Source of the DNA: Myxococcota bacterium | Lineage (GTDB): Bacteria > Myxococcota_A > Bradymonadia > UBA7976 > UBA1532 | Reading direction: 5' to 3' | Assembly (NCBI GenBank): GCA_963169045.1 | Contig: CAUJDF010000058.1 | Location: 1 to 64,000 of the forward strand | DNA length: 64,000 nucleotides | Shown here: one piece after another, positions 1 through 64,000 of the stretch | Layout: each line of letters begins with the position of its first letter | Numbering within the stretch: the stretch's first letter is position 1 | Program-made: the position numbers and the translations under genes | The notes under the pieces: model-generated | Seen by the model: only the letters and a program-made list of their open reading frames with translations | Databases searched by the model: none | Told to the model about the DNA's origin: nothing

Positions 1-1
1 C

Positions 2-290
2 GCCGCCGCCGAACGCGCTGCTGCCGAGTCCGCCGCCGCCGAACGCGCTGCTGCCGAGGCCGCCGCTGCCGAGGCCGCCGCCGCCGAGGCCGCCGCCGCC
101 GAGGCCGCCGCCGCCGAACGCGCTGCTGCCGAGTCCGCCGCTGCCGCCGAGTCCGCTGCTGCCGAGCAGGCCGCCGCTGCCGAGCAGGCCGCCGCTGCCG
201 AGCGCGCTGCTGCCGAGCAGGCCGCTGCTGCCGAGCAGGCCGCCGCCGAGCAGGCTGCTGCCGAGCGCGCCGCTGCCGAGGCCGCGCCGA
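2..290 (+). repeat. Short-period GCC-rich coding repeat (AAAE units)
   Basis: Imperfect repeats of 12-15 bp built on gccgccgag / gcgctgctgccga encode AAAE-type units. They continue beyond the window start. The array is in frame and encodes part of the protein above. Confidence 0.8.
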
Positions 291-832
291 TCACGACGCC
301 GGCTGCGGCCGCTCCGCTCGCGCCCGAGGCGCCCCTGCGGAGCACGACCTCGCTCGCCGGCACGGGCACCGAGCGCGACGGCGGCGAGACGCTGCCTCCG
401 CCGCCCGCCGCCGACCAGCGCCCCGCTCCGGGCCGCGCGCTCGGCGCATCGGCCGCGAAGCCGAGCGGCGACGCCGCCGCTCCGCCTCGTCCGGCCGGTG
501 GCGTGGGTGGCCCCTCGCGCACGCCGCTCGTGCGTCCGGCCGGCGGCATCCTCGGAGGCGCCAAGCCGACCGGCACCACCAAGGGGGGCCTCCTCGGCAG
601 CGTCGACGACGGCTGGGCCAAGCTCGGGACCGGCACCGCGGCGGCGCCTGCGACCGGCAAGCCGGCGCTCGGCGCCGGTCTCGGCCTGGGCTCCCTCGGC
701 ACCGGCCGCGGGACGGGCGGCAAGAGCCCGCTCGCGGGCCTCGCCACCCTCGGCAAGAAGCCGTCCGAGCAGCCCTCCACGAAGCCGGCCGAAGGCGAGG
801 CGCCGGCGGCGGACGACACCCAGAAGAAGTGA
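2..832 (+). CDS. C-terminal part of an Ala/Glu-repeat protein (5' end outside window)
   Basis: The frame is open from the first bases and ends with TGA at 830-832, so this is the 3' part of a longer gene. The visible N-terminal ~95 residues are 4-6 residue repeats of the type AAAE(R/S/A/Q), expected to form a long charged helix or coiled coil. This is followed by a Pro/Ala linker with a GETLPPPP-like stretch, and then a Gly/Leu/Thr-rich tail (GGLLGS, GAGLGLGSLGTG) ending in DDTQKK. An internal GTG at 503 is probably not the true start because the coding pattern continues upstream. The next gene starts inside this stop codon (GTGA). I do not recognise the family; a structural or scaffold role would be a guess. 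Confidence 0.7.
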   Translation, partial: AAAERAAAESAAAERAAAEAAAAEAAAAEAAAAEAAAAERAAAESAAAAESAAAEQAAAAEQAAAAERAAAEQAAAAEQAAAEQAAAERAAAEAAPITTPAAAAPLAPEAPLRSTTSLAGTGTERDGGETLPPPPAADQRPAPGRALGASAAKPSGDAAAPPRPAGGVGGPSRTPLVRPAGGILGGAKPTGTTKGGLLGSVDDGWAKLGTGTAAAPATGKPALGAGLGLGSLGTGRGTGGKSPLAGLATLGKKPSEQPSTKPAEGEAPAADDTQKK

Positions 833-1368
833 CCTCCCCGCCCGACCTCGAGCTGCCGCCGCTCTCGAGGCGCATCGCGCGCCTCCTCTTCCGCCTCGAC
901 GCTCGTCTCCCCGACGCCTTCGTGCCCCCGTCCTCCCGAGGTCCGGTCGACACCGTGCTCCGCGACATCACCCGCGAGCCGAAGCCACTCGAACACTTCA
1001 TCGAGCCCCGCCGGATGCTTCGCCTGAAGGTGACCGAAGAGCCGCGCGCCGTGGAGCGTCCCGCCGAGACGGACGACCAACTGTCCGAAGCCACGCCACA
1101 ATTCATCCTGCGCAACACGGACCGCCTCGAGCTCGACGCCTACCCCGACGAGCTCATCCACACGGAATACAAGGCGTTTCGGGATGCGCTGCCCTGGGAC
1201 GAGGTGTCCGCCGCCCATCGCTGCGAGCGGCCGCCGTTCCATCCGTCCGCCGAGCTGAGCAGCCACAAAATCACCCTGCTGCTGGCGGAGCGCCGAGTCG
1301 TCATGCTAGAGACCGCGTGGCACGAGCTCTACGGGCGTCCCGACGAGCTCGAGCCAACCGAGGGTTGA
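829..1368 (+). CDS. Hypothetical protein, 179 aa, coupled to upstream gene
   Basis: The GTG start at 829 overlaps the upstream TGA by four bases (GTGA), a classic translational-coupling arrangement. The product is a soluble, charged, Pro/Glu/Arg-rich protein with no signal peptide or membrane segment. It carries the phrases LSRRIARLLFRLDARLP near the N terminus and AWHELYGRPDELE at the C terminus. The stop is 135 bp before the RNase E start. I do not recognise a family. Its gene order (repeat protein, this gene, RNase E) may be meaningful, but nothing in the sequence assigns a job. Confidence 0.65.
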   Translation: MTSPPDLELPPLSRRIARLLFRLDARLPDAFVPPSSRGPVDTVLRDITREPKPLEHFIEPRRMLRLKVTEEPRAVERPAETDDQLSEATPQFILRNTDRLELDAYPDELIHTEYKAFRDALPWDEVSAAHRCERPPFHPSAELSSHKITLLLAERRVVMLETAWHELYGRPDELEPTEG

Positions 1369-1503
1369 AGTCAGAAAGTTGTCTCGCCCCCCGGTGTCCA
1401 GATTCCACCAGAGCGACCGCCCAGGTCCCGTCCGGCGTCGGTGCCCCCGAGCCGAGGCCCCCGGACGCGCGGGCCTCACGGCCGCTCCCCCAGGAGATTC
1501 CCA

Positions 1504-4500
1504 ATGAGCAAGCGAATGCTCGTCAATGCGGCGCAGTCCGGACAGGTGCGCGTCGCGATCGTCGAGGACGGCGTCCTCGAAGACCTCAACATCGCCACCG
1601 ACGACAACGCGCAAATCAAGGGCAACATCTACAAGGCCCGGGTCGTCAGCGTCGAGCCGGGGTTGCAGGCCGCCTTCGTCGACTACGGCGCCGAACGCAA
1701 CGGCTTCATCACCTTCAGCGACATCCACCCGCGCTTCTGGACGCGCAAGCCCCCCGAGGGCAACGGCAAGCCCGGCATCCAGCAGGTCCTCTCCCGCGGC
1801 CAGGAGATGATGGTCCAGGCCTACAAGGAGGAGCTCGGCAACAAGGGCGCTGCCCTCACCACCGAGATCACCCTGCCCGGCCGGTACCTCGTCGTGATGC
1901 CGTGGTCCGAGAGCGGTGGCATCAGCCGCAAGATCCAGGACGAGTCGGCCCGCAAGAAGCTCCGCGAGATCATCAAGAAGCTGGAGCTGCCCGAGGACAT
2001 GGGCGTCATCGTACGGACCGCCGGCGTGGGGCGTACGAAGGTCGAGCTCCAGAAGGACTACAGCAACCTTCTCCGCGTCTGGGCCCACATCCAGCACAAG
2101 TACGAGTCGATGGGCGGGCCCGGCCGGGTCTACCAGGAGCACGACGTCGTCATCCGTTCGGTGCGCGACTACTTCACCGACGACATCGAGGAAGTGGTCA
2201 TCGACAACGACGAAGTGCACCGCCGCGTGCTCGACTTCTTCCAGCGCAACATGCCCGACGACGCCGGCAAGGTGAAGCTGTACACGGGCAAGATGCCGCT
2301 GTTCAGCAACTACGGCCTCGAGCGGCAGCTGGAGAACATCAACAGCCACCGCGTGCCGCTCAAGAGCGGCGGCAGCATCGTCATCAGCCCCACCGAGGCG
2401 CTGATCGCGATCGACGTGAACTCCGGGCGCTCCAAGGGACAGAAGACCCAGGAGGACATGGCCCGGCAGACGAACCTCGAAGCCGCCGACGAGGTGGCGC
2501 GCCAGGTGCGCCTGCGCGACCTGGGCGGTCTCATCGTCTGTGACTTCATCGACATGTTCGAGTCGAAGCACCGCCGCGAGGTCGAGAAGCGCCTGAAGAA
2601 GGCGATGAAGCTCGACAAAGCGCGGGTGGAGATCGGCGCGATCTCGCGCTTCGGTCTCCTCGAGATGTCTCGCCAGCGCGTCAAGCAGCGCCTCCTCGAG
2701 ACGACGCACAACGTCTGCGAGCTGTGCGGCGGCAGCGGCTTTGTCCTCACGACCGATACCGCCGGCCTGTCGATGCTCCGCAGGCTGCAGGAGCTCTCGG
2801 TCAGCGCGCCGCGCGGCGCGCGCATCCGCGGCCGGTTGCCCGTCGAGATCGCGCTGTTCCTCCTCAACGAGAAGCGCCAGGAGGTGAGCGCGCTCGAAGA
2901 GCAGTTCGGCGTGAGCATCGAGGTCATCCCCGAGCGGGGCGCGCCGATGAATCGCGACAGCTTCGAGGTCGTCACGGCCGACGAGGAGCGCGAGGAGGAG
3001 AAGCGCGAGCGCGGCGAGCGCCGCGACCAGCGGGGCCGCGGAGAGCGCGACCGCAAGGACCGCGACCGGCGGGGCGGCAAGGGCCGACCGGCTGAGCAGC
3101 GGCCGACGACCGTCAGCGCCCCGGTCGAAGAGGAGGAGGAGTTCGAGCCGCCGCGCATCGTCGGCTACATCCCCCCCGAGAAGCTGGTCGAGATCGTCGC
3201 CGAGGACGAGGACGAAGAGATCCTCGAAGCCACCGAGGAGATCGGCGGCGAGGAGGAGGGCGAAGAGGCGCCGCGCGCCGCCCGCTCGGCCGAGGCCGAC
3301 GCGGAGGAGGGGCGCGGCAAGCGCCGCCGCCGCCGTCGTCGCCGCCGCGGCGCTGGCGCTGAGGGCCTCGCCGGCGGACCGCTGTCCGCGGGTGAAGAGG
3401 GCGAGGAGGCCGACGAGCTCGTCGCAGAGGCCGCCGAGATTCCCGAGGCGCTCGCCGCCGACGAGGCGGACGAAGACGCCGAGGAAGCCTTCGACGAGGA
3501 CGAGGCAGCGGCGGGCGCCGCTGAGGCGGGCGAGGGCGAGGCCACCCGCCGTCGGCGTCGGCGCCGACGCCGTCGCCGTACGGAGGGGGCCGCGCCGAGT
3601 CCTGCCGAGGCCGTCGGCGAGGGCAGCACTGCCGAACGCCGGCCCGAGGAGCTGCGCCGCGAGGCCGCCGAGCGCCGTCCCGAGGAGCCGCGCCGCGAGG
3701 CCGCCGAGCGCCGTCCCGAAGCGCCGCGCCGCGAGCCCGCCGAGCGCCGTCCCGAAGCGCCGCGCCGCGAGCCCGCCGAGCGCCGTCCCGAAGCGCCGCG
3801 CCGCGAGCCCGCCGAGCGCCGCCCCGAGGAGCCGCGCCGCGAGGCCGCCGAGCGCCGCCCCGAGGAGCCGCGCCGCGAGGCCGCCGAGCGCCGCCCCGAG
3901 GAGCCGCGCCGCGAGGCCGCCGAGCGCCGTCCCGAAGAGCCGCGCCGCGAGGCCCCCGAGCGCCGTCCCGAGGGCGCACGCCTGGCGCAGGACGAAGAGA
4001 CGCGGCGCCGCGAAGAAGCGCGCGAGCGGAATCGGCGGCGCCGTCATGAGCGCGAGCCGGCGGAGCTCGAAGCGACGGTCGCCCCGCCCGAGGTCGAGGC
4101 GACTGTCGAAGAAGCGACGCCCGAAGCGCCGCGTCCGCCCCGCGACACCGCGGGCGCCGCGCGTCGCGCCGCCGAGCGCCTGCGGGCGCGTGTCAGCGGT
4201 CGGCCGGCAGTCGAGGTCGTCGAGCAGGTCGAAGAGCTCGTCGCCCCGTCGGCGCCGGCCCCGTCGCCGGCACCGGCGACGAGCGCGGCGGCGCATCGTG
4301 CCGCCGACAAGCTGCGTGCCCGCATGCAGCAGTCCGCGACGACCCCCGAGGCGGCTGCCGCGGCCGAACCCGCGCCCAGCGCGCCCCGTGGCGCGGCGGC
4401 GCGTCGCGCCGCCGAGAAGCTTCGGGCGCGCCTGGCCGCCGGCGCCAAGGAGACGGCGACGAGTGAGGTTGCGACGGCCGAGAGCGCGGCGGTGCAGCCG

Positions 4501-6420
4501 GCGGCGTCGGCCGAGCCTTCCGGACGGGAACGGGGCCGCCAGGCGGCGTCCGCCACGCCCCCGCGGCCGAGCGAGGACGGCTCGACGGCGCGAGGACCGG
4601 CAAAGGCCGACCGTCCTGAGGGCGGAGGCACCGAAGCTGCCGCGAAGCCCACGTTCGACCGCACTGACAAGGCGGGCGGTGCCGGGCGCGAGCCCCGTCG
4701 CGGCCGCGGTTCGTCGACCACCGAGGCCGCGGGCGACGGCACTCCGGAGACGGCGGCGATGCCTGCTGCCGGCGAAGAGCTGCGGTCGGCGCCCGCCCGC
4801 GGACCGTCCGCGACGCGCGAACAGCCAGCGGCCCCTGCGCGAGAGGTGGGCGGTCGTGGTCGCCGCGCCGGCGGCCCTTCGGTCGTGTCATCCGCGGCTC
4901 CGGCGACGGACGAGCGCGGCCGCGAGCCGAAGACCGCAGCCGCGCAAGGGAAGAGCGACGCCGCCGCGAAGGGCCGCAGCGTCCCGGCTGCCGCGGAGCC
5001 GGCCGCCAAGGCCGAGGCCCCCGCCAAGGGTCGCGGCACCCCGGAGCCCACGAAGACCGAGGCCCCCGCCAAGGGTCGCGGCGCCCCGGAGCCCACGAAG
5101 GCCGAGGCCCCCGCCAAGGGCCGCGGCGCCCCGGAGCCCGCGAAGGCCGAGGCCCCCACCAGGGGCCGCGGCGCCCCGGAGCCCGCGAAGGCCGAGGCCC
5201 CCGCCAAGGGTCGCGGCGCCCCGGAGTCCGCGAAGGCCGAAGCCCCCGCCAAGGGCCGCGGCGCCCCGGAGCCCGCGAAGGCCGAAGCCCCCGCCAAGGG
5301 CCGCGGCGCCCCGGAGCCCGCGAAGGCCGAGGCCCCCGCCAAGGGCCGCGGCGCCCCGGAGCCCGCGAAGGCCGAAGCCCCCGCCAAGGGCCGCGGCGCC
5401 CCGGAGCCCGCGAAGGCCGAAGCCCCCGCCAAGGGCCGCGGCGCCCAGGAACCCGCGAAGGGCCGCGGCGCCCAGGAACCCGCGGATGGCCGCGGCGCCC
5501 AGGAACCCGCGAAGGCCGAAGCCCCCGGGAGAGGCCGCAGCGCCCCGGCGGCCTCCGAGGCCGCCCCGCCAGCGGGCCGGGACGGAGCCCGGACGGCCCC
5601 GGCCGCCACACAGCCCGCGGCCCCCGCGACAGGCGGTCGCGGCGCGCGGCCGGTGCCGGAGTCCACCAAACCAGAGGCGCCCTCCAAAGGCGGTCGCGGC
5701 TCGGAGCCCCAACCGGAGACCGCGCCCGAGACGGCAGCCCGGCGCGGTCGCACCGCAGCGGCCCCCACCGAGCGCCGCGAGCGCGACGCGAATCGGCCGG
5801 CGACCGCTGCGCCTTCCGAGAGCGCCAAGGCGGAGTCCACGGCGACAGAGCCAGTGGGCGGACGTGAGCGGCGCGGCCCGGAGGGCCCCGCGGCCGCGAC
5901 CGACGCCGGTCGTCCGGCGCGGACGCCCGAGGCTGGCGCAGGCCGGCCGCAGGCCGCTCGTGGCCGTGAGGCGGCACGCTCGACCGACACGCCCGCCGAG
6001 GGCACCCGTCCTGCACGGGGGGCCGTCGCGGAGCAGCCCGCAAAGGCAGCCCAGATGGCGCCGCGCGGCGGTGAAGCGCAGCGGGCCGAGGGGACGACCG
6101 CCGCTCGGACGACGAAGCCGGGCCGCGCCACGGAGGGGAAGGCATCCCCGCCCGAACGCACCTCCGGGAAGTCGGCGCGTGGCCCGGCCCCGTCCGAACC
6201 GGAGGACGAGGGCGAAGCGCCTTCGTCCCCGGCGCCCGCGGCCCCTGCCGGCGCCTCACGCCGGGCGGCCAGCCGGCTGCGGGAGCGCCTGGCCGGCAGC
6301 ACCGCCAAGGCCGAGAAGCCTGCCGACGAGGCGTCGAACAAGGGCGACAAGGCCGACCCGTCCGCCTCGAAGGAGATTGAGGCCGCGGCCTCGATCTTCG
6401 CGACGCTGCGCGACTCCTGA
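1504..6420 (+). CDS. rne: Ribonuclease E/G family endoribonuclease with very long disordered tail, 1638 aa
   Basis: Single-strand-specific endoribonuclease for mRNA decay and rRNA/tRNA processing. The start is ATG 1504 with AGGAGA six bases upstream; an in-frame GTG at 1441 has no such site. The first ~480 residues hold the S1 insert, the RNase H-like/5'-sensor region and the DNase I-like catalytic domain. The magnesium Asp pair is D304 (in IAIDVNSGR) and D347 (in CDFIDM), and the Zn-link is C405-x-x-C408, each one residue from the E. coli RNase E numbering. The remaining ~1150 residues are low complexity: acidic stretches, runs of up to ten Arg, nine copies of a 12-residue repeat, and ten copies of a 15-residue KAEAPAKGRGAPEPA-like repeat. 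E. coli RNase E is 1061 aa. The tail probably binds RNA and scaffolds a degradosome, which is an inference. Confidence 0.93.
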   Translation: MSKRMLVNAAQSGQVRVAIVEDGVLEDLNIATDDNAQIKGNIYKARVVSVEPGLQAAFVDYGAERNGFITFSDIHPRFWTRKPPEGNGKPGIQQVLSRGQEMMVQAYKEELGNKGAALTTEITLPGRYLVVMPWSESGGISRKIQDESARKKLREIIKKLELPEDMGVIVRTAGVGRTKVELQKDYSNLLRVWAHIQHKYESMGGPGRVYQEHDVVIRSVRDYFTDDIEEVVIDNDEVHRRVLDFFQRNMPDDAGKVKLYTGKMPLFSNYGLERQLENINSHRVPLKSGGSIVISPTEALIAIDVNSGRSKGQKTQEDMARQTNLEAADEVARQVRLRDLGGLIVCDFIDMFESKHRREVEKRLKKAMKLDKARVEIGAISRFGLLEMSRQRVKQRLLETTHNVCELCGGSGFVLTTDTAGLSMLRRLQELSVSAPRGARIRGRLPVEIALFLLNEKRQEVSALEEQFGVSIEVIPERGAPMNRDSFEVVTADEEREEEKRERGERRDQRGRGERDRKDRDRRGGKGRPAEQRPTTVSAPVEEEEEFEPPRIVGYIPPEKLVEIVAEDEDEEILEATEEIGGEEEGEEAPRAARSAEADAEEGRGKRRRRRRRRRGAGAEGLAGGPLSAGEEGEEADELVAEAAEIPEALAADEADEDAEEAFDEDEAAAGAAEAGEGEATRRRRRRRRRRRTEGAAPSPAEAVGEGSTAERRPEELRREAAERRPEEPRREAAERRPEAPRREPAERRPEAPRREPAERRPEAPRREPAERRPEEPRREAAERRPEEPRREAAERRPEEPRREAAERRPEEPRREAPERRPEGARLAQDEETRRREEARERNRRRRHEREPAELEATVAPPEVEATVEEATPEAPRPPRDTAGAARRAAERLRARVSGRPAVEVVEQVEELVAPSAPAPSPAPATSAAAHRAADKLRARMQQSATTPEAAAAAEPAPSAPRGAAARRAAEKLRARLAAGAKETATSEVATAESAAVQPAASAEPSGRERGRQAASATPPRPSEDGSTARGPAKADRPEGGGTEAAAKPTFDRTDKAGGAGREPRRGRGSSTTEAAGDGTPETAAMPAAGEELRSAPARGPSATREQPAAPAREVGGRGRRAGGPSVVSSAAPATDERGREPKTAAAQGKSDAAAKGRSVPAAAEPAAKAEAPAKGRGTPEPTKTEAPAKGRGAPEPTKAEAPAKGRGAPEPAKAEAPTRGRGAPEPAKAEAPAKGRGAPESAKAEAPAKGRGAPEPAKAEAPAKGRGAPEPAKAEAPAKGRGAPEPAKAEAPAKGRGAPEPAKAEAPAKGRGAQEPAKGRGAQEPADGRGAQEPAKAEAPGRGRSAPAASEAAPPAGRDGARTAPAATQPAAPATGGRGARPVPESTKPEAPSKGGRGSEPQPETAPETAARRGRTAAAPTERRERDANRPATAAPSESAKAESTATEPVGGRERRGPEGPAAATDAGRPARTPEAGAGRPQAARGREAARSTDTPAEGTRPARGAVAEQPAKAAQMAPRGGEAQRAEGTTAARTTKPGRATEGKASPPERTSGKSARGPAPSEPEDEGEAPSSPAPAAPAGASRRAASRLRERLAGSTAKAEKPADEASNKGDKADPSASKEIEAAASIFATLRDS
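3634..3957 (+). repeat. 36-bp tandem repeat in rne (nine copies)
   Basis: Nine in-frame units encode ERRPE(E/A)PRRE(A/P)A at about residues 711-818, followed by a decayed tenth unit. Two unit types occur in blocks (EEP..AA and EAP..PA), which suggests expansion by unequal recombination or slippage. The units give alternating Glu/Arg charge. Confidence 0.9.
5008..5511 (+). repeat. 45-bp tandem repeat in rne (ten copies) plus two 27-bp units
   Basis: Ten in-frame units encode variants of KAEAPAKGRGAPEPA from about residue 1169. They are followed by two shortened nine-residue units (KGRGAQEPA, DGRGAQEPA). Neighbouring units are nearly identical at DNA level, which indicates recent expansion. 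The KGRG core is similar to RGG-like RNA-binding segments. Confidence 0.9.
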
Positions 6421-6470
6421 GAGCAGACCGCGGGCCCGCGCCCTTCCCACCTCGGCCCCGCTGCCCCAAC

Positions 6471-6592
6471 GCCAGCGCCGCCGGCCTCGACCGGTCCGGC
6501 TGCGCAGCGACCCCACCACGACGCCCCGGTTCACGCACGCCAGCGCCGCCGGCCTCGACCGGTCCGGCCGCGCAGCGACCCCATGACGACGC
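6471..6592 (+). repeat. Pair of ~53-bp direct repeats between convergent genes
   Basis: Copies at 6471-6523 and 6539-6591 differ at about three positions. Each contains the palindrome gaccggtc and a potential short GCCGG/CCGGC stem. They fill most of the 219-bp gap between rne and the convergent minus-strand operon. They may be duplicated terminator or protein-binding elements. Confidence 0.75.
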
Positions 6593-6639
6593 GACGAGCG
6601 CCAAGACTGGGAGCACTCTCCGGGTGGCGGTGTGGCGCT

Positions 6640-7113
6640 CTACCCTTCGACGAGGAGCGGGTACTCGGGCGTAGGGCTCAGCGGACAGCGATAGAGGTAG
6701 CGCCCCGGCTTAAGGTCGATCAGGAAGTCTTTGCCGGTCCCCGGCGCGATGCCCTGCCCCGTCGCTTTCGGAAGGGAGGCGTCCGTGGCCCCGCGCATCT
6801 CGAAGCCCGCGGCCCATGCCACGTCGGCGTTGAAGACGCGAAAGACATAGCGGCCGGCGGGGAGGCGCAGGCGGCGGAACGCGCGCTCGCGCACCGGAAG
6901 GGAAGCGCGATTCAACGCCTCGCAGCCGCCCGGCGCCGAAGCGGTGAGCGGCACCGCCCGCGGCTCCGCTTCGCGGACACGGCAGCCGGTGAGGTTCAAC
7001 ACGACGACCGGCGTTCCGTCGGACGTCTTCTCGAGCGCCGGCCGCCAATCCTCGAGATCGGCGGCGCCGGCCGCGCCGGACCACAGCGCCGCGATCGCGA
7101 GCAGCCGCTTCAC
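6640..7113 (-). CDS. Secreted cupredoxin-like protein, 157 aa, copper ligands apparently absent
   Basis: GTG start at 7113 overlapping the upstream TGA (GTGA). An N-terminal signal peptide is followed by what looks like a plastocyanin-type beta-sandwich: a middle strand with FRVFNADVAW, and a C-terminal GRYLYRCPLS...YPLLVEG that has the shape of the copper-loop strand ending cupredoxins. In copper proteins that loop carries Cys, His and Met, with another His in the earlier N-x-D-x-x-x-H region. Here only the Cys is visible and no His or Met follows it. Two further Cys may form a disulfide. It is the last gene of an operon with a metzincin lipoprotein and a HEAT-like protein. The fold call is moderate; a redox role seems unlikely if the ligands are truly missing. 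Confidence 0.6.
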   Translation of the reverse strand: MKRLLAIAALWSGAAGAADLEDWRPALEKTSDGTPVVVLNLTGCRVREAEPRAVPLTASAPGGCEALNRASLPVRERAFRRLRLPAGRYVFRVFNADVAWAAGFEMRGATDASLPKATGQGIAPGTGKDFLIDLKPGRYLYRCPLSPTPEYPLLVEG

Positions 7114-7712
7114 TCGGGCCGCCCCGGCTGAACGTTCTTGTCGCCGCGCAGCAGCGCCAGGACGGTCGGCGCCCGCTCGCCGGCCACGAGCGTCGCGCGC
7201 GCCGCCAGGGCCTCATCGCCCATCGCCCGGAGCGCCCGTGCGCAGGCCTCCCGAAGCGCGAGGTCGTCGCGCGCCGCCTCGAAGACGACGACGACGCGGT
7301 CGAGGCCGGCGATGCCACCCTCGGCGAGCACCAGCACCGCCTTGCGTTTCAGAAGCGAAGGCGCGGCCGCATCGTCGAGCAGCGCGGTGATCACCGCGGA
7401 GGTCTCCGTCGACGGCGCGTACACGAGCGCCGATACGGCGCGCGCGCGGACCAACAGATCCTCGCCGGCATCGGTGGCGATCGACCGCAGCGCCGGACCG
7501 AGCGCCTCCCCGAGGCGGCGGAACCGCGCTTCGTCGGGGACGAGCTCGTACCCGGCGAACCACGCCTTGAGCGACTGGCGCGCCGCCGCGACCGTCGGCG
7601 TCGGCAGCGCCGGCGCCGTGGGCCCGGGGATTTGCGCACCACCCGGCGCCGTCGTCTGCGCGACGGCCGGGCTCGCGGCGAGCAGGGCCAGCAGAACGGA
7701 GGTGCGGAGCAT
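7110..7712 (-). CDS. Exported HEAT-repeat-like protein, 200 aa
   Basis: Start ATG at 7712, nine bases after the protease stop codon, with GAGGA overlapping that stop. A signal peptide (LLALLAASPAVAQ) and a Pro/Thr linker are followed by alternating helices rich in Ala/Leu/Arg (RARAVSALVYA, KRKAVLVLAEGG, REACARALRAMGDEALAARA), the pattern of HEAT/armadillo-type repeats. The C terminus overlaps the next start (GTGA). The likely role is a periplasmic protein-binding scaffold for the co-transcribed protease and cupredoxin-like protein, inferred only from context. Confidence 0.65.
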   Translation of the reverse strand: MLRTSVLLALLAASPAVAQTTAPGGAQIPGPTAPALPTPTVAAARQSLKAWFAGYELVPDEARFRRLGEALGPALRSIATDAGEDLLVRARAVSALVYAPSTETSAVITALLDDAAAPSLLKRKAVLVLAEGGIAGLDRVVVVFEAARDDLALREACARALRAMGDEALAARATLVAGERAPTVLALLRGDKNVQPGRPE

Positions 7713-7720
7713 GGAAATCC

Positions 7721-9916
7721 TCACTGCAGTGCCGGGTTGCGCACGACGACGAAGCCCTGGTCGCCGGTGACCTGTTCGGCGTCGTCGCCCGCCGCCCAGA
7801 ACATCAGGTTCTCGGCCCCCCGGCCGCCGCACTCCTGATAGGACACGACGCCGTCGCCGTCGCGATCCGAGCTGTTGCTGCACTCGGCTGTGTCCTCGAG
7901 CGGGTCGAACGCGGTGCCCTCGGCCTCGGTGGTGTGGAACAGGCCGAGGAAGTGACCCCCTTCGTGGGCCATGGTCAGCGCCAGCTGCTTGGGATCACGC
8001 TCGAAGTTGACCATCGTCACCGCGACGCCCGAGTGGGTCGTCCCGTGCAGGCCCGGCGGTCCGGGGATACCGCCGGCGATGCCGAGGATGATGTAGCCGG
8101 CGCGCCCGCCGACGATCTCCTGGACCATGAAGAAGTTCAGCGCCCGGCCCTCGCTGCAACCGAAGGTCGCGGCATTGCCCGAGAGCTTGAACATGCGGCT
8201 CAGCTCGCTGCCCGGACCGTCGACGTCGTCGATGACGGCGTAGCGGTCGGCGTCGGCGCCGGGAATGTCGCAGTAGTGCACCTCGCCGAGCGTGATGCCC
8301 TGCTGCGCGTAGACATCGCGCATCGTCTCGACGGCGCTCTGGAACTTCGCGTTCGTCTGCGCGCTCGCCGCATCGAGGCCGCCGAGGTTGGCGAAGAAGA
8401 AGTTCACGTCGAGCGTGCCCGTCGAGGTCTCGCCCTGGGACGTCTTGATCAGGGCGGTCACATCCACGTTCGTCGCGGGGCCCTCTTTGATGAGCCGGAA
8501 CTTGTAGGTGCCAGGCACCGGCGCAGTGCGCGGGCTCGACGGCACGTACTGGGTGATCACGTCTTCGCTCGGGAAGAACCGCACGGAGCTCCCGAAGGGG
8601 TCCTGGAAGTCATAGAGCTTGCGGCCGCTCGGGTCCCGCATCTCGCCGATGATCATCAGGTTGTTGCCGGCGCCCGAGGCGAGGATGGCGAAGCTCTGCG
8701 CCCCCTCCGGCACCTGGAGGCTCAGCTCGCGGCTCAGCTGACCGGCCACCGACACGCCGTCGGCGACCTGCACCTCTTCGACCGAGGCCGCGCCGGCGCC
8801 GCCCGCCCCGCACCGGCCCGTGCGGGTGTTGCAGGTCAGCTCGCCGCCGCAGTCGGCGTCGTCCGCGCACCTGCCGACGCAGCCGCCGTTGAGACAGAAG
8901 TAACCGCCGCGGCAGTCCAGGTCCGCCTGGCATGCCGCGAGGCATTTGCCCCCGCCGCAGACGCCGTCGCCGCACTCGGTGTCGTCGCCGCAATCGCTCG
9001 TGCAGTAGCCATTGGGCCAGCCCGCGTCGGCGAAGCACGTCCCGCTCGCGCAGTCGCCGTCCCCCGAGCAGAAGGCGCCGACCGGGTTCGGCTCGCCGAC
9101 CCCCTCGACGCAGTCGCCGCTCGCCACGTCGCAGTGCGTGCCGTCGCCGCACTCGTCGTTGCTCTGGCACTTCGGCACGCACACGCGCACCGCGACGTCG
9201 TCGCCGTCTCGGTTCTTGCGCGACGCGATCTGCCGGCACTTGTACCCTTCGTTCGCGCGGCAGTCGCCGTCGCCGCCGCACTCGGCGAGGCAGACCGGGC
9301 TGCCATCGAGCGTGTGGCAGAAGCTGCCGGGCTCACACTGCGAGAACTGGTCGCCGCACCGCGCCGAGCAGTAGCCGCCGCGGAACGTGTCGTTCTTCAG
9401 GCACAGGCCGCCGTTGCACGGGCCGTTGCTCGAGCACGCTTCGCCGGTCGCCTTCTGGCCGCGCGCGACGCAGGTGCCCTCGCTGCAGCGGCGCCCGGTG
9501 GGGCACTCGTTGTCGGCCTGGCACTTCGGCAGGCACACGCCGACCTCGCGGCCGTCGGCGTTCGACACGTCGGGCCGCGCCTCGCAGCGGTACTCGCCGC
9601 GGCAGTCGCCGTTGCCGTTCTCGGTGAGGCAGCCGTCCATGCAGAACGAGGCGCGGTCGCCGAGCTGATGGCAGATGGACTGGTCGTCACACGCGAAGAG
9701 GCTGCTGCCGGCGCACTCGACCGAGCAGTAACCGCCGGGCTGCTTGAGGCAGACCGGCTGGTTGCCGTCCTCGGGCTGCACCGACGTGCAGTCGCCCTCG
9801 CTCGCACAGCTGGCGCCGACGGTGCCTGGCGCCGCCTGCCCCTCTTCGATGTTCTTGCAGCCGAAGAGCTGGGCCGCGCCGAGCAGCGGCAACAGCCACC
9901 GGATTTTCCGGTTCAT
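7721..9916 (-). CDS. Cys-rich lipoprotein with C-terminal metzincin-type metalloprotease domain, 731 aa
   Basis: A lipoprotein signal ends in the lipobox LFGC, so the protein is probably surface- or outer-membrane-anchored. Residues ~30-365 are a string of short Cys-rich modules (patterns such as C-x-x-D-x-D-C), seen in many secreted myxobacterial proteins. A beta-rich spacer follows. The C-terminal part has the long zinc motif HEGGHFLGLFH at about residues 651-661 (HExxHxxGxxH) and a later NLMF that can serve as the Met-turn, which defines a metzincin, most like the pappalysin group. It heads a minus-strand operon with the HEAT-like and cupredoxin-like genes. Substrate unknown. Confidence 0.85.
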   Translation of the reverse strand: MNRKIRWLLPLLGAAQLFGCKNIEEGQAAPGTVGASCASEGDCTSVQPEDGNQPVCLKQPGGYCSVECAGSSLFACDDQSICHQLGDRASFCMDGCLTENGNGDCRGEYRCEARPDVSNADGREVGVCLPKCQADNECPTGRRCSEGTCVARGQKATGEACSSNGPCNGGLCLKNDTFRGGYCSARCGDQFSQCEPGSFCHTLDGSPVCLAECGGDGDCRANEGYKCRQIASRKNRDGDDVAVRVCVPKCQSNDECGDGTHCDVASGDCVEGVGEPNPVGAFCSGDGDCASGTCFADAGWPNGYCTSDCGDDTECGDGVCGGGKCLAACQADLDCRGGYFCLNGGCVGRCADDADCGGELTCNTRTGRCGAGGAGAASVEEVQVADGVSVAGQLSRELSLQVPEGAQSFAILASGAGNNLMIIGEMRDPSGRKLYDFQDPFGSSVRFFPSEDVITQYVPSSPRTAPVPGTYKFRLIKEGPATNVDVTALIKTSQGETSTGTLDVNFFFANLGGLDAASAQTNAKFQSAVETMRDVYAQQGITLGEVHYCDIPGADADRYAVIDDVDGPGSELSRMFKLSGNAATFGCSEGRALNFFMVQEIVGGRAGYIILGIAGGIPGPPGLHGTTHSGVAVTMVNFERDPKQLALTMAHEGGHFLGLFHTTEAEGTAFDPLEDTAECSNSSDRDGDGVVSYQECGGRGAENLMFWAAGDDAEQVTGDQGFVVVRNPALQ

Positions 9917-9941
9917 GGGCCCCCCGTCGATGGACGCCGCG

Positions 9942-9971
9942 AATCTACCCGCAGGCGACCGACGTGGGCAA
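9942..9971 (-). promoter_or_regulatory. Predicted promoter of the metalloprotease operon
   Basis: On the minus strand, TTGCCC (9966-9971), an 18-base spacer and TAGATT (9942-9947). The expected start site is ~20 bases before the ATG at 9916. Confidence 0.5.
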
Positions 9972-9999
9972 CAGCCGAAGATTCAACGGGAGGGGGCGG

Positions 10000-10509
10000 C
10001 TACTCTTCCTGGACGATGGCGACGAGGTCGGAGTCCTCGTCGAGGGCCGCCTTGAGGTTGTCGATCAGCTCGTTGATGGCGTCGGCGAAGTCGTCGTCGA
10101 TCGAGAGGCCGAGCTCCTCGGCGATCTCCTCGGCGCGGTTGCGCAGGCCGAGCAGATCGCTCGTCTCGTACTCCTCTTCGTCGTCGGGATCGAGCTCGAG
10201 GGCCTCGGCGAGCTGCTCGAGCGCCTCGATGGCGTCGGTGATGTCGTCGCCGCTGAGATGGCCGATCTTGGGCTTGGTCACCGCGCCGTCGAGATCACCG
10301 AGCTCGGACCCGAGGAGATCGGCGAGACGCGTCGTCAGCAGGACATCGAGCGCGTCGAACAGCTCGTGCACGCCGTCGCCGAAGTCCATGGTGCCGAGGT
10401 GCTCGCCGGCGTCCTTCACGCGCCGGCGGACGCCCTCGACGCCCTCCTTGCCGCGCACCTTCGCCACCTGAGCGGGCGGCAGGCTGTAGAGGTCGATCGT
10501 GTGGGCCAT
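10000..10509 (-). CDS. Hypothetical acidic protein, 169 aa
   Basis: Start ATG 10509 behind a good predicted promoter. It is soluble and helical, with no signal peptide or membrane segment. The second half is strongly acidic (DPDDEEEYETSD, AALDEDSDL) with amphipathic helices. The N terminus reads MAHTIDLYSLPPAQVAKVRGKEG. It lies 93 bp downstream of the kinase gene but seems to have its own promoter. I do not recognise a family. A kinase substrate or partner is possible from position only. Confidence 0.65.
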   Translation of the reverse strand: MAHTIDLYSLPPAQVAKVRGKEGVEGVRRRVKDAGEHLGTMDFGDGVHELFDALDVLLTTRLADLLGSELGDLDGAVTKPKIGHLSGDDITDAIEALEQLAEALELDPDDEEEYETSDLLGLRNRAEEIAEELGLSIDDDFADAINELIDNLKAALDEDSDLVAIVQEE

Positions 10510-10541
10510 TTCCCGTCTCGCCTGTTCCTTGAGCGCCGCCG

Positions 10542-10570
10542 ACCATAATCATGGTTTTCGGAAGCGTCAA
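10542..10570 (-). promoter_or_regulatory. Predicted housekeeping promoter
   Basis: On the minus strand, TTGACG (10565-10570), 17 bases, TATGGT (10542-10547). It sits ~35 bases before the ATG of the acidic-protein gene and just after the kinase stop codon. Confidence 0.65.
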
Positions 10571-10602
10571 ATCCCCTCTTGACCAGAATCTGCGACGGTC
10601 CG

Positions 10603-12672
10603 TCAAGCGATCTGGAGGGGTGCGCCGATCGTGGCGAAGTCGAGCCGCTCCATGAGGAAGAGCACCTGGTAGACGTCGGCCTCGTCGACGCCGGGGATCG
10701 ACAGCAGACGCCCGAGCTGCTCGACGATCGGGCGGCCGTGGCTGACCGCGTTCCAGATGCGCAGCTGCTTCGTCGAGAGCTGTAGATCCTCGGGCGTGAT
10801 GTACTTGTGGTCGCAGCGGTAGAAGGGCACCGCATCGCGCCGGTCGAAGTGCGTCTTGATCTCGTCGAGCGCGAGGCGCCGGCACACGCCCTCGTTGATG
10901 AGCGCGTAGGCGCCGAGCTCGAGCGGCACGATCTGCGCCTGCGTGTGCTCGCCCCGGTAGAACGCGTAGCGTCCGCCCGTCCAGCCGAACACCTCGAGCA
11001 GCTTTGCCTTCACCTGCGAGCTCAGCGCGTTGAAGAGGTCGTGCGGCGTCAGCAGCTTCATGTGCACGAGCGCGTCGCCGAGCCGCCCGCCGAAGTCGCT
11101 CAGCGCCGACAGCGCCTCGTTGAGTCGCGCGCGCGAGATCAGCCGGCGGTCGACGAGGTACTCGCCGAGCAGCTCGGAGCGCAGGTTGCTCGTGACGTAC
11201 TCCGGCCGGCCCTTGCGCCAGAAGATCTCCTTGCGCTTGGTGCCGGTCTCGAGGTGCATGCGCCCCGTGGCGCGCGTCACGGCATAGCGGTACAGAAGTC
11301 GAGGAAAATCGCGGCGATCGAACTCACCGCTGAAGTCGGGCGGGCGGGTGCTCTCGCCGCCGACCCCGGCCACGCCCTCGAGCAGGCCGGGCACCTCGCC
11401 CGCCGCGAGCCACTCCGACTCGTCGACCGAGACCTCCTCGGCCACGCCGAGCCCGTCGCGGTTGATGATCTCGACGAGCGTGTTGTAGCCCATCGGGCCG
11501 TAAATGATGCCCTCGCGATCGCGGATGCGGAACCGGCTCGACTTCGTCCAGTGCACCTGCGCCGCGGACGGCAGCGGCGGCGGCGTCGGTGTCTGGGCGC
11601 TCGGCAGGTTCACCTGGGGCATGCTGCCAGTGCGCCGCGGCGGCGAGGGCCGCGAGGCCGGCGTCGCGTCGTAGCCGAGCGACGGCAGCATCTCGTTGAC
11701 GACCTCGTCGAGCTTCTTGAGGCTGCCGAGCTCCTCTTCGATCTCCTTGGAGAAGACCGACTTCATGAAGCGGCCCATGTCCTGGCCGCCGACGCGCATC
11801 TTCTCGTTGAAGAGGTGGTCGAGCAGGGTGTCGAGGAACTCGGTCGCGGTCTGGTAGCGAGCGTCGCGCTCGCGCGAGAGCGCCTTGCGCAGGATCGTGC
11901 GGAGCGACGCGGGCACGTCCTCGGGGAGCCGGTCGATGGCCTCGTCGACCTTGCAGTCGCGGACCATCATCAACGTCTCGAGCTCGGTCTTCCCGTGGAA
12001 GAGCCGGTTCATCGCCAGCATCTCGTAGAGCATGATGCCGACGCTGAAGAGGTCGGCCCGGGCGTCGATCTCCTGCCCGGTGACCTGCTCGGGGCTCATG
12101 TACCCGAGCTTGCCCTTCATCGTGCCCGTGCGGGTGTTGGCCTCGCGCCGGGCGGCCTTGGCGACGCCGAAGTCGCCGATCTTCACCTCGCCGTCGTAGC
12201 CGATCAACACGTTCGAGGGGCTGACGTCGCGGTGGATGATGTGCAGCGGGTTGCCCCGGCTGTCGACCGCGGTGTGGGCGCTCTCGAGGCCCTTGAGCGT
12301 CTCGGTGATGATGAAGATCGCGAGCTTGTGCGGGATGCGGATGCGCAGGTGCGTGCAGCGGATGAGCAGGTTCAGCAGGTCCTTGCCGAACACGTACTCC
12401 ATCGCGATGAAGTACTCGTTCTGCACGGCGCCGAGGTCGAAGATCTGCACGACGTTGGCGTGCTGCAGCGAGACCGCGATCTTCGCCTCGTCGATGAACA
12501 TGCGCACGAACTCGTCGTTGTCGGCGAGGTGCTGCAGGATCTTCTTGATGACGAGCTGCTTCTGGAAGCCGGCCGCCCCGAACTGGCGCGCGCGCCAGAT
12601 CTCGGCCATGCCGCCGAGACCGATGCGGTCGAGCAGCAGGTACTTGCCGAAAGATCGGGGCTTGATGCTCAA
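10603..12672 (-). CDS. Ser/Thr protein kinase with GYF-like and DUF4388 (PATAN) domains, 689 aa
   Basis: Eukaryotic-type kinase domain at residues ~8-290: Gly loop GLGGMAEIW, catalytic lysine K43, HRDVSPSN loop (Asp 149), DFG Asp 167, and MSPEQ as the APE equivalent. Residues ~320-380 are a Pro-rich linker. Then comes a GYF_2-like module (IYGPMGYNTLVEII...EWLAAGE) and a C-terminal DUF4388/PATAN domain (TGRMHLETGTKRKEIFWRKGRPEYVTS), a fold common in myxobacterial signalling proteins. No membrane segment is seen, so it is probably cytoplasmic. The chosen start is TTG 12672 just before the kinase core; the TTG at 12723 adds 17 implausible residues. It is divergent from the glycan cassette at 12810. 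Confidence 0.88.
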   Translation of the reverse strand: MSIKPRSFGKYLLLDRIGLGGMAEIWRARQFGAAGFQKQLVIKKILQHLADNDEFVRMFIDEAKIAVSLQHANVVQIFDLGAVQNEYFIAMEYVFGKDLLNLLIRCTHLRIRIPHKLAIFIITETLKGLESAHTAVDSRGNPLHIIHRDVSPSNVLIGYDGEVKIGDFGVAKAARREANTRTGTMKGKLGYMSPEQVTGQEIDARADLFSVGIMLYEMLAMNRLFHGKTELETLMMVRDCKVDEAIDRLPEDVPASLRTILRKALSRERDARYQTATEFLDTLLDHLFNEKMRVGGQDMGRFMKSVFSKEIEEELGSLKKLDEVVNEMLPSLGYDATPASRPSPPRRTGSMPQVNLPSAQTPTPPPLPSAAQVHWTKSSRFRIRDREGIIYGPMGYNTLVEIINRDGLGVAEEVSVDESEWLAAGEVPGLLEGVAGVGGESTRPPDFSGEFDRRDFPRLLYRYAVTRATGRMHLETGTKRKEIFWRKGRPEYVTSNLRSELLGEYLVDRRLISRARLNEALSALSDFGGRLGDALVHMKLLTPHDLFNALSSQVKAKLLEVFGWTGGRYAFYRGEHTQAQIVPLELGAYALINEGVCRRLALDEIKTHFDRRDAVPFYRCDHKYITPEDLQLSTKQLRIWNAVSHGRPIVEQLGRLLSIPGVDEADVYQVLFLMERLDFATIGAPLQIA

Positions 12673-12745
12673 CGGGCGTGCGGCTCCATCCCCGTAAATC
12701 TCACAAACGGGGGGTGGCGGCAAATTGCCCGGGGCCCCCCCCGGT

Positions 12746-12775
12746 TTGAAATCCCGGCGGGGTTGCCCCTAGACT
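12746..12775 (+). promoter_or_regulatory. Predicted promoter of the glycan cassette
   Basis: TTGAAA (12746-12751), 18-base spacer, TAGACT (12770-12775), 34 bases before the ATG at 12810, in the gap between divergent genes. Confidence 0.55.
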
Positions 12776-12809
12776 CGGGGCCCTTGCACGGTGCGAACGG
12801 GCCCCGCAG

Positions 12810-14162
12810 ATGCTCCCCGCCTCCATCGACACGCTGATCGTCGGCGCCGGCCTCGCCGGCCTCTCGACGGCGCTCCATCTCGACGGCCCGGCCGTCATCG
12901 TCGAGGCGGCCGACAAGGTCGGCGGCAAGGCGCACTCCGAGGTCATCGACGGTTTCACCTTCGACGTCACCGGCCACTGGCTGCATCTGCGGGACGAGGG
13001 CATCCGCAAGCAGGTCTTCGCGCTGCTCGGCGACGACGCCTTCCATCGCATCGAGCGCATCAGCCGCATCTGGTCGAACGGCGTCTACACGGAGTACCCG
13101 TTCCAGGCCAACACCTACGGCCTGCCGCCCGAGGTGGTGAAGGCCTGTGTCATGGGCGCCATCGAGGCCGACCGGCGCCGGCCCGCCGAGGTCCGCCCCG
13201 AGGACGAGCCGGTCAACTTCGCCGACTGGATCCGCTTCTACTTCGGCGAGGGCATCGCCCAGGCCTTCATGATCCCCTACAACGCCAAGCTGTGGGGGGT
13301 GCCGGCCACCGAGATCACGAGCCGCTGGTGCCAGCGCTTCGTGCCCAAGCCCAGGCTCGAGGACATCGTCGCCGGCGCCGTGGGCTGCAACGCGCGCGGC
13401 ATGGGCTACAACGCCTCGTTTCTGTACCCGAAGCAGGGCGGCATCCAGGTCCTCGCCGACGCGCTGGCGCGGGCCGTCGGCCACGACCGCATCTTCCTCG
13501 GCCGACGCCTCGTCGGCGTCGACCTCGCGGGCCGCGTGGCGCGCTTCGCCGACGGCGCGCAGATCCGCTTCCGCCGCCTCGTCAACACCATGCCGCTGCC
13601 CGACTTCGTCCGGCTGTGCGCGGACGCACCCGCGGACGTGCGCGAGGCCGCCGGCCGGCTGCGGGCGACGCAGGTCACCTATTACAACATGGGCATCCGC
13701 GGGCCGCTCGGGGTCCCCGACCACTGGATCTACGTGCCCGAGGCGGAGTGGCCGATGTACCGCGTCGGCTCCTTCAGCAACGCCGTCCCCGAGATGGCGC
13801 CGCCGGGCTGCTCGTCGCTGTACGTCGAGCTCTCCGACCGCGACACGCCGCCCGAGGCGCTGATCCCGAAGGTGACCGAGGGCCTCGTCGCGATGGGCCT
13901 CATCGACGACCCGGCGCGGGTGCTCTTCACCGAGATCCGGCGCATCCCGTGCGCCTATGTGATTTACGACTTCGCCTATCACGGCAGCCGCGGCGCGGTG
14001 CACACGTGGCTCGAGGGCCGCGACGCGCTGAGCATCGGCCGGTACGGCGACTGGAACTACTCCTCGATGGAGGACGCGCTCATCGACGGCCGCCGCGCCG
14101 CCGAACGCCTCGCGCAGGCCGGGCGCGTCCTGCCGGTGTCCGCTCTGGAGGTCGCGCGGTGA
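12810..14162 (+). CDS. FAD-dependent protein, UDP-galactopyranose mutase / amine-oxidase-like, 450 aa
   Basis: The N-terminal dinucleotide-binding fold has DTLIVGAGLAGLSTAL followed by the acidic VIVEAADKVGG, the signature of the amine oxidase/protoporphyrinogen oxidase/UDP-galactopyranose mutase superfamily. The stretch MIPYNAKLWGVPATEI resembles the substrate-domain segment of mutase-like members. It is cytoplasmic, with no signal peptide. Its stop overlaps the GTG of a GT2 glycosyltransferase (GTGA), itself coupled to a polysaccharide deacetylase. The context favours a nucleotide-sugar or lipid-linked-sugar modification step over pigment chemistry, but desaturase-type activity cannot be excluded. 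Confidence 0.78.
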   Translation: MLPASIDTLIVGAGLAGLSTALHLDGPAVIVEAADKVGGKAHSEVIDGFTFDVTGHWLHLRDEGIRKQVFALLGDDAFHRIERISRIWSNGVYTEYPFQANTYGLPPEVVKACVMGAIEADRRRPAEVRPEDEPVNFADWIRFYFGEGIAQAFMIPYNAKLWGVPATEITSRWCQRFVPKPRLEDIVAGAVGCNARGMGYNASFLYPKQGGIQVLADALARAVGHDRIFLGRRLVGVDLAGRVARFADGAQIRFRRLVNTMPLPDFVRLCADAPADVREAAGRLRATQVTYYNMGIRGPLGVPDHWIYVPEAEWPMYRVGSFSNAVPEMAPPGCSSLYVELSDRDTPPEALIPKVTEGLVAMGLIDDPARVLFTEIRRIPCAYVIYDFAYHGSRGAVHTWLEGRDALSIGRYGDWNYSSMEDALIDGRRAAERLAQAGRVLPVSALEVAR

Positions 14163-14944
14163 GCAAGGTCGTGTCCGACAACGTCATCGAGCTCGAGAAC
14201 CACCGCGGCGCCGACACCCGGCGGCCCGACGTCTCGATCGTAATCCCGGTCTACAACGAGCAGGCCATCCTCTCGGCCTCGCTCTCCGACCTGCGCGAGA
14301 AGCTCCAGGACGCCGACTTCACCTACGAGATCATCGTCGCCGAGAACGGCTCCACCGACGAGACGGTGCGCATCGCGCGCGAGTTCGCCGCCAGGCACCC
14401 GGAGATCAAGGTCTTTTCGGTCGGCGAGCCCAACTACGGGCGGGCGCTCAAGCAGGGCATCCTGCAGGCGCGGGGCGACTTCGTCATCTGCGACGAGATC
14501 GACCTGTGCGACACCGATTTCTATCGCGCGGCGATGCAGAAGATGCGCGACGACGGCTACGAGCTCGTCGTCGGCAGCAAGCGCCTCAGCGGGTCCCACG
14601 ACCGGCGGCCGCTGTACCGGCGCGCCGCGACGCAGGTGCTCAACGGCATGCTGCGCGTCGCCGTCGGCTTCCGCGGAACGGACACGCACGGCCTCAAGGC
14701 CTTCCGCCGCGACGCGCTGCTCGACGTCGTCGAGTCGTGCGTCGTCGACAAGGACATGTTCGCCAGCGAGTTCGTCGTGCGCACGCACCGCGCCGACCGT
14801 CGCTGGATCGAGATCCCCATCGACCTCGTCGAGAAGCGGCCGCCCTCGGTGCACCTGTTCCGGCGCGTGCCGAACGTGCTGAAGAACATGGTGCGGCTGA
14901 CCGGCATCATCCGCTTCGGCCGCGACCCCCTGCCCCGCAAGTGA
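14159..14944 (+). CDS. Family 2 glycosyltransferase (DPM1/polyprenyl-phosphate type), 261 aa
   Basis: GTG start at 14159, overlapping the previous stop (GTGA). The GT-A fold is shown by SIVIPVYNEQ, EIIVAENGSTDET, and a DxD-like CDEIDLCDTDFY. The layout resembles polyprenyl-phosphate sugar transferases (DPM1, ArnC). There is no C-terminal membrane segment: the protein ends in a basic NVLKNMVRLTGIIRFGRDPLPRK-type tail, so it would act as a peripheral membrane enzyme. It likely transfers a sugar from a nucleotide donor to a lipid carrier. The downstream coupled deacetylase makes an ArnC/ArnD- or FlmF2/NaxD-like relay plausible. Confidence 0.85.
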   Translation: MSKVVSDNVIELENHRGADTRRPDVSIVIPVYNEQAILSASLSDLREKLQDADFTYEIIVAENGSTDETVRIAREFAARHPEIKVFSVGEPNYGRALKQGILQARGDFVICDEIDLCDTDFYRAAMQKMRDDGYELVVGSKRLSGSHDRRPLYRRAATQVLNGMLRVAVGFRGTDTHGLKAFRRDALLDVVESCVVDKDMFASEFVVRTHRADRRWIEIPIDLVEKRPPSVHLFRRVPNVLKNMVRLTGIIRFGRDPLPRK

Positions 14945-15861
14945 ACCGCACCGCGAGCGTGGGTGTCGACGTCGACAGCCTGCGCCTCTACTACCGCATC
15001 CACGGCCTCGACGACCGCTCGGCCTCCAACGCCGCCTGGCGCGTGGGGGTCGCGCGCTTCGAGGAGCTCTTCGCCGAGCTCGGCATCAAGGCCACGTTTT
15101 TCTGCGTCGCCGAGGACCTCGACCTGCCCGGCAACACCGACCGCCTGCGGCGCCTCGTGGCGGCGGGGCACGAGATCGGCAACCACACCTGGCGACACCC
15201 GTACGAGCTGACGCGGCAGTCGCCCGAGATCCGGCGCATGGAGGTCGGGCAGGGGCGCTTCCGCCTCGAGGCCGCCGCCGAGGCGCCGGTCGTCGGCTTC
15301 CGCTCGCCGGGTTACAACACGGACGCCGCGCTGCAGAAGGACGTGCTCGAGACCGGGCACCGTTACGACAGCAGCGTCTTCCCGTGCCTGCCCTACTACG
15401 CGGCGAAGGCGGCCATCCTCGGCCTGATGCGCCTGCGGGGCCGCGAGAGCCGCAGCATGCTCGGCACGCCGAAGGTGCTCATGGCGCCGCGCGCGCCCTA
15501 CGTCTGCGACCGCGCCGATCCCCACGTCCGCGGCAAGGATGGCCTGGTGCAGTTCCCGATCGCCGTGTTCGCCGGCGTGCCGCTCATCGGCACGGCGTTC
15601 ACTGCGCTCGGCGAGCGCGCCTCGGCGTTCGTCTGCGACCTCGCCGCGCGCGCGTCGAACCACCTGACGATCGAGTTCCACGCCGCCGACCTGCTGTCGT
15701 TGCGCGACGACGGCCTCGACCCGGCGCTCGCCGTCCAGCCCGACCTGCGCGCGCCCCTCGACCGCAAGCGGCGTACCTTCCGCGCGGCGCTGAAGGCCGT
15801 TCAGCGGCACGCGCAGATCGTGCGCCTCGCCGACCTGCACGTGGTGCCCGCCGCTCAGTAG
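14941..15861 (+). CDS. Polysaccharide deacetylase family protein (NodB/ArnD-like), 306 aa
   Basis: GTG start at 14941 inside the previous stop codon (GTGA). NodB-fold motifs are visible: the first Asp motif as VGVDVDS (D10/D12), the metal-binding H82-T-W-R-H86 in GNHTWRHPYE, GFRSPGYN as the third motif, and a late HLTIEFHAADL. No signal peptide or membrane helix at the N terminus, so it is probably cytoplasmic or peripheral, as with ArnD-type enzymes acting on polyprenyl-linked sugars. It is the last gene of the cassette, and its stop overlaps the stop of the convergent gene by seven bases. Confidence 0.85.
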   Translation: MNRTASVGVDVDSLRLYYRIHGLDDRSASNAAWRVGVARFEELFAELGIKATFFCVAEDLDLPGNTDRLRRLVAAGHEIGNHTWRHPYELTRQSPEIRRMEVGQGRFRLEAAAEAPVVGFRSPGYNTDAALQKDVLETGHRYDSSVFPCLPYYAAKAAILGLMRLRGRESRSMLGTPKVLMAPRAPYVCDRADPHVRGKDGLVQFPIAVFAGVPLIGTAFTALGERASAFVCDLAARASNHLTIEFHAADLLSLRDDGLDPALAVQPDLRAPLDRKRRTFRAALKAVQRHAQIVRLADLHVVPAAQ

Positions 15862-17798
15862 ATCAGGCCGGCGCCGCCGAAGGGTCCGTGCAGGATCTGG
15901 TGGTGGACGGCGTCGACGCTGAGGTTCGACTCGCTCGCGTCCTTTTCTTCGCGCTCGGCGGGGCGCCCCGGCACGATGCCGTTGCTCAGCGCCGTCGCCT
16001 CGTAGCCGGCGCGCAGGTAGAAGCCGGCGCCGCGCAGGCCGTGAAAGCGGCGATAGAGCAGGTAGGAGAGGCGCAGCGACGCGCCGAGGGCCAGCTCGCC
16101 GGTGGCGCTCGATCCGTGGCCGTCGAACTCGACCTCGTCCCAGCGCAGGATGCCGGCCCCCACGCTCGCCTTCGCGTCGATGCCGAGGCCGCTGTAGCGC
16201 GTCTCGTACTTGGCCAGGTAGTCGAGGTTCGAGTAGCCGATGAACGCCTCGACGCGGTGGACCTCGGCGTCGACGACGGCGGTGCCCGCGTAGACGTATT
16301 CGGTGGCATCGCGGGCCGCGTAGTACGCGTAGAGGGGCTGTAGCAGGTCGTAGCGGCGGTACTGCAGGCCGTACTGGATGCGCCACTGGTTGAGCAGCGC
16401 CAGCTCCACGGTGCGCAGGCCGGTGTCGGCGACGCGCGGGCCGTCGTCGTCGCGGTAGGCGCCGCGGAACCGCCCCTCGCCGACGGTGAGGCGCACGTCG
16501 TGGCCGAGGAAGAGCCGGTCGAAGCCGAGGTAGCCCGCGAAGAACTGGAAGCTGCGCCCCGCCGCCTCGCCGGCGCCGGCGGCGATCTGTTCGCCGACCA
16601 CGTTGCGCGCGTAGCTGACGCCGAGGCTGAGGCTGCCGTAGCGCAGCTCGAGCGGGAAGGTCATCACCAGCGCCGGGTCGTAGTCGTACTCGGCGTCGAT
16701 GCGCAAAGTCGCCTCGTCGTGGGGTGGGCGCGGCGCGAACACCCGCCAGGCGCTGTAGCCGGCGTCGGCGCCACCGAAGAGGAACAGGTCGCGGTGCTCG
16801 TCCTCCCAGCCGCCCGTGTAGTCGCCGACCCGTCGCGCGAGCAGCGCGTCGACGGTGGGGAAGCGATCGGCGCGGCGCGCCTCTTCGTCGACGTTCTCGA
16901 GGTAGCGCACCTCGACGCTGCCGTCGGGCGCGATGCCGAGCAATGGCTCCCAGCCGAGGTTGTGTTCGAGCGCGCGGGCATAGGTGTGATTGGCTTCCAG
17001 CTCGCCGTTGCGCAGGACGGCGAGGCGCAGCCCTCGATTGAAGGCATTGCGGAAGTAGTAATAGAGCACGAAGAAGCGCTCGCCACGGGCCGCGACGCTG
17101 TGCTGCCAGCCCGACTCGGGGCCGTCGAGGTCGATGGCATGCCAGTCCCAGAGGCCCTCGCGGGCGACGGCGAGGCGCAGCGAGCGTGTGTCGTAGTCGT
17201 AGGCGGTCAGGTGGAAGTGCCCGCCGTCGCTGCGGCCCGCGCCCCAGTCGTACATGGTGCCGCCGAGCACCTCGCGCACGCGGCCGTCGGGCGCGACCAT
17301 CTCGAGGCCGAGCAGGTGCCGGCCGAACGCGACGGGGCGGCCGGCGCCGTCGAGGAGCAGGGCGCCGCTGCTCCAGTCGTGGTTCGGGACGAGCACCCGC
17401 ACCACCCGCGTGCCCTCGAGCAGCACCACCTCGTCGTGGCGCGCGCCGCCGCGTCCGATCGTGCGGGCGGCGAGCCCCAGGCAGCGCCCGTCGGCGGTCG
17501 GCCGCGCGGCGAGCGGCTCGTAGCGCGTGGCGCCGTCGTCGCCGATCGCCCAGCCGGCGACGAGGCGCGCCTCGCCGTCGACGACGTACTCGAAGTAGGC
17601 GCGCGAGCCCTTCTCGAAGTGCTCCGTCCGCACGCGGTACTCGTGGCGGACGCCCTCGGGCGTGACCGCGGCGGCGGGCCCGTCGCCGACGAAGAGCTCG
17701 CCGCGCCGGTCGCCGGACGTGACGCGGCTGCCGCCGGCCTGATTCGCCGCCGCCGCGCCCGCGAACAACACCATGCCCGTGAGGACCACCGATCGCAC
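15855..17798 (-). CDS. Exported protein with beta-propeller-like N-half and outer-membrane barrel-like C-half, ~647 aa
   Basis: The start at GTG 17798 follows GAGGT by seven bases; a GTG three codons upstream has no spaced site. A signal peptide ends near AAAANQA. The first half has short repeated strands with Asp/Gly turns, like a propeller (YDYDTRSLRLAVAREGLWDW, LRLAVLRNGELE). From about residue 370 alternating aromatic strands suggest a transmembrane beta-barrel (LELRYGSLSLGVSYARN, WRIQYGLQYRRYDLLQ, FYLRAGYEATAL). It ends in GAGLIY, without a terminal Phe. I do not recognise a named family. Confidence 0.7.
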   Translation of the reverse strand: MRSVVLTGMVLFAGAAAANQAGGSRVTSGDRRGELFVGDGPAAAVTPEGVRHEYRVRTEHFEKGSRAYFEYVVDGEARLVAGWAIGDDGATRYEPLAARPTADGRCLGLAARTIGRGGARHDEVVLLEGTRVVRVLVPNHDWSSGALLLDGAGRPVAFGRHLLGLEMVAPDGRVREVLGGTMYDWGAGRSDGGHFHLTAYDYDTRSLRLAVAREGLWDWHAIDLDGPESGWQHSVAARGERFFVLYYYFRNAFNRGLRLAVLRNGELEANHTYARALEHNLGWEPLLGIAPDGSVEVRYLENVDEEARRADRFPTVDALLARRVGDYTGGWEDEHRDLFLFGGADAGYSAWRVFAPRPPHDEATLRIDAEYDYDPALVMTFPLELRYGSLSLGVSYARNVVGEQIAAGAGEAAGRSFQFFAGYLGFDRLFLGHDVRLTVGEGRFRGAYRDDDGPRVADTGLRTVELALLNQWRIQYGLQYRRYDLLQPLYAYYAARDATEYVYAGTAVVDAEVHRVEAFIGYSNLDYLAKYETRYSGLGIDAKASVGAGILRWDEVEFDGHGSSATGELALGASLRLSYLLYRRFHGLRGAGFYLRAGYEATALSNGIVPGRPAEREEKDASESNLSVDAVHHQILHGPFGGAGLIY

Positions 17799-17824
17799 GG
17801 CAGACACCTCAACCCATCCCAGGT

Positions 17825-17846
17825 GCCGATGGCAAGAGGCATCGGC
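17825..17846 (-). other. Intergenic hairpin in a minus-strand gene pair
   Basis: A perfect 7-bp stem (GCCGATG/CATCGGC) with an 8-base loop between the genes at 17854-18495 and 15855-17798. No T-run follows, so it may act in mRNA stability or attenuation rather than termination. Confidence 0.5.
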
Positions 17847-17853
17847 GCCGCGA

Positions 17854-18495
17854 TCACAGCCTGCGGATCGCGAGCGCGGCGACGCAGGCCCCGGCGACCG
17901 CCGCCACCACGATGAGCGCGGTCACGCGCGCCACGGCGCCACGCAGCATGCCTTCGAGGCGTTCGTCGGCGCTCGTGCCCACCTCGGCGCGCACGCGCTG
18001 CAGGTCCACGCCCCCGGGTTCGGCGCGCAGCCGCGCGAGGGTGATCGCCTCGACCTTCTCGAGGAGCGAGCGGCGCAAGCGGCGCTGCAGCCAGCCGCCC
18101 CCCTCGGTGGCCAGCAGCCCGGCGACGGCGCGCCGCAGCGCCGCCTCGGCGTCGGCGAGCGGCAGGCGCTCGACGAAGCCGACGTGCTCGGCGACGCGGT
18201 CGAACAGCAGCCCGACGGCGCGCTCGCCGAGGCGCGAACGCCGCGCCCCTTCGGCCAGCGCGCCGAGCACCGCGCGCTTCGCCGCGAGCAGGCCCCCGAG
18301 CACCGCGCACAGCACGAGCGCCAGCGCCGCCGCGAGCAGGCCGCGCCACCACTCCCCCTGCGCCGCGATCCAGAAGCACCCGCCGGCGAGCGCGACACCG
18401 AGCGCCGCCATGCCGAGCGTCGTGCGCAGCACGATGCGGAGCCCCGTCCCGACGAGCGGAGACAACGCCTCGAAGAGCGGTCCGAGATCGGCCAT
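17854..18495 (-). CDS. Predicted membrane protein, 213 aa
   Basis: Two hydrophobic helices at about residues 20-42 and 48-70, then a soluble, Arg/Leu-rich helical region, and a last hydrophobic helix at ~188-208 followed by IRRL. This leaves a ~115-residue helical domain between membrane anchors. The -10-like TAGACT ends six bases before its ATG with no ribosome site, so it may be leaderless. It sits upstream of the barrel-like gene on the same strand. No recognised family. Confidence 0.65.
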   Translation of the reverse strand: MADLGPLFEALSPLVGTGLRIVLRTTLGMAALGVALAGGCFWIAAQGEWWRGLLAAALALVLCAVLGGLLAAKRAVLGALAEGARRSRLGERAVGLLFDRVAEHVGFVERLPLADAEAALRRAVAGLLATEGGGWLQRRLRRSLLEKVEAITLARLRAEPGGVDLQRVRAEVGTSADERLEGMLRGAVARVTALIVVAAVAGACVAALAIRRL

Positions 18496-18501
18496 GGCGC
18501 C

Positions 18502-18507
18502 AGTCTA
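18502..18507 (-). promoter_or_regulatory. Candidate -10 box for a leaderless transcript
   Basis: Minus-strand TAGACT followed by six bases and the ATG at 18495. The -35 region is poor. The spacing matches pssA and the gene at 27325-27519. Confidence 0.4.
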
Positions 18508-18574
18508 TCGAATGCGTCTCGCTGGACCACCCGGCGAGACGTCGACTATGCTCGCCCGCCGCGGAGGACTTCGC

Positions 18575-18952
18575 ATGATGCGTATCGCATCCCTGCTGCT
18601 CGCGCTCTCGCTCGTCGCCTGCCGTGCGCCCGAGACGCTGAAGTACCCGCACACCTCGCCCGAGGACACGGCCCAGGCCTGGGCGAACGCCTTCAACCAC
18701 AATGAGATCGGCCAGATGCGCCTGCTGATCCACCCGGATCGGCGCGACCTCTTCGAGGGGCACGAGATCGACGTCAAGAAACAGCTCGCCGCCTTCGACA
18801 TCCAGCAGTGGGCGGTGGGCGAGGAGGTGGTGGTGAACGACTCGCTCAATGGCCGCGCGGTGACCTTCTGGTTCCACGACGGCGCCAAGGTGGTGAAGAA
18901 CCCCGGGGTGCTGGTCTTCGCGGAGGGGCACTGGTGGGTCTGGCGTTACTGA
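18575..18952 (+). CDS. Small lipoprotein, 125 aa
   Basis: Start ATG 18575 with GGAGG seven bases upstream. The signal peptide ends in the lipobox LVAC (cysteine near residue 16). The mature part starts with Pro/Thr and then forms a small alpha+beta domain, with PEDTAQAWANAFNHNEIGQMRLLIHP followed by beta strands (AVTFWFHDGAKVV, VLVFAEGHWWVWRY). This is the pattern of NTF2-like/DUF4878-type lipoproteins. Its last 19 bases overlap the lytic transglycosylase gene. An accessory role in cell-wall turnover is an inference from that coupling. Confidence 0.75.
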   Translation: MMRIASLLLALSLVACRAPETLKYPHTSPEDTAQAWANAFNHNEIGQMRLLIHPDRRDLFEGHEIDVKKQLAAFDIQQWAVGEEVVVNDSLNGRAVTFWFHDGAKVVKNPGVLVFAEGHWWVWRY

Positions 18953-20718
18953 GCCTCGTCGGGCTCTTCGCCAGCCAGCCGGCCGTGCCCGAGACCGATC
19001 TCGACGCGCTGCGGCGCATCGAGACCGAGTTCTTCGCCGCCCGACCCGCCTGTCCCGACACCGACCCTTCGTGCGAGGCGCCGGAGCCGCAAAGACCGCC
19101 GCTGGGCTTACGGGCGCCGGCGGCGCTCTCGACGCAGGGGCTCTCGGGGCCCCCGCCGACCGCCGCCCCGCCCGCCGAGCCCATCGCCGGCTTCGCGGTG
19201 CCGGTGGTGCTCAACGGCCCGGTGCGCGCCCACCTCGACCTCTTCCGCACCCGCGGCAAGTTCCTCTACGCGAAATGGCTGGCCCGGCTCGGACGCTACC
19301 GCGACACCATGGCGCCGGTGCTGCGGGCCGAGGGTGTTCCCGAAGAGCTGATGTACGTCGCGCTCGTCGAGAGCGGGCTCGAGCTCGAGATCGCCTCCCA
19401 CGCCGGCGCGGTCGGGCCGTGGCAGATGATCGCCGCGACCGCGAAGTCGATGGGCCTGCGCGTCGACGAGTGGGTGGACGAGCGGCGCGACCCGGTGAAG
19501 GCGACGCGGGCGGCGGCGCGCTACCTCTCGACGCTGTACGCGCAGTTCGGCTCGTGGCCGCTGGCGCTCGCGGGCTACAACGCGGGGCCGGCGACGGTGC
19601 TCGAAGCCATCCGGCGCCTCAACACCAACGACTACTGGACGCTCGCCGCCGCCGGCGCCCTGCCCACCGAGACCATCCGTTACGTCCCGCGGGTGTACTC
19701 GGCGATGATCGCCGGGGAGGCGCCGGAACCCAACGGCTTTGGCGACGTGATGTTCGAGCCGCCGGTGAGCTGGCGCGAGGTGCTCGTGCCCGCCGGCGTC
19801 GACCTGCGCGACCTGGCGAAGCGGACGGGCGTGCCGCTCGCCACGCTGCGCGCGCTCAACCCCGAGCTCAAGCGCGGCTTCACGCCCCCCGACGGCGTCG
19901 AGTACCCGTTGCGCGTCCCGCCCGAGCGCGTCGCGCGCGTCGCGGCGGTGGTCGACTCGCGGGTGTCGCGTCTGCCGCAGCGCTTCCTCGCGCATCGCGT
20001 CCGGTTCGGTGAACGGCTGCGCGACGTCGCCGCCGACTACGGCGCGAGCCGCGCCGAGCTGCGCCGCCTCAACGAGCTGCCCGAGGGCGAGCCGGCGCCC
20101 GGCACCCCTCTGCTGGTGCCCGACCGCGGCTATCGCCCCGCCCACGCCACCAACCAGCTGCTCGTCTCCGTCGAGAGCGGGGTGCGCTTCGATCCCGCCG
20201 ACCGCGACGAGGTCTACTTCGCCGTCCGCTACCGCATGCCGCTCGCCGACGTGGCCCGGTTCTTCGGTGTCACGCCCGCCGACGTCGGCATGTGGAACGG
20301 CCTCGATCCCGAGGCCGACCTGCAGCGCGGCATGGCGGTCCGCCTCTTCGTGCCGCGGTCGTTCGACACGAGCACCGCGCTCATCGTGCGGCGCGAGGCG
20401 GTGAAGGTGCTCCGGCCCGACACCGAGGGGACGGAGCGCGCGCTCAGCGAGGCCGCCGGGGAGCGCGCGCCGACCGTGACGCGGGTCGTCTACCGCGTAC
20501 GCCGGGGTGACACGCTGTCGCGCATCGCGAAGCGCTACAACGTCACCGTGGCCCAGCTGCGCGCCGAGAACGGCCTGAGCGACGGCGACGCGCTGTCCCC
20601 CGGTGACGAGCTGCACGTGCCCGTCCGGCAGAAGGTGCGGGGGCGCGGCGGCAAGACCACCTCCGGCGGGCGCGGGCCGCGGGCGTCGCTCGTGGTCGCG
20701 GGGGCACGCGCCGCGTGA
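18934..20718 (+). CDS. mltD: MltD-type membrane-bound lytic transglycosylase with LysM-like repeats, 594 aa
   Basis: GTG 18934 with GGAGG seven bases upstream, inside the 3' end of the lipoprotein gene. A short hydrophobic signal (LALLSLVGLFASQ) is followed by a Pro-rich linker. The SLT domain spans ~100-260: the catalytic Glu is E146 in ALVESGLE, with SHAGAVGPWQMI and LALAGYNAGPATV typical of MltD. Three LysM-like modules follow: HRVRFGERLRDVAADYGAS, a weaker YFAVRYRMPLADVARFFGV, and a clear C-terminal VYRVRRGDTLSRIAKRYNV. It cleaves glycan strands of peptidoglycan in the periplasm. Its stop overlaps the moeA start. Confidence 0.9.
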   Translation: MGLALLSLVGLFASQPAVPETDLDALRRIETEFFAARPACPDTDPSCEAPEPQRPPLGLRAPAALSTQGLSGPPPTAAPPAEPIAGFAVPVVLNGPVRAHLDLFRTRGKFLYAKWLARLGRYRDTMAPVLRAEGVPEELMYVALVESGLELEIASHAGAVGPWQMIAATAKSMGLRVDEWVDERRDPVKATRAAARYLSTLYAQFGSWPLALAGYNAGPATVLEAIRRLNTNDYWTLAAAGALPTETIRYVPRVYSAMIAGEAPEPNGFGDVMFEPPVSWREVLVPAGVDLRDLAKRTGVPLATLRALNPELKRGFTPPDGVEYPLRVPPERVARVAAVVDSRVSRLPQRFLAHRVRFGERLRDVAADYGASRAELRRLNELPEGEPAPGTPLLVPDRGYRPAHATNQLLVSVESGVRFDPADRDEVYFAVRYRMPLADVARFFGVTPADVGMWNGLDPEADLQRGMAVRLFVPRSFDTSTALIVRREAVKVLRPDTEGTERALSEAAGERAPTVTRVVYRVRRGDTLSRIAKRYNVTVAQLRAENGLSDGDALSPGDELHVPVRQKVRGRGGKTTSGGRGPRASLVVAGARAA

Positions 20719-21953
20719 GCGCGCTCCTGCCCGTCGGTGAGGCGCTCGACCAGATCCTGAGTCGTATCGAGCCTTTGGCGTCCGAGCGGGTCTCGCTGCT
20801 CGACGCGGTCGACCGCGTGCTCGCCGAGCCGGTGGTCGCCGACCGGGCGCTGCCGGCCCACGACGACTCGGCGATGGACGGCTACGCCGTCCGTTCTTCC
20901 GACGTGCCGGCGCCGGGCCTGACGCTGCCGGTGGTGGGCGAGGTGCGCGCCGGGGAAGGCGGCGAGGCGGCGCTCGCGCCGGGCACCGCATGGCGCATCT
21001 TCACCGGCGCGCCGCTGCCGCCCGGCGCCGACGCGGTCATCATTCAAGAGAACGCCCGACGCGACGGCGACCACGTGACGTTCACCGAGGCCGCAACGCC
21101 GGGACGCAACGTGCGGCCGCGCGGCAGCGACCTGCTGCCGGGCCGGGTCCTCCTCGAGGCCGGCCGTCCGCTGCGCCCCGGCGACGTCGCGCTGCTGGCG
21201 ACGCTCGGACGCGGCTGGGTCCCGGTGGTGCGCCGCCCGGTGGTGGCGCTCGCGGCGAGCGGCGACGAGCTCGTCGAGCCCGACGGGGGTCCGCCGCGCC
21301 GCGGGCAGGTGGTCAACGGCAACCTCTACGGGCTCGCCGCCGCCGTGCGCGCGCTCGGCGCGGTGCCGCGCCTGCTGCCGATCATCCCCGACACCGCCGA
21401 GGCGACGCGGGCGGCGCTGGCGCAGGCCGCCGAGGCCGACGCCCTGCTGACGACCGGCGGGATGAGCGTCGGCGAGTACGACTTCATCCGCGACGCGCTG
21501 CGGACGCTCTCCGGCGACCGCTTCGGCTTCTGGAAGGTCGCCATCCGGCCCGGCAAGCCGATCGGCTTCGGCCACATCGGCCGCTGCGCCGTGTTCGGTC
21601 TGCCGGGCAACCCGGTGAGCGCGCTCGTGACGTTCGAGGTGTTCGTGCGCCCCGCGCTGCTGCGCCTCATGGGCCACGCGCGCGTGCGCCGCGTGCCGGT
21701 CGGCGTCGTCCTCGAGCGGCCGCTGCGTGCCGGCGGCGATCGCGAGGAGTACGTGCGCGCCACGGTGCGCGCCGACGCGCACGGCGCGCTCCACGTCGAC
21801 ACCGCGCGCCCCCAGGGCAGCGGCGCGCTGTCGAGCGTCGCCGGCGCCGACGCCCTCGTCATCGTGCCGCCGGGCTGCCCCGCGCGCGACGCCGGCGAGC
21901 TCGCCTTCGCCCTGATGCTCGGTCCCGACGATCCCGCGGCGCGCCTGCCCTGA
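20715..21953 (+). CDS. moeA: Molybdopterin molybdenumtransferase MoeA, 412 aa
   Basis: GTG start at 20715 in a GTGA overlap. It inserts molybdate into adenylated molybdopterin, the last step of molybdenum cofactor synthesis. The family pattern is complete: HDDSAMDGYAVRSSD, RIFTGAPLPPGAD, RPRGSDLLPG, SGDELVEP, TTGGMSVGEYD, the KPIGFG segment and GLPGNPVSALVTFE. Length is normal (E. coli 411 aa). It is the final gene of the lipoprotein/MltD operon, with no metabolic link to them that I can see. Two strong hairpins follow it. Confidence 0.95.
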   Translation: MSALLPVGEALDQILSRIEPLASERVSLLDAVDRVLAEPVVADRALPAHDDSAMDGYAVRSSDVPAPGLTLPVVGEVRAGEGGEAALAPGTAWRIFTGAPLPPGADAVIIQENARRDGDHVTFTEAATPGRNVRPRGSDLLPGRVLLEAGRPLRPGDVALLATLGRGWVPVVRRPVVALAASGDELVEPDGGPPRRGQVVNGNLYGLAAAVRALGAVPRLLPIIPDTAEATRAALAQAAEADALLTTGGMSVGEYDFIRDALRTLSGDRFGFWKVAIRPGKPIGFGHIGRCAVFGLPGNPVSALVTFEVFVRPALLRLMGHARVRRVPVGVVLERPLRAGGDREEYVRATVRADAHGALHVDTARPQGSGALSSVAGADALVIVPPGCPARDAGELAFALMLGPDDPAARLP

Positions 21954-21954
21954 C

Positions 21955-22000
21955 GGCGACGCCGACCCCGGGCCCGGTGCCCGGCCGGGGCCACGTCGCC
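21955..22000 (+). terminator. Long GC-rich stem-loop after moeA
   Basis: GGCGACG (21955-21961) pairs with CGTCGCC (21994-22000). Inside is a CCCC/GGGG stem and a CCGGGC/GCCCGG element. It lies between convergent genes. No T-tract follows, so it is at most a non-canonical terminator. Confidence 0.4.
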
Positions 22001-22033
22001 CGTGGGCCGGCGTCTCGCGGTGGCCCGCCCGTA

Positions 22034-22062
22034 CAGGGGCGAGCGTCGGAAAGGAGCCCCTG
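22034..22062. terminator. Second hairpin between convergent genes
   Basis: CAGGGGC (22034-22040) pairs with GCCCCTG (22056-22062) around a 15-base loop, 12 bases from the stop of the minus-strand gene. It could end transcripts from either side. Confidence 0.35.
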
Positions 22063-22074
22063 GGTGCGCGCCGA

Positions 22075-23304
22075 TTACGGCGTCCAGCGCAGGCCGGCGG
22101 CGAACGTCGTGGACGCGTCCTCCTCGCGGGCGCGCGTGTACGTCTTCGGCGCGTCCGCGGTCGCGGTGTCGGCGTGGCCCGACTCGCCGGCGAAGTCGAG
22201 CGTCCACTGCGCGTGATGCAGCGCGGCGAAGACGGCGAACGCGGGCGAGAGCGTCCAGGCGGCGCCGGCGCCGGCCTCCCAGCCGGCGCCGCCGTCGAAC
22301 CCGCCGCTGTCGGTGGGCGATTGCGCGACGGAAAGCGGCAAGAGCACGCCGGCGCGCACGTCCACGGCGAGCTCGCCGAACGTCCAGGCCCCCGCCGCGC
22401 CGCCGCCCAGCCCCGCCACCGACGTCGTCAGCAAGAGCGGGAATGGCTTCGTCTCCTGGTACGCCTGCCGCGCGTAGCGGCCGCCCGCGTACAGGCCGGC
22501 CCAACCGTCGCCGAGCGGGTAGCGGCCGACGGCGTCGAGCTCGGCGGCGAGCGCGTCGGCGGCCACCGTGACGCCGCCCGGCAGGCCGAGCTCCCCGTTG
22601 GCCGGGATCGTCGTGTCGCCGAACGTCGTCGCGCGCAGCGCCGCGCGCATGGCGAAATGGGCCTGCGCGTCCCAGTCGGCGCCGAGCTCGGCGCCGAAGG
22701 TCACCGGCGCTGCCTCGAGCGTCCGCAGCGCCGACGGCCGCTCGACGTTGGAGACGAACGAGCGCGAGAGCCGCGTCGCGGCGAGGCCGGCCCGCAGCGA
22801 AAAAGCGCTACGTTCCGCGGACTTCGGTGCCTCGACCTCGGTGTTCGCCGCGCCCGCCGTCCCCTCGCCGCTCCCCATCGGCCCGCCGTCCGGCCAGCGC
22901 CGCCGACCCTGCTCGTCGTACGCGTAGTTGGTCTCGCGGCGGTCGCGTCCGGCGTCCCCCGCCTCGATCGGCGCGTCGGGCCGCGACAGCGCGAGCTCGC
23001 CCACGCGGACCCAGCCGCGCACGCCGCCGCCGACCACCTCGACCCACGTGCCCGCCTCGTTGCGCCGCCGCACGTCGACGAGATCGCCCTGGTACACGCG
23101 CCCGCGGCTCACGTAGGCCGCGCCCGGACCGGCGCGCGCCTCGGCGTACTCGGCGACCACGCGACCCTTCACCGAGCCCGGCGGCAGCTCCTGCACCGCG
23201 ATCGACTCGACGGGGAAGGTTGGCGCCTCGTCGACGGGCGCCGCGGACTCCTGCGCCGCCGCCGGCGTGGCCGCGAGCGTCAGCGCGAGGGCGAGGCGCT
23301 TCAT
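22075..23304 (-). CDS. Secreted protein with SH3b domain and barrel-like C-half, 409 aa
   Basis: Start ATG 23304 overlapping the upstream stop (ATGA). Signal peptide LALALTLAATPAAAQ. Residues ~45-105 form a bacterial SH3 domain (GRVVAEYAEARAGPGAAYVSRGRVYQGDLVDV..GTWVEVVGGGVRGWV), often used to bind peptidoglycan. After a charged linker (NYAYDEQGRRRWPDG), residues ~165-409 are alternating Gly/aromatic strands (FSLRAGLAATRLS, GLYAGGRYARQAY, TFAAGLRWTP), which suggest an outer-membrane barrel. It may link the cell wall and outer membrane. Last gene of a three-gene operon behind the sulfatase-like gene. Confidence 0.75.
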   Translation of the reverse strand: MKRLALALTLAATPAAAQESAAPVDEAPTFPVESIAVQELPPGSVKGRVVAEYAEARAGPGAAYVSRGRVYQGDLVDVRRRNEAGTWVEVVGGGVRGWVRVGELALSRPDAPIEAGDAGRDRRETNYAYDEQGRRRWPDGGPMGSGEGTAGAANTEVEAPKSAERSAFSLRAGLAATRLSRSFVSNVERPSALRTLEAAPVTFGAELGADWDAQAHFAMRAALRATTFGDTTIPANGELGLPGGVTVAADALAAELDAVGRYPLGDGWAGLYAGGRYARQAYQETKPFPLLLTTSVAGLGGGAAGAWTFGELAVDVRAGVLLPLSVAQSPTDSGGFDGGAGWEAGAGAAWTLSPAFAVFAALHHAQWTLDFAGESGHADTATADAPKTYTRAREEDASTTFAAGLRWTP

Positions 23305-24680
23305 CGCTGGAAACGCGACGGGCCCGCGAGCGCCGCGAGCAGGGCCGCCGCCTCGTCGCGCCGCACGCCCTCGAGCCGGATACGCGCGCCGTCGCCGCCG
23401 TCGAGCGTCAGGTGCGCCCGCCCGCGCAGGCGTCCGCTCACGCGGTACAAGAGCAGGTCCACGGCGACACCGAACGCCAGCACCCCGCCGGCCAGCAGGA
23501 ACAGCGGCGCGTAGCCCGTCCGCAGGCCGTCGAGCGCCCACAGCACGGCCACGAACGTCGCCGCCGCCGCCGCCACGAGCCCCACGATCAGCGCCGCCAC
23601 CCCCTGGCGCCGATCGAGCCGCGCCGCCACCGCCTCGAACGGGATGCCGATCGTGCGCTGCATGACCGCGCGCCCCAGCATCCACAGCGCCTCGTCGTAG
23701 ACCAGGCCCTGCTGCGTCAGGCGCAGCGACGCCTCGCGCCGCAGCCCGAGGAAGACGGAGCCGAACGCCTGCGCGATCTTCTCGGCGAGCGCCCAACCGG
23801 TCAGACCGCGCAGCAGGCGTCGCCCGAGGCTGCGCACCTTCACCGCCCGGCCCTTGATCATGAGATCGACCGCCGGCGGCGCCACCGGGACCGGCGTCTC
23901 GACGGTCTCGTCGGGCTCCGCCTCGGGCACCGGCCAGTCGAGCGGCGGCTCGAGCGCGTCGGCGAGCGCGTCGCTGACGGGCGCGCCCGCCGGCGCGGCG
24001 TGGGCGAGCAGATCGGCGTCGGCGGACGGATCGAGGATGCCCACCACCGCCAGCCGCGCCGCGGGCGTCGCGCCGTGCGCCAGGAGCGCCTGCGCGAGCA
24101 CGCGCCGCTGTGGCCGCGGCGCCGACGCGAACAGCGCGCACCACCGGCCGAGGCCGCCCACCGCCTCGACGCCGGGCACGGCCACCTCGCGCCCGAGCGC
24201 GAGCACCGTCCCGCCCACGAGATCCCACACGATCTGCCGCTCGTCGTCATCGAGCAGGGTCAAGTGCTGCAGGCAGCGCGGCCCGAACACGACCGCGAGG
24301 AAGTCCAGCGTCTCGCGCAGCAGGATCGACACCCGGTCGCGCCGCGCGCCCGCCGCCTCGCGCAGCTTCCCGCGCATGCCGAGCGCGAAGTAGAAGGCGA
24401 GGATCTCGCGCTCCTCGGGCGTTCGCGGCCCGAGGCTCGCGATGGCGGCGAGGTTGCCGCAGAGCGTCTCGCAGTCCTCTTCGCGGAGGCCGAGCTCCCG
24501 CATGCGCTGCCGCACGCGCAGCTCCCCGAGCGCCAGCGACCGTGTCGTGGCCATGTCGTGCAACAGGACGAGCACGAGATCGCCGGGCGTGCGCGGCGCC
24601 CGCCCGGGCTCGGCGGGTCGCTCCGGCGCGTCGCTCCCGGCCGGCGGGGCCTTCGCCTGGCGGACGTAGAGGTACTGCAT
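23301..24680 (-). CDS. Hypothetical protein with two C-terminal membrane helices, 459 aa
   Basis: Start ATG 24680, 16 bases after the sulfatase stop; the stop overlaps the next start (ATGA). The first ~300 residues are soluble and helical, with no motif I recognise. Around residues 345-400 there are two hydrophobic helices (AALIVGLVAAAAATFVAVLWAL and APLFLLAGGVLAFGVAVDLLLY), then a small C-terminal domain (RGRAHLTLDGGDGARIRLEGVRR). The central part mentions RLTQQGLVYDEALWMLGRAVMQRTIGIP. Probably an inner-membrane protein acting with its neighbours; function unknown. Confidence 0.65.
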   Translation of the reverse strand: MQYLYVRQAKAPPAGSDAPERPAEPGRAPRTPGDLVLVLLHDMATTRSLALGELRVRQRMRELGLREEDCETLCGNLAAIASLGPRTPEEREILAFYFALGMRGKLREAAGARRDRVSILLRETLDFLAVVFGPRCLQHLTLLDDDERQIVWDLVGGTVLALGREVAVPGVEAVGGLGRWCALFASAPRPQRRVLAQALLAHGATPAARLAVVGILDPSADADLLAHAAPAGAPVSDALADALEPPLDWPVPEAEPDETVETPVPVAPPAVDLMIKGRAVKVRSLGRRLLRGLTGWALAEKIAQAFGSVFLGLRREASLRLTQQGLVYDEALWMLGRAVMQRTIGIPFEAVAARLDRRQGVAALIVGLVAAAAATFVAVLWALDGLRTGYAPLFLLAGGVLAFGVAVDLLLYRVSGRLRGRAHLTLDGGDGARIRLEGVRRDEAAALLAALAGPSRFQR

Positions 24681-24696
24681 CGGCTCGGCGGGGATC

Positions 24697-26706
<2,010 letters not shown>

Positions 26707-26715
26707 GCGAGACGC

Positions 26716-26745
26716 ATGTTCGGCGCCTCGCGCGCCCGGCGTCAA
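26716..26745 (-). promoter_or_regulatory. Weak candidate promoter of the sulfatase operon
   Basis: Minus-strand TTGACG (26740-26745), 18 bases, GAACAT (26716-26721), then nine bases to the ATG at 26706. The -10 match is poor. Confidence 0.3.
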
Positions 26746-26834
26746 AGACGTTGAACAAGGCGACGTCGCGATGCGTCCTCGTCGCGCGACGTCGGAGTCT
26801 GCTAACGTCGCGCCGTCAACGTTCGGAGGTCTCG

Positions 26835-27347
26835 ATGCGCGTCCCGTTCGTCGTCCTCGCCGCGCTGCTGTGCGCGCTCCCCCTCGCCGCGCAGGCGAAG
26901 GATCCCGCCGACGTCTTCAAGGGCCGCATCGTCCTGTCGACGAAGCCCTTCCCGGTGCGTTTCTCGAGCGACGCCGCCTTCATCGCCCACATGAAGAAGG
27001 TCGACACCAAAGCCTTCAAGTACGAGGGCGCCGAGGCGCTGAACGTCGAGTTCATGGCGTTCTTCGCCGAGCCGGTGCAGACCACCCAGCTCGAGGCGAA
27101 GATCTACGACGTGACCGAGCGGCGGGAGCTGAAGGACACCTTCCCCGTCTACCCCGGCGGGCGCGGGCAGCGCACGCTGGCGAGCAACTTCGAGCTGCGG
27201 GCGGACACGCTCGACACCGAGCGCCGCTACCACATCGTGCTGACCGAGGGCTTCCGCGGGCGCGTGCTCGCCGAGACCGAGTTCGTCGTGAAGCGGAGCG
27301 CCGCCGACAAGGACAAGAAGGCGGCTACTCCAGCAGGATCGCCTTGA
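26835..27347 (+). CDS. Periplasmic hypothetical protein, 170 aa
   Basis: Start ATG 26835 with GGAGG five bases upstream. A clean signal peptide ends at LPLAAQA. The mature domain (~145 residues) is beta-rich with conserved-looking stretches DVFKGRIVLSTKPFPVRF and NVEFMAFFAEPVQTTQLEAKIYDVTERRE, ending in a Lys/Ala tail. It looks like an immunoglobulin-type or carrier-like beta-sandwich, but I cannot name a family. The last 23 bases overlap the convergent small gene. Confidence 0.7.
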   Translation: MRVPFVVLAALLCALPLAAQAKDPADVFKGRIVLSTKPFPVRFSSDAAFIAHMKKVDTKAFKYEGAEALNVEFMAFFAEPVQTTQLEAKIYDVTERRELKDTFPVYPGGRGQRTLASNFELRADTLDTERRYHIVLTEGFRGRVLAETEFVVKRSAADKDKKAATPAGSP

Positions 27348-27519
27348 TCTTGTCGAACTTCTCACCGGCGTCCTGCTTCACCTTCTCGCCGTAGATCTTC
27401 AAGAATTCCTCGGGCTTCTCCTTGATCTGCTCGTCGCGGTACCACAGCCCCGAGTAGAAGCCGCCCGCGAAGGCGCCCCCGAGGAAGACCAACATCAAGA
27501 ACACGCGGATGAGCGTCAT
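27325..27519 (-). CDS. Small single-pass membrane protein, 64 aa
   Basis: Start ATG 27519. One N-terminal hydrophobic helix (IRVFLMLVFLGGAFAGGFYSGLWY) precedes a highly charged Lys/Glu helix (RDEQIKEKPEEFLKIYGEKVKQDAGEKFDKIK). This is a type II anchor with a cytoplasmic- or periplasmic-side amphipathic tail. A good -10 box ends six bases before the ATG, so the transcript is likely leaderless. The 3' end overlaps the neighbour's 3' end by 23 bp. No known family. Confidence 0.7.
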   Translation of the reverse strand: MTLIRVFLMLVFLGGAFAGGFYSGLWYRDEQIKEKPEEFLKIYGEKVKQDAGEKFDKIKAILLE

Positions 27520-27525
27520 GGGGCG

Positions 27526-27555
27526 ACCCTAGCGAGGGTCGGGGTCCCCCTGCAA
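27526..27555 (-). promoter_or_regulatory. Predicted promoter of a leaderless small gene
   Basis: Minus-strand TTGCAG (27550-27555), 18 bases, TAGGGT (27526-27531), then exactly six bases to the ATG at 27519. Confidence 0.5.
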
Positions 27556-27579
27556 TGGGGCCGCGACGTCCGGTGGCGG

Positions 27580-27608
27580 TTGACCGCGGGCGCTCGGCTC
27601 CCAACAAT
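27580..27608 (+). promoter_or_regulatory. Predicted promoter for 27618-28367
   Basis: TTGACC (27580-27585), 17 bases, AACAAT (27603-27608), nine bases before ATG 27618. It is back-to-back with the promoter at 27526-27555. Confidence 0.5.
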
Positions 27609-27617
27609 GGGCGCCGC

Positions 27618-28367
27618 ATGTGGGCCCCCCGTCCGATCGCCGTCGCCCTCCTCCTCGCCGCGACGATCCTCGCGCCCGACGCGGCCCGCGCCGTGGGCTA
27701 CGGCCGCTTTCGTTGGGGCGAGACGTCCGCGGAGTGCCTGAAGAAGGAGGCGAAGCTCCGGCCGCGCCTCGACGTCGAGGCCGTCGCGCTCGAGCGCCGC
27801 ACCCTGAAGGCGGCCCGCGACGAGGACGAGGCGCGCGCCCGCGCCGCCGGCCCCAAGGCGCTCGCCCGCTGGCGCGAGTCGATGCGCGGCGCCGACAAGA
27901 AGAAGCCCCCCCGATTGTCGGCCCGGGAGTATTGGGTGGAGGTCGGCGGGTTGCCTGCGAGGGTGACGCTGCTCTTCCTCGACGACAAGCTCTACGGGGC
28001 CGAGGTCGGGGTCCTCGAGCGGCGCGGCGCCCGGGAGCGCGGGGAGCAGTTGGAGGCGTTGTTGCGCGAGAAATACGGCCCGCCGACCAGGGCCCGCGGT
28101 GCAGAGACGCCGGCGGCGGCCCGCGCCGGCGAGTTCGATACGGGCGACGGCACCTTGCAGTTCTTCCGGCAGCCCGCCGGCAACGACGAGGGCGGCATCC
28201 TCCAGCTCACGTACCGCTCGGCGGCCTTCGGGCCCATCGCCGACGGCTACGTCGAGGCCCTGCAGGGGCAGCTGATGCGCATCGAAGGGGCTCGCGAAGA
28301 AGCGCGCCGGGCGAAGGCGGCGGCGAAAGACGGCGAGCGCGAAGCCGCCATCCTGCAGCACTTGTGA
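27618..28367 (+). CDS. Exported hypothetical protein, 249 aa
   Basis: Start ATG 27618. The signal peptide ends AARA, before VGYGRFRWGETSAECLKKE. The mature N terminus begins with a small domain of the FRWG-x(2,3)-EC type seen in periplasmic proteins of Gram-negatives. A charged Arg/Ala helix follows, then beta-rich segments (WVEVGGLPARVTLLFLDDKLYGAEV, TLQFFRQPAGNDEGGILQLTYRS). The C-terminal ~35 residues form a basic/acidic coiled coil. Eight bases separate it from the DedA gene, so the two are likely co-transcribed. Function unknown. Confidence 0.7.
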   Translation: MWAPRPIAVALLLAATILAPDAARAVGYGRFRWGETSAECLKKEAKLRPRLDVEAVALERRTLKAARDEDEARARAAGPKALARWRESMRGADKKKPPRLSAREYWVEVGGLPARVTLLFLDDKLYGAEVGVLERRGARERGEQLEALLREKYGPPTRARGAETPAAARAGEFDTGDGTLQFFRQPAGNDEGGILQLTYRSAAFGPIADGYVEALQGQLMRIEGAREEARRAKAAAKDGEREAAILQHL

Positions 28368-28374
28368 GGACGCC

Positions 28375-29151
28375 TTGGACTGGCTGATCACCTACCTCGA
28401 CCAATTCACCTACTTCGGCATCGCCCTCACGCTGTTCGTCGCCGGGCTGGGCGTGCCGATCCCCGAGGACATCCCCCTGATCTTCGGCGGCGCGATGGCC
28501 GGCGCCGGCAAGATCAACGTCTGGATCCACTTCGCGATCAGCATGGCGTTCATCCTCATCGGCGACGCCTGCCTCTTCTTCATCGGCCGCCGCATCGGCG
28601 CCGCCACGAGCGGCGGCAACGGCCGCCTCGCCCGCATGGTCACCCCCGAGCGCCGCGAGAAGGTCTTCGCGTACTTCGAAAAGTACGGCTCGTGGACGGT
28701 CTTCTTCGGCCGCTTCGTCGCCGGCATCCGTGGCGCGGTCTTCCTCACCGCCGGCGCGGTCCGCTTCCCGTTCTGGCGTTTCGTCCTGCTGGACGCCCTG
28801 GCGGCGCTGATCTCGGTGCCGGTCTGGATCTATCTCGGCTTCTACTTCGGCAAGAACTGGGAGCAGATCCTCGAGAAGGCCAAGGGCGTCCAGACCGGCG
28901 TCTTCATCGTGCTGGGCGTGCTCGCCGTCGGGGGGTGGCTCTGGTTCAAGCTCGCCAAGCGGCGGCGCGCGGCGGCCGCGGCCTCAGCGCGCACCGAGGC
29001 GGATGGCGGTGAAGAGCAGGAACAGCAGCGCCTGCGGGACGAAACCGACGAGGGCCTGGCGCGTCGTCAGGCCCAGGCCGAGGCGGAACCCACCTACGAC
29101 CATCACCAGCTCAACGACGGGGACCAGGAGCTGCCCCCCGGGCAGCCCTAG
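28375..29151 (+). CDS. DedA-family membrane protein, 258 aa
   Basis: TTG start at 28375 with GAGGA just upstream. DedA/SNARE-associated (PF09335) proteins are envelope transporters linked to undecaprenyl phosphate or lipid flipping. Visible features: GVPIPEDIPLIFGGAMAG near residue 25, the re-entrant-helix region GDACLFFIGRRIG, the conserved GRFVAGIRG near residue 118, then hydrophobic helices to ~205. The last ~55 residues are a hydrophilic Glu/Gln-rich tail (EEQEQQRLRDETDEG) encoded where the gene overlaps the convergent YIP1-like gene by 168 bp; this tail may be read-through sequence rather than a functional domain. Confidence 0.9.
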   Translation: MDWLITYLDQFTYFGIALTLFVAGLGVPIPEDIPLIFGGAMAGAGKINVWIHFAISMAFILIGDACLFFIGRRIGAATSGGNGRLARMVTPERREKVFAYFEKYGSWTVFFGRFVAGIRGAVFLTAGAVRFPFWRFVLLDALAALISVPVWIYLGFYFGKNWEQILEKAKGVQTGVFIVLGVLAVGGWLWFKLAKRRRAAAAASARTEADGGEEQEQQRLRDETDEGLARRQAQAEAEPTYDHHQLNDGDQELPPGQP

Positions 29152-29946
29152 CAGCAGCCGCGGGACCTGCGCGTAGGCGTAGGCGCGGAAGGTCGCCTCG
29201 TACGAGGCCGACGGCACGTTCGCCAGGCGGAAGGCGATGTGCGACAGCGCCGCCATCAGCAGCACCTCGAGCGCGATCTGGAGCGGCGCGGTGGTCAGCG
29301 CCAGCAGCGCCTGGCCGGCGGTCTCCGGCGTGCGGACGAGCGTGAACGGCGGCAGCGCCGCGCCGGGCCCGAAGACGGCGAGCAGCGTCGCGGCGACGTA
29401 ACCGAGCGTGCCGCAGAGCAGCGCGAACACGAGCGGGGTGCGCAGATCGCCGCGCCGCCACGGAACTCGCGCCATGAAGCGCAACGGTCCGCGCGCGGCG
29501 AGCGCCGCCGAGGCCCACAGGGCGCCGACCGCCGTGCCGTGCGGCTGCTCCCACGGGATCCACGGCGACGCGGCGGGCGGCGCCGGCGCGGCGGGCGGCG
29601 CGGCCACCTGCGCCGTGGCCACGTGGTCGGCGGACGGCGCGCCGGCCTGGGGCGCGGCGGCCTCGCGGTCGGCGGACGGCGCGCCGGCCTGGGGCGCGGC
29701 GGCCTCGCGGTCGGCGGGCGGCGCGCCGGCCTGGGGCGCGGCGGCCTCGCGGTCGGCGGACGGCGCGCCGGCCTGGGGCGCGGCGGCCTCGCGATCGGGC
29801 GCCTCGCTCGCGCGCAGACACGCTTCACAGCGCGACAGGCCGTCGGGCGGGACGCGCCGGCACTCGGCGCACAGCAGCGCGCCGCACTCGGCGCAGCCGG
29901 CGATCGCGCTCCGCTCGGGGTGCGCGGCGCAGCGCGGCGCGGACAC
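28984..29946 (-). CDS. B-box-like zinc finger plus YIP1-type membrane protein, 320 aa
   Basis: GTG start 29946. Residues ~5-45 carry CAAHPERSAIAGCAECGALLCAECRR...CEAC, a B-box-type zinc finger common in myxobacterial and related membrane proteins. Residues ~50-110 are four copies of a 14-residue ADREAAAPQAGAPS-type linker. The C-terminal ~180 residues are a YIP1-like domain with five hydrophobic helices (FALLCGTLGYVAATLLAVFG, ALEVLLMAALSHIAFRLA). The 3' end overlaps DedA on the other strand by 168 bp. It ends the ffh transcript: ffh stops at 29949, two bases after this start. Role unknown. Confidence 0.8.
   Translation of the reverse strand: MSAPRCAAHPERSAIAGCAECGALLCAECRRVPPDGLSRCEACLRASEAPDREAAAPQAGAPSADREAAAPQAGAPPADREAAAPQAGAPSADREAAAPQAGAPSADHVATAQVAAPPAAPAPPAASPWIPWEQPHGTAVGALWASAALAARGPLRFMARVPWRRGDLRTPLVFALLCGTLGYVAATLLAVFGPGAALPPFTLVRTPETAGQALLALTTAPLQIALEVLLMAALSHIAFRLANVPSASYEATFRAYAYAQVPRLLLGLPGGQLLVPVVELVMVVGGFRLGLGLTTRQALVGFVPQALLFLLFTAIRLGAR
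29625..29792 (-). repeat. 42-bp tandem repeat (four copies) in YIP1-like gene
   Basis: Four nearly identical direct units at 29625, 29667, 29709 and 29751, with one substitution in the third. They are in frame and encode the Ala/Pro/Glu linker. Near-identity suggests recent expansion or length variation between strains. Confidence 0.92.
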
Positions 29947-29948
29947 GG

Positions 29949-31634
<1,686 letters not shown>

Positions 31635-31697
31635 GGAAACCTCGGGCGCGCGCGTGGCCGCCGGAGCGGACCGGACGGCCCGCTGGAAAGTCGCGAG

Positions 31698-31726
31698 AGT
31701 CTAGGCACCGGGCCCCGGCGGGTCAA
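31698..31726 (-). promoter_or_regulatory. Strong predicted promoter of ffh
   Basis: Minus-strand TTGACC (31721-31726), 17 bases, TAGACT (31698-31703), ~63 bases before the ffh ATG. Confidence 0.7.
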
Positions 31727-31749
31727 GCGCGGGGCGGCGCGCCGGGGCG

Positions 31750-31987
31750 AGGGCGGCCGGACGCCCACGCGCGCCGAGCTGCTCGAAGCGACGCGCGGGC
31801 TGCTCGCGCCGAAGAGGGGCAGCGATGGCGCGCCGGCGCTCGTTGACGTGGCGGCGCTCCTCGACGACTTCTCCCAGGTCGCCATCGAGCCGGCGCACGC
31901 CGACCTCGCCGCGGGTTGGCGATGGCCCCGACCGCGCCGCCTACGGCAGGGACACCGACAAGTTCGTCTGGGTGCCGTACGAAAGGC
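31750..31987 (+). pseudogene. Possible frameshifted gene remnant in the ffh upstream gap
   Basis: The 353-bp gap 31635-31987 holds the ffh promoter and, beyond it, plus-strand sequence that reads like protein: TRAELLEATRGLLAPKRG and VDVAALLDDFSQVAIEP in one frame, then, one base shifted, GRDTDKFVWVPYERLRAPA. There is no start codon with a ribosome site and no nearby in-frame stop. It may be a decayed gene fragment, or chance open frames in GC-rich DNA. Confidence 0.3.
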
Positions 31988-33052
31988 TCAGGGCCCCGGC
32001 CACACGTAGCCGGCCACGCCCTCGTCGCGGTAGCCGTACTGCGCGATGGCGTTGTCCCGCTCGGCGGCGCTCGTCGTATAGAAGTGGTCGCTCGCCGTCT
32101 CGCTGTAGAGGCGGTAGAGGGGGATGGCGCCGCACAGCGGCTCGGGCGCCCAGAAGCCGAGCGTGCGCTCGGGCGCGCGGCCGATCTCGCACGCGTTCTC
32201 GCTCGTGAGGAAGCGCTTGCCGTTGCCCTTGTCGCAGAGGAACACGGGGCGCATCCCGAGCACGGACTGCGCGTACAGGTGGAAGTAGTTGGCGGCCTCC
32301 ACGTGGAACGGCGGTGTCTGCAGCACGCCGAGATCGGTGGTGTACAGATGGCCGTTGCCGAGGCCGCGGTGCACGGGGACGCGGCATCCGGCCCCCTCGT
32401 CGCACGCGCCGTCGCAGTTGTCGTCGACGAGGTTGCAGGCCTCGGCGGGTGGCTGGCAGACGGGGGCGTCGCCGGCGCAGCTCACGGCGCCCTCGGTGCC
32501 GCAGGCCGTGGCGCAAGCGGCGCCGGCCTCGCAGAGGACCTCGACCTCGCAGCCGTTCTCCGGATCGCCGTCGCGGTCGTAAAAGCCGACGTCGCAGCGG
32601 CCGACGGTGCACGCGCCGGCCGCGCAGGCGGCCTCCGCGCCGGGCACGACGCACGTCCGGCCGCAGGCGCCGCAGTTGAGCGGGTCCGAGGTCGTGTCGA
32701 CGCAGTCCACGCCGCAGGCGGCGAGCGCGCCGCACTCGAGGGCCGGCGCCGCGTCTGCGGCCGCGCCGCCGTCTGGCGACGGGACGGGCGCGGCGCCGTC
32801 GGTGGCGCCCGCGTCCCGCACGAAGGCGGCGTCGGCCACGACGCCCCGGGGCGGCGGCGCGCCGTCGGCCTCCGCCTCGTCGCCGCCCAGCGGATCGGCG
32901 CACCCGAAGAGCGTCGCCACGAGCGCGACCGCCACGAAGCGCGACGTGCGCGGCGCCCCGCCCCCGCGGGCCGCCGCCGAGTCTCCAGGCCGCAGGAAGC
33001 GTCCGGTCGACCGCGCGTCACCGTGCGGCGCCCTCGACCGGCGGTGCTTCAC
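31988..33052 (-). CDS. Lipoprotein with MopE-like Cys segments and DUF5648 domain, 354 aa
   Basis: GTG start 33052, overlapping the upstream stop (GTGA). The N terminus is long before the signal, so an internal GTG is possible; the lipobox is LFGC (Cys near 51). A Pro/Asp/Ala linker is followed by Cys-rich modules (NCGACGRTCV, DRDGDPENGCEVEV) and a MopE-type ACNLVDDNCDGACDEGAGC. The C-terminal ~140 residues are a DUF5648 repeat domain (HRGLGNGHLYTTDL..., ETASDHFYTTSAAERD...GVAGYVW). Such domains occur on secreted proteins and may bind carbohydrate or protein. It is the last gene of the DUF1592-type/DUF1552 operon. Confidence 0.8.
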   Translation of the reverse strand: MKHRRSRAPHGDARSTGRFLRPGDSAAARGGGAPRTSRFVAVALVATLFGCADPLGGDEAEADGAPPPRGVVADAAFVRDAGATDGAAPVPSPDGGAAADAAPALECGALAACGVDCVDTTSDPLNCGACGRTCVVPGAEAACAAGACTVGRCDVGFYDRDGDPENGCEVEVLCEAGAACATACGTEGAVSCAGDAPVCQPPAEACNLVDDNCDGACDEGAGCRVPVHRGLGNGHLYTTDLGVLQTPPFHVEAANYFHLYAQSVLGMRPVFLCDKGNGKRFLTSENACEIGRAPERTLGFWAPEPLCGAIPLYRLYSETASDHFYTTSAAERDNAIAQYGYRDEGVAGYVWPGP

Positions 33053-34413
33053 GCGAGCAGCCCGGGCAGCACGTCCGCCGTCTCGGCGCCGCTCTTGCCG
33101 AACGACGGCAGGTCGAGGCCGATCGCCCGCAGCGCCGTGAGCTGCGCGCGGCACAGGTTGCCGTCGGGCTCGCGCACGTGCACCCCGCGCGCGAACCGAC
33201 CGCCGGCGCCGCCCGCGATCAGCACCGGCAGCTCCTTCACGCTGTGCTGCCAGCCTTCGCCGTACTCCGACGTGCCGTAGACCAGGCCGTGGTCGAGCAG
33301 GGTCGTGCCATCGGGCTCGGGCCGCGCGAACGCGTCGAGGAAGGCCGCGAACGCCTGCATGTGATAGTGCGTGATGGCACGGACGCGCTCCCAGTGGCCG
33401 TCGTGACACGTCTTGTGCATCTCTTCGGGCACGCCGACGTTCGAGAACACATGGGTGCTCGCCGGCGAGGTGAGCATCAGCGAGAACACGCGCGTGAGGC
33501 CGCAGCCCACGGCGACGCCGAGCAGCTCGCCCATGAGGCGCGCCTTGTCGACGAGGTCCTCGGGATCGCCGGGGCGGCCGGGCGCGTCGCAGCGCGGCGC
33601 GACGCTCTCCACACGCTGCTGCAGCGACCGCACGTGGGTCAGGTGGGCGTCGAGGCGGCCGCGGTCCCGCGCACCGAGACGCTGACGCAGGCGGCCGGCG
33701 TCGGCGAGCACCGCGTCGAGCACCCGCGCCCGCCGCTGCACCACGTCGGCCCCGGGCGGCACCGAGAACACGCGGTCGAACAGGGCCGACGGCGACATCA
33801 CCGGCAGGTTGGTCGAGTCCGGGCCGTTGTAGGAGATGGCGTTCCAGTGGCCGTACTCGTGGAAGCGCGCGCGGCTCACGCCGACCTCGAGCGACCGGAA
33901 GCGCACCGGACCGCGATAGAAGTCCGGATGCTTCGCCACGAGCTGGTCGAGGCTGGGATCGAGCGCCGTGAGCGTGTGCGAGGGATGGTCGAAGCCGTCC
34001 GGGCGGATGCGGTTGCCCGTGAGCGCCACCATGAAGCCGCGCATGTGCCCGTCCTCCTGGCCCGGCGGGCTCGGAGGGACCTCGGTGTGCGGCTCGAGGC
34101 CGGTGATCACCGTGGGGCGGTGGCGCGCCATCGGCTCGAGCAGCGGCGAGGGCGCGTAGCCGGCGCCCACGGCCGCGGGCGTCCACAGGTCCGGGTAGCC
34201 GCCCTGCGCCTGCGCCGCGCCGTGGCGGGCATGCCAGGGCGTGCCGTTGGCCCAGTAGAACACACCGAAGAAGGGATCGCGGCGCTCCTGGGCGTGGGCG
34301 CGGCCCTCGCCGAACATGGCTTCGAGCGCGGGCAGCGCCAGCGACACGCCGACACCGCCGAGGGTGCCGCGCAGGAAAGCGCGCCGCGACAGCGGCTTGC
34401 TGCGGATGATCAT
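33049..34413 (-). CDS. DUF1552 protein with Tat-type signal, 454 aa
   Basis: ATG 34413 lies inside the upstream stop (ATGA). The N terminus has a twin-arginine signal, SRRAFLRGTLGGVGVSLALPALEAMF, so it is probably exported folded. The body matches the DUF1552 family: FFGVFYWANGTPW, PGQEDGHMRGFMVALTG, SLDQLVAKH, LLDHGLVYGTSEYGEGWQHSVKELPVLIAGGAGG and a GNLCRAQLTAL end. The family is usually found next to DUF1592-type genes, mainly in Planctomycetes, Verrucomicrobia and Myxococcota; function is unknown, though the C-terminal region resembles DUF1501/sulfatase-like proteins. Confidence 0.9.
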   Translation of the reverse strand: MIIRSKPLSRRAFLRGTLGGVGVSLALPALEAMFGEGRAHAQERRDPFFGVFYWANGTPWHARHGAAQAQGGYPDLWTPAAVGAGYAPSPLLEPMARHRPTVITGLEPHTEVPPSPPGQEDGHMRGFMVALTGNRIRPDGFDHPSHTLTALDPSLDQLVAKHPDFYRGPVRFRSLEVGVSRARFHEYGHWNAISYNGPDSTNLPVMSPSALFDRVFSVPPGADVVQRRARVLDAVLADAGRLRQRLGARDRGRLDAHLTHVRSLQQRVESVAPRCDAPGRPGDPEDLVDKARLMGELLGVAVGCGLTRVFSLMLTSPASTHVFSNVGVPEEMHKTCHDGHWERVRAITHYHMQAFAAFLDAFARPEPDGTTLLDHGLVYGTSEYGEGWQHSVKELPVLIAGGAGGRFARGVHVREPDGNLCRAQLTALRAIGLDLPSFGKSGAETADVLPGLLA

Positions 34414-36131
34414 TGCGGGGCCTCCCCCGAGACGGGCGCCACGAGGCGGAACGCATCGCTGAGCACGAGCGCGACGAGGAGCGCCCGGAAGTCGTAGCCG
34501 GACTCGGCGAACGCCCGCTCGAGCGCCTTGAGCGCCGGCCGCTCGGCACGCGCCTCGAGGCGGCCGCTGGCATACCGGAAGAGCTGCCGGGCGATGCACT
34601 TGCCCACGCGGTCGTCGTCGGCGATCACGTCGGCGAGATCGAGGGCGTCGGTCAGCGGCAGGCCGTCGAGATCGCCGCTGCTGTCGATGGGGTGGCCCTC
34701 GGCGGTCTCGCGGTAGCGTCCCATCGAGTCGTAGTGCTCGAAGAGGAAGCCCGGCGGATCGATGAAGGCATGGCATCCGGCGCAGGTCGGGTTGCTGCGG
34801 TGCTCCTCGAGCCGCTCGCGCAACGTGGGTGGCGAGTCCGCGCGGCGTTCGAGGTTGAGGTCGACGTCGGGCGGCGGCGGAGGCACCTCCTGGCAGAGCA
34901 CGCGCTCGCGCACGAACTTGCCGCGCAGCGTCGGCGAGGTCTCGGTGCGGTGCGCGTTCATCGTCAGGAAGGCGCCGAGGGTCAGCAGGCCGGCGCGCGG
35001 CGTCTCGGGCCCGAACTCGACGGGCACGAACGCCGTCGCCGTCGCCCCCGGCGCGTCGACGCCGTAGAGCGCCGCCAGGTCGCGGTTGACGTAGGCGCGC
35101 GGCGCCGAGAAGAGCGTGCGGACGTCGCCGCCGCGGCGAAAGACCACGTCGTCGACGAGCAGGCGCACCTCGGTCTCCATCGCGCGCAGCAGGCCGGGCG
35201 AGAAGCCGGGGTACTGGGCGGGGTCGAGGTCGACGTCGCGCAGGCCGCCGAGGTCGAAGTACTGGGCGAAGAACGCCTGCACGGCCTCGCGGGCACGCGG
35301 CGTCTCGAGCAGGCGCCGGGCGTGGGCCTCGAGCGACGCGTCGTCGAGCAGCTCGCCGCGGGCGGCGGCGTCGAGCAGCGCGTCGTCGGGGGCAGCGTCG
35401 GTCAGCAGGAACGCGAGCCGCGCCGCCATCTCCCACGACGTGTAGCGGTTCGTCGCGCCGGCCGGCTCGCCCACCTCGGCGCGATACAGGAACGCCGGCG
35501 ACTGCAGCATGCCCGCGAGCACGGACTCCGCGCCGACGAGCGGATCGTCGCCCGCCGTGTCGCGCGCCACGGCCAGCCACTGCGCCACCTCGTCCTCGCC
35601 GAGCGGCCGCCGGAAGAGGCGCCGCCCGAGACCGCGGACGTAGGCGTCGAGGCAGGCCTCGTCGGCCGGCTCGCAGGTGAGGACGCGGGCGCGCCGCGCG
35701 GGATCGGCGAACACCGCCTCGGCCACGAGGAACGCGGCCTCGGCATACTGCTCGACGCCGGTCTCGGACACCTCGGTCGTCGCGGCCCCGATCGAATAGA
35801 AGAGGTACGGGTTCGTGTCCGGCTCGACCGGCGTCCGCGGCAGGTCCTCGCCGAACACATCGGTGAGCGTGTTGCGGTACTGCGTCGCGGTGAGCCGCGG
35901 CATCACCGGCTCGCCCGGCACGAACGGCGCCTCGGGGCGCGGCGGCGCGGCGTCGCCCGCCGCCTCACCGCCGTCCGGCGCGGGCGCGGGCGCCGGTGCG
36001 AACGCGCCGTCCGCGTCCGCCTCCACCTCCCGCGCCGGCGCCGTCGCGCCGACCTCGAGCCGGGCCTCGCCGCAGCCGAGCACCGCGATCGCGATCACGA
36101 CCGCCCCGCCTCGTCGTCTCAAGTCGCGCAT
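34410..36131 (-). CDS. DUF1587/1595/1592/1588/1585 secreted protein with CxxCH motif, 573 aa
   Basis: Start ATG 36131 with GGAGGAG upstream. A lipoprotein signal ends VLGC, followed by an Asp/Ala/Pro linker. The domains occur in the usual order: DUF1587 (LTATQYRNTLTDVFGEDL), DUF1595 (GLGRRLFRRPLGEDEV), DUF1592 (QSPAFLYRAEVG, MAARLAFLLTDAAPDD), DUF1588 (GLLTLGAFLTMNAH) with CAGCH (CxxCH, a possible c-type haem site), then DFIDPPGFLFEHYD-like text, and DUF1585 (CIARQLFRYASGR). These planctomycete-type proteins are exported and unassigned. The haem is likely but unproven. First gene of the operon. Confidence 0.9.
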   Translation of the reverse strand: MRDLRRRGGAVVIAIAVLGCGEARLEVGATAPAREVEADADGAFAPAPAPAPDGGEAAGDAAPPRPEAPFVPGEPVMPRLTATQYRNTLTDVFGEDLPRTPVEPDTNPYLFYSIGAATTEVSETGVEQYAEAAFLVAEAVFADPARRARVLTCEPADEACLDAYVRGLGRRLFRRPLGEDEVAQWLAVARDTAGDDPLVGAESVLAGMLQSPAFLYRAEVGEPAGATNRYTSWEMAARLAFLLTDAAPDDALLDAAARGELLDDASLEAHARRLLETPRAREAVQAFFAQYFDLGGLRDVDLDPAQYPGFSPGLLRAMETEVRLLVDDVVFRRGGDVRTLFSAPRAYVNRDLAALYGVDAPGATATAFVPVEFGPETPRAGLLTLGAFLTMNAHRTETSPTLRGKFVRERVLCQEVPPPPPDVDLNLERRADSPPTLRERLEEHRSNPTCAGCHAFIDPPGFLFEHYDSMGRYRETAEGHPIDSSGDLDGLPLTDALDLADVIADDDRVGKCIARQLFRYASGRLEARAERPALKALERAFAESGYDFRALLVALVLSDAFRLVAPVSGEAPQ

Positions 36132-36287
36132 CGCGCTCCTCCGCCGAACGGCCCATGACGATACACGATGTCGACCCGGCCGCCGAACGTCGCGCGCCCG
36201 GGCGTCTGGATTTCCCTTCCTCGCGCGTGTGAGAGACGAACCGCGCGCATACCATCCGCCCGCATCGCATCGGGCGCAGAGGCAGTG

Positions 36288-36536
36288 ATGAGGCGGTGGT
36301 GGCCGGTTCTGATGGTCGTGCCCGTCGGCTGCTTCGAGTCGGGCGGTGACGACGACGACGCGCCGCGCCCGGGCGCGGGCGCGACCGACGCGGCGGTCCG
36401 CGTCGATGGCGGCGCGGGCGGTGCAGGCGGCAGCGGCGCGGGTGGCGCCGGCGGGTCCGGCGGCAGCGGCGGCGAGGAGTGCCCCGTCGGCGTCTGGGAC
36501 GAGAGCAACTGGGACGAAGTCTGCTGGGGAGAGTGA
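36288..36536 (+). CDS. Small Gly-rich lipoprotein, 82 aa
   Basis: Start ATG 36288. A short signal (WWPVLMVVPVGC) ends in a lipobox. The mature part is an Asp cluster, a Gly/Ala/Ser repeat linker (GGAGGSGAGG) and a C terminus with two Cys and four Trp/acidic positions (ECPVGVWDESNWDEVCWGE). This resembles short secreted proteins with a compact Cys-Trp motif after a flexible tether. Three bases separate it from the next gene, so the two are coupled. Function unknown. Confidence 0.65.
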   Translation: MRRWWPVLMVVPVGCFESGGDDDDAPRPGAGATDAAVRVDGGAGGAGGSGAGGAGGSGGSGGEECPVGVWDESNWDEVCWGE

Positions 36537-36539
36537 CGG

Positions 36540-37106
36540 ATGCCAACGTCGCGGAAAATCATGCTGGCGTGCGTCTCGGCCTCGACGGTCGTGGCGGCGC
36601 TCTCGCTCGCGCAGGAGAACGGCGACGCGCCGCTGACGGAGTTCTCGCCGCAGCGCCGCATCAGCGCCGCCGAGGTGAACGGCAACTTCGCCGAGCTCGA
36701 GCGCCGCATCGCGGCGCTGCGCGAGACCGCGGCGACGCCGTTCGAGCCGCGCGTGTGCGGCGTCACGCAGCGCTCCTTCGACGGACGCGTCGAGAACGAC
36801 GCCGGTCAGGTGGGCGACCCGGCCGCCGGCATGCTGTGTCAGCAGGCGTGCGACTCCCGGACGGCACATATGTGCACGACCCACGAGGTCGCCATCTCGC
36901 GCCAGCGCGGCGTCGGCTTGCCGGAAGGCGTCGGCGCCGCACGGGTGAGCAGCGGCGCCGATGCGCACGATTGCTTCGGGTGGATCAACAACGAGCCGGC
37001 ACGCACGACGGGTCACCTGCTCGACAACGTGCTCGGCGTCGTCGAGCAGCAGAATTGCTCGGAACGCCGCCCGCTCCTCTGCTGCGACCTCGTCCCCGCC
37101 CGCTGA
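36540..37106 (+). CDS. Secreted Cys-rich protein, 188 aa
   Basis: ATG 36540, three bases after the upstream stop. Signal peptide to about residue 24. A short helix (RISAAEVNGNFAELERRIAAL) resembles the neck helix found before trimeric tail or collagen-like domains. The C-terminal ~110 residues contain eight Cys (VCGVTQRSF, CQQACDSRTAHMCTTHEV, DCFGW, NCSERRPLLCC), probably disulfide-bonded. No family recognised. Likely exported together with the small lipoprotein and possibly bound by it. Confidence 0.7.
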   Translation: MPTSRKIMLACVSASTVVAALSLAQENGDAPLTEFSPQRRISAAEVNGNFAELERRIAALRETAATPFEPRVCGVTQRSFDGRVENDAGQVGDPAAGMLCQQACDSRTAHMCTTHEVAISRQRGVGLPEGVGAARVSSGADAHDCFGWINNEPARTTGHLLDNVLGVVEQQNCSERRPLLCCDLVPAR

Positions 37107-37149
37107 CGCGACGCGCGACGCCCCACGCGCCGCCGTTCGAGGCCCGCCG

Positions 37150-37178
37150 TTGCGCCGGTGCCCGACGGGCCGTACGAT
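37150..37178 (+). promoter_or_regulatory. Predicted promoter of the Hsp70/J/uppS/cdsA/rseP/tsaB operon
   Basis: TTGCGC (37150-37155), 17 bases, TACGAT (37173-37178). It looks like a housekeeping site rather than a heat-shock sigma-32 promoter. The Hsp70 start codon is ~36 bases downstream. Confidence 0.5.
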
Positions 37179-37214
37179 GGCGCGGTTCTCGTCCGTTCCC
37201 CGAGGGACCCCCAC

Positions 37215-38801
37215 TTGACCGCGCGCGAGTACGTCATCGGCATCGATCTCGGGACGACCAACTCCTGCGCGGCGGTCGTCATCGACGGGGAGGTGCACGT
37301 CATCCCCGACGAGCGCGGGCTGCGCACGCAGGCGTCGATGGTCGCCTTCCTCGAGGACGGGTCGGTGGTGGTGGGCAACGAGGCGCGCCGCGAGGCGGTG
37401 CTCGACCCGCCCAACGTCGTCTATTCGGCGAAGCGCCTCATCGGGCGGCACTTCCACTCGAAAGAGGTGAAGACCGCGCTGCAGCACTTCCCGTTCAAGG
37501 TGGTGCGCGGCAAGAACAACGTGCCCCTGCTCGAGGTGCGCGGCGAGCGCTACGGCCTGCCCGAGATCTCGGGCATGGTGCTGCGGCGCATGAAGGACAT
37601 CGCCGAGCGCTACCTCGGCGCGCCGGTGACGAAGGCCGTCGTCACCGTCCCGGCGAACTTCAACGACACGCAGCGGCAGATGACGAAGCTCGCGGGCACG
37701 CTCGCCGGCCTCGAGGTGCTGCGCATCGTCAACGAGCCGACGGCGGCGGCGCTCGCCTACGGTTACGGGCGCGGCATGAACGCGCGCCTCGCGGTCTACG
37801 ACTTCGGCGGCGGTACGTTCGACATCACGCTGCTCGACCTGCGCGACCACGTGTTCGAGGTGCTCTCGACCGCCGGAGACACCTACCTCGGCGGCGACGA
37901 CTTCGACAACCGGCTCGCCCGCTTCATGACCGTCGCCTTCCGGCAGATGCACGGCTTCTCGATCGAGAACGATCCGGTGGCGCAGGCGCGCCTGAAGCAC
38001 GTCGCCGAGAAGCTCAAGATGGAGCTCTCCGAGAAGGAGCGCGCCATCGTCAACGTGCACGAGCTGGCGCTCGACCCCGAGGGCAAGCCGCTCGACCTGC
38101 GCTTCCAGACGGACCGCGCCGGCTTCAACGAGCGCTGCCAGGACATCATCCAGCGCACGTTCCTCGTGTGCGACGAGGCGCTGTCCGTCGCCGACATCAA
38201 GGCCGCCGAGGTGGACGGCGTGGTGCTCGTCGGCGGCACGACGCGCATCCCGCTCGTGCGGCAGATGGTCGGCGAGTACTTCCAGCAGCAGCCGCTCACC
38301 GACATCAATCCCGAAGAGGTCGTCGCCGTCGGCGCCGCCATCCAGGGGGCGGCCCTCGAGAGCGAGCATTTCGGCGTCAATGGCGGCCAGACGGCGCGCA
38401 CGCCGCTGCTCCTCGACGTGACGCCCATGTCGCTCGGCGTGCAGACCGTCAGCGGCTACTTCGACGTGGTGATCGCGCGCAACGCCTCGATCCCCTGCGA
38501 GCAGTCGCGCACGTTCACCACGACCGTCGACGGGCAGACCTCGGTGCGGCTGCAGATCTTCCAGGGCGAGAGCCGCATCGCCGCCGAGAACATCAAGCTC
38601 GGCGAGGTCGAGCTCTACGGCCTGCGGCCTTCGCCGCGCGGGCAGGTCGAGATCGACGTCACGTTCGAGATCGACACCGACGGCATGGTGATCGTGCGCG
38701 CGCGCGACCGCGACACCGGCATCGAGCAGGCGACGCGCGTCGAGGTCTCGGCGGGCTATACCCACGAAGAGATTCAGGAAATGCTGGATCGGGGGCTCTA
38801 G
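37215..38801 (+). CDS. Hsp70/DnaK-like chaperone lacking the alpha-helical lid, 528 aa
   Basis: TTG start at 37215 behind AGGG. The ATPase domain is complete: IGIDLGTTNSCAAV, NEPTAAALAYGYG, YDFGGGTFDITLLD, VDGVVLVGGTTRIPLV. The linker LLLDVTPMSLG starts near residue 399, and the substrate-binding beta-sandwich follows (NASIPCEQSRTFTTTVDGQ, VRLQIFQGE). The protein stops at SAGYTHEEIQEMLDRGL, which aligns with the first helix after the beta-domain; E. coli DnaK (638 aa) continues ~120 residues with the helical lid. So ATP binding and a peptide cleft are present, but no lid. It heads the operon and is three bases before the pseudo-receiver/J-domain gene, its probable co-chaperone. Confidence 0.9.
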   Translation: MTAREYVIGIDLGTTNSCAAVVIDGEVHVIPDERGLRTQASMVAFLEDGSVVVGNEARREAVLDPPNVVYSAKRLIGRHFHSKEVKTALQHFPFKVVRGKNNVPLLEVRGERYGLPEISGMVLRRMKDIAERYLGAPVTKAVVTVPANFNDTQRQMTKLAGTLAGLEVLRIVNEPTAAALAYGYGRGMNARLAVYDFGGGTFDITLLDLRDHVFEVLSTAGDTYLGGDDFDNRLARFMTVAFRQMHGFSIENDPVAQARLKHVAEKLKMELSEKERAIVNVHELALDPEGKPLDLRFQTDRAGFNERCQDIIQRTFLVCDEALSVADIKAAEVDGVVLVGGTTRIPLVRQMVGEYFQQQPLTDINPEEVVAVGAAIQGAALESEHFGVNGGQTARTPLLLDVTPMSLGVQTVSGYFDVVIARNASIPCEQSRTFTTTVDGQTSVRLQIFQGESRIAAENIKLGEVELYGLRPSPRGQVEIDVTFEIDTDGMVIVRARDRDTGIEQATRVEVSAGYTHEEIQEMLDRGL

Positions 38802-38804
38802 CCG

Positions 38805-39839
38805 ATGGAGCCGAAGCAGCCGACGCGTCCCGTCCCGGCCCTCGGCAGGCTCGCGCTCAAGCGCGTGGCCGTCGCGGCGCCCCAGGCGGCGCAGCCGGCG
38901 GTCGTCGTGCGCCGGGCGCTCGTCGGCGAGGGCGACGAGGGGGTGCGCAACGCGGTGATCGCGCACCTGCCGCGCGAGCGGTTCCAGGTGTGGGCCTACC
39001 CCGACGGCGACTCGGCGTACGACCACGTGCAGGCCCACGGCGCCGACGTCGTGATCCTCGGCCGCGAGATGCCGGGCCTCGCCGGGAGCGTGCTCTGCGA
39101 GCTCATCCGCAAGGGCAAGTTCGGCGGCACGGTGGCCATCCTGCTGATGAGCCCGCGTTACCGTGACCACCACCTCGGCGCCCGCGACTGCAGCGCGTTC
39201 GGCGCCGACGAGTTCATCCCGCTGCCGACGTCGCCGAACGACTTCCTCGACCGCGTCGATGCCGCCATCTCGCGACGCGAGCCGATCGCCCGGCTCGAGG
39301 TGCTGCCGGCGCCGCTCGCCAGGCAGATCGACGACCTGTGGGACGCGCTCGACCGCCTCAGCTACTACGAGCTGCTCGGCGTGGCGCCCGACGCGGACCG
39401 CAACGCCCTGCAGGCGGCCTTCCACGAGAAGTCGCTGCGGCTGCACCCCGACCGCCACGCGAAGCTGCGCGGCGCGCACCCGCACGCGTGGGAGAAGATC
39501 AACACCATCTTCAAGCGCGTCACCGAGGCCTACAAGGCGCTGGCCCATCCGGCGAACCGGCGCAGCTACAACGTCGGCCTGCGCAAGCGCGGCGCGCTGC
39601 GGCTCGAGCCCGACGAGGTGCGGCGCCGCGAGATGCGCGAGCTCGAGCTCGCCACGACGAACGAGGGCCGACAGTTCGTGCTGCAGATGATGGAGTGCCG
39701 CAGCATCGGCGACCTCGAGGGCGCCGGCGAGGCGCTCGGGCAGGCGCTCCGCTTCGAGCCCGAGAACCAGCCGCTGCGCGACATGCGCGACGCCATCGAG
39801 AAGCTGCTGCACATCGTCCGCACCCAGTCGGTTCCCTGA
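38805..39839 (+). CDS. Pseudo-receiver plus J-domain fusion protein, 344 aa
   Basis: Residues ~35-155 form a CheY-like fold, but the phosphate site is degraded: the acceptor Asp is Gly 86 (VVILGREMPG), the conserved Lys is Leu 140 (FIPLPTSP), and the paired acids are partly replaced (ALVGEGDEG). The Ser of the Thr/Ser site is kept (LLMSP). Residues ~184-255 form a J-domain (YYELLGVAPDAD...LHPDRH, H214-P215-D216) that should stimulate Hsp70 ATPase. The last ~75 residues are a helical, TPR-like tail. It is cytoplasmic. The upstream gene is its likely Hsp70 partner. Whether the pseudo-receiver binds a different signal is unknown. Confidence 0.85.
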   Translation: MEPKQPTRPVPALGRLALKRVAVAAPQAAQPAVVVRRALVGEGDEGVRNAVIAHLPRERFQVWAYPDGDSAYDHVQAHGADVVILGREMPGLAGSVLCELIRKGKFGGTVAILLMSPRYRDHHLGARDCSAFGADEFIPLPTSPNDFLDRVDAAISRREPIARLEVLPAPLARQIDDLWDALDRLSYYELLGVAPDADRNALQAAFHEKSLRLHPDRHAKLRGAHPHAWEKINTIFKRVTEAYKALAHPANRRSYNVGLRKRGALRLEPDEVRRREMRELELATTNEGRQFVLQMMECRSIGDLEGAGEALGQALRFEPENQPLRDMRDAIEKLLHIVRTQSVP

Positions 39840-39842
39840 GAG

Positions 39843-40580
39843 ATGAACCTGCCGAGACACATCGCGATCATCATGGACGGCAACGGCCGCTGGGCCTGCA
39901 ACCAGGGCCTGCCGCGCGTCGAGGGCCACCGCGCCGGCGCCAAGGCGGTGCATCGCACGGTGCGCGCCTGCCGCGAGATCGGCATCGAGGCGCTCACCCT
40001 CTATGCCTTCAGCGAGCAGAACTGGGCGCGCCCCGAGCCCGAGGTGGAGGCGCTCATGCACCTGCTCCTCGAGTACGTGCGCACCGAGCGCCAGGAGATC
40101 CTCGGCAACGACATCCGCCTGACGGCCATCGGCGACCTCGAGCGGCTGCCGCCGTTCGTGCGCGAGCCGCTGTTCGCGCTGATGGAGGAGAGCGCCAGCA
40201 ACCAGGGCATGGTGCTGACGCTGGCGCTGAGCTACGGCGGGCGCGAGGAGATCCTGCGCGCCGCCAGAGCGCTCGCGCGGGAGGCCGCCGCCGGCCGCCT
40301 CGACCCCGCCGACATCGACGAGGCGGCGTTCGCCGCCGGGCTCGACACCGCGGGGCTGCCCGATCCGGACCTGCTCATCCGCACGAGCGGCGAGCTGCGC
40401 GTGAGCAACTTCCTGCTCTGGCAGATCGCCTACGCCGAGCTCTGGTTCACCGAGGACACCTGGCCCGAATTCGACCGCGCCCACCTCGACCTCGCGATCG
40501 AGTGCTATCGGCAGCGGCAGCGGCGGTTCGGGCGCACCGGCGAGCAGGTGCTCGCCGCCGTGGGGGCGACGGGGTGCTGA
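39843..40580 (+). CDS. uppS: Isoprenyl transferase (undecaprenyl diphosphate synthase), 245 aa
   Basis: cis-Prenyltransferase that adds isopentenyl units to make the C55 lipid carrier for peptidoglycan and O-antigen. Motifs: IAIIMDGNGRWA (Mg Asp 12), GHRAGAKAV, LYAFSEQNWARP, ALSYGGREEI, DLLIRTSGELRVSNFLLWQ and the C-terminal LWFTEDTWPEF. Length is typical. It lies three bases after the pseudo-receiver/J-domain stop and overlaps the cdsA start by seven bases. Confidence 0.96.
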   Translation: MNLPRHIAIIMDGNGRWACNQGLPRVEGHRAGAKAVHRTVRACREIGIEALTLYAFSEQNWARPEPEVEALMHLLLEYVRTERQEILGNDIRLTAIGDLERLPPFVREPLFALMEESASNQGMVLTLALSYGGREEILRAARALAREAAAGRLDPADIDEAAFAAGLDTAGLPDPDLLIRTSGELRVSNFLLWQIAYAELWFTEDTWPEFDRAHLDLAIECYRQRQRRFGRTGEQVLAAVGATGC

Positions 40581-41386
40581 CGCGCATCATCTCCGGCATC
40601 GTGATGGCCGCGGCCATCATCGCCGTGCTCATCTACACGCCGTGGTGGACGCTGGGCCTCGTGGTCCTCGTCTTCGCCTTCCTGTCGGCCCACGAGTTCC
40701 AGCGCATCACGCGCCCCGACGCCGGCGGCGTCGACCGCGGCGTGTTCATGCTCGCCGTGCTCGTCGCCATCGTCTGGCCGGTCCTGCGCAAGGTGCTGCC
40801 GTTCTGGGGACCCGAGGTCGGCCTGATGGTCGGCTTCTTCATCCTGGCGCTGGCGCGACTGTTCCGCCCCGACCCCATCGAGACCAGCATCGCCCGCCTG
40901 GGGACCGACGCGCTCGGCCTGATGTACATCGGCGTGACCTTCCCGCTGATCTTTCTTCTGCGCGACCGGGAGCACGGCGGCTGGGTCGTCTTGTTGGTGA
41001 TGGCGATCACCTTCGGGGCCGATACCGGGGCGTACTTCGCCGGGCGGTTCCTGGGGCGGCACAAGATGTACGAGAAGATCAGCCCCAAGAAGACGTGGGA
41101 GGGCCTCGTCGGCGGCCTCCTCGTCGGCGTGGGCGCGGTCTTCATCGCACGTCAGTGGTTCCCCGGGCTCGGCTGGCTCACCCCGGCGCACTGCGTGGCG
41201 CTCGGCCTCCTCGCCGCCTCGTTCGGGGCGATGGGCGACCTCGTGGAGTCGATGCTGAAGCGCGCATACGGCGTGAAGGACTCCGGTACGCTCATCCCCG
41301 GCCACGGCGGCGCCCTCGACCGCATCGACGCGCTGCTCTTCGCAGGGCCCGTCGCCTGGCTGTACCTGGAGTGGGCCACCCGATGA
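40574..41386 (+). CDS. cdsA: Phosphatidate cytidylyltransferase CdsA, 270 aa
   Basis: Makes CDP-diacylglycerol from phosphatidate and CTP, feeding pssA and cardiolipin synthesis. GTG start at 40574 overlaps uppS. About eight hydrophobic helices. The family signature is complete near the C terminus: SMLKRAYGVKDSGTLIPGHGG followed by LDRIDALLF. The stop overlaps the rseP start (ATGA). uppS-cdsA-rseP order is widely conserved in bacteria. Confidence 0.95.
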   Translation: MLTRIISGIVMAAAIIAVLIYTPWWTLGLVVLVFAFLSAHEFQRITRPDAGGVDRGVFMLAVLVAIVWPVLRKVLPFWGPEVGLMVGFFILALARLFRPDPIETSIARLGTDALGLMYIGVTFPLIFLLRDREHGGWVVLLVMAITFGADTGAYFAGRFLGRHKMYEKISPKKTWEGLVGGLLVGVGAVFIARQWFPGLGWLTPAHCVALGLLAASFGAMGDLVESMLKRAYGVKDSGTLIPGHGGALDRIDALLFAGPVAWLYLEWATR

Positions 41387-43062
41387 ACGCCCTTCTCAAC
41401 ATCGCCGCCTTCGTCGTGCTCCTCGGCGTGCTCGTCACGGTGCACGAGCTCGGCCACTTCGTCGTGGCCAAGCTGAGCAAGGTGAAGGTGCACGTGTTCT
41501 CGATCGGCTTCGGCAAGCCGCTCCTGAAGACGCGCATCGGCGAGACCGAGTACCGCATCGCGATGCTGCCGCTCGGCGGTTACGTGCGCATGGCCGGCGC
41601 CGATCCGACCGAATCGGCGGACCCCGCCGAGATGCGCGGCAGCTTCCTGCAGAAGCCGCCGTGGGTCCGCATCCTCATCGCGATGGCGGGCCCGGCGATG
41701 AACCTGCTGCTGCCGTTCGCGATCCTGGTGCCGTACTTCGTGATGGCCGGCAGCCACGACGAGGTGACCGGCAACTCGATCGGCGCCGTCGACAGCGGCC
41801 TGCCCGCCTACAAAGCCGGCCTGCGCCCCGGCGACCGCATCGTCGCCGTCGACGGCGCGCCGGTCTCGACGTTCTGGGAGATCAGCGAGCGCATCGAGTC
41901 GTACCGCCAGAGCCAGGGGCCGCTGAAGCTCACCGTCGAGCGGCCGGGCGAGGCGGCGCCCCTGACGATCGAGGTCCAGCCGGAGGGCGTCGAGCAGACG
42001 CACCCCATCCTCGGCTACAAGTCGACGGACTACCGTGTCGGGTACATGCCCGACGCGCGCGCCGCCGACGTGGCGCTGGTCGCGCCCGACGCGCCGCTCG
42101 GCGCCGCCGGCGTGAAGACCTTCGACCGCGTGCTGGCGATCGACGGCGAGGCGGTGGCGGGCTACGACGCGCTCGAGCGCGCGCTCGCCGCGCTGCCCGC
42201 CGGCAAGACGGTCACGCTGAAGGTGGAGCGGGACACGCCCATCCCCGACACGTACACCTTCCTGCAGAAGCGCGAGACGCTCGAGCTGCCGTTCACCGCG
42301 CCCGCCACTGGCGCGGCCGCGGGCCTGACGCACGCCGGTCCCTGCATCGCCTCGCTGGCGGCCGACGGGCCGGCGGCGAAGGCCGGCCTGCAGCTCGGCG
42401 ACTGCATCCTCGCCGTCGACGGCGAGCCGCACTCGCTCGCCGCGTTCGTGGCCCAGCGGATCGCCAACGCCCCGGAGGTGCCCAAGTCCCTCGAGGTGCT
42501 GCGGGACGGGCAAAAGCTCACCGTCTCGCTGCAGCTCGAGCGCATCGTGTTCGACGACGCGCTCGCCGGCGAGATCCAGCAGTGGCGCACCGGCCTGAAG
42601 CTGCTCAACCGCCCGGATCCGTTCGTGCCGCAGCCGCTCGTGGCCAACGACAACCGCATGGCCTACGCCTGGACGCGCACCGTCGACCACGTCGGCGACA
42701 AGCTGCAGGAGCTCGTCTACATGGTCGGCGGCCTGTTCACCGGCCGCGTCAGCCCGACGCAGCTCGGCGGTCCGCTCACCATCTACACGCTCGCCGGCAT
42801 GCAGGTGCAGCAGGGCGCCGACAGCTTCATCGCGCTGATGGTGATGCTGTCGCTGTCGCTCGCCATCCTGAACCTGCTGCCCGTGCCCGGCCTCGACGGC
42901 GGCCAGGTGCTCGTCGCCGCCATCGAGATGGTCATCCGCCGGCCGCTGCCCGAGAAGGTGCAGGCGGGCCTCTTCCGCATCGGCGCGGTCATGATCCTCG
43001 CCCTCATCCTGTTCGCCCTCGGCAACGACCTCGTGCGCCAGTGGCGGCTCCACTACGGCTGA
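41383..43062 (+). CDS. rseP: RseP-type site-2 protease with three PDZ-like modules, 559 aa
   Basis: Intramembrane zinc metalloprotease; cleaves membrane-bound anti-sigma factors after a site-1 protease cut. ATG start at 41383, overlapping cdsA. The zinc motif is H21-E-L-G-H25 in the first helix, and the third ligand is Asp 505 in NLLPVPGLDGGQ. Between are three PDZ-like modules, at ~130-205 (GLRPGDRIVAVDGAPV), ~228-305 (FDRVLAIDGEAV; the glycine after FD is missing) and ~320-395 (GLQLGDCILAVDGEPHS). E. coli RseP (450 aa) has two. Two C-terminal helices follow the Asp motif. Confidence 0.93.
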   Translation: MNALLNIAAFVVLLGVLVTVHELGHFVVAKLSKVKVHVFSIGFGKPLLKTRIGETEYRIAMLPLGGYVRMAGADPTESADPAEMRGSFLQKPPWVRILIAMAGPAMNLLLPFAILVPYFVMAGSHDEVTGNSIGAVDSGLPAYKAGLRPGDRIVAVDGAPVSTFWEISERIESYRQSQGPLKLTVERPGEAAPLTIEVQPEGVEQTHPILGYKSTDYRVGYMPDARAADVALVAPDAPLGAAGVKTFDRVLAIDGEAVAGYDALERALAALPAGKTVTLKVERDTPIPDTYTFLQKRETLELPFTAPATGAAAGLTHAGPCIASLAADGPAAKAGLQLGDCILAVDGEPHSLAAFVAQRIANAPEVPKSLEVLRDGQKLTVSLQLERIVFDDALAGEIQQWRTGLKLLNRPDPFVPQPLVANDNRMAYAWTRTVDHVGDKLQELVYMVGGLFTGRVSPTQLGGPLTIYTLAGMQVQQGADSFIALMVMLSLSLAILNLLPVPGLDGGQVLVAAIEMVIRRPLPEKVQAGLFRIGAVMILALILFALGNDLVRQWRLHYG

Positions 43063-43068
43063 ACCTCC

Positions 43069-43749
43069 GTGCTCCCGGCGCCCCTGCTCCTCGCGATCGA
43101 TTGCGCCACCCCCTACGAGTCGGTGGCGCTGGTGCGCGACGGCGACGTCGTGGCCGAGCATGGCGCGGTGCGGCGCCACGGCGCCGGGCCGACGCTGCTC
43201 GACGTGGTGCAGGCGCTGCTCGAGGACGCCGGCGTCGGGCTGTCCGACGTGCGCGGGCTGGTGTGCGGGCTCGGGCCGGGCAGCTTCACCGGGCTGCGCG
43301 TGGCGCTCGCGACGCTCAAGGGGCTGGCGCTCGCGCGCGACCTGCCGCTGTGGGGCGTGCCCACCGCGGTGGCGCTCCAGGCGGCGCTGCCGCACGAGCG
43401 GGTGGTGGCCGTGATCGACGCGAAGCGCGGCGAGGTGTTCGTCGAGGGCCGGTGCGTGCCGCCCTCGGCGGTCGGTGACCTCGGCGAGGCGACGCTGCTC
43501 GGGAGCGGGGCGCTGCTGTACCGCGCGACGCTGCTCGCCGGATCGCCGCGGGCGCGTGTCCCCGAGGCGCCGGCCCTGCACCACCCGCGGGCAGCGCTGT
43601 TGACGACCCGCCTGGGCGACCCCCCGCCACTGGCGACCCTCGAGCCGATCTACGTCCGCAAGTCCGACGCCGAGATCAACTACCCCGACGGCTTCCCGGA
43701 CGCGACCGCCGTGCCCGCCCAGAAGCTTCCGCCGAAACACCGACGCTGA
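43069..43749 (+). CDS. tsaB: tRNA t6A biosynthesis protein TsaB, 226 aa
   Basis: ASKHA-fold partner of TsaD, TsaE and TsaC for N6-threonylcarbamoyl-adenosine at position 37 of ANN-decoding tRNAs. GTG start at 43069, six bases after the rseP stop. Signature: LLAIDCATPYESVAL at the N terminus, and LVCGLGPGSFTGLRVALATLKGLALA around residue 65. It shows the usual short C-terminal domain and length. Last gene of the operon. The downstream 358 bp has a repeated CCGGCGCAGGCA (43751 and 43808). Confidence 0.92.
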   Translation: MLPAPLLLAIDCATPYESVALVRDGDVVAEHGAVRRHGAGPTLLDVVQALLEDAGVGLSDVRGLVCGLGPGSFTGLRVALATLKGLALARDLPLWGVPTAVALQAALPHERVVAVIDAKRGEVFVEGRCVPPSAVGDLGEATLLGSGALLYRATLLAGSPRARVPEAPALHHPRAALLTTRLGDPPPLATLEPIYVRKSDAEINYPDGFPDATAVPAQKLPPKHRR

Positions 43750-44107
43750 CCGGCGCAGGCAGATCCGCCGCCCCCCCTTCGCATCACAGGTCAGCCTACC
43801 CGACATCCGGCGCAGGCAACCGTCTCACGGGGCGCACACCGGGCGCGCCATGACTGAAACGGGGGAGACACATGAAGGCGAAGGCCCTGGCGACCGGCGC
43901 GCTGGGGGCGGCGGGGGGATCCTTGCCGTGTCGGCGGCGACGCGGTCGCCCACAAAGACCCCATCTCCGGGACGCCGCTCGAAAAGCTCGCCGTCGACAT
44001 CGCGATCGAGAACGGCGGCGCGGGCGGCGCGCCCGTCCGGGCCGCCCCTCCCCCGCCGGCGCCAGCCTGCGGAAATTCCGTCGTCCATTCGCGGGGTTGT
44101 GGCGGCC
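43750..44107 (+). other. Gene-poor gap with possible frameshifted small ORF
   Basis: An ATG at 43872 with GGGGGAG upstream opens MKAKALATGALGAAGGSLPC, resembling a lipoprotein signal. Then the frame turns Arg-rich and implausible. One frame over, after the G6 run at 43913-43918, the text reads DAVAHKDPISGTPLEKLAVDIAI and continues Gly/Ala/Pro-rich. This suggests a single-base slip in a small gene, or simply chance. A 12-base direct repeat sits at 43751 and 43808. I see nothing else here. Confidence 0.3.
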
Positions 44108-45970
44108 ATGCCGAAGCCGCTCCTCCCTCTCCTTCTCACGCTGCTGCTCCCGGGCGCCGCGCACGCCGACATCCGCCTCGACGGCACCGGCGGCGACAGC
44201 TGGGCGTTCCGCCGCGAGGTGAGTGGCACCGCCGACGTGGACTGCCAGCAGGTCGAGGTCCACGCGGGCGGGCGCCGCGTCCCCGCGCGCCGCGAGGGGG
44301 ACCGCTTCGTGGCGGTCGTGCCGCTGGCGGCGGGGGACAATGCGGTCGTCGCCGTCTGCCGGACCACCGGGGGCGAAGAGCGCTCGGCGCCGCAATCGTG
44401 GAAGGTGCGCCTGCGGGAGGCGCCGACCGCGCGCATCGAGCTCGCCGTCGAAGGCGGCGTGGTGCGCCTCGACGGCGCGTCGTCGACCCGCAGCGAAGGC
44501 GACGACGCCGCGATCGTCGCCTGGCGTTGGTCGGCGCGGCCAGCCAACCCGGCGCCGCTCGCCCTCCTCGGGCACGGGCCGCGCATGGAGGCCGCCGCCC
44601 CCACCATCGACGGCGAGTACCTCGTGGCGCTCGAGGTGACCGACGCCAGCGGCCGACAGGACCGCGCCGAGGCCGCGTTCGTCGTTCGCGACGGGCGCGC
44701 CGCCGCCGCGCCGGACACGCCGCCCTGGCTCGAGCGCGCGGTCGTTTATGGCGTGGTGCCGTCTCTCTTCGGCCCGCGCGGCCTCGAGGACGTCCGCCCG
44801 CGTCTGGACGCGCTGCGCGCGCTCGGCGTCGACACCCTCCGGATCTCGCCCGTGGCCGACGCGCCCGCCAACGACGCGGTGACCGACCCCTTCGCCGTGG
44901 GGCCCGTCTACGGCCGCCGCGAGGCCCTGCGCGGCCTCGTCGACGACGCCCACGCCCGCGGGCTGCGGGTCATCCTCGACTTCGTGCCCGACCGCACCGC
45001 GGACCGGCATCCCTACTTCCAGCACGCCGACGAGCACGGCGCCGCCTCGCCCTACTTCTCGTGGTACGAGCGTGCGCCCGACGGCGGGCGCGCCTTCTCC
45101 GTCGACCGGGAGCACCGGCCCCACCTCGACTACGACCATCCCGAGGTGCGTCGATTCCTGCGCGGGGCCCTCGCCGACTGGGTGCGGACGCTCGACGTCG
45201 ACGGCTTCCGGGTCGACGTCGGCTGGGGCGCACAGCGGCGCGCGTCCGACTTCTGGACGTCGGTGCGGCGCGATCTGAAGCGCATCAAGCCGGACGTGGC
45301 GCTCGTCGCCGAGGCCTCCGCGCGCGACCGCGAGCTGCTGCGCGCTGGCTTCGACGCCGCCTACGACTGGACCGACGAGCCCGGCCGCTGGGCCTGGGCC
45401 GAGGCCTTCTCAGGTCCGCGGCCGGACCTGACGAAGCTGCGCGAGGCGTTGCAGGCCAGCGCCGGCCGGACCTTGCGCTTCTTCGACAACGACGACACCG
45501 GCGCGCGCTTCATGACCCGCCATGGGCGCGGGTTGCAGGCGGTCGCCGCGGCGCTCGTCTTCACGCTGCCCGGGATCCCCAGCCTGTCCACCGGCGTCGA
45601 GGCCGACGCGGAGTACGAGCCGGACCGGCGCGAGGCGCCCCTGGACCTGTCGCGCCGCGCCCCCATCGCCGACACGCTCGCCGATCTCGCCGCCCTGCGC
45701 CGTCGCGAGCCGGCCCTCCTGCGCGGCGGCCTGCGCCTGCTGGGCACGTCGTCGAGCGACACCGTGCTCGCTTTCTTGCGCGGCGACGCCGGTCGCCCGG
45801 TCGTCGTGGCGTCGAACTTCGGCCCGGAGCAGGTCCGCGCCGAGGTGGCGGTGCCCTTCGACGGCCCGCTGCAGGATCTCATCGGCCGCGGCGTCACGCG
45901 CGCCCGGAACGGCATGCTCGTCGTGGATCTGCCCGGTTACGGCACGCGGGTGCTGGCGCCGCCGCGGTGA
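44108..45970 (+). CDS. Secreted GH13-like (alpha-amylase family) protein, 620 aa
   Basis: ATG 44108 chosen because it opens a clean signal peptide (PKPLLPLLLTLLLPGAAHA); the ORF extends upstream to 43850 without one. Residues ~20-200 hold Ig/PKD-like beta-sandwiches. The barrel starts near 210: DTLRISPVADA, VILDFVPDR (region I), GFRVDVGWG with nucleophile D370 (region II), LVAEASA with E402 (region III), FDNDDTG with D463 (region IV), and a C-terminal beta-domain. The triad is kept, but region I NH is DR and region IV NHD is NDD, so substrate specificity is likely altered. A periplasmic or secreted alpha-glucan or related enzyme. Confidence 0.82.
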   Translation: MPKPLLPLLLTLLLPGAAHADIRLDGTGGDSWAFRREVSGTADVDCQQVEVHAGGRRVPARREGDRFVAVVPLAAGDNAVVAVCRTTGGEERSAPQSWKVRLREAPTARIELAVEGGVVRLDGASSTRSEGDDAAIVAWRWSARPANPAPLALLGHGPRMEAAAPTIDGEYLVALEVTDASGRQDRAEAAFVVRDGRAAAAPDTPPWLERAVVYGVVPSLFGPRGLEDVRPRLDALRALGVDTLRISPVADAPANDAVTDPFAVGPVYGRREALRGLVDDAHARGLRVILDFVPDRTADRHPYFQHADEHGAASPYFSWYERAPDGGRAFSVDREHRPHLDYDHPEVRRFLRGALADWVRTLDVDGFRVDVGWGAQRRASDFWTSVRRDLKRIKPDVALVAEASARDRELLRAGFDAAYDWTDEPGRWAWAEAFSGPRPDLTKLREALQASAGRTLRFFDNDDTGARFMTRHGRGLQAVAAALVFTLPGIPSLSTGVEADAEYEPDRREAPLDLSRRAPIADTLADLAALRRREPALLRGGLRLLGTSSSDTVLAFLRGDAGRPVVVASNFGPEQVRAEVAVPFDGPLQDLIGRGVTRARNGMLVVDLPGYGTRVLAPPR

Positions 45971-45973
45971 CCA

Positions 45974-46444
45974 TCAGCGCGGCTCGCCGTCGTCGTCCTT
46001 CGGGGTGTCGCGGCGCACCACCTCGACGTCGATGACGTCGCCGTCGGTGCGCGGACGCGGGGTGGCGCCGCCGCGGCGCATGACCACCACTCGCCCCCCG
46101 CGCGCCAGCGCCCGCCGCGCCATGCGCCGCGCGACGAGGCGCCGCACCGGCGGCACGAGCAGCACGAACCCGAAGGCGTCGGTGACGAAGCCGGGGATGA
46201 CGAGCAGCGCCGCCGCCAGGAGCAGCAGCGGTCCGGCGAGCACCTCGGCCGACGGCGGGGCGCCCTCGTTCAGCCGTCGCACCGCGGCGAGGCCCTGGTT
46301 CTTGGCGATCGACAGCCCGACGAACGCGCTGAGCATCAGCAGCGCGATCGTCTCGAGCGCGCCGATCTGCCGGCCGACCTGGACGAGGGTGTAGATCTCG
46401 ACGGTGGGGACGATGACCAGCAGGGCCAGGATGGGCCCGCACAT
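45974..46444 (-). CDS. fxsA: FxsA-family membrane protein, 156 aa
   Basis: ATG 46444, one base after the argC stop. Four hydrophobic segments in the first ~110 residues: ILALLVIVPTVEIYTLVQVG, TIALLMLSAFVGLSIAKNQG, LLLLAAALLVIPGFVTDAFGF, and FVLLVPPVRRLV. This is the conserved FxsA layout, including PTVEI, PGFVTD and PPVRR. The C-terminal ~35 residues are hydrophilic and charged. E. coli FxsA overexpression excludes phage F; its normal job is unclear. Last gene of the rplM-rpsI-argC run. Confidence 0.9.
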   Translation of the reverse strand: MCGPILALLVIVPTVEIYTLVQVGRQIGALETIALLMLSAFVGLSIAKNQGLAAVRRLNEGAPPSAEVLAGPLLLLAAALLVIPGFVTDAFGFVLLVPPVRRLVARRMARRALARGGRVVVMRRGGATPRPRTDGDVIDVEVVRRDTPKDDDGEPR

Positions 46445-46445
46445 G

Positions 46446-47462
46446 TCAGGGAAACAGCGCGGTGTGGTCGAGCCCGGCCGTCTCCGGCAGGCCGGCCATC
46501 AGGTTCACGCACTGCACCGCCTGACCCGCCGCCCCCTTGACCAGGTTGTCGATGACCGACTGCACGCACAGCAGGTCGTCGCTCACGAACAGCCCGATGT
46601 GGCACCGGTTCGTGCCGCGGACGTTGCGCGTGTCGGGGTGCAGGCCCGCCGGCAGCACGCTGACGAACGGCTCCGGGGCGTACGCCTCTTCGTACACGCG
46701 CCGCGCCTCGGCCGCCGTGACGCCCGCGCGCAGGCGCAGGTAGACGGTCGAGAGGATGCCGCGGTTCATCGGCACGAGGTGCGGCACGAAGCGCACCGCC
46801 ATGCCACCGAGCGCCATGCTCATCTCGGGCGCGTGTCGGTGATCGAGCGTCTTGTAGGCGTGCAGGCCCTCGCTCGTCTCCGTGAAGTGCGTGCCCGCCG
46901 TCGGCGTGCGCCCCGCCCCGCTCACGCCGCTCTTGCAGTCGGCGATGACCTCGGCGCCGGCGAGCAGCCCCGCTCGGAGCGCGGGGTTCACCGCGAGCAC
47001 GACCGACGTCGGGTAGCAGCCGGGGCAGCCGACGAGGCGCGCCTCGCGGATCTGCGCCCGGTTCAGCTCCGGAAGGCCGTACACCGTCTCCCGCAGGACC
47101 TCCGGGTACTTGTGAGGCCCGTAGACGCGCGCGAAGGCGTCGGGATCGGCGAACCGGTGGTCGGCGCTCAGGTCGAGGACGCGCACCCCCGCGGCGAGCA
47201 GGCTCGCCGCTGCGTCCTGGGCGGTGCCGTGGGGCAGCGCCAGGACGGCGAAGTCGGCCTTCGCGGCCACCTCGGCCGGATCGAAGCGCACGGGCATCGG
47301 GAGGTCGACGCCCCAGAACGGGGCGAGCGAGTCGGCGAGCGGGACACCCGCCTTCGAGTCGGCGCACAGGTGCGTGAGCTCGAAGGCCGGATGTCCGTGC
47401 AGGAGGCGGAGGGACTCGGCGCCGGTGTAGCCGGTCGCCCCGACGAGAGCGACGCGGCGCAT
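46446..47462 (-). CDS. argC: N-acetyl-gamma-glutamyl-phosphate reductase ArgC, 338 aa
   Basis: NADPH-dependent third step of arginine biosynthesis. The N-terminal dinucleotide motif is VALVGATGYTGAESLRLL, the catalytic Cys is in GCPGCYPTS, and the family's VSGAGRTP and NRGILSTVYLRL segments are present. The start ATG 47462 is three bases after the rpsI stop. Linkage of argC to rplM-rpsI is known in deltaproteobacteria, so this is a conserved mixed operon rather than an oddity. Soluble, cytoplasmic, full length. Confidence 0.95.
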   Translation of the reverse strand: MRRVALVGATGYTGAESLRLLHGHPAFELTHLCADSKAGVPLADSLAPFWGVDLPMPVRFDPAEVAAKADFAVLALPHGTAQDAAASLLAAGVRVLDLSADHRFADPDAFARVYGPHKYPEVLRETVYGLPELNRAQIREARLVGCPGCYPTSVVLAVNPALRAGLLAGAEVIADCKSGVSGAGRTPTAGTHFTETSEGLHAYKTLDHRHAPEMSMALGGMAVRFVPHLVPMNRGILSTVYLRLRAGVTAAEARRVYEEAYAPEPFVSVLPAGLHPDTRNVRGTNRCHIGLFVSDDLLCVQSVIDNLVKGAAGQAVQCVNLMAGLPETAGLDHTALFP

Positions 47463-47465
47463 CGA

Positions 47466-47864
47466 TCAGCGCTTGCTGAACTGGAAGCGCTTGCGGGCGC
47501 CGGCGCGGCCGTACTTCTTGCGCTCGACGACGCGGGCATCGCGGGTCACGAAGCCGGCCTTCTTCAGGGACGAGCGGAAGTCCTCGTTCGACTTGATCAG
47601 CGCGCGGGCGATGCCGTGGCGCACCGCGCCGGCCTGCCCGGTCTGGCCGCCGCCCGCGCAGGTGGCGACGACGTCGAACTGGTTGAGGGTCTCGGTCAGC
47701 TCGAAGGGCTGCAGGATCATCATGCGCCCCGTCGCACGGGGGAAGAAGTCCTCGAAGGCCCGGTTGTTGACGGTGATCTTGCCCGTCCCCGGGCGAAGAT
47801 AGACACGGGCCACCGCCGTCTTGCGGCGACCGACCGCCTGCCACTGCGTGGGCTGCTGAATCAT
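47466..47864 (-). CDS. rpsI: Ribosomal protein S9, 132 aa
   Basis: Small-subunit protein whose C-terminal tail reaches the P-site tRNA. Start ATG 47864 with AGGAG nine bases upstream; a TTG three codons earlier is less likely. Motifs: [17 protein letters not shown], the conserved [19 protein letters not shown], and the basic tail with the terminal SKR that contacts tRNA. Length normal. Paired with rplM, as in nearly all bacteria, but separated by a 134-bp gap with a hairpin. Confidence 0.97.
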
Positions 47865-47916
47865 GGGAATCAACTCCTGTTGGCGTCGCGCCCGGCGATC
47901 ATCGCCGCCGTTTTGA

Positions 47917-47933
47917 CCTCGCCCTTCGCGAGG
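47917..47933 (-). other. Hairpin in the rplM-rpsI gap
   Basis: A perfect 6-bp stem (CCTCGC/GCGAGG) with a 5-base loop in the 134-bp space between the two ribosomal genes. A second short stem (GGCGA/TCGCC) is nearby. No T-run, so perhaps a processing or regulatory leader. Confidence 0.4.
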
Positions 47934-47998
47934 GGTTGTCTATTGGGCGCGAACACAAAGTCGCGAAAAAAGAACCGGAAACGGGCTTCGGGACGCGC

Positions 47999-48460
47999 TC
48001 AGGCCTGCGAGCGCGCCAGGACGGTCGAGAGATCGAGCTTCTCGGGCTGCTGCGCCTGCTGCTCGTGCTCGGGACCGGCGTAGATCTTGAGCTTCTTGAG
48101 CTGGGCGCGGCCGAGCGGGCCGTGGCCGAGCATGCCCTTGACCGCCTTGCGGACGACGTCCTCGGGCTTCTTGGCCATGAGGGTGCCGGCGGTGGTCTCC
48201 TTGAGGCCGCCGACGTAGGTCGAGTGGCGGTAGTACATCTTGTCGGCCAGCTTGTTGCCGGTGAACCGGACCTTGCTGGCGTTGACGACCACGACGTAGT
48301 CGCCGTCGTCGATGTGCGGGGTGAACGTGGGCTTGTGCTTGCCGAGCAGGATGTGCGCGATGCGCGCGGCGGCACGGCCCAGCGTCTCCCCTTCGAGGTC
48401 GACGACGAACCACTTGCGGTTCGCGATCGCCTCGGCCTTGGGAGTGGAGCGGGTATACAT
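47999..48460 (-). CDS. rplM: Ribosomal protein L13, 153 aa
   Basis: Large-subunit assembly protein that binds 23S rRNA. Start ATG 48460 with GAGGAAG upstream. Conserved text: WFVVDLEGETLGRAAARIAHIL, DDGDYVVVVNASKVRFTGNKLADKMYYRHS, and LMAKKPEDVVRKAVKGMLGHGPLGR. Length is slightly above E. coli (142 aa), with a Gln/Glu tail. First gene of the rplM-rpsI-argC-fxsA operon, divergent from pssA. Confidence 0.97.
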   Translation of the reverse strand: MYTRSTPKAEAIANRKWFVVDLEGETLGRAAARIAHILLGKHKPTFTPHIDDGDYVVVVNASKVRFTGNKLADKMYYRHSTYVGGLKETTAGTLMAKKPEDVVRKAVKGMLGHGPLGRAQLKKLKIYAGPEHEQQAQQPEKLDLSTVLARSQA

Positions 48461-48508
48461 GGACTTCCTCGACACGAAATAGGTGCGACAGGCGCAAAGA
48501 AGCGCGGT

Positions 48509-48538
48509 TTTGTAACCGACGCGTGCGCCCACCGTCAA
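48509..48538 (-). promoter_or_regulatory. Predicted promoter of the rplM operon
   Basis: Minus-strand TTGACG (48533-48538), 18 bases, TACAAA (48509-48514), leaving a ~40-base leader. Confidence 0.55.
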
Positions 48539-48551
48539 GTCGGGCGGCCGA

Positions 48552-48580
48552 TTGTCACCCGCGACCCCGCTCGCTACGAT
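48552..48580 (+). promoter_or_regulatory. Predicted promoter of pssA giving a leaderless start
   Basis: TTGTCA (48552-48557), 17 bases, TACGAT (48575-48580), then six bases to the ATG at 48587. There is no ribosome site in that gap. Confidence 0.65.
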
Positions 48581-48586
48581 GCCTCG

Positions 48587-49474
48587 ATGCTCCGCCGACC
48601 CCGACGACGCAAGCCGTTCGAGCTGAAGAAGGTGATGTTCGTCCTGCCGAACCTCTTCACCGTCAGCTCCATCTTCTGCGGTTTCTACGGCGCCGTGACC
48701 GCCGCCGGCGCCAACGGCGACCGCAACGAGCTCTACCGCGCCTGCATCGCCGTGCTCTTCGCGATGCTCTTCGACTCCGTCGACGGCCGGGTGGCGCGGC
48801 TGACGCGCACCCAGTCGGCCTTCGGCGTCCAGATGGACTCCCTGGCCGACGTCATCTCGTTCGGCGCCGTGCCGGGCCTCATCGCCTGGCACTGGGGCCT
48901 GTCGTCCTTCGGGACGGTCGGCCTGCTCGCCTGCTTCTTCTTCTGCGCGTGCGGCGCCATCCGCCTCGCCCGCTTCAACGTGATGGCCGCCCAGGAGAGC
49001 GGGCCCAGCCATTACTTCGTCGGCCTGCCGATCCCGGCGGCCGCGGGCCTGCTCGTGGCCGTGATCATGGCGTATCTCGGCAGCGGGCGCGTGCTCGTGG
49101 GCGATGGCGAGGTGTGGGCGCCCGTGATGCTCGTCTTCCTGGGCCTGCTGATGATCTCCACGATCAAGTTCCGAACGTTCAAGGCGGGTCGCCTCTCGTG
49201 GAAGGCGGCGCTGGCGCTCCTCGCGGTGGTCGGCAGCACGGTGGCGGTCGGTGTCCACGTGCGCCCGTCGTTCGCGGTCGTGACGCTGATGTCGAGCTAT
49301 CTCGCGTTCGGCCTCGCCGAGAACGGCGTCCGAATGGTGCGCGGTCTGTTCGGCCCCGCGCCCGCCGACGACGAGGACGAGGACGACGTGCTCTCGGAGC
49401 CCGCGCTGTTCGAGGACGCGCTCGCCGAGGGACTGCCGCTCGCCGACGAAGAAGAAGAGGACCTCGTTGACTGA
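48587..49474 (+). CDS. pssA: CDP-diacylglycerol-serine O-phosphatidyltransferase, 295 aa
   Basis: Makes phosphatidylserine from CDP-diacylglycerol and serine, the first step to phosphatidylethanolamine. The CDP-alcohol motif is exact: DGRVAR from D66, then x8-G-x3-D-x3-D (SAFGVQMDSLAD). Eight hydrophobic helices with NLFTVSSIFCGFYG at the start. The C-terminal ~35 residues are very acidic (DDEDEDDVL, DEEEEDLVD). It uses CDP-diacylglycerol from cdsA upstream in the window. It overlaps the HD-GYP gene by eight bases. The ATG at 48587 follows a -10 box by six bases. Confidence 0.93.
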   Translation: MLRRPRRRKPFELKKVMFVLPNLFTVSSIFCGFYGAVTAAGANGDRNELYRACIAVLFAMLFDSVDGRVARLTRTQSAFGVQMDSLADVISFGAVPGLIAWHWGLSSFGTVGLLACFFFCACGAIRLARFNVMAAQESGPSHYFVGLPIPAAAGLLVAVIMAYLGSGRVLVGDGEVWAPVMLVFLGLLMISTIKFRTFKAGRLSWKAALALLAVVGSTVAVGVHVRPSFAVVTLMSSYLAFGLAENGVRMVRGLFGPAPADDEDEDDVLSEPALFEDALAEGLPLADEEEEDLVD

Positions 49475-50153
49475 CCGCGCCGTCGCGCTCGTCGCGCGCG
49501 CGCTGGCGGTCATGACCGACCTCTTCGAGCGCCCCGAGGCGCCCGGCGGTCCGGCGCGCGCGCGGGCGCTCGCCGCGGAGCTCGCGACGTTCCTCGACGA
49601 GGGCCGGCATGCCTTCCGGGCGCTCGCGGCGAAGCTGCCGCGCGGGCGCGCCCCGGCGGCCCACGCGCTCGGGACGGCGGTCGTCGCGACCGCGCTCGCG
49701 CGCCAGCTCGACCTCGCGCCCGCGTTCCAGGCGGCGCTCGCGGAGGGCGCCCTCGTGCACGACCTCGGCCGGACGCTCCTGCCGCCGGAGCTGATCGACG
49801 CCTCGCCGGCCCGCGGCACCGAAGCCTTCCACGTGGTCGCCGGACACCCGCGCCTCGGCCTCGATCTCGTCGCCGCGCGCGGGCCCGTCCCCGAAGCGAC
49901 CCGCGTCGCGATCCTCAGTCACCACGAGCGGCTCGACGGCGGCGGCTACCCGTTCGGGCTCGCCGGCGACGAGGTCCCGCTCGCCGCCCGGCTCGTCGCC
50001 CTCGCCGACGAATACGACCACCGCGCCCGCGGCGGCACGCTCGACGAGGCGGCCGCCCTCGACGCCATGCGCGAGCAGTGCCTGCCCGGCCTCGACCGCG
50101 CGCTCCTCGGCGAGCTCGTCTCTCTGCTCGCGCGATCCGACGACGCCTGGTGA
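49467..50153 (+). CDS. Stand-alone HD-GYP domain phosphodiesterase, 228 aa
   Basis: TTG start at 49467 with AGAGG upstream, inside the pssA 3' end. The HD-GYP set is complete: H98-D99 in LVHDLGRTLLPPEL, VAGHPRLGLDLV, H152-H153 in HHERLDGGGYPFGL, and LADEYDHR. HD-GYP enzymes usually degrade cyclic di-GMP; stand-alone members may act on other cyclic nucleotides. No sensory or membrane domain. Cytoplasmic. A membrane-lipid gene next door may or may not be relevant. Confidence 0.88.
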   Translation: MTDRAVALVARALAVMTDLFERPEAPGGPARARALAAELATFLDEGRHAFRALAAKLPRGRAPAAHALGTAVVATALARQLDLAPAFQAALAEGALVHDLGRTLLPPELIDASPARGTEAFHVVAGHPRLGLDLVAARGPVPEATRVAILSHHERLDGGGYPFGLAGDEVPLAARLVALADEYDHRARGGTLDEAAALDAMREQCLPGLDRALLGELVSLLARSDDAW

Positions 50154-50166
50154 CCGTCCAGCTTAA

Positions 50167-50195
50167 TTGACCGAGGCCCGGGCGGATCGTATGAC
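50167..50195 (+). promoter_or_regulatory. Predicted promoter of the TPR lipoprotein operon
   Basis: TTGACC (50167-50172), 17 bases, TATGAC (50190-50195), followed by ~25 bases and GGGAGG before the ATG at 50226. Confidence 0.65.
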
Positions 50196-50225
50196 ACGGG
50201 GACCCACACCCCGCGGGAGGCGGCC

Positions 50226-51293
50226 ATGCGCGCGGATCTCCGTCGAATCACCCTCGGCATCGCCCTCGCGGCGGGCCTCGCCGGCTGCGAGCCGTCTTCC
50301 GAGGACCTCGTCAACCAGGGCCGCTCGGCGATGGGGCAGCGCCGCTTCGACGTGGCGCTGGAGAAGTTCGAGGCCGCCCTCCAGGCGAACCCCAAGGATT
50401 ACGAGGCGTTGTGGGGCAAGGCCTCGGTGCTCGAGCAGCAGGGCAAGTTCGGGCAGCAGACGGAGATCCTCGTCGGCATCCTCGCCGACAAGGCGCTCGC
50501 CGAGAAGTACGGGGACGTCGTCAAGCCGGCCCTCGAGTCGAGCTACTGGCGGCAGGCCGAGATGGCGCCCTCCGACGAGAAGAAGGAGGAGCTGCTCCGC
50601 AAGGCGATCGAGCTCAACGAACGCAGCGGCGCCAACGTCACGCTCGCCAAGCACTTCATGGCCCGCGGCGACCTCGCGACCAAGCGCGACGATCCGGCGA
50701 CGGCCGAGACGGCCTACAAGCTCGTCGAGACGCTGCGCGTCAGCAAGAAGGTGAAGCGCGAGGCCCGGACGAAGGCCGAGCTCGCCGGCTTCCTCGCGTT
50801 CAAGCGCAGCGGGGCGGCGAAGTTCGAGCCGTTGCAGAACGAGCTGGCGCAGGCCGGCCAATACGACGCCGCCGGCGAGAAGTTCGTGGTCGAGGGCATC
50901 GCCGACGCGGCCGGCGATCCGAAGGACGCCGACTTCGAGGCGAAGGCCGAGGCCGCCGCCCGCGCCGCGGCGCGCACCGCCCTCGAGGACCTCACGTTCA
51001 AGGTGTCCGGCAAGCCGCGCCCCGAGGGCGGCGCGCTCCAGTTCGACGAGGCGATGCTGACCGTCGAGGAGAAGGGCTGGACGAAGAAGAACAAGACCTA
51101 CCGGGTCAAGATGTCGCTGCCGCGCGACGCCGTGATCTTCAAGGTGTACGAGCTCGAGCACGGCATCGCGGCGAAGCCGGCCGACGAGGGCGGGGACGAC
51201 GGCCCCGACGACGACAAGGCCGCCGCCGCCGCGCCCGCGAGCGCCCCCGAGGGGGCCGCCCCCGTCTCCGCTCCCGCGCCCGCGAGCCACTGA
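50226..51293 (+). CDS. TPR-type lipoprotein, 355 aa
   Basis: ATG 50226 with GGGAGG six bases upstream. Signal peptide with lipobox LAGC (Cys near 21). Residues ~30-130 contain TPR-like helices (GRSAMGQRRFDVALEKFEAALQANP, KDYEALWGKASVLEQQGKF). The middle is helical (SKKVKREARTKAELAGFLAFKR). The C-terminal ~50 residues are Asp/Ala/Pro-rich. It has a Gly-Trp-Thr-Lys-Lys-Asn basic loop and no enzymatic motif. It likely anchors a periplasmic complex with the two downstream enzymes; start of that operon. Confidence 0.8.
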   Translation: MRADLRRITLGIALAAGLAGCEPSSEDLVNQGRSAMGQRRFDVALEKFEAALQANPKDYEALWGKASVLEQQGKFGQQTEILVGILADKALAEKYGDVVKPALESSYWRQAEMAPSDEKKEELLRKAIELNERSGANVTLAKHFMARGDLATKRDDPATAETAYKLVETLRVSKKVKREARTKAELAGFLAFKRSGAAKFEPLQNELAQAGQYDAAGEKFVVEGIADAAGDPKDADFEAKAEAAARAAARTALEDLTFKVSGKPRPEGGALQFDEAMLTVEEKGWTKKNKTYRVKMSLPRDAVIFKVYELEHGIAAKPADEGGDDGPDDDKAAAAAPASAPEGAAPVSAPAPASH

Positions 51294-51303
51294 CCCCCGG
51301 ACG

Positions 51304-53856
51304 TTGGTCGGCCTCCGCGGTCACCTCCTCGCCCTGTTGGCCACCGTCGCCCTCGCCGGCGCGACGGCGGGCGTCGTGCATCCGTACCTGCGCGGACGCG
51401 CGCTGCCGCCCGGCGACGGCGCGGACGCCCTCGAGCGGGCGCGCTCGTCGCTGCTGGCCTACGCGCGCGAAACGGGGCTGCAACCCGACGTCGCCGAGGT
51501 CGCCGCGTTCGTCGACGCCGCCGAGCCCGGGCTCGGCTCGGTGTTCGCCGAGCGGCGCTTCGTCTTCGGCGCGCTCCCCTCGGGCGAGTCCCCGCACCGC
51601 GACGTGTTCCTGATGCGCGCGCGCGTGGCGCCGAACGGCGCGATCGCGGCGGCGCCGATCCTCTACGACCTCACCGGCAGCGAGGACGCCGACGAGCGCG
51701 CGCTCGCCCTCGACGGGACGCGCATCGCGTTCGGCACGCGGGTGCAGGGCGCCTTCACCGGCGTGACGCTGCTCGACCTCGCCGGCGAGCGGCCCGATCC
51801 GGCGGCTCCCCTCCAGGCCCGCCTGACGCGCGCCCTCACCAACGCATTGAAAACAGGGGACTTTCGCGGCATCGACGTCGCGCGCTTCGACCTCGACACG
51901 CCCACCGTCGACCTGCGGGTGGCCTTCGAGGGGGGCACGCTCGTCGTGTCGCGGCTCCTCAACGAGGGCTGGCAGCGGGCGCACATCGATCCCGAGCGGC
52001 CGGCGGTGCTCGACGCGCCCTGGCTGCGGACGGTGGAGATCACGCGGGCCCACCAGTCGCTGCTCTCGTGGGGGGTCGACACCGCGCGCTCCATCCCCTG
52101 GATCGGCCCCGAGGGCATCTACGCGCTCGAACAGATGTGGTTCCGTCTGGCGGACTTCGGCCAGACCGTCGCCAACCGCCTCTGGCGCGACATGGAGGAC
52201 GAGGACCAGCTCCGCGCGCTGCAGGCGTCGGTGGTCGTCGAGACGGCGGCGTTCGAAGAGCCGCCGCCCCCGGTGCCGGTCGCCGCCGAAGGGCCGGCGC
52301 ACCCGCTCGACCGGACGCCGCCGGACATCGCGCCGCGCGTCCAGCCGTCGCTCGCCCACGAAGGCCACTGGCGCCCGTACCACTTCCAGCCTCGGCCGGC
52401 CCAGGCGCCGCCGACGTTCTGGCGCACGACGCTGCGCGTCGACGCCGCCCGGCCGGACGCGCTGACCGAGCTTGTGGCCATGGATCCGCGCCAGGTCGAG
52501 ATCCGCATGGTCGCCGGGACCGAGCATCCGCGCAGCTCGACCGGCGCCGTCGGCAACGGCCTCGTCCCGGCGGCGGAGCGGCCGCGCACGCTCGCCGCCT
52601 TCAACGGCGGCTTCCAGTCGATCCACGGCGGTTACGGCATGGCGGTGGAGCGGCGCGTGTACCTGCCGCCCAAGCCGCAGGTGGCCACGTACGCGCTGTA
52701 CGAGGGCGGAAAGCCGGCGTTCGGTACCTGGCCCGAGCAGAAGGTGCTGCCGGCGGGGATGCGCGCGATGCGGCAGAACCTGCCGCCGCTCGTGCAGGAC
52801 GGCAAGTTCAACCCGCTCGGCATGCGGACCTGGGGCTTCACGGTACGCGGCACGGACCCGGTCTTCACGTGGCGCAGCGGCCTCGGCGTGACGCAGGCCG
52901 GCTGGCTCGTGTACGCCGCCTGCGACCGCTGCTCGGCCGAGTCGCTGGCGGACGCGCTGATCGCCGCCGACGTCGTCTACGCGGTGCACCTCGACATGAA
53001 CGTGTCGAACATCGGCTTCGAGTGGTGGCGGCCCGGCGTGGGCGGCGGCATCGAGACCGAGCACCTGATGCGCAACATGTGGAAGGCCGGCGAGCCCCGC
53101 TACGTCGACGCCCACAACCGCGACTTCTTCTACGTGGTGCGGCGGCCGGCCTCGAACGAGCGGTTCGAGGCGGCGGCGGCGCTGTTCCGGACGCCGCCCG
53201 AGGCGGTGACGATGGCGGGCGCCGCCGATCGCTGGCCGCCACGGCTGATGCGCGGCACGCTGGCGCTCGAGGGCCGCGACGTCACCGTCGTCTGGATGGC
53301 CGCACCAAGGCTCGCGGCCGCCGTCGAGGGCGAGGGGGCGCCCGGCGGCGGCTGCGTCCTCGACGTGCACCAGGCGGTCCTCGGGGAACGGCTGCCGGCA
53401 AGCGGCCTCGGCGATCGGCCCGATCCGGCTCTGCCGACCTTGTCGGTCTCGGCGGAGGGCGCGATCCGGCTCCATCCGCCCGGCGCCGTCGAGAACCCCG
53501 CGTTCTTTCAGCAGTTTCCGTTGCTCGTCCGCGACAGCCGGCCGCTCGAGGGCCTCGCCGAGGCGGCGCGCACGGAGCGATGGCTGCTCGGCACCGATGC
53601 AGGAGGCGCGCTGGTGCTGCTCGGCGGCCCGATCGCGCCCGCGGCGCTCGGCCGCGCGGCGGTGGCGCTCGGTGTCGTCACCGGCGTCGACCCCGCGCCC
53701 GCCGGTGGCGCGCCGGCCCTCACGTGCGACGGCGCGCGGCTCGCCGGGACCGAGCCGGCGGTCTCGCGCGCGCACCGGCTGCGTCTCACGCCGGCCGCCG
53801 TGCCTCCGCCCGGCCTGGCCCACGTCTGGGGCGCGGCGCCGCCCGACCACCTGTGA
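51304..53856 (+). CDS. Exported protein with phosphodiester glycosidase (NAGPA)-like domain, 850 aa
   Basis: TTG start at 51304, ten bases after the previous stop. A signal/anchor (GHLLALLATVALAGATAGVV) begins the protein. Residues ~30-330 are an uncharacterised alpha/beta region. The NAGPA/DUF2233-like domain lies at ~390-640: LAAFNGGFQSIHGGYGM (Asn 434), TWGFTVRG, AVHLDMNVSNIGFEWW and YVDAHNRDFFYVV. Such domains remove sugar phosphodiester caps from glycoproteins or exopolysaccharide. The rest is a beta-rich C-terminal region. It is coupled to the downstream hydrolase by GTGA. Substrate unknown. Confidence 0.72.
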   Translation: MVGLRGHLLALLATVALAGATAGVVHPYLRGRALPPGDGADALERARSSLLAYARETGLQPDVAEVAAFVDAAEPGLGSVFAERRFVFGALPSGESPHRDVFLMRARVAPNGAIAAAPILYDLTGSEDADERALALDGTRIAFGTRVQGAFTGVTLLDLAGERPDPAAPLQARLTRALTNALKTGDFRGIDVARFDLDTPTVDLRVAFEGGTLVVSRLLNEGWQRAHIDPERPAVLDAPWLRTVEITRAHQSLLSWGVDTARSIPWIGPEGIYALEQMWFRLADFGQTVANRLWRDMEDEDQLRALQASVVVETAAFEEPPPPVPVAAEGPAHPLDRTPPDIAPRVQPSLAHEGHWRPYHFQPRPAQAPPTFWRTTLRVDAARPDALTELVAMDPRQVEIRMVAGTEHPRSSTGAVGNGLVPAAERPRTLAAFNGGFQSIHGGYGMAVERRVYLPPKPQVATYALYEGGKPAFGTWPEQKVLPAGMRAMRQNLPPLVQDGKFNPLGMRTWGFTVRGTDPVFTWRSGLGVTQAGWLVYAACDRCSAESLADALIAADVVYAVHLDMNVSNIGFEWWRPGVGGGIETEHLMRNMWKAGEPRYVDAHNRDFFYVVRRPASNERFEAAAALFRTPPEAVTMAGAADRWPPRLMRGTLALEGRDVTVVWMAAPRLAAAVEGEGAPGGGCVLDVHQAVLGERLPASGLGDRPDPALPTLSVSAEGAIRLHPPGAVENPAFFQQFPLLVRDSRPLEGLAEAARTERWLLGTDAGGALVLLGGPIAPAALGRAAVALGVVTGVDPAPAGGAPALTCDGARLAGTEPAVSRAHRLRLTPAAVPPPGLAHVWGAAPPDHL

Positions 53857-56306
53857 TCGGGGTCCTGCTCGCCGCCGCCTACGGCCTTGCGCCGGGCGGC
53901 GAGGTGACGACCTGGCTCGCCACCGCGCCGCAGCCGGCGCCGGCCGCCGACGAGGCGCGGCTCGGCCCCGAGGTGGAGGGCACACGGTGGACGCCCCTGC
54001 TCGCGGCCGGACCGGTGACCGACCTCGGCCCGGGCAAGGACGTCGTCCGCTACCTCTACGCGGAGGTGGCGCTCGCCGGCCCCCTCCGCGGCTGGCTCAA
54101 GACGGGGAGCGATGACGGCCTGGCGGTCTGGATCGACGGCCGCGCCGTGCTCCGCGTCGACCGGCGGCGCGCGCTCCTCGTCGACGAAGACTGGACGCCG
54201 CTCGACCTGCCCGCCGGACGCCACCGCCTCCTGCTGAGGGTCGCGCAGGCCGACGGCGCGTGGAGCGCACAGGTGCGGCTCCACGACACACGGCACCGCC
54301 CGCCCGCCGGCGCGCGCGTCGAGCTGCCGGGCGTGGCGGCGGTTCGGCCACCCGCCCGCGCGGTCTGGACGGTCACGCCAGCGGACGGCGCCCTCGCGGT
54401 CGCCGTCCGCCTCTCGCGCGACGGCGGCGCGCCGGCCGAGGGCAACCCTGCGCAACCATTCACCATTTCGGTCGGCGACCGCGTGCTCGCCGCCGGCGCC
54501 GGGGCGAACGCCGTCGAGGGGACGGTCACCGTCGCCGGGCCGGGTCCAGCGACCGTCGTGGCGCGCTGGGGCGACGAGACGTTCTCGCGAACGGTCGAGG
54601 TCGATCCCGCCGCGCTCCACCGGCTCGCGGCGCTGTCGCGCGGCGGGGCGCCCGACGTCACGACCGAGTGGCTGCGCGAGCGCGCGGGTCGCGCCGTCGT
54701 CGAGCTCGCCACCGATCGCGGAGAGTGGCTCGACCGCCTCGAGGCGGGGGAGCGGCCCGCCGGGACGCTGCACTACCGGGCGTACCGCAGCCCCTACGAC
54801 GGCCGTCCGCAGCCGGTCGCGATCTACGTCCCGCCGGGCGCACCGCCGCCGAACGGATGGCCGGTCATCGTCGCCCTGCACGGCCACGGTCAGGAGCCCT
54901 GGCAGATCGCGGCGCCGCTGCGCGCCCACGCCTCGACCGACGCCGTCGCCATCGTCGCGCCCTACGGATACGGCGACATCGTCTTCCGCGGTCCCGGAGA
55001 GCACGACGTGTTCGCCGCGCTCGATCTGCTCGCCCGCCTCGCGCCCCTCGACCCGGACCGCACCTGGCTCACCGGCCTCTCGATGGGCGGCATGGCGACG
55101 TTCGAGCTCGGCGTGCGGCACCCGGACCGCTTCGCCGCGCTCGGCGCCCTCTGCGGGGCCGGGGACTGGAGGGCCATGCGCTCGTTCCGCGGTCGGCGTC
55201 TGCGCCCGTGGGAGGCGGCGCTCGTCGACGCGCGCTCGCCCGCCTCGCTGGCCGCGCACGCACCGCCGCTCTTCTGTGTCCACGGCACGCGCGACACGGT
55301 GAACCCGGTGGCCAGCTCGGTCGCCGCGGTGGCCGCCTTCGAGAAGGCCGGGGTGCCCGTCCGCTTCGAGCGGCCGTCGCTCGGCCACGACGTGTGGACG
55401 TCGACCTACGGCGAGGGCCGCCTGATGCCTGCGCTCGTCCCCCACGTGCGCGACCCTCGCGCCACGCGCGTGGAGCTGCTCGTGCCCACCACGACGCTCG
55501 TGCCGAGCCGACGCGCCTGGCTCGAGGTGCGTGGCGTCGCCGCCGTGGGGCCGGTGGCGCGGCTGCACGCCGAGGCGTCGCCGGGCCGCGTGCGGGTCGC
55601 CGCCGGACCGCACGTGGCCGCGCTCCGGCTCTTCCTGGACGAAGCGCCCACGGGCGCAGGTCCGGTGGCCATCGAAGTGGATGGCCAGACCATCGGTGAG
55701 CATCGCGGGATAGTGGATCTGGTCCGAGACGGCACGTGGCGGCTCGGGGAAGCACCCGAGGGCGTGCGCCGGCCGGGCCTCTCGGGGCCGGCGGACGCGG
55801 TCCTGCGCGCGCCGGCGCGGGTGGTCTACGGCACCGCCGATCCGGACACGGCCGAGGGCCTGCGGATGCTGGCGGAGCACCTCGCCGCCATCCGGCCCGG
55901 CGCGCGCCTCGCGCTGCCCGTGGTCGCCGACACCGCGCTCACCGCGCGCGACGCGACCCACCTCATCCTCGTCGGCAGTCCGCGCGAGAACCGCGCGCTC
56001 GCCGCCATCGCCGATCGGCTGCCGCTGCGCGTCGAACGCGACGCCATCCACGTCGGCGCCCGCGCCTTCCGGGGCCACGGCCTCGGCGTCCAGCTCGTGT
56101 TCCCCGATCCGGCGGCGCCCGGCCGCCTCGTGCTCGTGGTGGCCGGCACCGATCTGCGCGGCGCCCTGCTCGCCCGCCACCTGCCCGATCTCACGCCGGA
56201 CTGGCTCGTCTACGACCGCCGCGTCGCCGAGCAGCGCCAGGGCCCCATCCTCGACCGGCGGCGCGTGTTGGGGGGTGGCTTCTTCGGGCCGGACTGGGCG
56301 CCCTGA
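53853..56306 (+). CDS. Exported alpha/beta hydrolase with PA14-like N-terminal domain, 817 aa
   Basis: GTG at 53853 overlaps the upstream stop (GTGA). A short hydrophobic signal (GVLLAAAYGLAPGG) is present. Residues ~60-150 resemble a PA14-type sugar-binding sandwich (LKTGSDDGLAVWIDGRAVL). The hydrolase domain lies at ~310-560: VIVALHGHGQEP (oxyanion loop), GLSMGGMATF with nucleophile Ser 410, LFCVHGTRDTVNP (acid Asp), and SLGHDVWT (His). This is a feruloyl-esterase/poly(3HB)-depolymerase-like arrangement. The C-terminal ~250 residues include a beta domain and a pseudo-Rossmann region. It likely removes ester groups from polysaccharide. Confidence 0.8.
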   Translation: MIGVLLAAAYGLAPGGEVTTWLATAPQPAPAADEARLGPEVEGTRWTPLLAAGPVTDLGPGKDVVRYLYAEVALAGPLRGWLKTGSDDGLAVWIDGRAVLRVDRRRALLVDEDWTPLDLPAGRHRLLLRVAQADGAWSAQVRLHDTRHRPPAGARVELPGVAAVRPPARAVWTVTPADGALAVAVRLSRDGGAPAEGNPAQPFTISVGDRVLAAGAGANAVEGTVTVAGPGPATVVARWGDETFSRTVEVDPAALHRLAALSRGGAPDVTTEWLRERAGRAVVELATDRGEWLDRLEAGERPAGTLHYRAYRSPYDGRPQPVAIYVPPGAPPPNGWPVIVALHGHGQEPWQIAAPLRAHASTDAVAIVAPYGYGDIVFRGPGEHDVFAALDLLARLAPLDPDRTWLTGLSMGGMATFELGVRHPDRFAALGALCGAGDWRAMRSFRGRRLRPWEAALVDARSPASLAAHAPPLFCVHGTRDTVNPVASSVAAVAAFEKAGVPVRFERPSLGHDVWTSTYGEGRLMPALVPHVRDPRATRVELLVPTTTLVPSRRAWLEVRGVAAVGPVARLHAEASPGRVRVAAGPHVAALRLFLDEAPTGAGPVAIEVDGQTIGEHRGIVDLVRDGTWRLGEAPEGVRRPGLSGPADAVLRAPARVVYGTADPDTAEGLRMLAEHLAAIRPGARLALPVVADTALTARDATHLILVGSPRENRALAAIADRLPLRVERDAIHVGARAFRGHGLGVQLVFPDPAAPGRLVLVVAGTDLRGALLARHLPDLTPDWLVYDRRVAEQRQGPILDRRRVLGGGFFGPDWAP

Positions 56307-56316
56307 CCTCGCCGGG

Positions 56317-58467
56317 TCAGAGCGTCCCCTGGAAGATCAAGGGAAACTCGACGGCGACGGGCTCGCCGCGGAACCGCGGGAACGTCCAGCGCTGCACGAC
56401 GCCCTCGAGGCACGACTGCAGCACGGTGCCGTCGAAGCGCTTGTCGATGCGCACGCCGCTGGCCTTGCCCGTGCGCTCGATCTGGAACTTCAGCGTGGCC
56501 TTGGCGGAGCGCATGCTGGCGTCCTTCTTGAGCTGGCGCTGATAGCACCCCTCGAGGCTGCGCCGATTGCGGTTGATCACCGCGGAGATCTCGCCCTGGG
56601 AGAGCGTGTCGGGCAGATCCGCCGTCGATCCGCCGGCGGGCTCGAGCGCGACCTGCGTGTGGCCCTGCTCGAGGCCGGCGAAGGCGCTGGCGACCGGCTT
56701 CTCGTGCGCCGTCGCCGCTTCGCGCGCGGTGGAAGCAGGCGGCGGCGCGGGCTTCTCGGGCTCGCCGGCCTTGGCCACCTCGGGCGCGGGCCGCTGGGGC
56801 TTCGTGCCGGTGGCGATCTTCGTCGGCGCCGCGACGGCGGCGTCGGCGATCTTCGGCGCCGCGACGGCGGCGTCGGCGACGGAGGGCGGCGCCACCGCGA
56901 TCGCGGCGTCGGGGACCGACGGGGCGGCGGCGGCGTCGGGTGCGGCGGCCTTCGCCACCGCCGCGTCGGGCACGGTCGGGCGCTCGTTGTCCGCCGGCAC
57001 CAGGGCCACGCCCAGGCCGACCGCACCGCCGACGAGGAGCGCCGCCGCGATCGCCATCACGCCGCCGCGGCGCCCGCCCCGGGACTCGCCGCTCGCGGGC
57101 GGCGGGACGCGCAGCGGGGCGGGCTCGGGCACGACGGGAGCGGCGCCGAGGCCGGGCATCGCCGCGGTGGCGCCGTCGTCGACCGGAGGCGGCGGCGCCG
57201 AAAACGCGTCGTCGTCGACGCGCAGATCGAACGACTCCTCGGCCTCGATGGCGGCGGGCGCCTCGACGCCCTTCGCCGGCTCGATCGCCGGCGGAGGCGC
57301 AGGCAGCTCGACGCCCTTCGACGGTTCCAGGGTCGGGCGCGACGTCGCCGACGGCTCGATGCTCGCCGCGGCCTTCGGCGCCACCGGCTCCCGGAAGGTG
57401 TCGTCGGCGAACGACAGCGGCGGCCGCTTCGCCGGCTTCTCGGCGGGCGGGGGGCTCGGCTTGTCGAACGCGGGGAGCTTCGGCAGCGGCGCGAGCCGGG
57501 GTTTTTCGTCCACCGGCGCTTCGATCGGAGGCTGCGGGCGGGGCTTCGCGGCGACCGGCGCCGCAGCGGGCTTTTGCCCCTCGGCCCCGGCGGGCGGCGT
57601 CGGCGCCCAGGCCGTGGTGTCGACCTCGTCATCGACCGGCGGCGCCGGCCGTGCCGGGGGGAGGTCGCGCGCCGCGCGCGGGCGCGTTTCCTCCTCCCAG
57701 TCCGGCACGTCCTCGAGGTCCTTCTCGTCGAGGAGCTCGGTGGGCTCGCCGGGGGGCGGACCCTTCGGGAGCGCGGGGCCGCCCCCGCGCAGCGCGGCCA
57801 GCGCCTCCCGCGTGCCGGCTCGCTCGTCGCCCGCCGGCGCGATCGGCTCGAGCACCCGCGGCGCGGGCTCCCGGGCGGGCTCGGCGCCGGCCTTCGCCTC
57901 GCCGTCGCCCGGCGGGGGCCGGAACTGCGCCGCGGGCCGATCGGCGGGCAAGGTGGGCGAATTGACGGGGGGACCGCCGACGGGCGGCGGCGCGACACGC
58001 GGGGGCTCTGCGGCGGGCCGCGGAGCCGCCTGACGGAGTGCCGCCGCCGGGCGCTCGCGCCGCTCGAACGCCGTGCGCAGCGGCCCGATCTCCTCGGCGG
58101 GCAGCCAGTCGTCGAGCGTCTCGTTCCAGACGAAGTCCTCGCGCTTGAGGTGCCCCGTGCGCACGAGCTCCTCGAGACGCTCGAGCGGCATCGGGCCCAC
58201 CTGCTCACCGTCAGGCGCCGCGTACCACTCGACATCGGCGAGCGCCGACCGCGCGTCGCTCACCTGCGTGGCGGCCTCGACGAACCTCGGACGGGGGGCC
58301 CGAGGCGCCGGCTCGACGGCGGCCTCGCTCGGCGACGCGGTCGTCTCGGCGTCGCGGACGATCATCACGTGCTCGCAGATCTTGCACCGGATCTTGAGCA
58401 CCTTCCGCCGCACCTTCTCGTCGGCGATGGTGTAGCGCGTCCCGCACTTCTCGCACTTGAACTTCAT
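56317..58467 (-). CDS. AgmX/GltJ-like protein: zinc ribbon, GYF, TM helix and AgmX/PglI C-domain, 716 aa
   Basis: Start ATG 58467. Domain order: a zinc ribbon at 1-40 (KFKCEKCGTRYTIADEKVR, KIRCKICEHVMIV); a GYF_2 module at ~80-130 (WYAAPDGEQVGPMPLERLEEL, WNETLDDWLPAEE); a ~330-residue Pro/Ala linker with acidic motifs; a membrane helix at ~471-492 (AIAAALLVGGAVGLGVALVP); a periplasmic Ala/Pro linker; and a C-terminal domain with RRSLEGCYQRQLKK and VQRWTFPRFRGEP, the AgmX/PglI type related to TonB. AgmX (GltJ) spans the envelope in the Myxococcus gliding/fibre machinery. No other glt gene is nearby, so the role may differ. Confidence 0.88.
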   Translation of the reverse strand: MKFKCEKCGTRYTIADEKVRRKVLKIRCKICEHVMIVRDAETTASPSEAAVEPAPRAPRPRFVEAATQVSDARSALADVEWYAAPDGEQVGPMPLERLEELVRTGHLKREDFVWNETLDDWLPAEEIGPLRTAFERRERPAAALRQAAPRPAAEPPRVAPPPVGGPPVNSPTLPADRPAAQFRPPPGDGEAKAGAEPAREPAPRVLEPIAPAGDERAGTREALAALRGGGPALPKGPPPGEPTELLDEKDLEDVPDWEEETRPRAARDLPPARPAPPVDDEVDTTAWAPTPPAGAEGQKPAAAPVAAKPRPQPPIEAPVDEKPRLAPLPKLPAFDKPSPPPAEKPAKRPPLSFADDTFREPVAPKAAASIEPSATSRPTLEPSKGVELPAPPPAIEPAKGVEAPAAIEAEESFDLRVDDDAFSAPPPPVDDGATAAMPGLGAAPVVPEPAPLRVPPPASGESRGGRRGGVMAIAAALLVGGAVGLGVALVPADNERPTVPDAAVAKAAAPDAAAAPSVPDAAIAVAPPSVADAAVAAPKIADAAVAAPTKIATGTKPQRPAPEVAKAGEPEKPAPPPASTAREAATAHEKPVASAFAGLEQGHTQVALEPAGGSTADLPDTLSQGEISAVINRNRRSLEGCYQRQLKKDASMRSAKATLKFQIERTGKASGVRIDKRFDGTVLQSCLEGVVQRWTFPRFRGEPVAVEFPLIFQGTL

Positions 58468-58560
58468 CGGTGCCGATGTGCTCTCGTCGCGGTGCGCCGG
58501 ACGGCGTCCGGACGCTCGGGGCCACGCCCTGCGGCGCGGCCGGAGGGCTCCAATCCGGGT

Positions 58561-58589
58561 ACGGTAGCAAGGGCCCGGGTTCGCGACAA
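58561..58589 (-). promoter_or_regulatory. Predicted promoter of the AgmX-like gene
   Basis: Minus-strand TTGTCG (58584-58589), 17 bases, TACCGT (58561-58566), ~90 bases upstream of the ATG. Confidence 0.6.
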
Positions 58590-58693
58590 TGTTCCCGATC
58601 TCGCGGCCTTGGCCGCGATCGACGCCGCGCGCGAACATGATCCGCGTCGCAATCCCCGCTAACGTGTCGAGCCGGACGACGGAGGGGTGGGTC

Positions 58694-59146
58694 TTGACCG
58701 ACGCCGGCTGGTTGGAGGATCCGCGACGCGCCCGCGTGGCCATCGGCGTCGCCTGGGCGGCGCTGAGCGCCGTCTCGGTCGCCGTGGCGCTGATCCCCCC
58801 CGGGGCCACCCTCGCCGCCGCCATCGAGCGCGAAGAGACGCGCAACGGCGCCGTGCTGATGGTCCGCAACGAGGCCGGCGAGGACTGGCCGCGCGCCTCG
58901 CTCGTCGTCGACGGCGCCTGGCTCGCGGAGCGCAACCGCCTCAGCCGCGACGAGACGTGGCTCGTCGGACCGCTCGACCTCGCCCCGCGCGACTACGTGC
59001 CCATCGAGCTCGGCGATCCGTGGCTCGCCGGCGCGCCCGGCCTCGCCCCGGACCGCGCCCGAGCCCCCGCCGACCTGCGCTTCCGGGCCGTGCGCCTCGA
59101 AGCCGGCGACGCGACCTACGAGAGAGTGTTCGAAGAGACGCCCTGA
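58694..59146 (+). CDS. Small membrane-anchored hypothetical protein, 150 aa
   Basis: TTG start 58694 with GGAGG eight bases upstream. One hydrophobic helix near residues 15-36 (VAIGVAWAALSAVSVAVALIP). The ~110-residue remainder is a small beta-rich domain (AVLMVRNEAGEDWPRASLVVDGAW, TWLVGPLDLAPRDYVPIEL, RFRAVRLEAGDATYERVF) like an immunoglobulin or carrier fold. Divergent from the AgmX-like gene and just upstream of the MYXO-CTERM gene. No family recognised. Confidence 0.65.
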   Translation: MTDAGWLEDPRRARVAIGVAWAALSAVSVAVALIPPGATLAAAIEREETRNGAVLMVRNEAGEDWPRASLVVDGAWLAERNRLSRDETWLVGPLDLAPRDYVPIELGDPWLAGAPGLAPDRARAPADLRFRAVRLEAGDATYERVFEETP

Positions 59147-59225
59147 GGTCCCGCCCGGTACGCTTCGTGCTACGTGCCGCCCGGTCCGCGCTCCGTCAGG
59201 AAACGAACGGCCCAGGAGATCGACC

Positions 59226-61040
59226 TTGAGAACGCGCCCGATGCTGCTGGCCCTGCCGCTCCTCGCCGCGACCCCCGCCGTCGCGCAGGAGGGTCTCCCC
59301 GCCGACCTGCGCCCCCTGCGCGACGAGACGAACAGCCCGCTGCTGCGCGAGGTGGGCGACGGCCTGCGCGCCCAGCTCGGCCTCATCGCCGTCGAGGAGC
59401 CGGACGTGCGCCGCCGCCTCGGCCTGCCCGTCCACCGTCTCGCGACGGAGGAGCACGGCAACATCGTGGTCGTCCGCGGCACGAACGGCGAGTTCGACAT
59501 CGACTGGAGCAACCCGCGGAACCTTCAGAGCGCGCTCTTCTCGATCATCGAGGCCTACTACCAGACGCATCCGGGCAGCAATCCCGACTTCCTGTCGGTG
59601 CTGACCACGTTCAACGTCGAGTCGCCGCAGGCCTTCTACATGCCCGTCTCCAACGACGTGCGCGGCATCGGCTACCAGCACTCGATGCGCCGGGAGACGT
59701 TCGACTCGGCGCCGGGCCTCTCGGTCAACGGCCTGATCTTCCTCAACAGCTTCCGCAATTATCTCGGGCGGATGGAGCCGCTCGGCCGCTTCATCTTCAA
59801 CCAGGAGCTCGGGCACCGCTGGTCGGCGTTCGTCCACTACCAATCGGGGCGCTCGACCTCCTCGTCGATGCTCGGCCGCGACTGCTCGCACTGGTCCTTC
59901 TTCCTCGACAGCGGCAACTCCGCGATGGAGGGGAACAAGTGGGCCGACAACGGCGACGGCACGTTCTCGACGCGCAACAGCTTCTTCAACTTCGGCTACA
60001 GCCAGCTCGATCGCTACCTGATGGGCTTCGCGCCCGCCGAGGCGGTCGAGCCGTTCTTCCTCGTGAGCGACGCCGGCCAGTGGGACTGCGCGCAGCCCTA
60101 TCGCAACGGTGACTACAACCCGGGCTGGTACCCGCCGATCTTCGGCGGCGCCGGCCAGGAGCAGGTGCGCGTGCGCGGCCGCCGCGTCGACATCACCATC
60201 GACGACATCGTCGCCGCCGAGGGCCAGCGGCAGCCCTCGTACGAGAACGCGCCGAAGTCCTTCTCGATGGTGTTCATCCTCGCGGTGCGCCAGAACGACC
60301 AGGTCAGCGAGCAGACGCTCGCGACGATCGATGAGATGCGCCGCAACCTCGAGGCCCAGTGGGAGGCCGACGCCACCGAACCCGGCTACGAGGGGCCGAA
60401 CCTGATCACGACGATCGACGGCAGCAACGAACCGGCGAACCCCGGGGTGAACCCGGGCGGCGGCGGCGCCGGCTCGGTCGGCCAGCCCTGCGCCAGCTTC
60501 GACGACTGCGATCCGGACGACAGCGATCGCTGCGTGCCGCTGCGCTCGGGCGTGCGGGTCTGCACCCGCGTCTGCGAGGCGTCCGCCGATTGCCCGCGCG
60601 GCTTCTGCTGTCAGCAGTCGGTGCCCGGCGACCCGAACTTCAACTCGTACTGCATCCAGAGCGACGCCGCCTGCAACGACCCCGAGCCCCCCGGCGGCCA
60701 GGGCGGGGCCGGCGGCGAGGGCGGCAGCGGCGGCGAAGGCGGTGGAGCGCCGTCCGGTCAGGGCGGCGACGGCGGGGGCGGCGGCGCTCCCGGTGCGGGC
60801 GGCGAAGGTGGCCAGCCCGGCGGCAGCGGGGGCGGGGAGCCCCCGGGCCAGGGCGGCGAAGGCGGCGGTGGGGAGCCCTCGGGCCAGGGTGGCGAGGGCG
60901 GCGCGGGCGGTGGCAACCCGGGCGTGAACGTCGAGCGCAAGGACGCCGGCGGCGGGGGCTGTGCGGCGGCGCCCGGCGGCCCGCTCCCCCTCGCGGCGCT
61001 CGGCCTCCTCGGCCTGCTGCGACGCCGCCGCCGCGCGTAG
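59226..61040 (+). CDS. Secreted metalloprotease-like MYXO-CTERM protein, 604 aa
   Basis: TTG start at 59226 with AGGAG seven bases upstream. Signal peptide (LLALPLLAATPAVAQ). A peptidase-like domain covers ~60-390. The zinc-site region reads FNQELGHRW at residues 193-197, where a first His would make HELGH, so one ligand is Gln. A Cys-rich module (~425-490) and a Gly/Glu repeat linker (~495-575, GGEGG) follow. The end, GGGGCAAAP-LPLAALGLLGLLRRRRRA, is a MYXO-CTERM sorting signal, used for export and surface anchoring in Myxococcota. Whether it is an active protease is uncertain. Confidence 0.85.
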   Translation: MRTRPMLLALPLLAATPAVAQEGLPADLRPLRDETNSPLLREVGDGLRAQLGLIAVEEPDVRRRLGLPVHRLATEEHGNIVVVRGTNGEFDIDWSNPRNLQSALFSIIEAYYQTHPGSNPDFLSVLTTFNVESPQAFYMPVSNDVRGIGYQHSMRRETFDSAPGLSVNGLIFLNSFRNYLGRMEPLGRFIFNQELGHRWSAFVHYQSGRSTSSSMLGRDCSHWSFFLDSGNSAMEGNKWADNGDGTFSTRNSFFNFGYSQLDRYLMGFAPAEAVEPFFLVSDAGQWDCAQPYRNGDYNPGWYPPIFGGAGQEQVRVRGRRVDITIDDIVAAEGQRQPSYENAPKSFSMVFILAVRQNDQVSEQTLATIDEMRRNLEAQWEADATEPGYEGPNLITTIDGSNEPANPGVNPGGGGAGSVGQPCASFDDCDPDDSDRCVPLRSGVRVCTRVCEASADCPRGFCCQQSVPGDPNFNSYCIQSDAACNDPEPPGGQGGAGGEGGSGGEGGGAPSGQGGDGGGGGAPGAGGEGGQPGGSGGGEPPGQGGEGGGGEPSGQGGEGGAGGGNPGVNVERKDAGGGGCAAAPGGPLPLAALGLLGLLRRRRRA

Positions 61041-61063
61041 CCGGCGCCCCGGGCCCCCCCGGT

Positions 61064-63733
61064 TCAGCCCTCGCCGGCGGCGAGCGCCGCGATGCGCTCG
61101 CGGCTGCCGGTGAGCTTGGCGAGCGTCTCGCGCAGCTCCACCTGCTTCTCGTTCTCCTTCTGCACGACCGCCGGTGGCGCCTTCGAGACGAACTCGGGGT
61201 TGCCGAGCTTGCGCGCGACGATCTCGAGGTCCTTCTCGGCCTTGGCGATCGCCTTCTCGAGACGGCCGAGCTCCTCCTGCAGGTCGATCAGGCCGGCGAG
61301 GGGCACGTGCACCTCGACCGCGCCGACGAGCTGCATCGCCGCGCCCTTGGGCCGCTCGCCCCCGACTTCGACGGCGAGCGACGCGGTGCGCCCCAGGCGC
61401 TCGAGCAGGACGCGCTCGCCCTCGAGCAGCGAGCGGGCGGCCTCGTCAGGCGCCCGCAGCACCGTCGGCACCGGCTGACCCGCGGGGATGCCCAGCTCGC
61501 CGCGGATGTTGCGCACCGCGGTGACGATGCCCATCAGCATCGCCATGTCCGCCTCGGCCTCCTCGTCGCGGGCGAAGGCACCCACCCGCGGGAAGTCGGC
61601 GATCATCAGCGCCTCGGGCCGGTCTTTGCCGAGCGGCAGCTTCTGCCAGATCTCCTCGGACGCGAACGGAATGATCGGGTGCAGGAGCCGCAGCGAGGTG
61701 TCGAGCGCCTGGACGAGCGTCCACTGCGCCCCCCGCTTCGCCTCGGCGTCCTCACCGTACAGGCGCGGCTTCGCCAGCTCGATGTACCAATCGCACAGCT
61801 CGCTCCAGAAGAACTGGTACATGGTCATCGCCGCCTCGTTCAGGGCGAAGCCTTCCAGTGCCTTCTGCACCTGCTCCACGGCGCGGTCGAGCCGGCTCAG
61901 GATCCAGCGGTCCGTACGCTCGAGGCGGTCCGGCGGCGGCGCATCGGCGTCGAAACCTTCCAGCGTGAGCAGCGCGAAGCGGCTGGCGTTCCAGATCTTG
62001 TTGATGAAGTTGCGGTTCGTCTCGACGGACTTGATCCCGAGCTTGATGTCTCGGCCCTGGCCTGCCAGCGAGGCGAGCGTGAACCGCAGCGAGTCGGCGC
62101 CGAGATCGCGGGACACGTCGAGCGGGTCGATGACGTTGCCCTTCGTCTTCGACATCTTCTGGCCGTGCTCGTCGCGCACCATCGCGTGCAGGAACACGGT
62201 GCTGAACGGCACCTCGCCCATGAAGTGGATGCCCATCATCATCATGCGGGCGACCCAGAAGAACAGGATGTCGAACCCGGTCTCCATGACCGTTCCCGGG
62301 TAGAACGTGCGGAGATCGAGGGTGTCGTCGGGCCAGCCGAGGGTGCTGAAGGGCCACAGGCCGCTCGAGAACCACGTGTCGAGCACGTCAGGGTCGCGCT
62401 CGATGCGTGCGGAGCCGCACTTCGCGCAGGCGGCCGGATCGGCACGCGAGACGGTCACCTCCTGGCAGTCGGCGCAGTACCACGCGGGGATCTGGTGGCC
62501 CCACCAGAGCTGACGGGAGATGCACCAGTCCTGGATGTTGTCCATCCAGTGGAACCAGGTCTTCTCCCACATCTCGGGCAGGATGACCGTGCGCCGATCG
62601 CGGACGGCCGCCGAGGCCTCGTCGGCGAGCGGCTTCGCCTTGACGTACCACTGCTTCGAGAGCATCGGCTCGACGACGGTGCCGCTGCGCTGGCACGTGC
62701 CGACGTTGAGCTTGTGCGGCTCGATCTTCACCAGCAGGCCGGCGGCCTCGAGGTCGCGCACGATCTGCTCGCGCGCGGCGAAGCGGTCCAGGCCGCGGTA
62801 CTTCTCGGGCGCGTTCGCGTTGAGCTTCGCGTCGAGATCGAGCACCGAGATCATCGGCAGGCCGTGGCGCCTGCCGGTCTCGAAGTCGTTGAAGTCGTGG
62901 GCCGGCGTCACCTTGACCGCGCCGGTGCCGAACGCCGGGTCGACGAGGATCGCGTCGGCGACGATCGGGATGCGCCGGCCGGTGAGCGGCAGAGAAATCA
63001 TCTTGCCGATCAAGTGCTTGTAACGCGGATCGTCGGGGTGCACCGCGACCGCCGTGTCGCCGAGCATCGTCTCGGGGCGCGTCGTCGCCACCACCAGGCG
63101 CTCGTCGCTGTCGGCCACCGGGTAGGCGATGTGCCACAGGGAGCCGTCGCGCTCCTCGTAGACCACCTCGAGGTCGGAGAGCACCGTCTGGCAGCCCACC
63201 GACCAGTTGATCAGTCGCTCGCCGCGGTAGACCAGGCCCTCTTCGTACAGGCGCACGAAGACCTCGCGCACCGCGCGCGACAGGCCCTCGTCCATCGTGA
63301 AGCGCTCGCGGCTCCAGTCGACCGACGAGCCGAGCGCCTCCATCTGCTTCGTGATGCGGGCGTGGTAGACGGCCTTCCACTCCCACACCTTCTCGATGAA
63401 CGCGTCCCGGCCGAGGTCGAGGCGGCTCTGCCCCTGCTTCGCCAGCTCGCGCTCGACGACCATCTGCGTGGCGATGCCCGCGTGGTCGGTGCCCGGCAGC
63501 CACAACGCGTTGTAGCCGCACATGCGCTTCCAGCGGACGAGCGTGTCCTGGATCGTGGCGACGAGCGCGTGCCCCATGTGCAGGCTGCCGGTGACGTTCG
63601 GCGGCGGCAGCATGATCACGTAGGGCGGCTTCTCGCTCGGCGCCTCGGCCTGGAAGTAACCGGCCGCCTTCCACTGGGCGTACCAGCGCGGCTCGACGTC
63701 GCGGTGGTCGTAGTTCTTGCTGAGCTCGCTCAT
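61064..63733 (-). CDS. valS: Valyl-tRNA synthetase, 889 aa
   Basis: Class I synthetase that charges tRNA-Val and edits mis-activated Thr. Start ATG 63733 with GGAGAGG upstream. The HIGH motif is PPPNVTGSLHMGHA; the CP1 editing domain has VVATTRPETMLGDTAVAVHPDD; GHQIPAW and FSSGLWPFSTLGWPD follow; the KMSKS motif is KMSKTKG. A C-terminal coiled coil (LQEELGRLEKAIAKAEKDLE) ends the protein. Length is typical. It converges on the MYXO-CTERM gene with 23 bp between stops. Confidence 0.97.
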   Translation of the reverse strand: MSELSKNYDHRDVEPRWYAQWKAAGYFQAEAPSEKPPYVIMLPPPNVTGSLHMGHALVATIQDTLVRWKRMCGYNALWLPGTDHAGIATQMVVERELAKQGQSRLDLGRDAFIEKVWEWKAVYHARITKQMEALGSSVDWSRERFTMDEGLSRAVREVFVRLYEEGLVYRGERLINWSVGCQTVLSDLEVVYEERDGSLWHIAYPVADSDERLVVATTRPETMLGDTAVAVHPDDPRYKHLIGKMISLPLTGRRIPIVADAILVDPAFGTGAVKVTPAHDFNDFETGRRHGLPMISVLDLDAKLNANAPEKYRGLDRFAAREQIVRDLEAAGLLVKIEPHKLNVGTCQRSGTVVEPMLSKQWYVKAKPLADEASAAVRDRRTVILPEMWEKTWFHWMDNIQDWCISRQLWWGHQIPAWYCADCQEVTVSRADPAACAKCGSARIERDPDVLDTWFSSGLWPFSTLGWPDDTLDLRTFYPGTVMETGFDILFFWVARMMMMGIHFMGEVPFSTVFLHAMVRDEHGQKMSKTKGNVIDPLDVSRDLGADSLRFTLASLAGQGRDIKLGIKSVETNRNFINKIWNASRFALLTLEGFDADAPPPDRLERTDRWILSRLDRAVEQVQKALEGFALNEAAMTMYQFFWSELCDWYIELAKPRLYGEDAEAKRGAQWTLVQALDTSLRLLHPIIPFASEEIWQKLPLGKDRPEALMIADFPRVGAFARDEEAEADMAMLMGIVTAVRNIRGELGIPAGQPVPTVLRAPDEAARSLLEGERVLLERLGRTASLAVEVGGERPKGAAMQLVGAVEVHVPLAGLIDLQEELGRLEKAIAKAEKDLEIVARKLGNPEFVSKAPPAVVQKENEKQVELRETLAKLTGSRERIAALAAGEG

Positions 63734-63825
63734 GGGGCCTCTCCAGCGGCCGGCGCGGCCGCCGTTGGCTGAAGGTCGAAGATGCGCGGGATGCGAACGA
63801 GGTGGGAGGCGCCCGGCGCGACCGG

Positions 63826-64000
63826 TCAGTCCTGCGCCAGGCGCTCGCGTACGACGCGGGCGATCTCTTCTTTGAGGAGGGCCTCGGCCAGGGACGGCAC
63901 GACCTCCCACACGATGCGCTCGATCACGTCCTTGGCCACGGCGGCCACGGCCTCGCGCAGCGCGTCCTCGCCGACGCTCACCGGGCCGGCGGGCTCGGCG
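63826..64000 (-). CDS. C-terminal end of a gene with response-regulator-associated tail (5' end outside window)
   Basis: Only the last 57 codons are present, ending in TGA at 63826. The visible text includes ALREAVAAVAKDVIERIVWEVVP, then LAEALLKEEIARVVRERLAQD. This is the amphipathic helical tail (IVWEVVPxLAE) often found at the C terminus of deltaproteobacterial response regulators and zinc-ribbon signalling proteins. No catalytic motif can be seen. Upstream of valS on the same strand with a 92-bp gap that contains a GCGGCC/GGCCGC inverted repeat. Confidence 0.6.
   Translation of the reverse strand, partial: AEPAGPVSVGEDALREAVAAVAKDVIERIVWEVVPSLAEALLKEEIARVVRERLAQD

Follow-up and report, generated by a model that had tools for sequence, protein, structure and literature searches.

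Why does an Hsp70 gene with its own J-domain neighbour stand in front of uppS, cdsA, rseP and tsaB, and what could a chaperone pair do at the head of such an operon? This question is raised by positions 37,150 to 43,749 of a 64,000-nucleotide stretch of DNA from a Myxococcota bacterium (GCA_963169045.1, contig CAUJDF010000058.1), the whole of which is here called the window. A sequence-only reading had described six closely spaced genes at this place, and its coordinates and gaps match the window's open reading frames exactly: hsp70-RRJ-uppS-cdsA-rseP-tsaB extends from 37158 to 43749 with gaps of 3, 3, -7, -4 and +6 bases, RRJ being the pseudo-receiver/J-domain fusion. The features are as follows.

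37150..37178, plus strand: promoter-like footprint, TTGCGC (37150-37155), 17 bp, TACGAT (37173-37178); pattern in 8/11 family upstream regions
37215..38801, plus strand: lid-less Hsp70, 528 aa from TTG 37215 (PF00012, alignment, AlphaFold2 model)
38805..39839, plus strand: RRJ, pseudo-receiver/J-domain/C-terminal helical (TPR-like) fusion, 344 aa (PF00072 and PF00226; model with mean pLDDT 91)
38907..39275, plus strand: receiver domain of RRJ, phospho-acceptor Asp changed to Gly and Lys to Leu (PF00072 over cut-off)
39360..39572, plus strand: J domain of RRJ, HPD at residues 214-216 (PF00226 over cut-off)
39660..39827, plus strand: C-terminal helical hairpin of RRJ, TPR-like by eye (model helices 286-300, 304-317 and 322-341)
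39843..40580, plus strand: uppS, undecaprenyl diphosphate synthase (PF01255; NF011405 and TIGR00055 above cut-off)
40574..41386, plus strand: cdsA, phosphatidate cytidylyltransferase (PF01148)
41383..43062, plus strand: rseP, site-2 protease with PDZ domains (PF02163; TIGR00054 above cut-off)
43069..43749, plus strand: tsaB, tRNA t6A factor (TIGR03725 above cut-off)

The answer that we regard as probable is that the first two genes form a dedicated Hsp70/J pair which shares a conserved promoter of housekeeping type, and a transcript, with uppS, cdsA, rseP and tsaB. In the window the pair is apparently co-transcribed with the lipid genes. A transcription end between the fusion gene and uppS had been named as the finding that would speak against a single unit, and a sequence scan located no terminator-like site between any of the operon genes, the two matches both lying inside cdsA (1.5 expected). 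The housekeeping-like promoter claimed earlier holds as a conserved footprint and not as a sigma-70 consensus, since the scanner returned none of the latter (0.3 expected); the consensus promoter was hence ruled out and the footprint used in its place. In the family upstream regions the pattern TTGC..-N17-TA...T occurs in those 8 of 11 as compared to a mean of 0.016 and a maximum of 1 in shuffles (n=500), a post hoc comparison with the pattern taken from the same alignment, and the 17-bp length of the spacer is constant while the spacers themselves differ. The Hsp70 reading frame is open from GTG 37158, but because the footprint overlaps this upstream GTG and most relatives' matches begin near residue 18-26 of the longer frame, the sequence makes TTG 37215 the more likely start, against which count the matches of three relatives (G012, G003 and G008) beginning at residues 2, 13 and 14.

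The absence of a lid from the Hsp70, as proposed by the sequence-only reading, was borne out by alignment and structural model alike. The protein ends 13 residues past the beta domain, as compared to 131 in E. coli DnaK and 98-142 in 29 DnaK-like paralogues, its PF00012 match reaches only profile position 511 of 599, and the AlphaFold2 model (mean pLDDT 89) has a single 11-residue helix after the beta domain before the chain ends. A sequencing error or frameshift as the cause of this shortness was ruled out because f1 and f2 relatives end alike, with tails of 13-28 residues. By its ATP-binding and catalytic residues and its interdomain linker the protein qualifies as an Hsp70 superfamily ATPase: it shares 46% of 508 aligned residues with E. 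coli DnaK, 16 of 16 catalytic/ATP-binding positions checked are identical, and the linker reads PLLLD. The J-domain site residues R167, N170, P172 and T173 of DnaK are kept, and further J-interface and allosteric residues (E206, D208, K214, D326, S330 and S332; K414, R447 and D477) are altered. Identity as a plain DnaK or HscA was excluded by the curated cut-offs together with the missing lid, with 581.4 versus 822.55 bits for TIGR02350 and 603.9 versus 648 for NF001413 (DnaK scores that the missing lid itself lowers), and 504.2 versus 708.55 bits for the HscA profile TIGR01991. The third E. coli Hsp70, HscC, is the most distant of the three in the tree, where it served as the outgroup. The same genome carries a second lid-less Hsp70 gene, located behind lpxB and glycosyltransferase genes and followed by a receiver gene.

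The second gene was likewise correctly described as a fusion of a pseudo-receiver with a J domain, as PF00072 and PF00226 are both found, the receiver lacks the Asp and Lys, and the HPD motif is intact. Foldseek supports the receiver fold with target-normalised TM scores of 0.76-0.89 to single receiver domains. Across the 42 RRJs of the class, counted with the contig-cut G052 as a gap, the receiver Lys is missing in 40/41 and the phospho-Asp in 32-35/41, which makes a phospho-signalling receiver unlikely. A receiver fold without phosphorylation residues that serves docking is also present in FrzS of M. xanthus, which differs from RRJ in bearing a coiled coil and not a J domain. H214, P215 and D216 are invariant in alignment A1 (34 rows), and the HPD is kept in 38 of the 42 class RRJs, the four lacking it all belonging to f3. 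In profile searches RRJ fits a class C J-domain protein, having an HPD-bearing J domain with neither zinc finger nor DnaJ C-terminal domains. Its C-terminal hairpin is also conserved in stand-alone J proteins of about 170 aa, among which one has a TPR match below threshold. No membrane segment was found in RRJ, whose highest 19-residue hydropathy is 1.25 as compared to 2.41 for CdsA and 2.43 for RseP. In a PDB sequence search with RRJ, the best stretches among the matches listed each span one domain only, and a scan of named genomes with RRJ yielded one J-domain match, in an alphaproteobacterium.

The place of the pair was followed in relatives, in which typA, frr, yebC, ruvC, his, aroA, dxr and thioredoxin genes were named by eye from the protein start. 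The Hsp70/RRJ pair is present in 11/13 genomes of the family and absent from two; in ten, namely those whose contig continues beyond RRJ, it visibly stands at the operon head, as it does in 3/3 genomes of the sister family. The expected conservation at the head of the operon was in this respect largely confirmed, the two genomes without the pair being the exception. RRJ occurs in 42/57 genomes of the class (Bradymonadia, by inference), and in 36 of these 42 it shares the strand of cdsA and lies upstream of it at a distance of at most 1 kb (two undecidable, four elsewhere), with nothing between the two genes in 25 and uppS between them in 11; this proportion rules out chance adjacency of RRJ and cdsA. 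No uppS is interposed in f3, in f6 and in two genomes of f1. An Hsp70 gene directly precedes RRJ in 23/23 RRJ-bearing genomes of f1, f2, f3 and f7, a count that includes two (G048 and G030) in whose contig the Hsp70 gene is represented by its end alone. Chaperone genes lying elsewhere in close relatives had been named as a finding that would refute the arrangement; the family and its sister keep the head position, while four class genomes of f7 have the pair away from cdsA, and in Bradymonadales (f6) RRJ stays before cdsA-rseP-tsaB in 19 genomes with no Hsp70 before it in 18/18 judgeable ones; nine f6 genomes, eight of them RRJ-bearing, carry Hsp70s of the group at other loci. In Bradymonas sediminis FA350 (G020), too, cdsA-rseP-tsaB has RRJ at its head. 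In 13 class genomes viewed (six of f4, four of f7, G019, G001 and G004), cdsA-rseP-tsaB runs without the pair. An operon of the order frr-uppS-cdsA-dxr-rseP-tsaB (G057 and L262) shares the order of uppS, cdsA, rseP and tsaB with the window, from which it differs in having frr and dxr and no chaperone pair at its head. A gene that by eye is frr stands ahead of the pair in two f9 genomes (G058 and G063), and frr precedes uppS in G057 and G070.

The pair is real and old. The window Hsp70 falls in a Myxococcota group of 66 Hsp70s that has the same members in each FastTree, with a mixed branch support of 1.0 without E. coli sequences and, with the E. coli Hsp70s included, of 0.425 at full length and 0.969 for the ATPase domain; an IQ-TREE analysis of the ATPase domain of 48 sequences including the E. 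coli Hsp70s gave a UFBoot of 69. For the trees, Hsp70 gene calls had to reach 480 aa, L098, a 446-aa contig-cut fragment, being the one exception; the two per-genome candidate tallies, in which at most five and at most seven candidates were scored per genome, are lower bounds. In 51 of the 66 members the tail has at most 33 residues and no room for a lid (L098, among them, is cut by the contig end), and in the other 15 it has 63-247 residues. A J gene lies directly downstream in 48 of 64 decidable members and none in the remaining 16. Lid-less members also occur in a separate Hsp70 branch, where the neighbouring proteins show TPRs, J matches below threshold and in part DUF4388 or a weak match to the receiver.

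Outside the class, the related pair is mostly found beside yebC-ruvC, his, aroA-like or other unrelated genes, as judged by eye. Such neighbours, which vary among classes and many of which look like growth genes, fit an explanation of position only, namely that a general chaperone pair happens to sit in a well-expressed housekeeping operon, held there by operon inertia and having no functional tie to lipid synthesis; the block cdsA-rseP-tsaB is old and conserved in its own right, and therefore a gene at its head can be carried along. We give this explanation somewhat less than an even chance; against it, the order is kept in four families though the genes outside the operon differ, and RRJ remained in f6 where the Hsp70 did not. 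The same neighbours argue against a pair specific to the operon, one that would act at the inner membrane and hold, fold or monitor CdsA, UppS or a substrate of RseP, and so do the f7 genomes with the pair away from cdsA and the 13 genomes lacking it beside cdsA-rseP-tsaB. In favour of such specificity are the persistence of RRJ with cdsA in four families even where uppS is absent between them, the position of the f9 pair behind the frr-like gene and that of the genome's second lid-less Hsp70 behind lpxB and glycosyltransferase genes; we consider this specificity rather unlikely. That RRJ is mainly an adaptor or regulator of envelope enzymes, recruiting any Hsp70 including DnaK with the lid-less one optional, is unlikely given the unbroken Hsp70-RRJ adjacency in f1, f2, f3 and f7, even though RRJ stands at the Bradymonadales operon with no neighbouring Hsp70 and, in M. 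xanthus, DnaK1 is bound by the J proteins MXAN_2745 and MXAN_3015 (PMC11019930).

We thus return to a dedicated pair whose dose would follow envelope growth through its transcription with uppS, cdsA, rseP and tsaB. Of the interpretation first offered, a chaperone system serving a membrane-associated lipid enzyme or an RseP substrate, the single transcription unit suggested by spacing and footprint and the conserved place of the chaperone genes are supported; the unrelated neighbours elsewhere, f7 and the 13 genomes without the pair count against a lipid-specific core role, and the wording that the chaperones drive the operon is unsupported. The client could plausibly be a protein of the inner membrane or the envelope. 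In the proposed mechanism, the J domain of RRJ would trigger ATP hydrolysis by the lid-less Hsp70, which may grip its clients briefly, a mode that would suit the rapid reshaping of proteins that are folded or membrane-bound and not the holding of long unfolded chains. The pseudo-receiver, presumably not phosphorylatable in the usual way, may act as a docking module choosing the client or the place, and the C-terminal hairpin could help to hold client or partner. An old Myxococcota pair would have entered the cdsA-rseP operon in an ancestor of most Bradymonadia.

Among known systems, DnaK/DnaJ resembles the window pair in sequence identity, ATPase residues, linker and several pocket residues, and differs in that the window Hsp70 has no lid and scores below the DnaK equivalog cut-offs, and RRJ has the J domain and no other DnaJ domain. 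HscC-DjlB/DjlC and HscA-HscB of E. coli are alike in that an Hsp70 has its own J partner encoded nearby; however, the tails after the beta domain are of 82 residues in HscC and 112 in HscA versus 13 here, and the trees place the window Hsp70 outside both of them. According to passages of PMC8215388, HscC is thought to work at the plasma membrane, and DjlB/C are tail-anchored, whereas RRJ lacks a membrane segment. Close parallels are also MXAN_2747/MXAN_2745 and MXAN_3016/MXAN_3015 of M. xanthus (PMC11019930), each with a non-DnaK Hsp70 and, under a nearby locus number, a J protein, the pairing being deduced from these numbers; a passage of PMC8265645 describes the SBD-alpha of MXAN_2747 as much shorter. 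These pairs differ in that no receiver domain and no uppS-cdsA link is mentioned for them in the passages concerned. Because these two J proteins, whose locus numbers adjoin those of Hsp70 genes, were co-precipitated with DnaK1, the general DnaK (PMC11019930), "dedicated" may be too strict a word. Full-text searches of open-licence papers, covering the best matches where the lists were long, yielded no description of this pair or operon.

Three bacterial Hsp70 types, DnaK, HscA and HscC, are named in the relevant passage of a 2021 review (PMC8215388), and all three in E. coli keep 82-131 residues after the beta domain. It is a speculative and rather improbable extension that the window represents a further type of Hsp70 machine, in which a lid-less Hsp70 is steered by a J protein with a pseudo-receiver as address label and is wired into the lipid-carrier/phospholipid/site-2-protease operon of Bradymonadia, placing envelope synthesis or RseP signalling under chaperone control; if true, this would be a general design, as lid-less Hsp70s are met repeatedly beside receiver- or J-bearing proteins. 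The Myxococcota group, mostly with no room for a lid and with an adjoining J gene of its own, offers a natural test of the purpose of the lid, and the class-specific tie to envelope-lipid genes a test of a possible link between membrane synthesis and a chaperone pair. Taken together, the arrangement in many members of the class, where in one family the helper alone stands at the front of the operon, suggests that the pair is an undescribed one with its expression coupled to the building of the envelope.

The pairing of a lid-less Hsp70 with a pseudo-receiver/J-domain/C-terminal helical fusion protein (RRJ), and the position of this pair at the head of an envelope-lipid operon in a 9.0-Mb draft genome, probably of the class Bradymonadia (phylum Myxococcota) and of an order other than Bradymonadales, are well supported. 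The features concerned are:

37158 or 37215 to 43749, + strand: operon of lid-less hsp70, RRJ, uppS, cdsA, rseP and tsaB
38805 to 39839, + strand: RRJ, 344 aa

Re-examination of the gene calls reproduced the six genes and the intergenic gaps described in the sequence-only reading. Where that reading proposed a housekeeping-like promoter, the scanner found no consensus promoter, but a shared promoter-like footprint, TTGC..-17 bp-TA...T with spacers unlike each other, was revealed by alignment in 8 of 11 family upstream regions. Across 500 shuffles the mean count of this pattern was 0.016 and the highest 1, in a post hoc test with the pattern taken from the same alignment. A version of the footprint with 16-bp spacing replaces the 17-bp match in G010, no version is present in G003, and G007, also lacking it, has a thioredoxin-like gene (named by eye) 17 bp upstream. 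The footprint favours TTG 37215 as the Hsp70 start, to be used with caution because the matches in G012, G003 and G008 begin further upstream.

Absence of the lid was confirmed by the match to the Pfam HSP70 profile, which extends only up to position 511 of 599, and by a structure model comprising the ATPase domain, the beta domain and a single terminal helix. The protein scores under the DnaK and HscA cut-offs, and 233 of 508 aligned residues are identical to E. coli DnaK. The identity extends to each of the 16 catalytic positions compared, to the linker LLLD and to the J-domain-site residues R167, N170, P172 and T173 (DnaK numbering). In the peptide arch M404 is replaced by Val and A429 by Thr; E206, D208, K214, D326, S330, S332, K414, R447 and D477 are changed too, and the compared positions are presumed to have the catalytic, linker, J-domain-site and peptide-arch roles assigned to them here. 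The window RRJ likewise has the receiver and J domain recognized earlier, to which domain search and modelling add the HPD motif of the J domain and a C-terminal helical hairpin; no membrane segment was found in RRJ. Among 41 class RRJs scored against one genuine receiver as reference, the receiver Lys is present in at most one, the phospho-Asp in six (nine if three sequences of the sister family f2 are shifted by one column), the second acid in 30 and the first acid in none. FrzS is a known pseudo-receiver protein. Of the 42 class RRJs, 38 keep HPD, and its H, P and D are invariant throughout the 34-row RRJ/J-protein alignment A1, which excludes the four HPD-less sequences, all from family f3 (L196:1985-2893, L244, L245, L246), where a lid-less Hsp70 still adjoins.

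Within the window's family f1, the pair is found in 11 of 13 genomes, and in the sister family in 3/3. All six genes are visible on five f1 contigs (the window, L055, L058, L060, L061), while the contigs of L056, L057 and L062 stop within rseP and that of G005 inside RRJ. G003 and G010 pass from RRJ to cdsA without uppS, and in G001 and G004 the pair is missing from uppS-cdsA-rseP-tsaB. Searching 57 class genomes with A1 for RRJ and with the window protein for cdsA identified RRJ in 42, with 41 matches at E <= 8.6e-38 and that of G016 at 2.8e-28, counted as RRJ and located between Hsp70 and cdsA. In 36 genomes (f1 10, f2 3, f3 4, f6 19) RRJ precedes cdsA on the same strand at a distance of no more than 1 kb, with uppS intervening in 11/36; in G005 and G027 contig ends cut the locus. 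Four f7 genomes carry the pair away from cdsA, and their cdsA-rseP-tsaB lacks it; in the three that have the neighbour on their contig, the pair adjoins a gene that by eye is typA-like. RRJ was not counted in 15 genomes (G001, G004, G019, G021, G039, G043 and G055, plus eight f4 genomes); G039, G043 and G037 are without a cdsA match too, so that absence there may reflect missing sequence, and G021 has an Hsp70 of the reduced-tail group described below immediately before cdsA.

Among 302 sampled phylum genomes, with at most seven candidates scored in each, A1 matches at 1e-40 or better occur in at least 112 (at least 39 in the class, at least 73 outside), the outside count being low because G285 and G259, with Hsp70-RRJ away from cdsA, are not among the matches listed. 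Outside the class, just two of the matches listed clearly include part of the receiver, those of G063 (model positions 6-302) and G058 (48-301); G133 follows with a match from position 70 onwards, and the remainder cover the J and C-terminal parts. In both f9 genomes with RRJ (G058, G063) the pair follows a gene resembling frr, and elsewhere in the phylum Hsp70 and a J protein of about 170 aa have neighbours that were named by eye as yebC-ruvC, his and others.

In Bradymonadales (f6), no Hsp70 was found before RRJ in the 18 judgeable genomes of 19, G052 being cut by the contig and G032 and G046 showing only about 430-540 bases upstream. Nine f6 genomes (eight with RRJ, plus G039) have group Hsp70s at other sites (L209, L235-L242), with a conserved YDxxxLLM-like end where the lid would be. 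Three f7 Hsp70s (L069, L090, L092) terminate in [GN]DxPDxLP. These tails could be docking motifs for TPR-type partners.

The group named here comprises 66 Myxococcota Hsp70s with a reduced tail after the beta domain, which in trees of 119 Hsp70s fall together with support 1.0. Upon addition of E. coli DnaK, HscA and HscC the same 66 remain together with support 0.425 at full length and 0.969 for the ATPase domain, and in IQ-TREE on 48 ATPase domains the group has UFBoot 69, and Bradymonadia plus G146 has 96; thus the group recurs across trees, and its limit lacks firm support. The tail is at most 33 residues in 51/66 members (two read 0, one of them at a contig end) and 63-247 residues, acidic and disordered in look (by eye), in the other 15. 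Of the 64 members that could be judged, 48 have a same-strand J gene directly downstream; the other 16 are the nine f6 loci, four of the L074 kind, L193, L219 and L257. Two short-tailed sets fall outside the group, namely 515-520-aa Hsp70s in f6, G016 and G048, and those of L215, L231 and L232.

The latter, a third lid-less set, have a 21-aa tail and adjoin 366-434-aa J proteins. In the stretch L074:5953-11557 (contig C44) of the window's own genome, a second lid-less Hsp70 is preceded by lpxB, a VTT-domain gene, a glycosyltransferase gene of family 2 and a gene without family assignment, and is followed by a stand-alone receiver with the phospho-Asp present by eye. In the stretch read of the loci grouped with it, lpxB and the glycosyltransferase are seen in G009 (L225) and the glycosyltransferase in G002 (L224). 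In Bradymonadales, at L144:2885-6796, L145, L146, L147 and L150, a separate lid-less Hsp70 of 515-517 aa follows 555-792-aa proteins with J-domain matches in 5/5, every one under the Pfam cut-off, TPR matches in 5/5 (two over the cut-off), DUF4388 in 3/5 and a receiver match, under cut-off, in 2/5. Downstream in G020 (L144:6958-8607), a receiver is fused to a Glu/Leu/Phe/Val dehydrogenase, with both dehydrogenase domains over cut-off.

In published work, M. xanthus is described as having 15 Hsp70s, with a much shorter SBD-alpha in MXAN_2747 (PMC8265645), J proteins MXAN_2745 and MXAN_3015 that bind DnaK1 (PMC11019930), and PilZ proteins with DnaK or DnaJ domains (PMC8316039), and three bacterial Hsp70 types are distinguished (PMC8215388). 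No account of this operon or of the Hsp70/RRJ pair was found among the top matches in the open-licence full-text literature searched.

The J domain of RRJ would ordinarily be expected to drive the window Hsp70. The pseudo-receiver may act as a docking module, without a lid this Hsp70 would presumably hold its clients only briefly, and the pair may have an envelope client. The proposal that it serves a lipid enzyme or RseP substrate of the operon is not accepted as a lipid-specific role, mainly because the neighbours vary in the rest of the phylum, nor is it dismissed, mainly because RRJ is linked to cdsA in four families and another lid-less Hsp70 of the window's genome lies behind lpxB. The probabilities of the rival explanations overlap, since a dedicated chaperone pair may be either envelope-specific or merely positioned among envelope genes.

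Follow-up and report, generated by a model that had tools for sequence, protein, structure and literature searches.

The stretch of DNA analysed here (the window; 64,000 nucleotides from a Myxococcota bacterium) contains, at 38805..39839, an intact open reading frame from ATG to stop encoding a protein of 344 amino acids. Unless stated otherwise, all features described below lie on the + strand. The N-terminal part of the protein comprises a receiver domain (residues 36-159; 38910..39281), matched by the Pfam Response_reg family over residues 42-151 (E=1.2e-8; 35.6 bits versus a cut-off of 30.2), and this is followed by a J-domain (residues 186-256; 39360..39572) matched over that range by the Pfam DnaJ family (E=1.5e-12; 47.9 versus a cut-off of 27.8). 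The HMM search thus places both domains above their cut-offs on one protein, as an earlier note on this DNA had proposed from the sequence, and a chance match or wrong frame is ruled out by the Pfam and profile matches. The HPD motif of the J-domain (residues 214-216; 39444..39452), which the same note had read as intact, is so according to both Pfam and the alignment, and is conserved in all 37 of 37 tabulated homologs. No Pfam match to a DnaJ_C or zinc-finger domain was found in the protein, which, with an intact HPD and neither of these client domains, has the composition of a class C J-protein. The receiver is preceded by a conserved motif (residues 10-24; 38832..38876) identified by alignment of family members, most of which keep a PxLGRxALKRVAV-like sequence, the first proline being variable. 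Its hydrophobic core is flanked by basic residues and presumably resembles a typical Hsp70-binding peptide. The J-domain is followed by a C-terminal tail (39579..39836) that is conserved in the alignment and gives weak TPR matches in homologs; the tail of the window protein itself has no Pfam match, to TPR or to any other family. A minus-strand open reading frame that overlaps these genes (34410-40484; 2024 amino acids) is largely a high-GC artefact.

Immediately upstream is a gene encoding an Hsp70 of 547 amino acids (37158..38801; the exact start codon is uncertain), with three bases between its end at 38801 and the J-protein ATG at 38805. The Pfam HSP70 match (E=7e-171) covers profile positions 1-511 of 599, corresponding to a complete NBD, linker and SBD-beta, and the C-terminus falls just after SBD-beta, where the lid would begin. 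With no alpha-helical lid and scores below both DnaK equivalog cut-offs (TIGR02350, 581 versus 823 bits; NF001413, 604 versus 648), this Hsp70 is not a canonical DnaK. Downstream are uppS, encoding undecaprenyl diphosphate synthase (39843..40580; Pfam 4.1e-80), and genes for a cdsA-type cytidylyltransferase (40574..41386; Pfam 2.2e-60), an rseP-type M50 protease with PDZ domains (41383..43062; Pfam 2.1e-64) and a tsaB-type protein of the TsaD superfamily (43069..43749; Pfam TsaD 3.4e-16).

Alignment of the receiver to PhoB and RegX3 places Gly86 (codon 39060..39062) at the position of the phospho-acceptor Asp, Leu140 at that of the Lys and Met115 at that of the Thr/Ser; of the acidic pair, E42 is retained and the second acidic residue is replaced by G43. 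The Gly and Leu replacements and the disrupted acidic pair had been claimed beforehand and are borne out. Four of the five catalytic residues (G43, G86, M115 and L140) are lost and E42 remains, so that the domain does not have the response-regulator catalytic set of acidic pair, Asp, Thr/Ser and Lys. It has instead the character of a pseudo-receiver or ALR, that is, a PF00072 fold without the acceptor Asp and other key catalytic residues, and is predicted to be a receiver without normal phosphotransfer chemistry, in support of the earlier view that it cannot be phosphorylated in the usual manner. The fold itself is recognisable, as had also been claimed. A profile of 15 homologous receivers matched true receivers in the PDB (best match 1mvo, 1.5e-12) and, when compared by hhalign with a profile built from seven receivers that have the full catalytic set, gave a probability of 98.4 and an E value of 6e-15. 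On the basis of these profile comparisons and the Pfam match we firmly assign residues 42-151 to a receiver. Structure prediction, which the earlier note had recommended, was of mixed value: the single-sequence AF2 model of the receiver alone was of low confidence (pLDDT 55.7), yet almost all structures placed near it by Foldseek were receivers. The corresponding model of the whole protein (pLDDT 44.6) was poor and was set aside.

Orthologs of the receiver-J protein were found by genome search in 11 of the 13 genomes of the family to which the window belongs (f1), and a profile search extended the distribution across the order and class to families f2, f3 and f7 and to single genomes of f59 and f13. 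In one scan of a sequence collection with the receiver-J protein, the sole match, in a contig from Rhodobacteraceae, was to the J-domain. Thirty-eight receivers from these six families were tabulated and none (0 of 38) has the complete catalytic set. The acceptor position is occupied by Gly, Ser, His, Tyr, Cys, Trp and sometimes Asp. Gly86 is conserved in 9 of the 11 f1 members, the others having Ser (1) and Asp (1; G264), and the position is Gly in f59, His (3) or Trp (1) in f7, and His (15), Tyr (2) or Cys (1) in f3, where an ACGD motif is conserved at the former active site together with the predominant His. In the three order-level homologs of f2, an Asp lies at the site or one residue past it, the alignment being ambiguous, the acidic pair is His-Pro and the Lys is Tyr. 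The f13 protein (L118) has an acceptor Asp and has lost both the acidic pair and the Lys. The Lys is left in one sequence only (G150), which has Gly at its acceptor position. According to the earlier note, homologs with a normal Asp at this site would point to recent decay in this strain only. Such homologs literally exist (G264, L118 and the three from f2), but they are pseudo-receivers too because the acidic pair and Lys are missing, and therefore recent decay is not implied.

The same conclusion follows from selection. In three within-genus pairs, simple Nei-Gojobori estimates of dN/dS were 0.08, 0.36 and 0.19 for the receiver and 0.15, 0.29 and 0.30 for the J-domain (range 0.15-0.30), and mean within-family identity is 0.56 and 0.55, respectively. 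The receiver is under purifying selection comparable to that on the J-domain. Recent decay in one strain is ruled out by these values together with the 38 homologs from six families that are without the catalytic set; the catalytic loss is old and the pseudo-receiver domain has been maintained. The loss of catalytic residues and the divergence of the domain between families are what a functionless, passively drifting relic fused to the J-domain by chance would also display, but such an origin is made very improbable by the purifying selection, by retention across six families and by the presence in f1 of invariant non-catalytic receiver residues. The loops of the former active site are not significantly enriched in conserved positions (19 of 124 circular shifts give at least the observed concentration). 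On this test a ligand pocket at that site was rejected as a candidate, and the result speaks mildly against a simple pocket of this type.

The hsp70 gene lies immediately upstream of the receiver-J gene in all f1 and f2 homologs and also in f7. The order in f1 and f2 is hsp70, receiver-J and uppS, then cdsA, rseP and tsaB where contigs reach; in G264 and G150, no uppS was detected in the interval that separates receiver-J from cdsA. Family f7 has hsp70 and receiver-J without the uppS-cdsA-rseP-tsaB cluster. In f3, receiver-J is followed by cdsA, rseP and tsaB with no adjoining Hsp70, and its partner in that family must therefore be an Hsp70 encoded elsewhere. In G222 and G077, the two f1 genomes that gave no receiver-J match, the uppS-cdsA-rseP-tsaB cluster is intact, and neither hsp70 nor receiver-J stands at its head. 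At the single f13 locus (L118 1787-4149; genome G254) the Hsp70 gene (544 amino acids) is overlapped by the receiver-J gene, which has no tail. The receiver-J-linked Hsp70s of f1, f2 and f7, none of which has a lid, form a supported clade (98/95) with one Hsp70 from f37, and the J-protein beside the latter has no receiver.

Most of the phylum has the J-domain and the same C-terminal tail without a receiver, in proteins of about 165-190 amino acids, and at the loci examined the Hsp70 beside them is likewise without a canonical lid. The Hsp70s paired with J-tail proteins at five loci of other families (L092, L093, L094, L101 and L106) reach an exceptional length of ∼760-1020 amino acids from the NBD start and, where scanned, match Pfam HSP70 in two stretches, which suggests insertions. 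In the J-domain tree the receiver-J groups f1+f2 and f3+f7 are each supported (100/99). The receiver label changes four to five times on this tree, with at least two changes forced by starred branches, and therefore repeated fusion or loss of the receiver is likely. One of the counted changes stems from a J-only f3 sequence (L102) that is cut by the contig end, and it was rejected as a real receiver loss.

A paralog in the same genome (L002 1030-2022, contig C44) has the architecture PilZ-J-tail, with PilZ (Pfam PilZ 1.1e-6) replacing the receiver. A second-messenger module can therefore occupy the same place, as would suit a receiver that is a switch by another route, with a small ligand, a redox change, or a receiver or histidine kinase partner acting without phosphotransfer to toggle the J-domain. 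The PilZ proteins of Myxococcus xanthus with DnaK or DnaJ domains (PMC8316039), the PilZ-DnaK chaperones CsdK1/2 (PMC10313047) and the ACGD motif with its His in f3 also fit such a switch, but f1 has no conserved ligand-like site, its active-site loops show no significant conservation, and the former active-site residues vary by lineage (G, H, D). We regard a switch as rather unlikely.

Elsewhere in the same genome (G000; L108 2458-4557) the gene after a second lidless Hsp70 encodes a stand-alone, catalytically complete receiver, and the same arrangement of the two genes recurs in another genome (L112; G037). In three f3 genomes (L113 885-4796, L114 and L115) an unlinked lidless Hsp70 lies directly downstream of a protein of 555-737 amino acids whose N-terminus is receiver-like and which also contains TPRs and a J-domain with the HPD motif, the J and receiver matches being below Pfam cut-offs. 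This Hsp70 is placed among lidded DnaKs in the tree, and here the combination seems to have been put together separately. We tentatively raise the possibility that the lidless Hsp70s of this phylum are a distinct, signalling-type class of chaperone that owes its client selectivity to an input module (pseudo-receiver or PilZ) carried by the J-protein instead of to a lid, and that this arrangement may have been assembled more than once (the window locus, the f3 receiver-J-TPR protein and possibly f59 and f13). The earlier note had overlooked the lidless Hsp70 next to the gene, the conservation of gene order, the replacement of the receiver by PilZ in the paralog and the repeated pairing of lidless Hsp70s with receivers.

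We propose, as the probable function, that the protein encoded at 38805..39839 is a class C J-protein dedicated to the upstream lidless Hsp70, whose dead receiver positions that Hsp70 on a specific client. Since the HPD is intact and the two genes are paired, the J-domain would stimulate ATP hydrolysis by the neighbouring Hsp70. The pseudo-receiver, kept by selection, would act as a static module for binding or docking and hold the J-domain, and hence the Hsp70, beside one client or one cellular site. The Hsp70 lid slows substrate release (PMC8215388), and therefore fast exchange is expected of a lidless Hsp70; with peptide release presumably this rapid, the J-protein, and not the Hsp70 peptide clamp, would set specificity and dwell time. 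From the conserved location ahead of uppS-cdsA-rseP-tsaB, our guess for a candidate client is an envelope or carrier-lipid enzyme. Such a J-protein might act with the lidded DnaKs of the cell as well. The receiver might instead be mainly a dimerisation scaffold that yields a co-chaperone with two J-domains, as fifteen of the pseudo-receiver structures available are dimeric without phosphorylation (PMC12632262), but this leaves the exchange with PilZ unexplained and we consider it improbable. That a lidless Hsp70 obtains its selectivity from a dedicated J-protein is a testable idea on Hsp70. Pseudo-receivers are common, but in a 2025 review the activation mechanisms of bacterial ones were called a mystery (PMC12632262); here a pseudo-receiver would be tied to a defined output, stimulation of the Hsp70 ATPase by the J-domain, and the adjacent gene encodes the likely partner, so that the question of activation becomes directly testable.

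No description of the receiver-J protein, or of its pairing with a lidless Hsp70, was found in the open-access literature, within which the earlier remark that this domain order has no named family holds. Aspartate-less or pseudo-receivers (Maule 2015, PMC4395418; Bourret 2025, PMC12632262), for example FrzS of M. xanthus, likewise have the PF00072 fold with catalytic residues missing and no phosphotransfer expected. The output here, however, is a J-domain, and the terms 'DnaJ' and 'J-domain' are absent from the main text of both articles. Class C J-domain proteins (PMC8215388), such as HscB with HscA, also share only the J-domain with DnaJ and pair a dedicated J-protein with a specialised Hsp70, but the present protein differs in its N-terminal pseudo-receiver, its phylum-shared C-terminal tail and its lidless partner. 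A regulatory DnaK homolog of 540 amino acids that is not heat-induced, StkA of M. xanthus (PMC4319316), is similar in length to the 547-residue Hsp70; its neighbours are StkB (SCP2-like) and StkC rather than a J-protein and uppS. CsdK1 and CsdK2 (PilZ-DnaK) and the PilZ-DnaJ proteins of M. xanthus join a signalling domain to chaperone machinery, like the PilZ-J paralog, but their domain is PilZ and not a receiver, and in the parts of the two reports considered here (PMC10313047, PMC8316039) a lidless Hsp70 is nowhere described as paired with a J-protein that has a pseudo-receiver. The ClpXP adaptor RssB (PMC7226468) is comparable in that it contains a receiver and brings a client to a machine powered by ATP, and in that turnover does not depend strictly on phosphorylation, although RssB retains Asp58, is tuned by phosphorylation and serves a protease.
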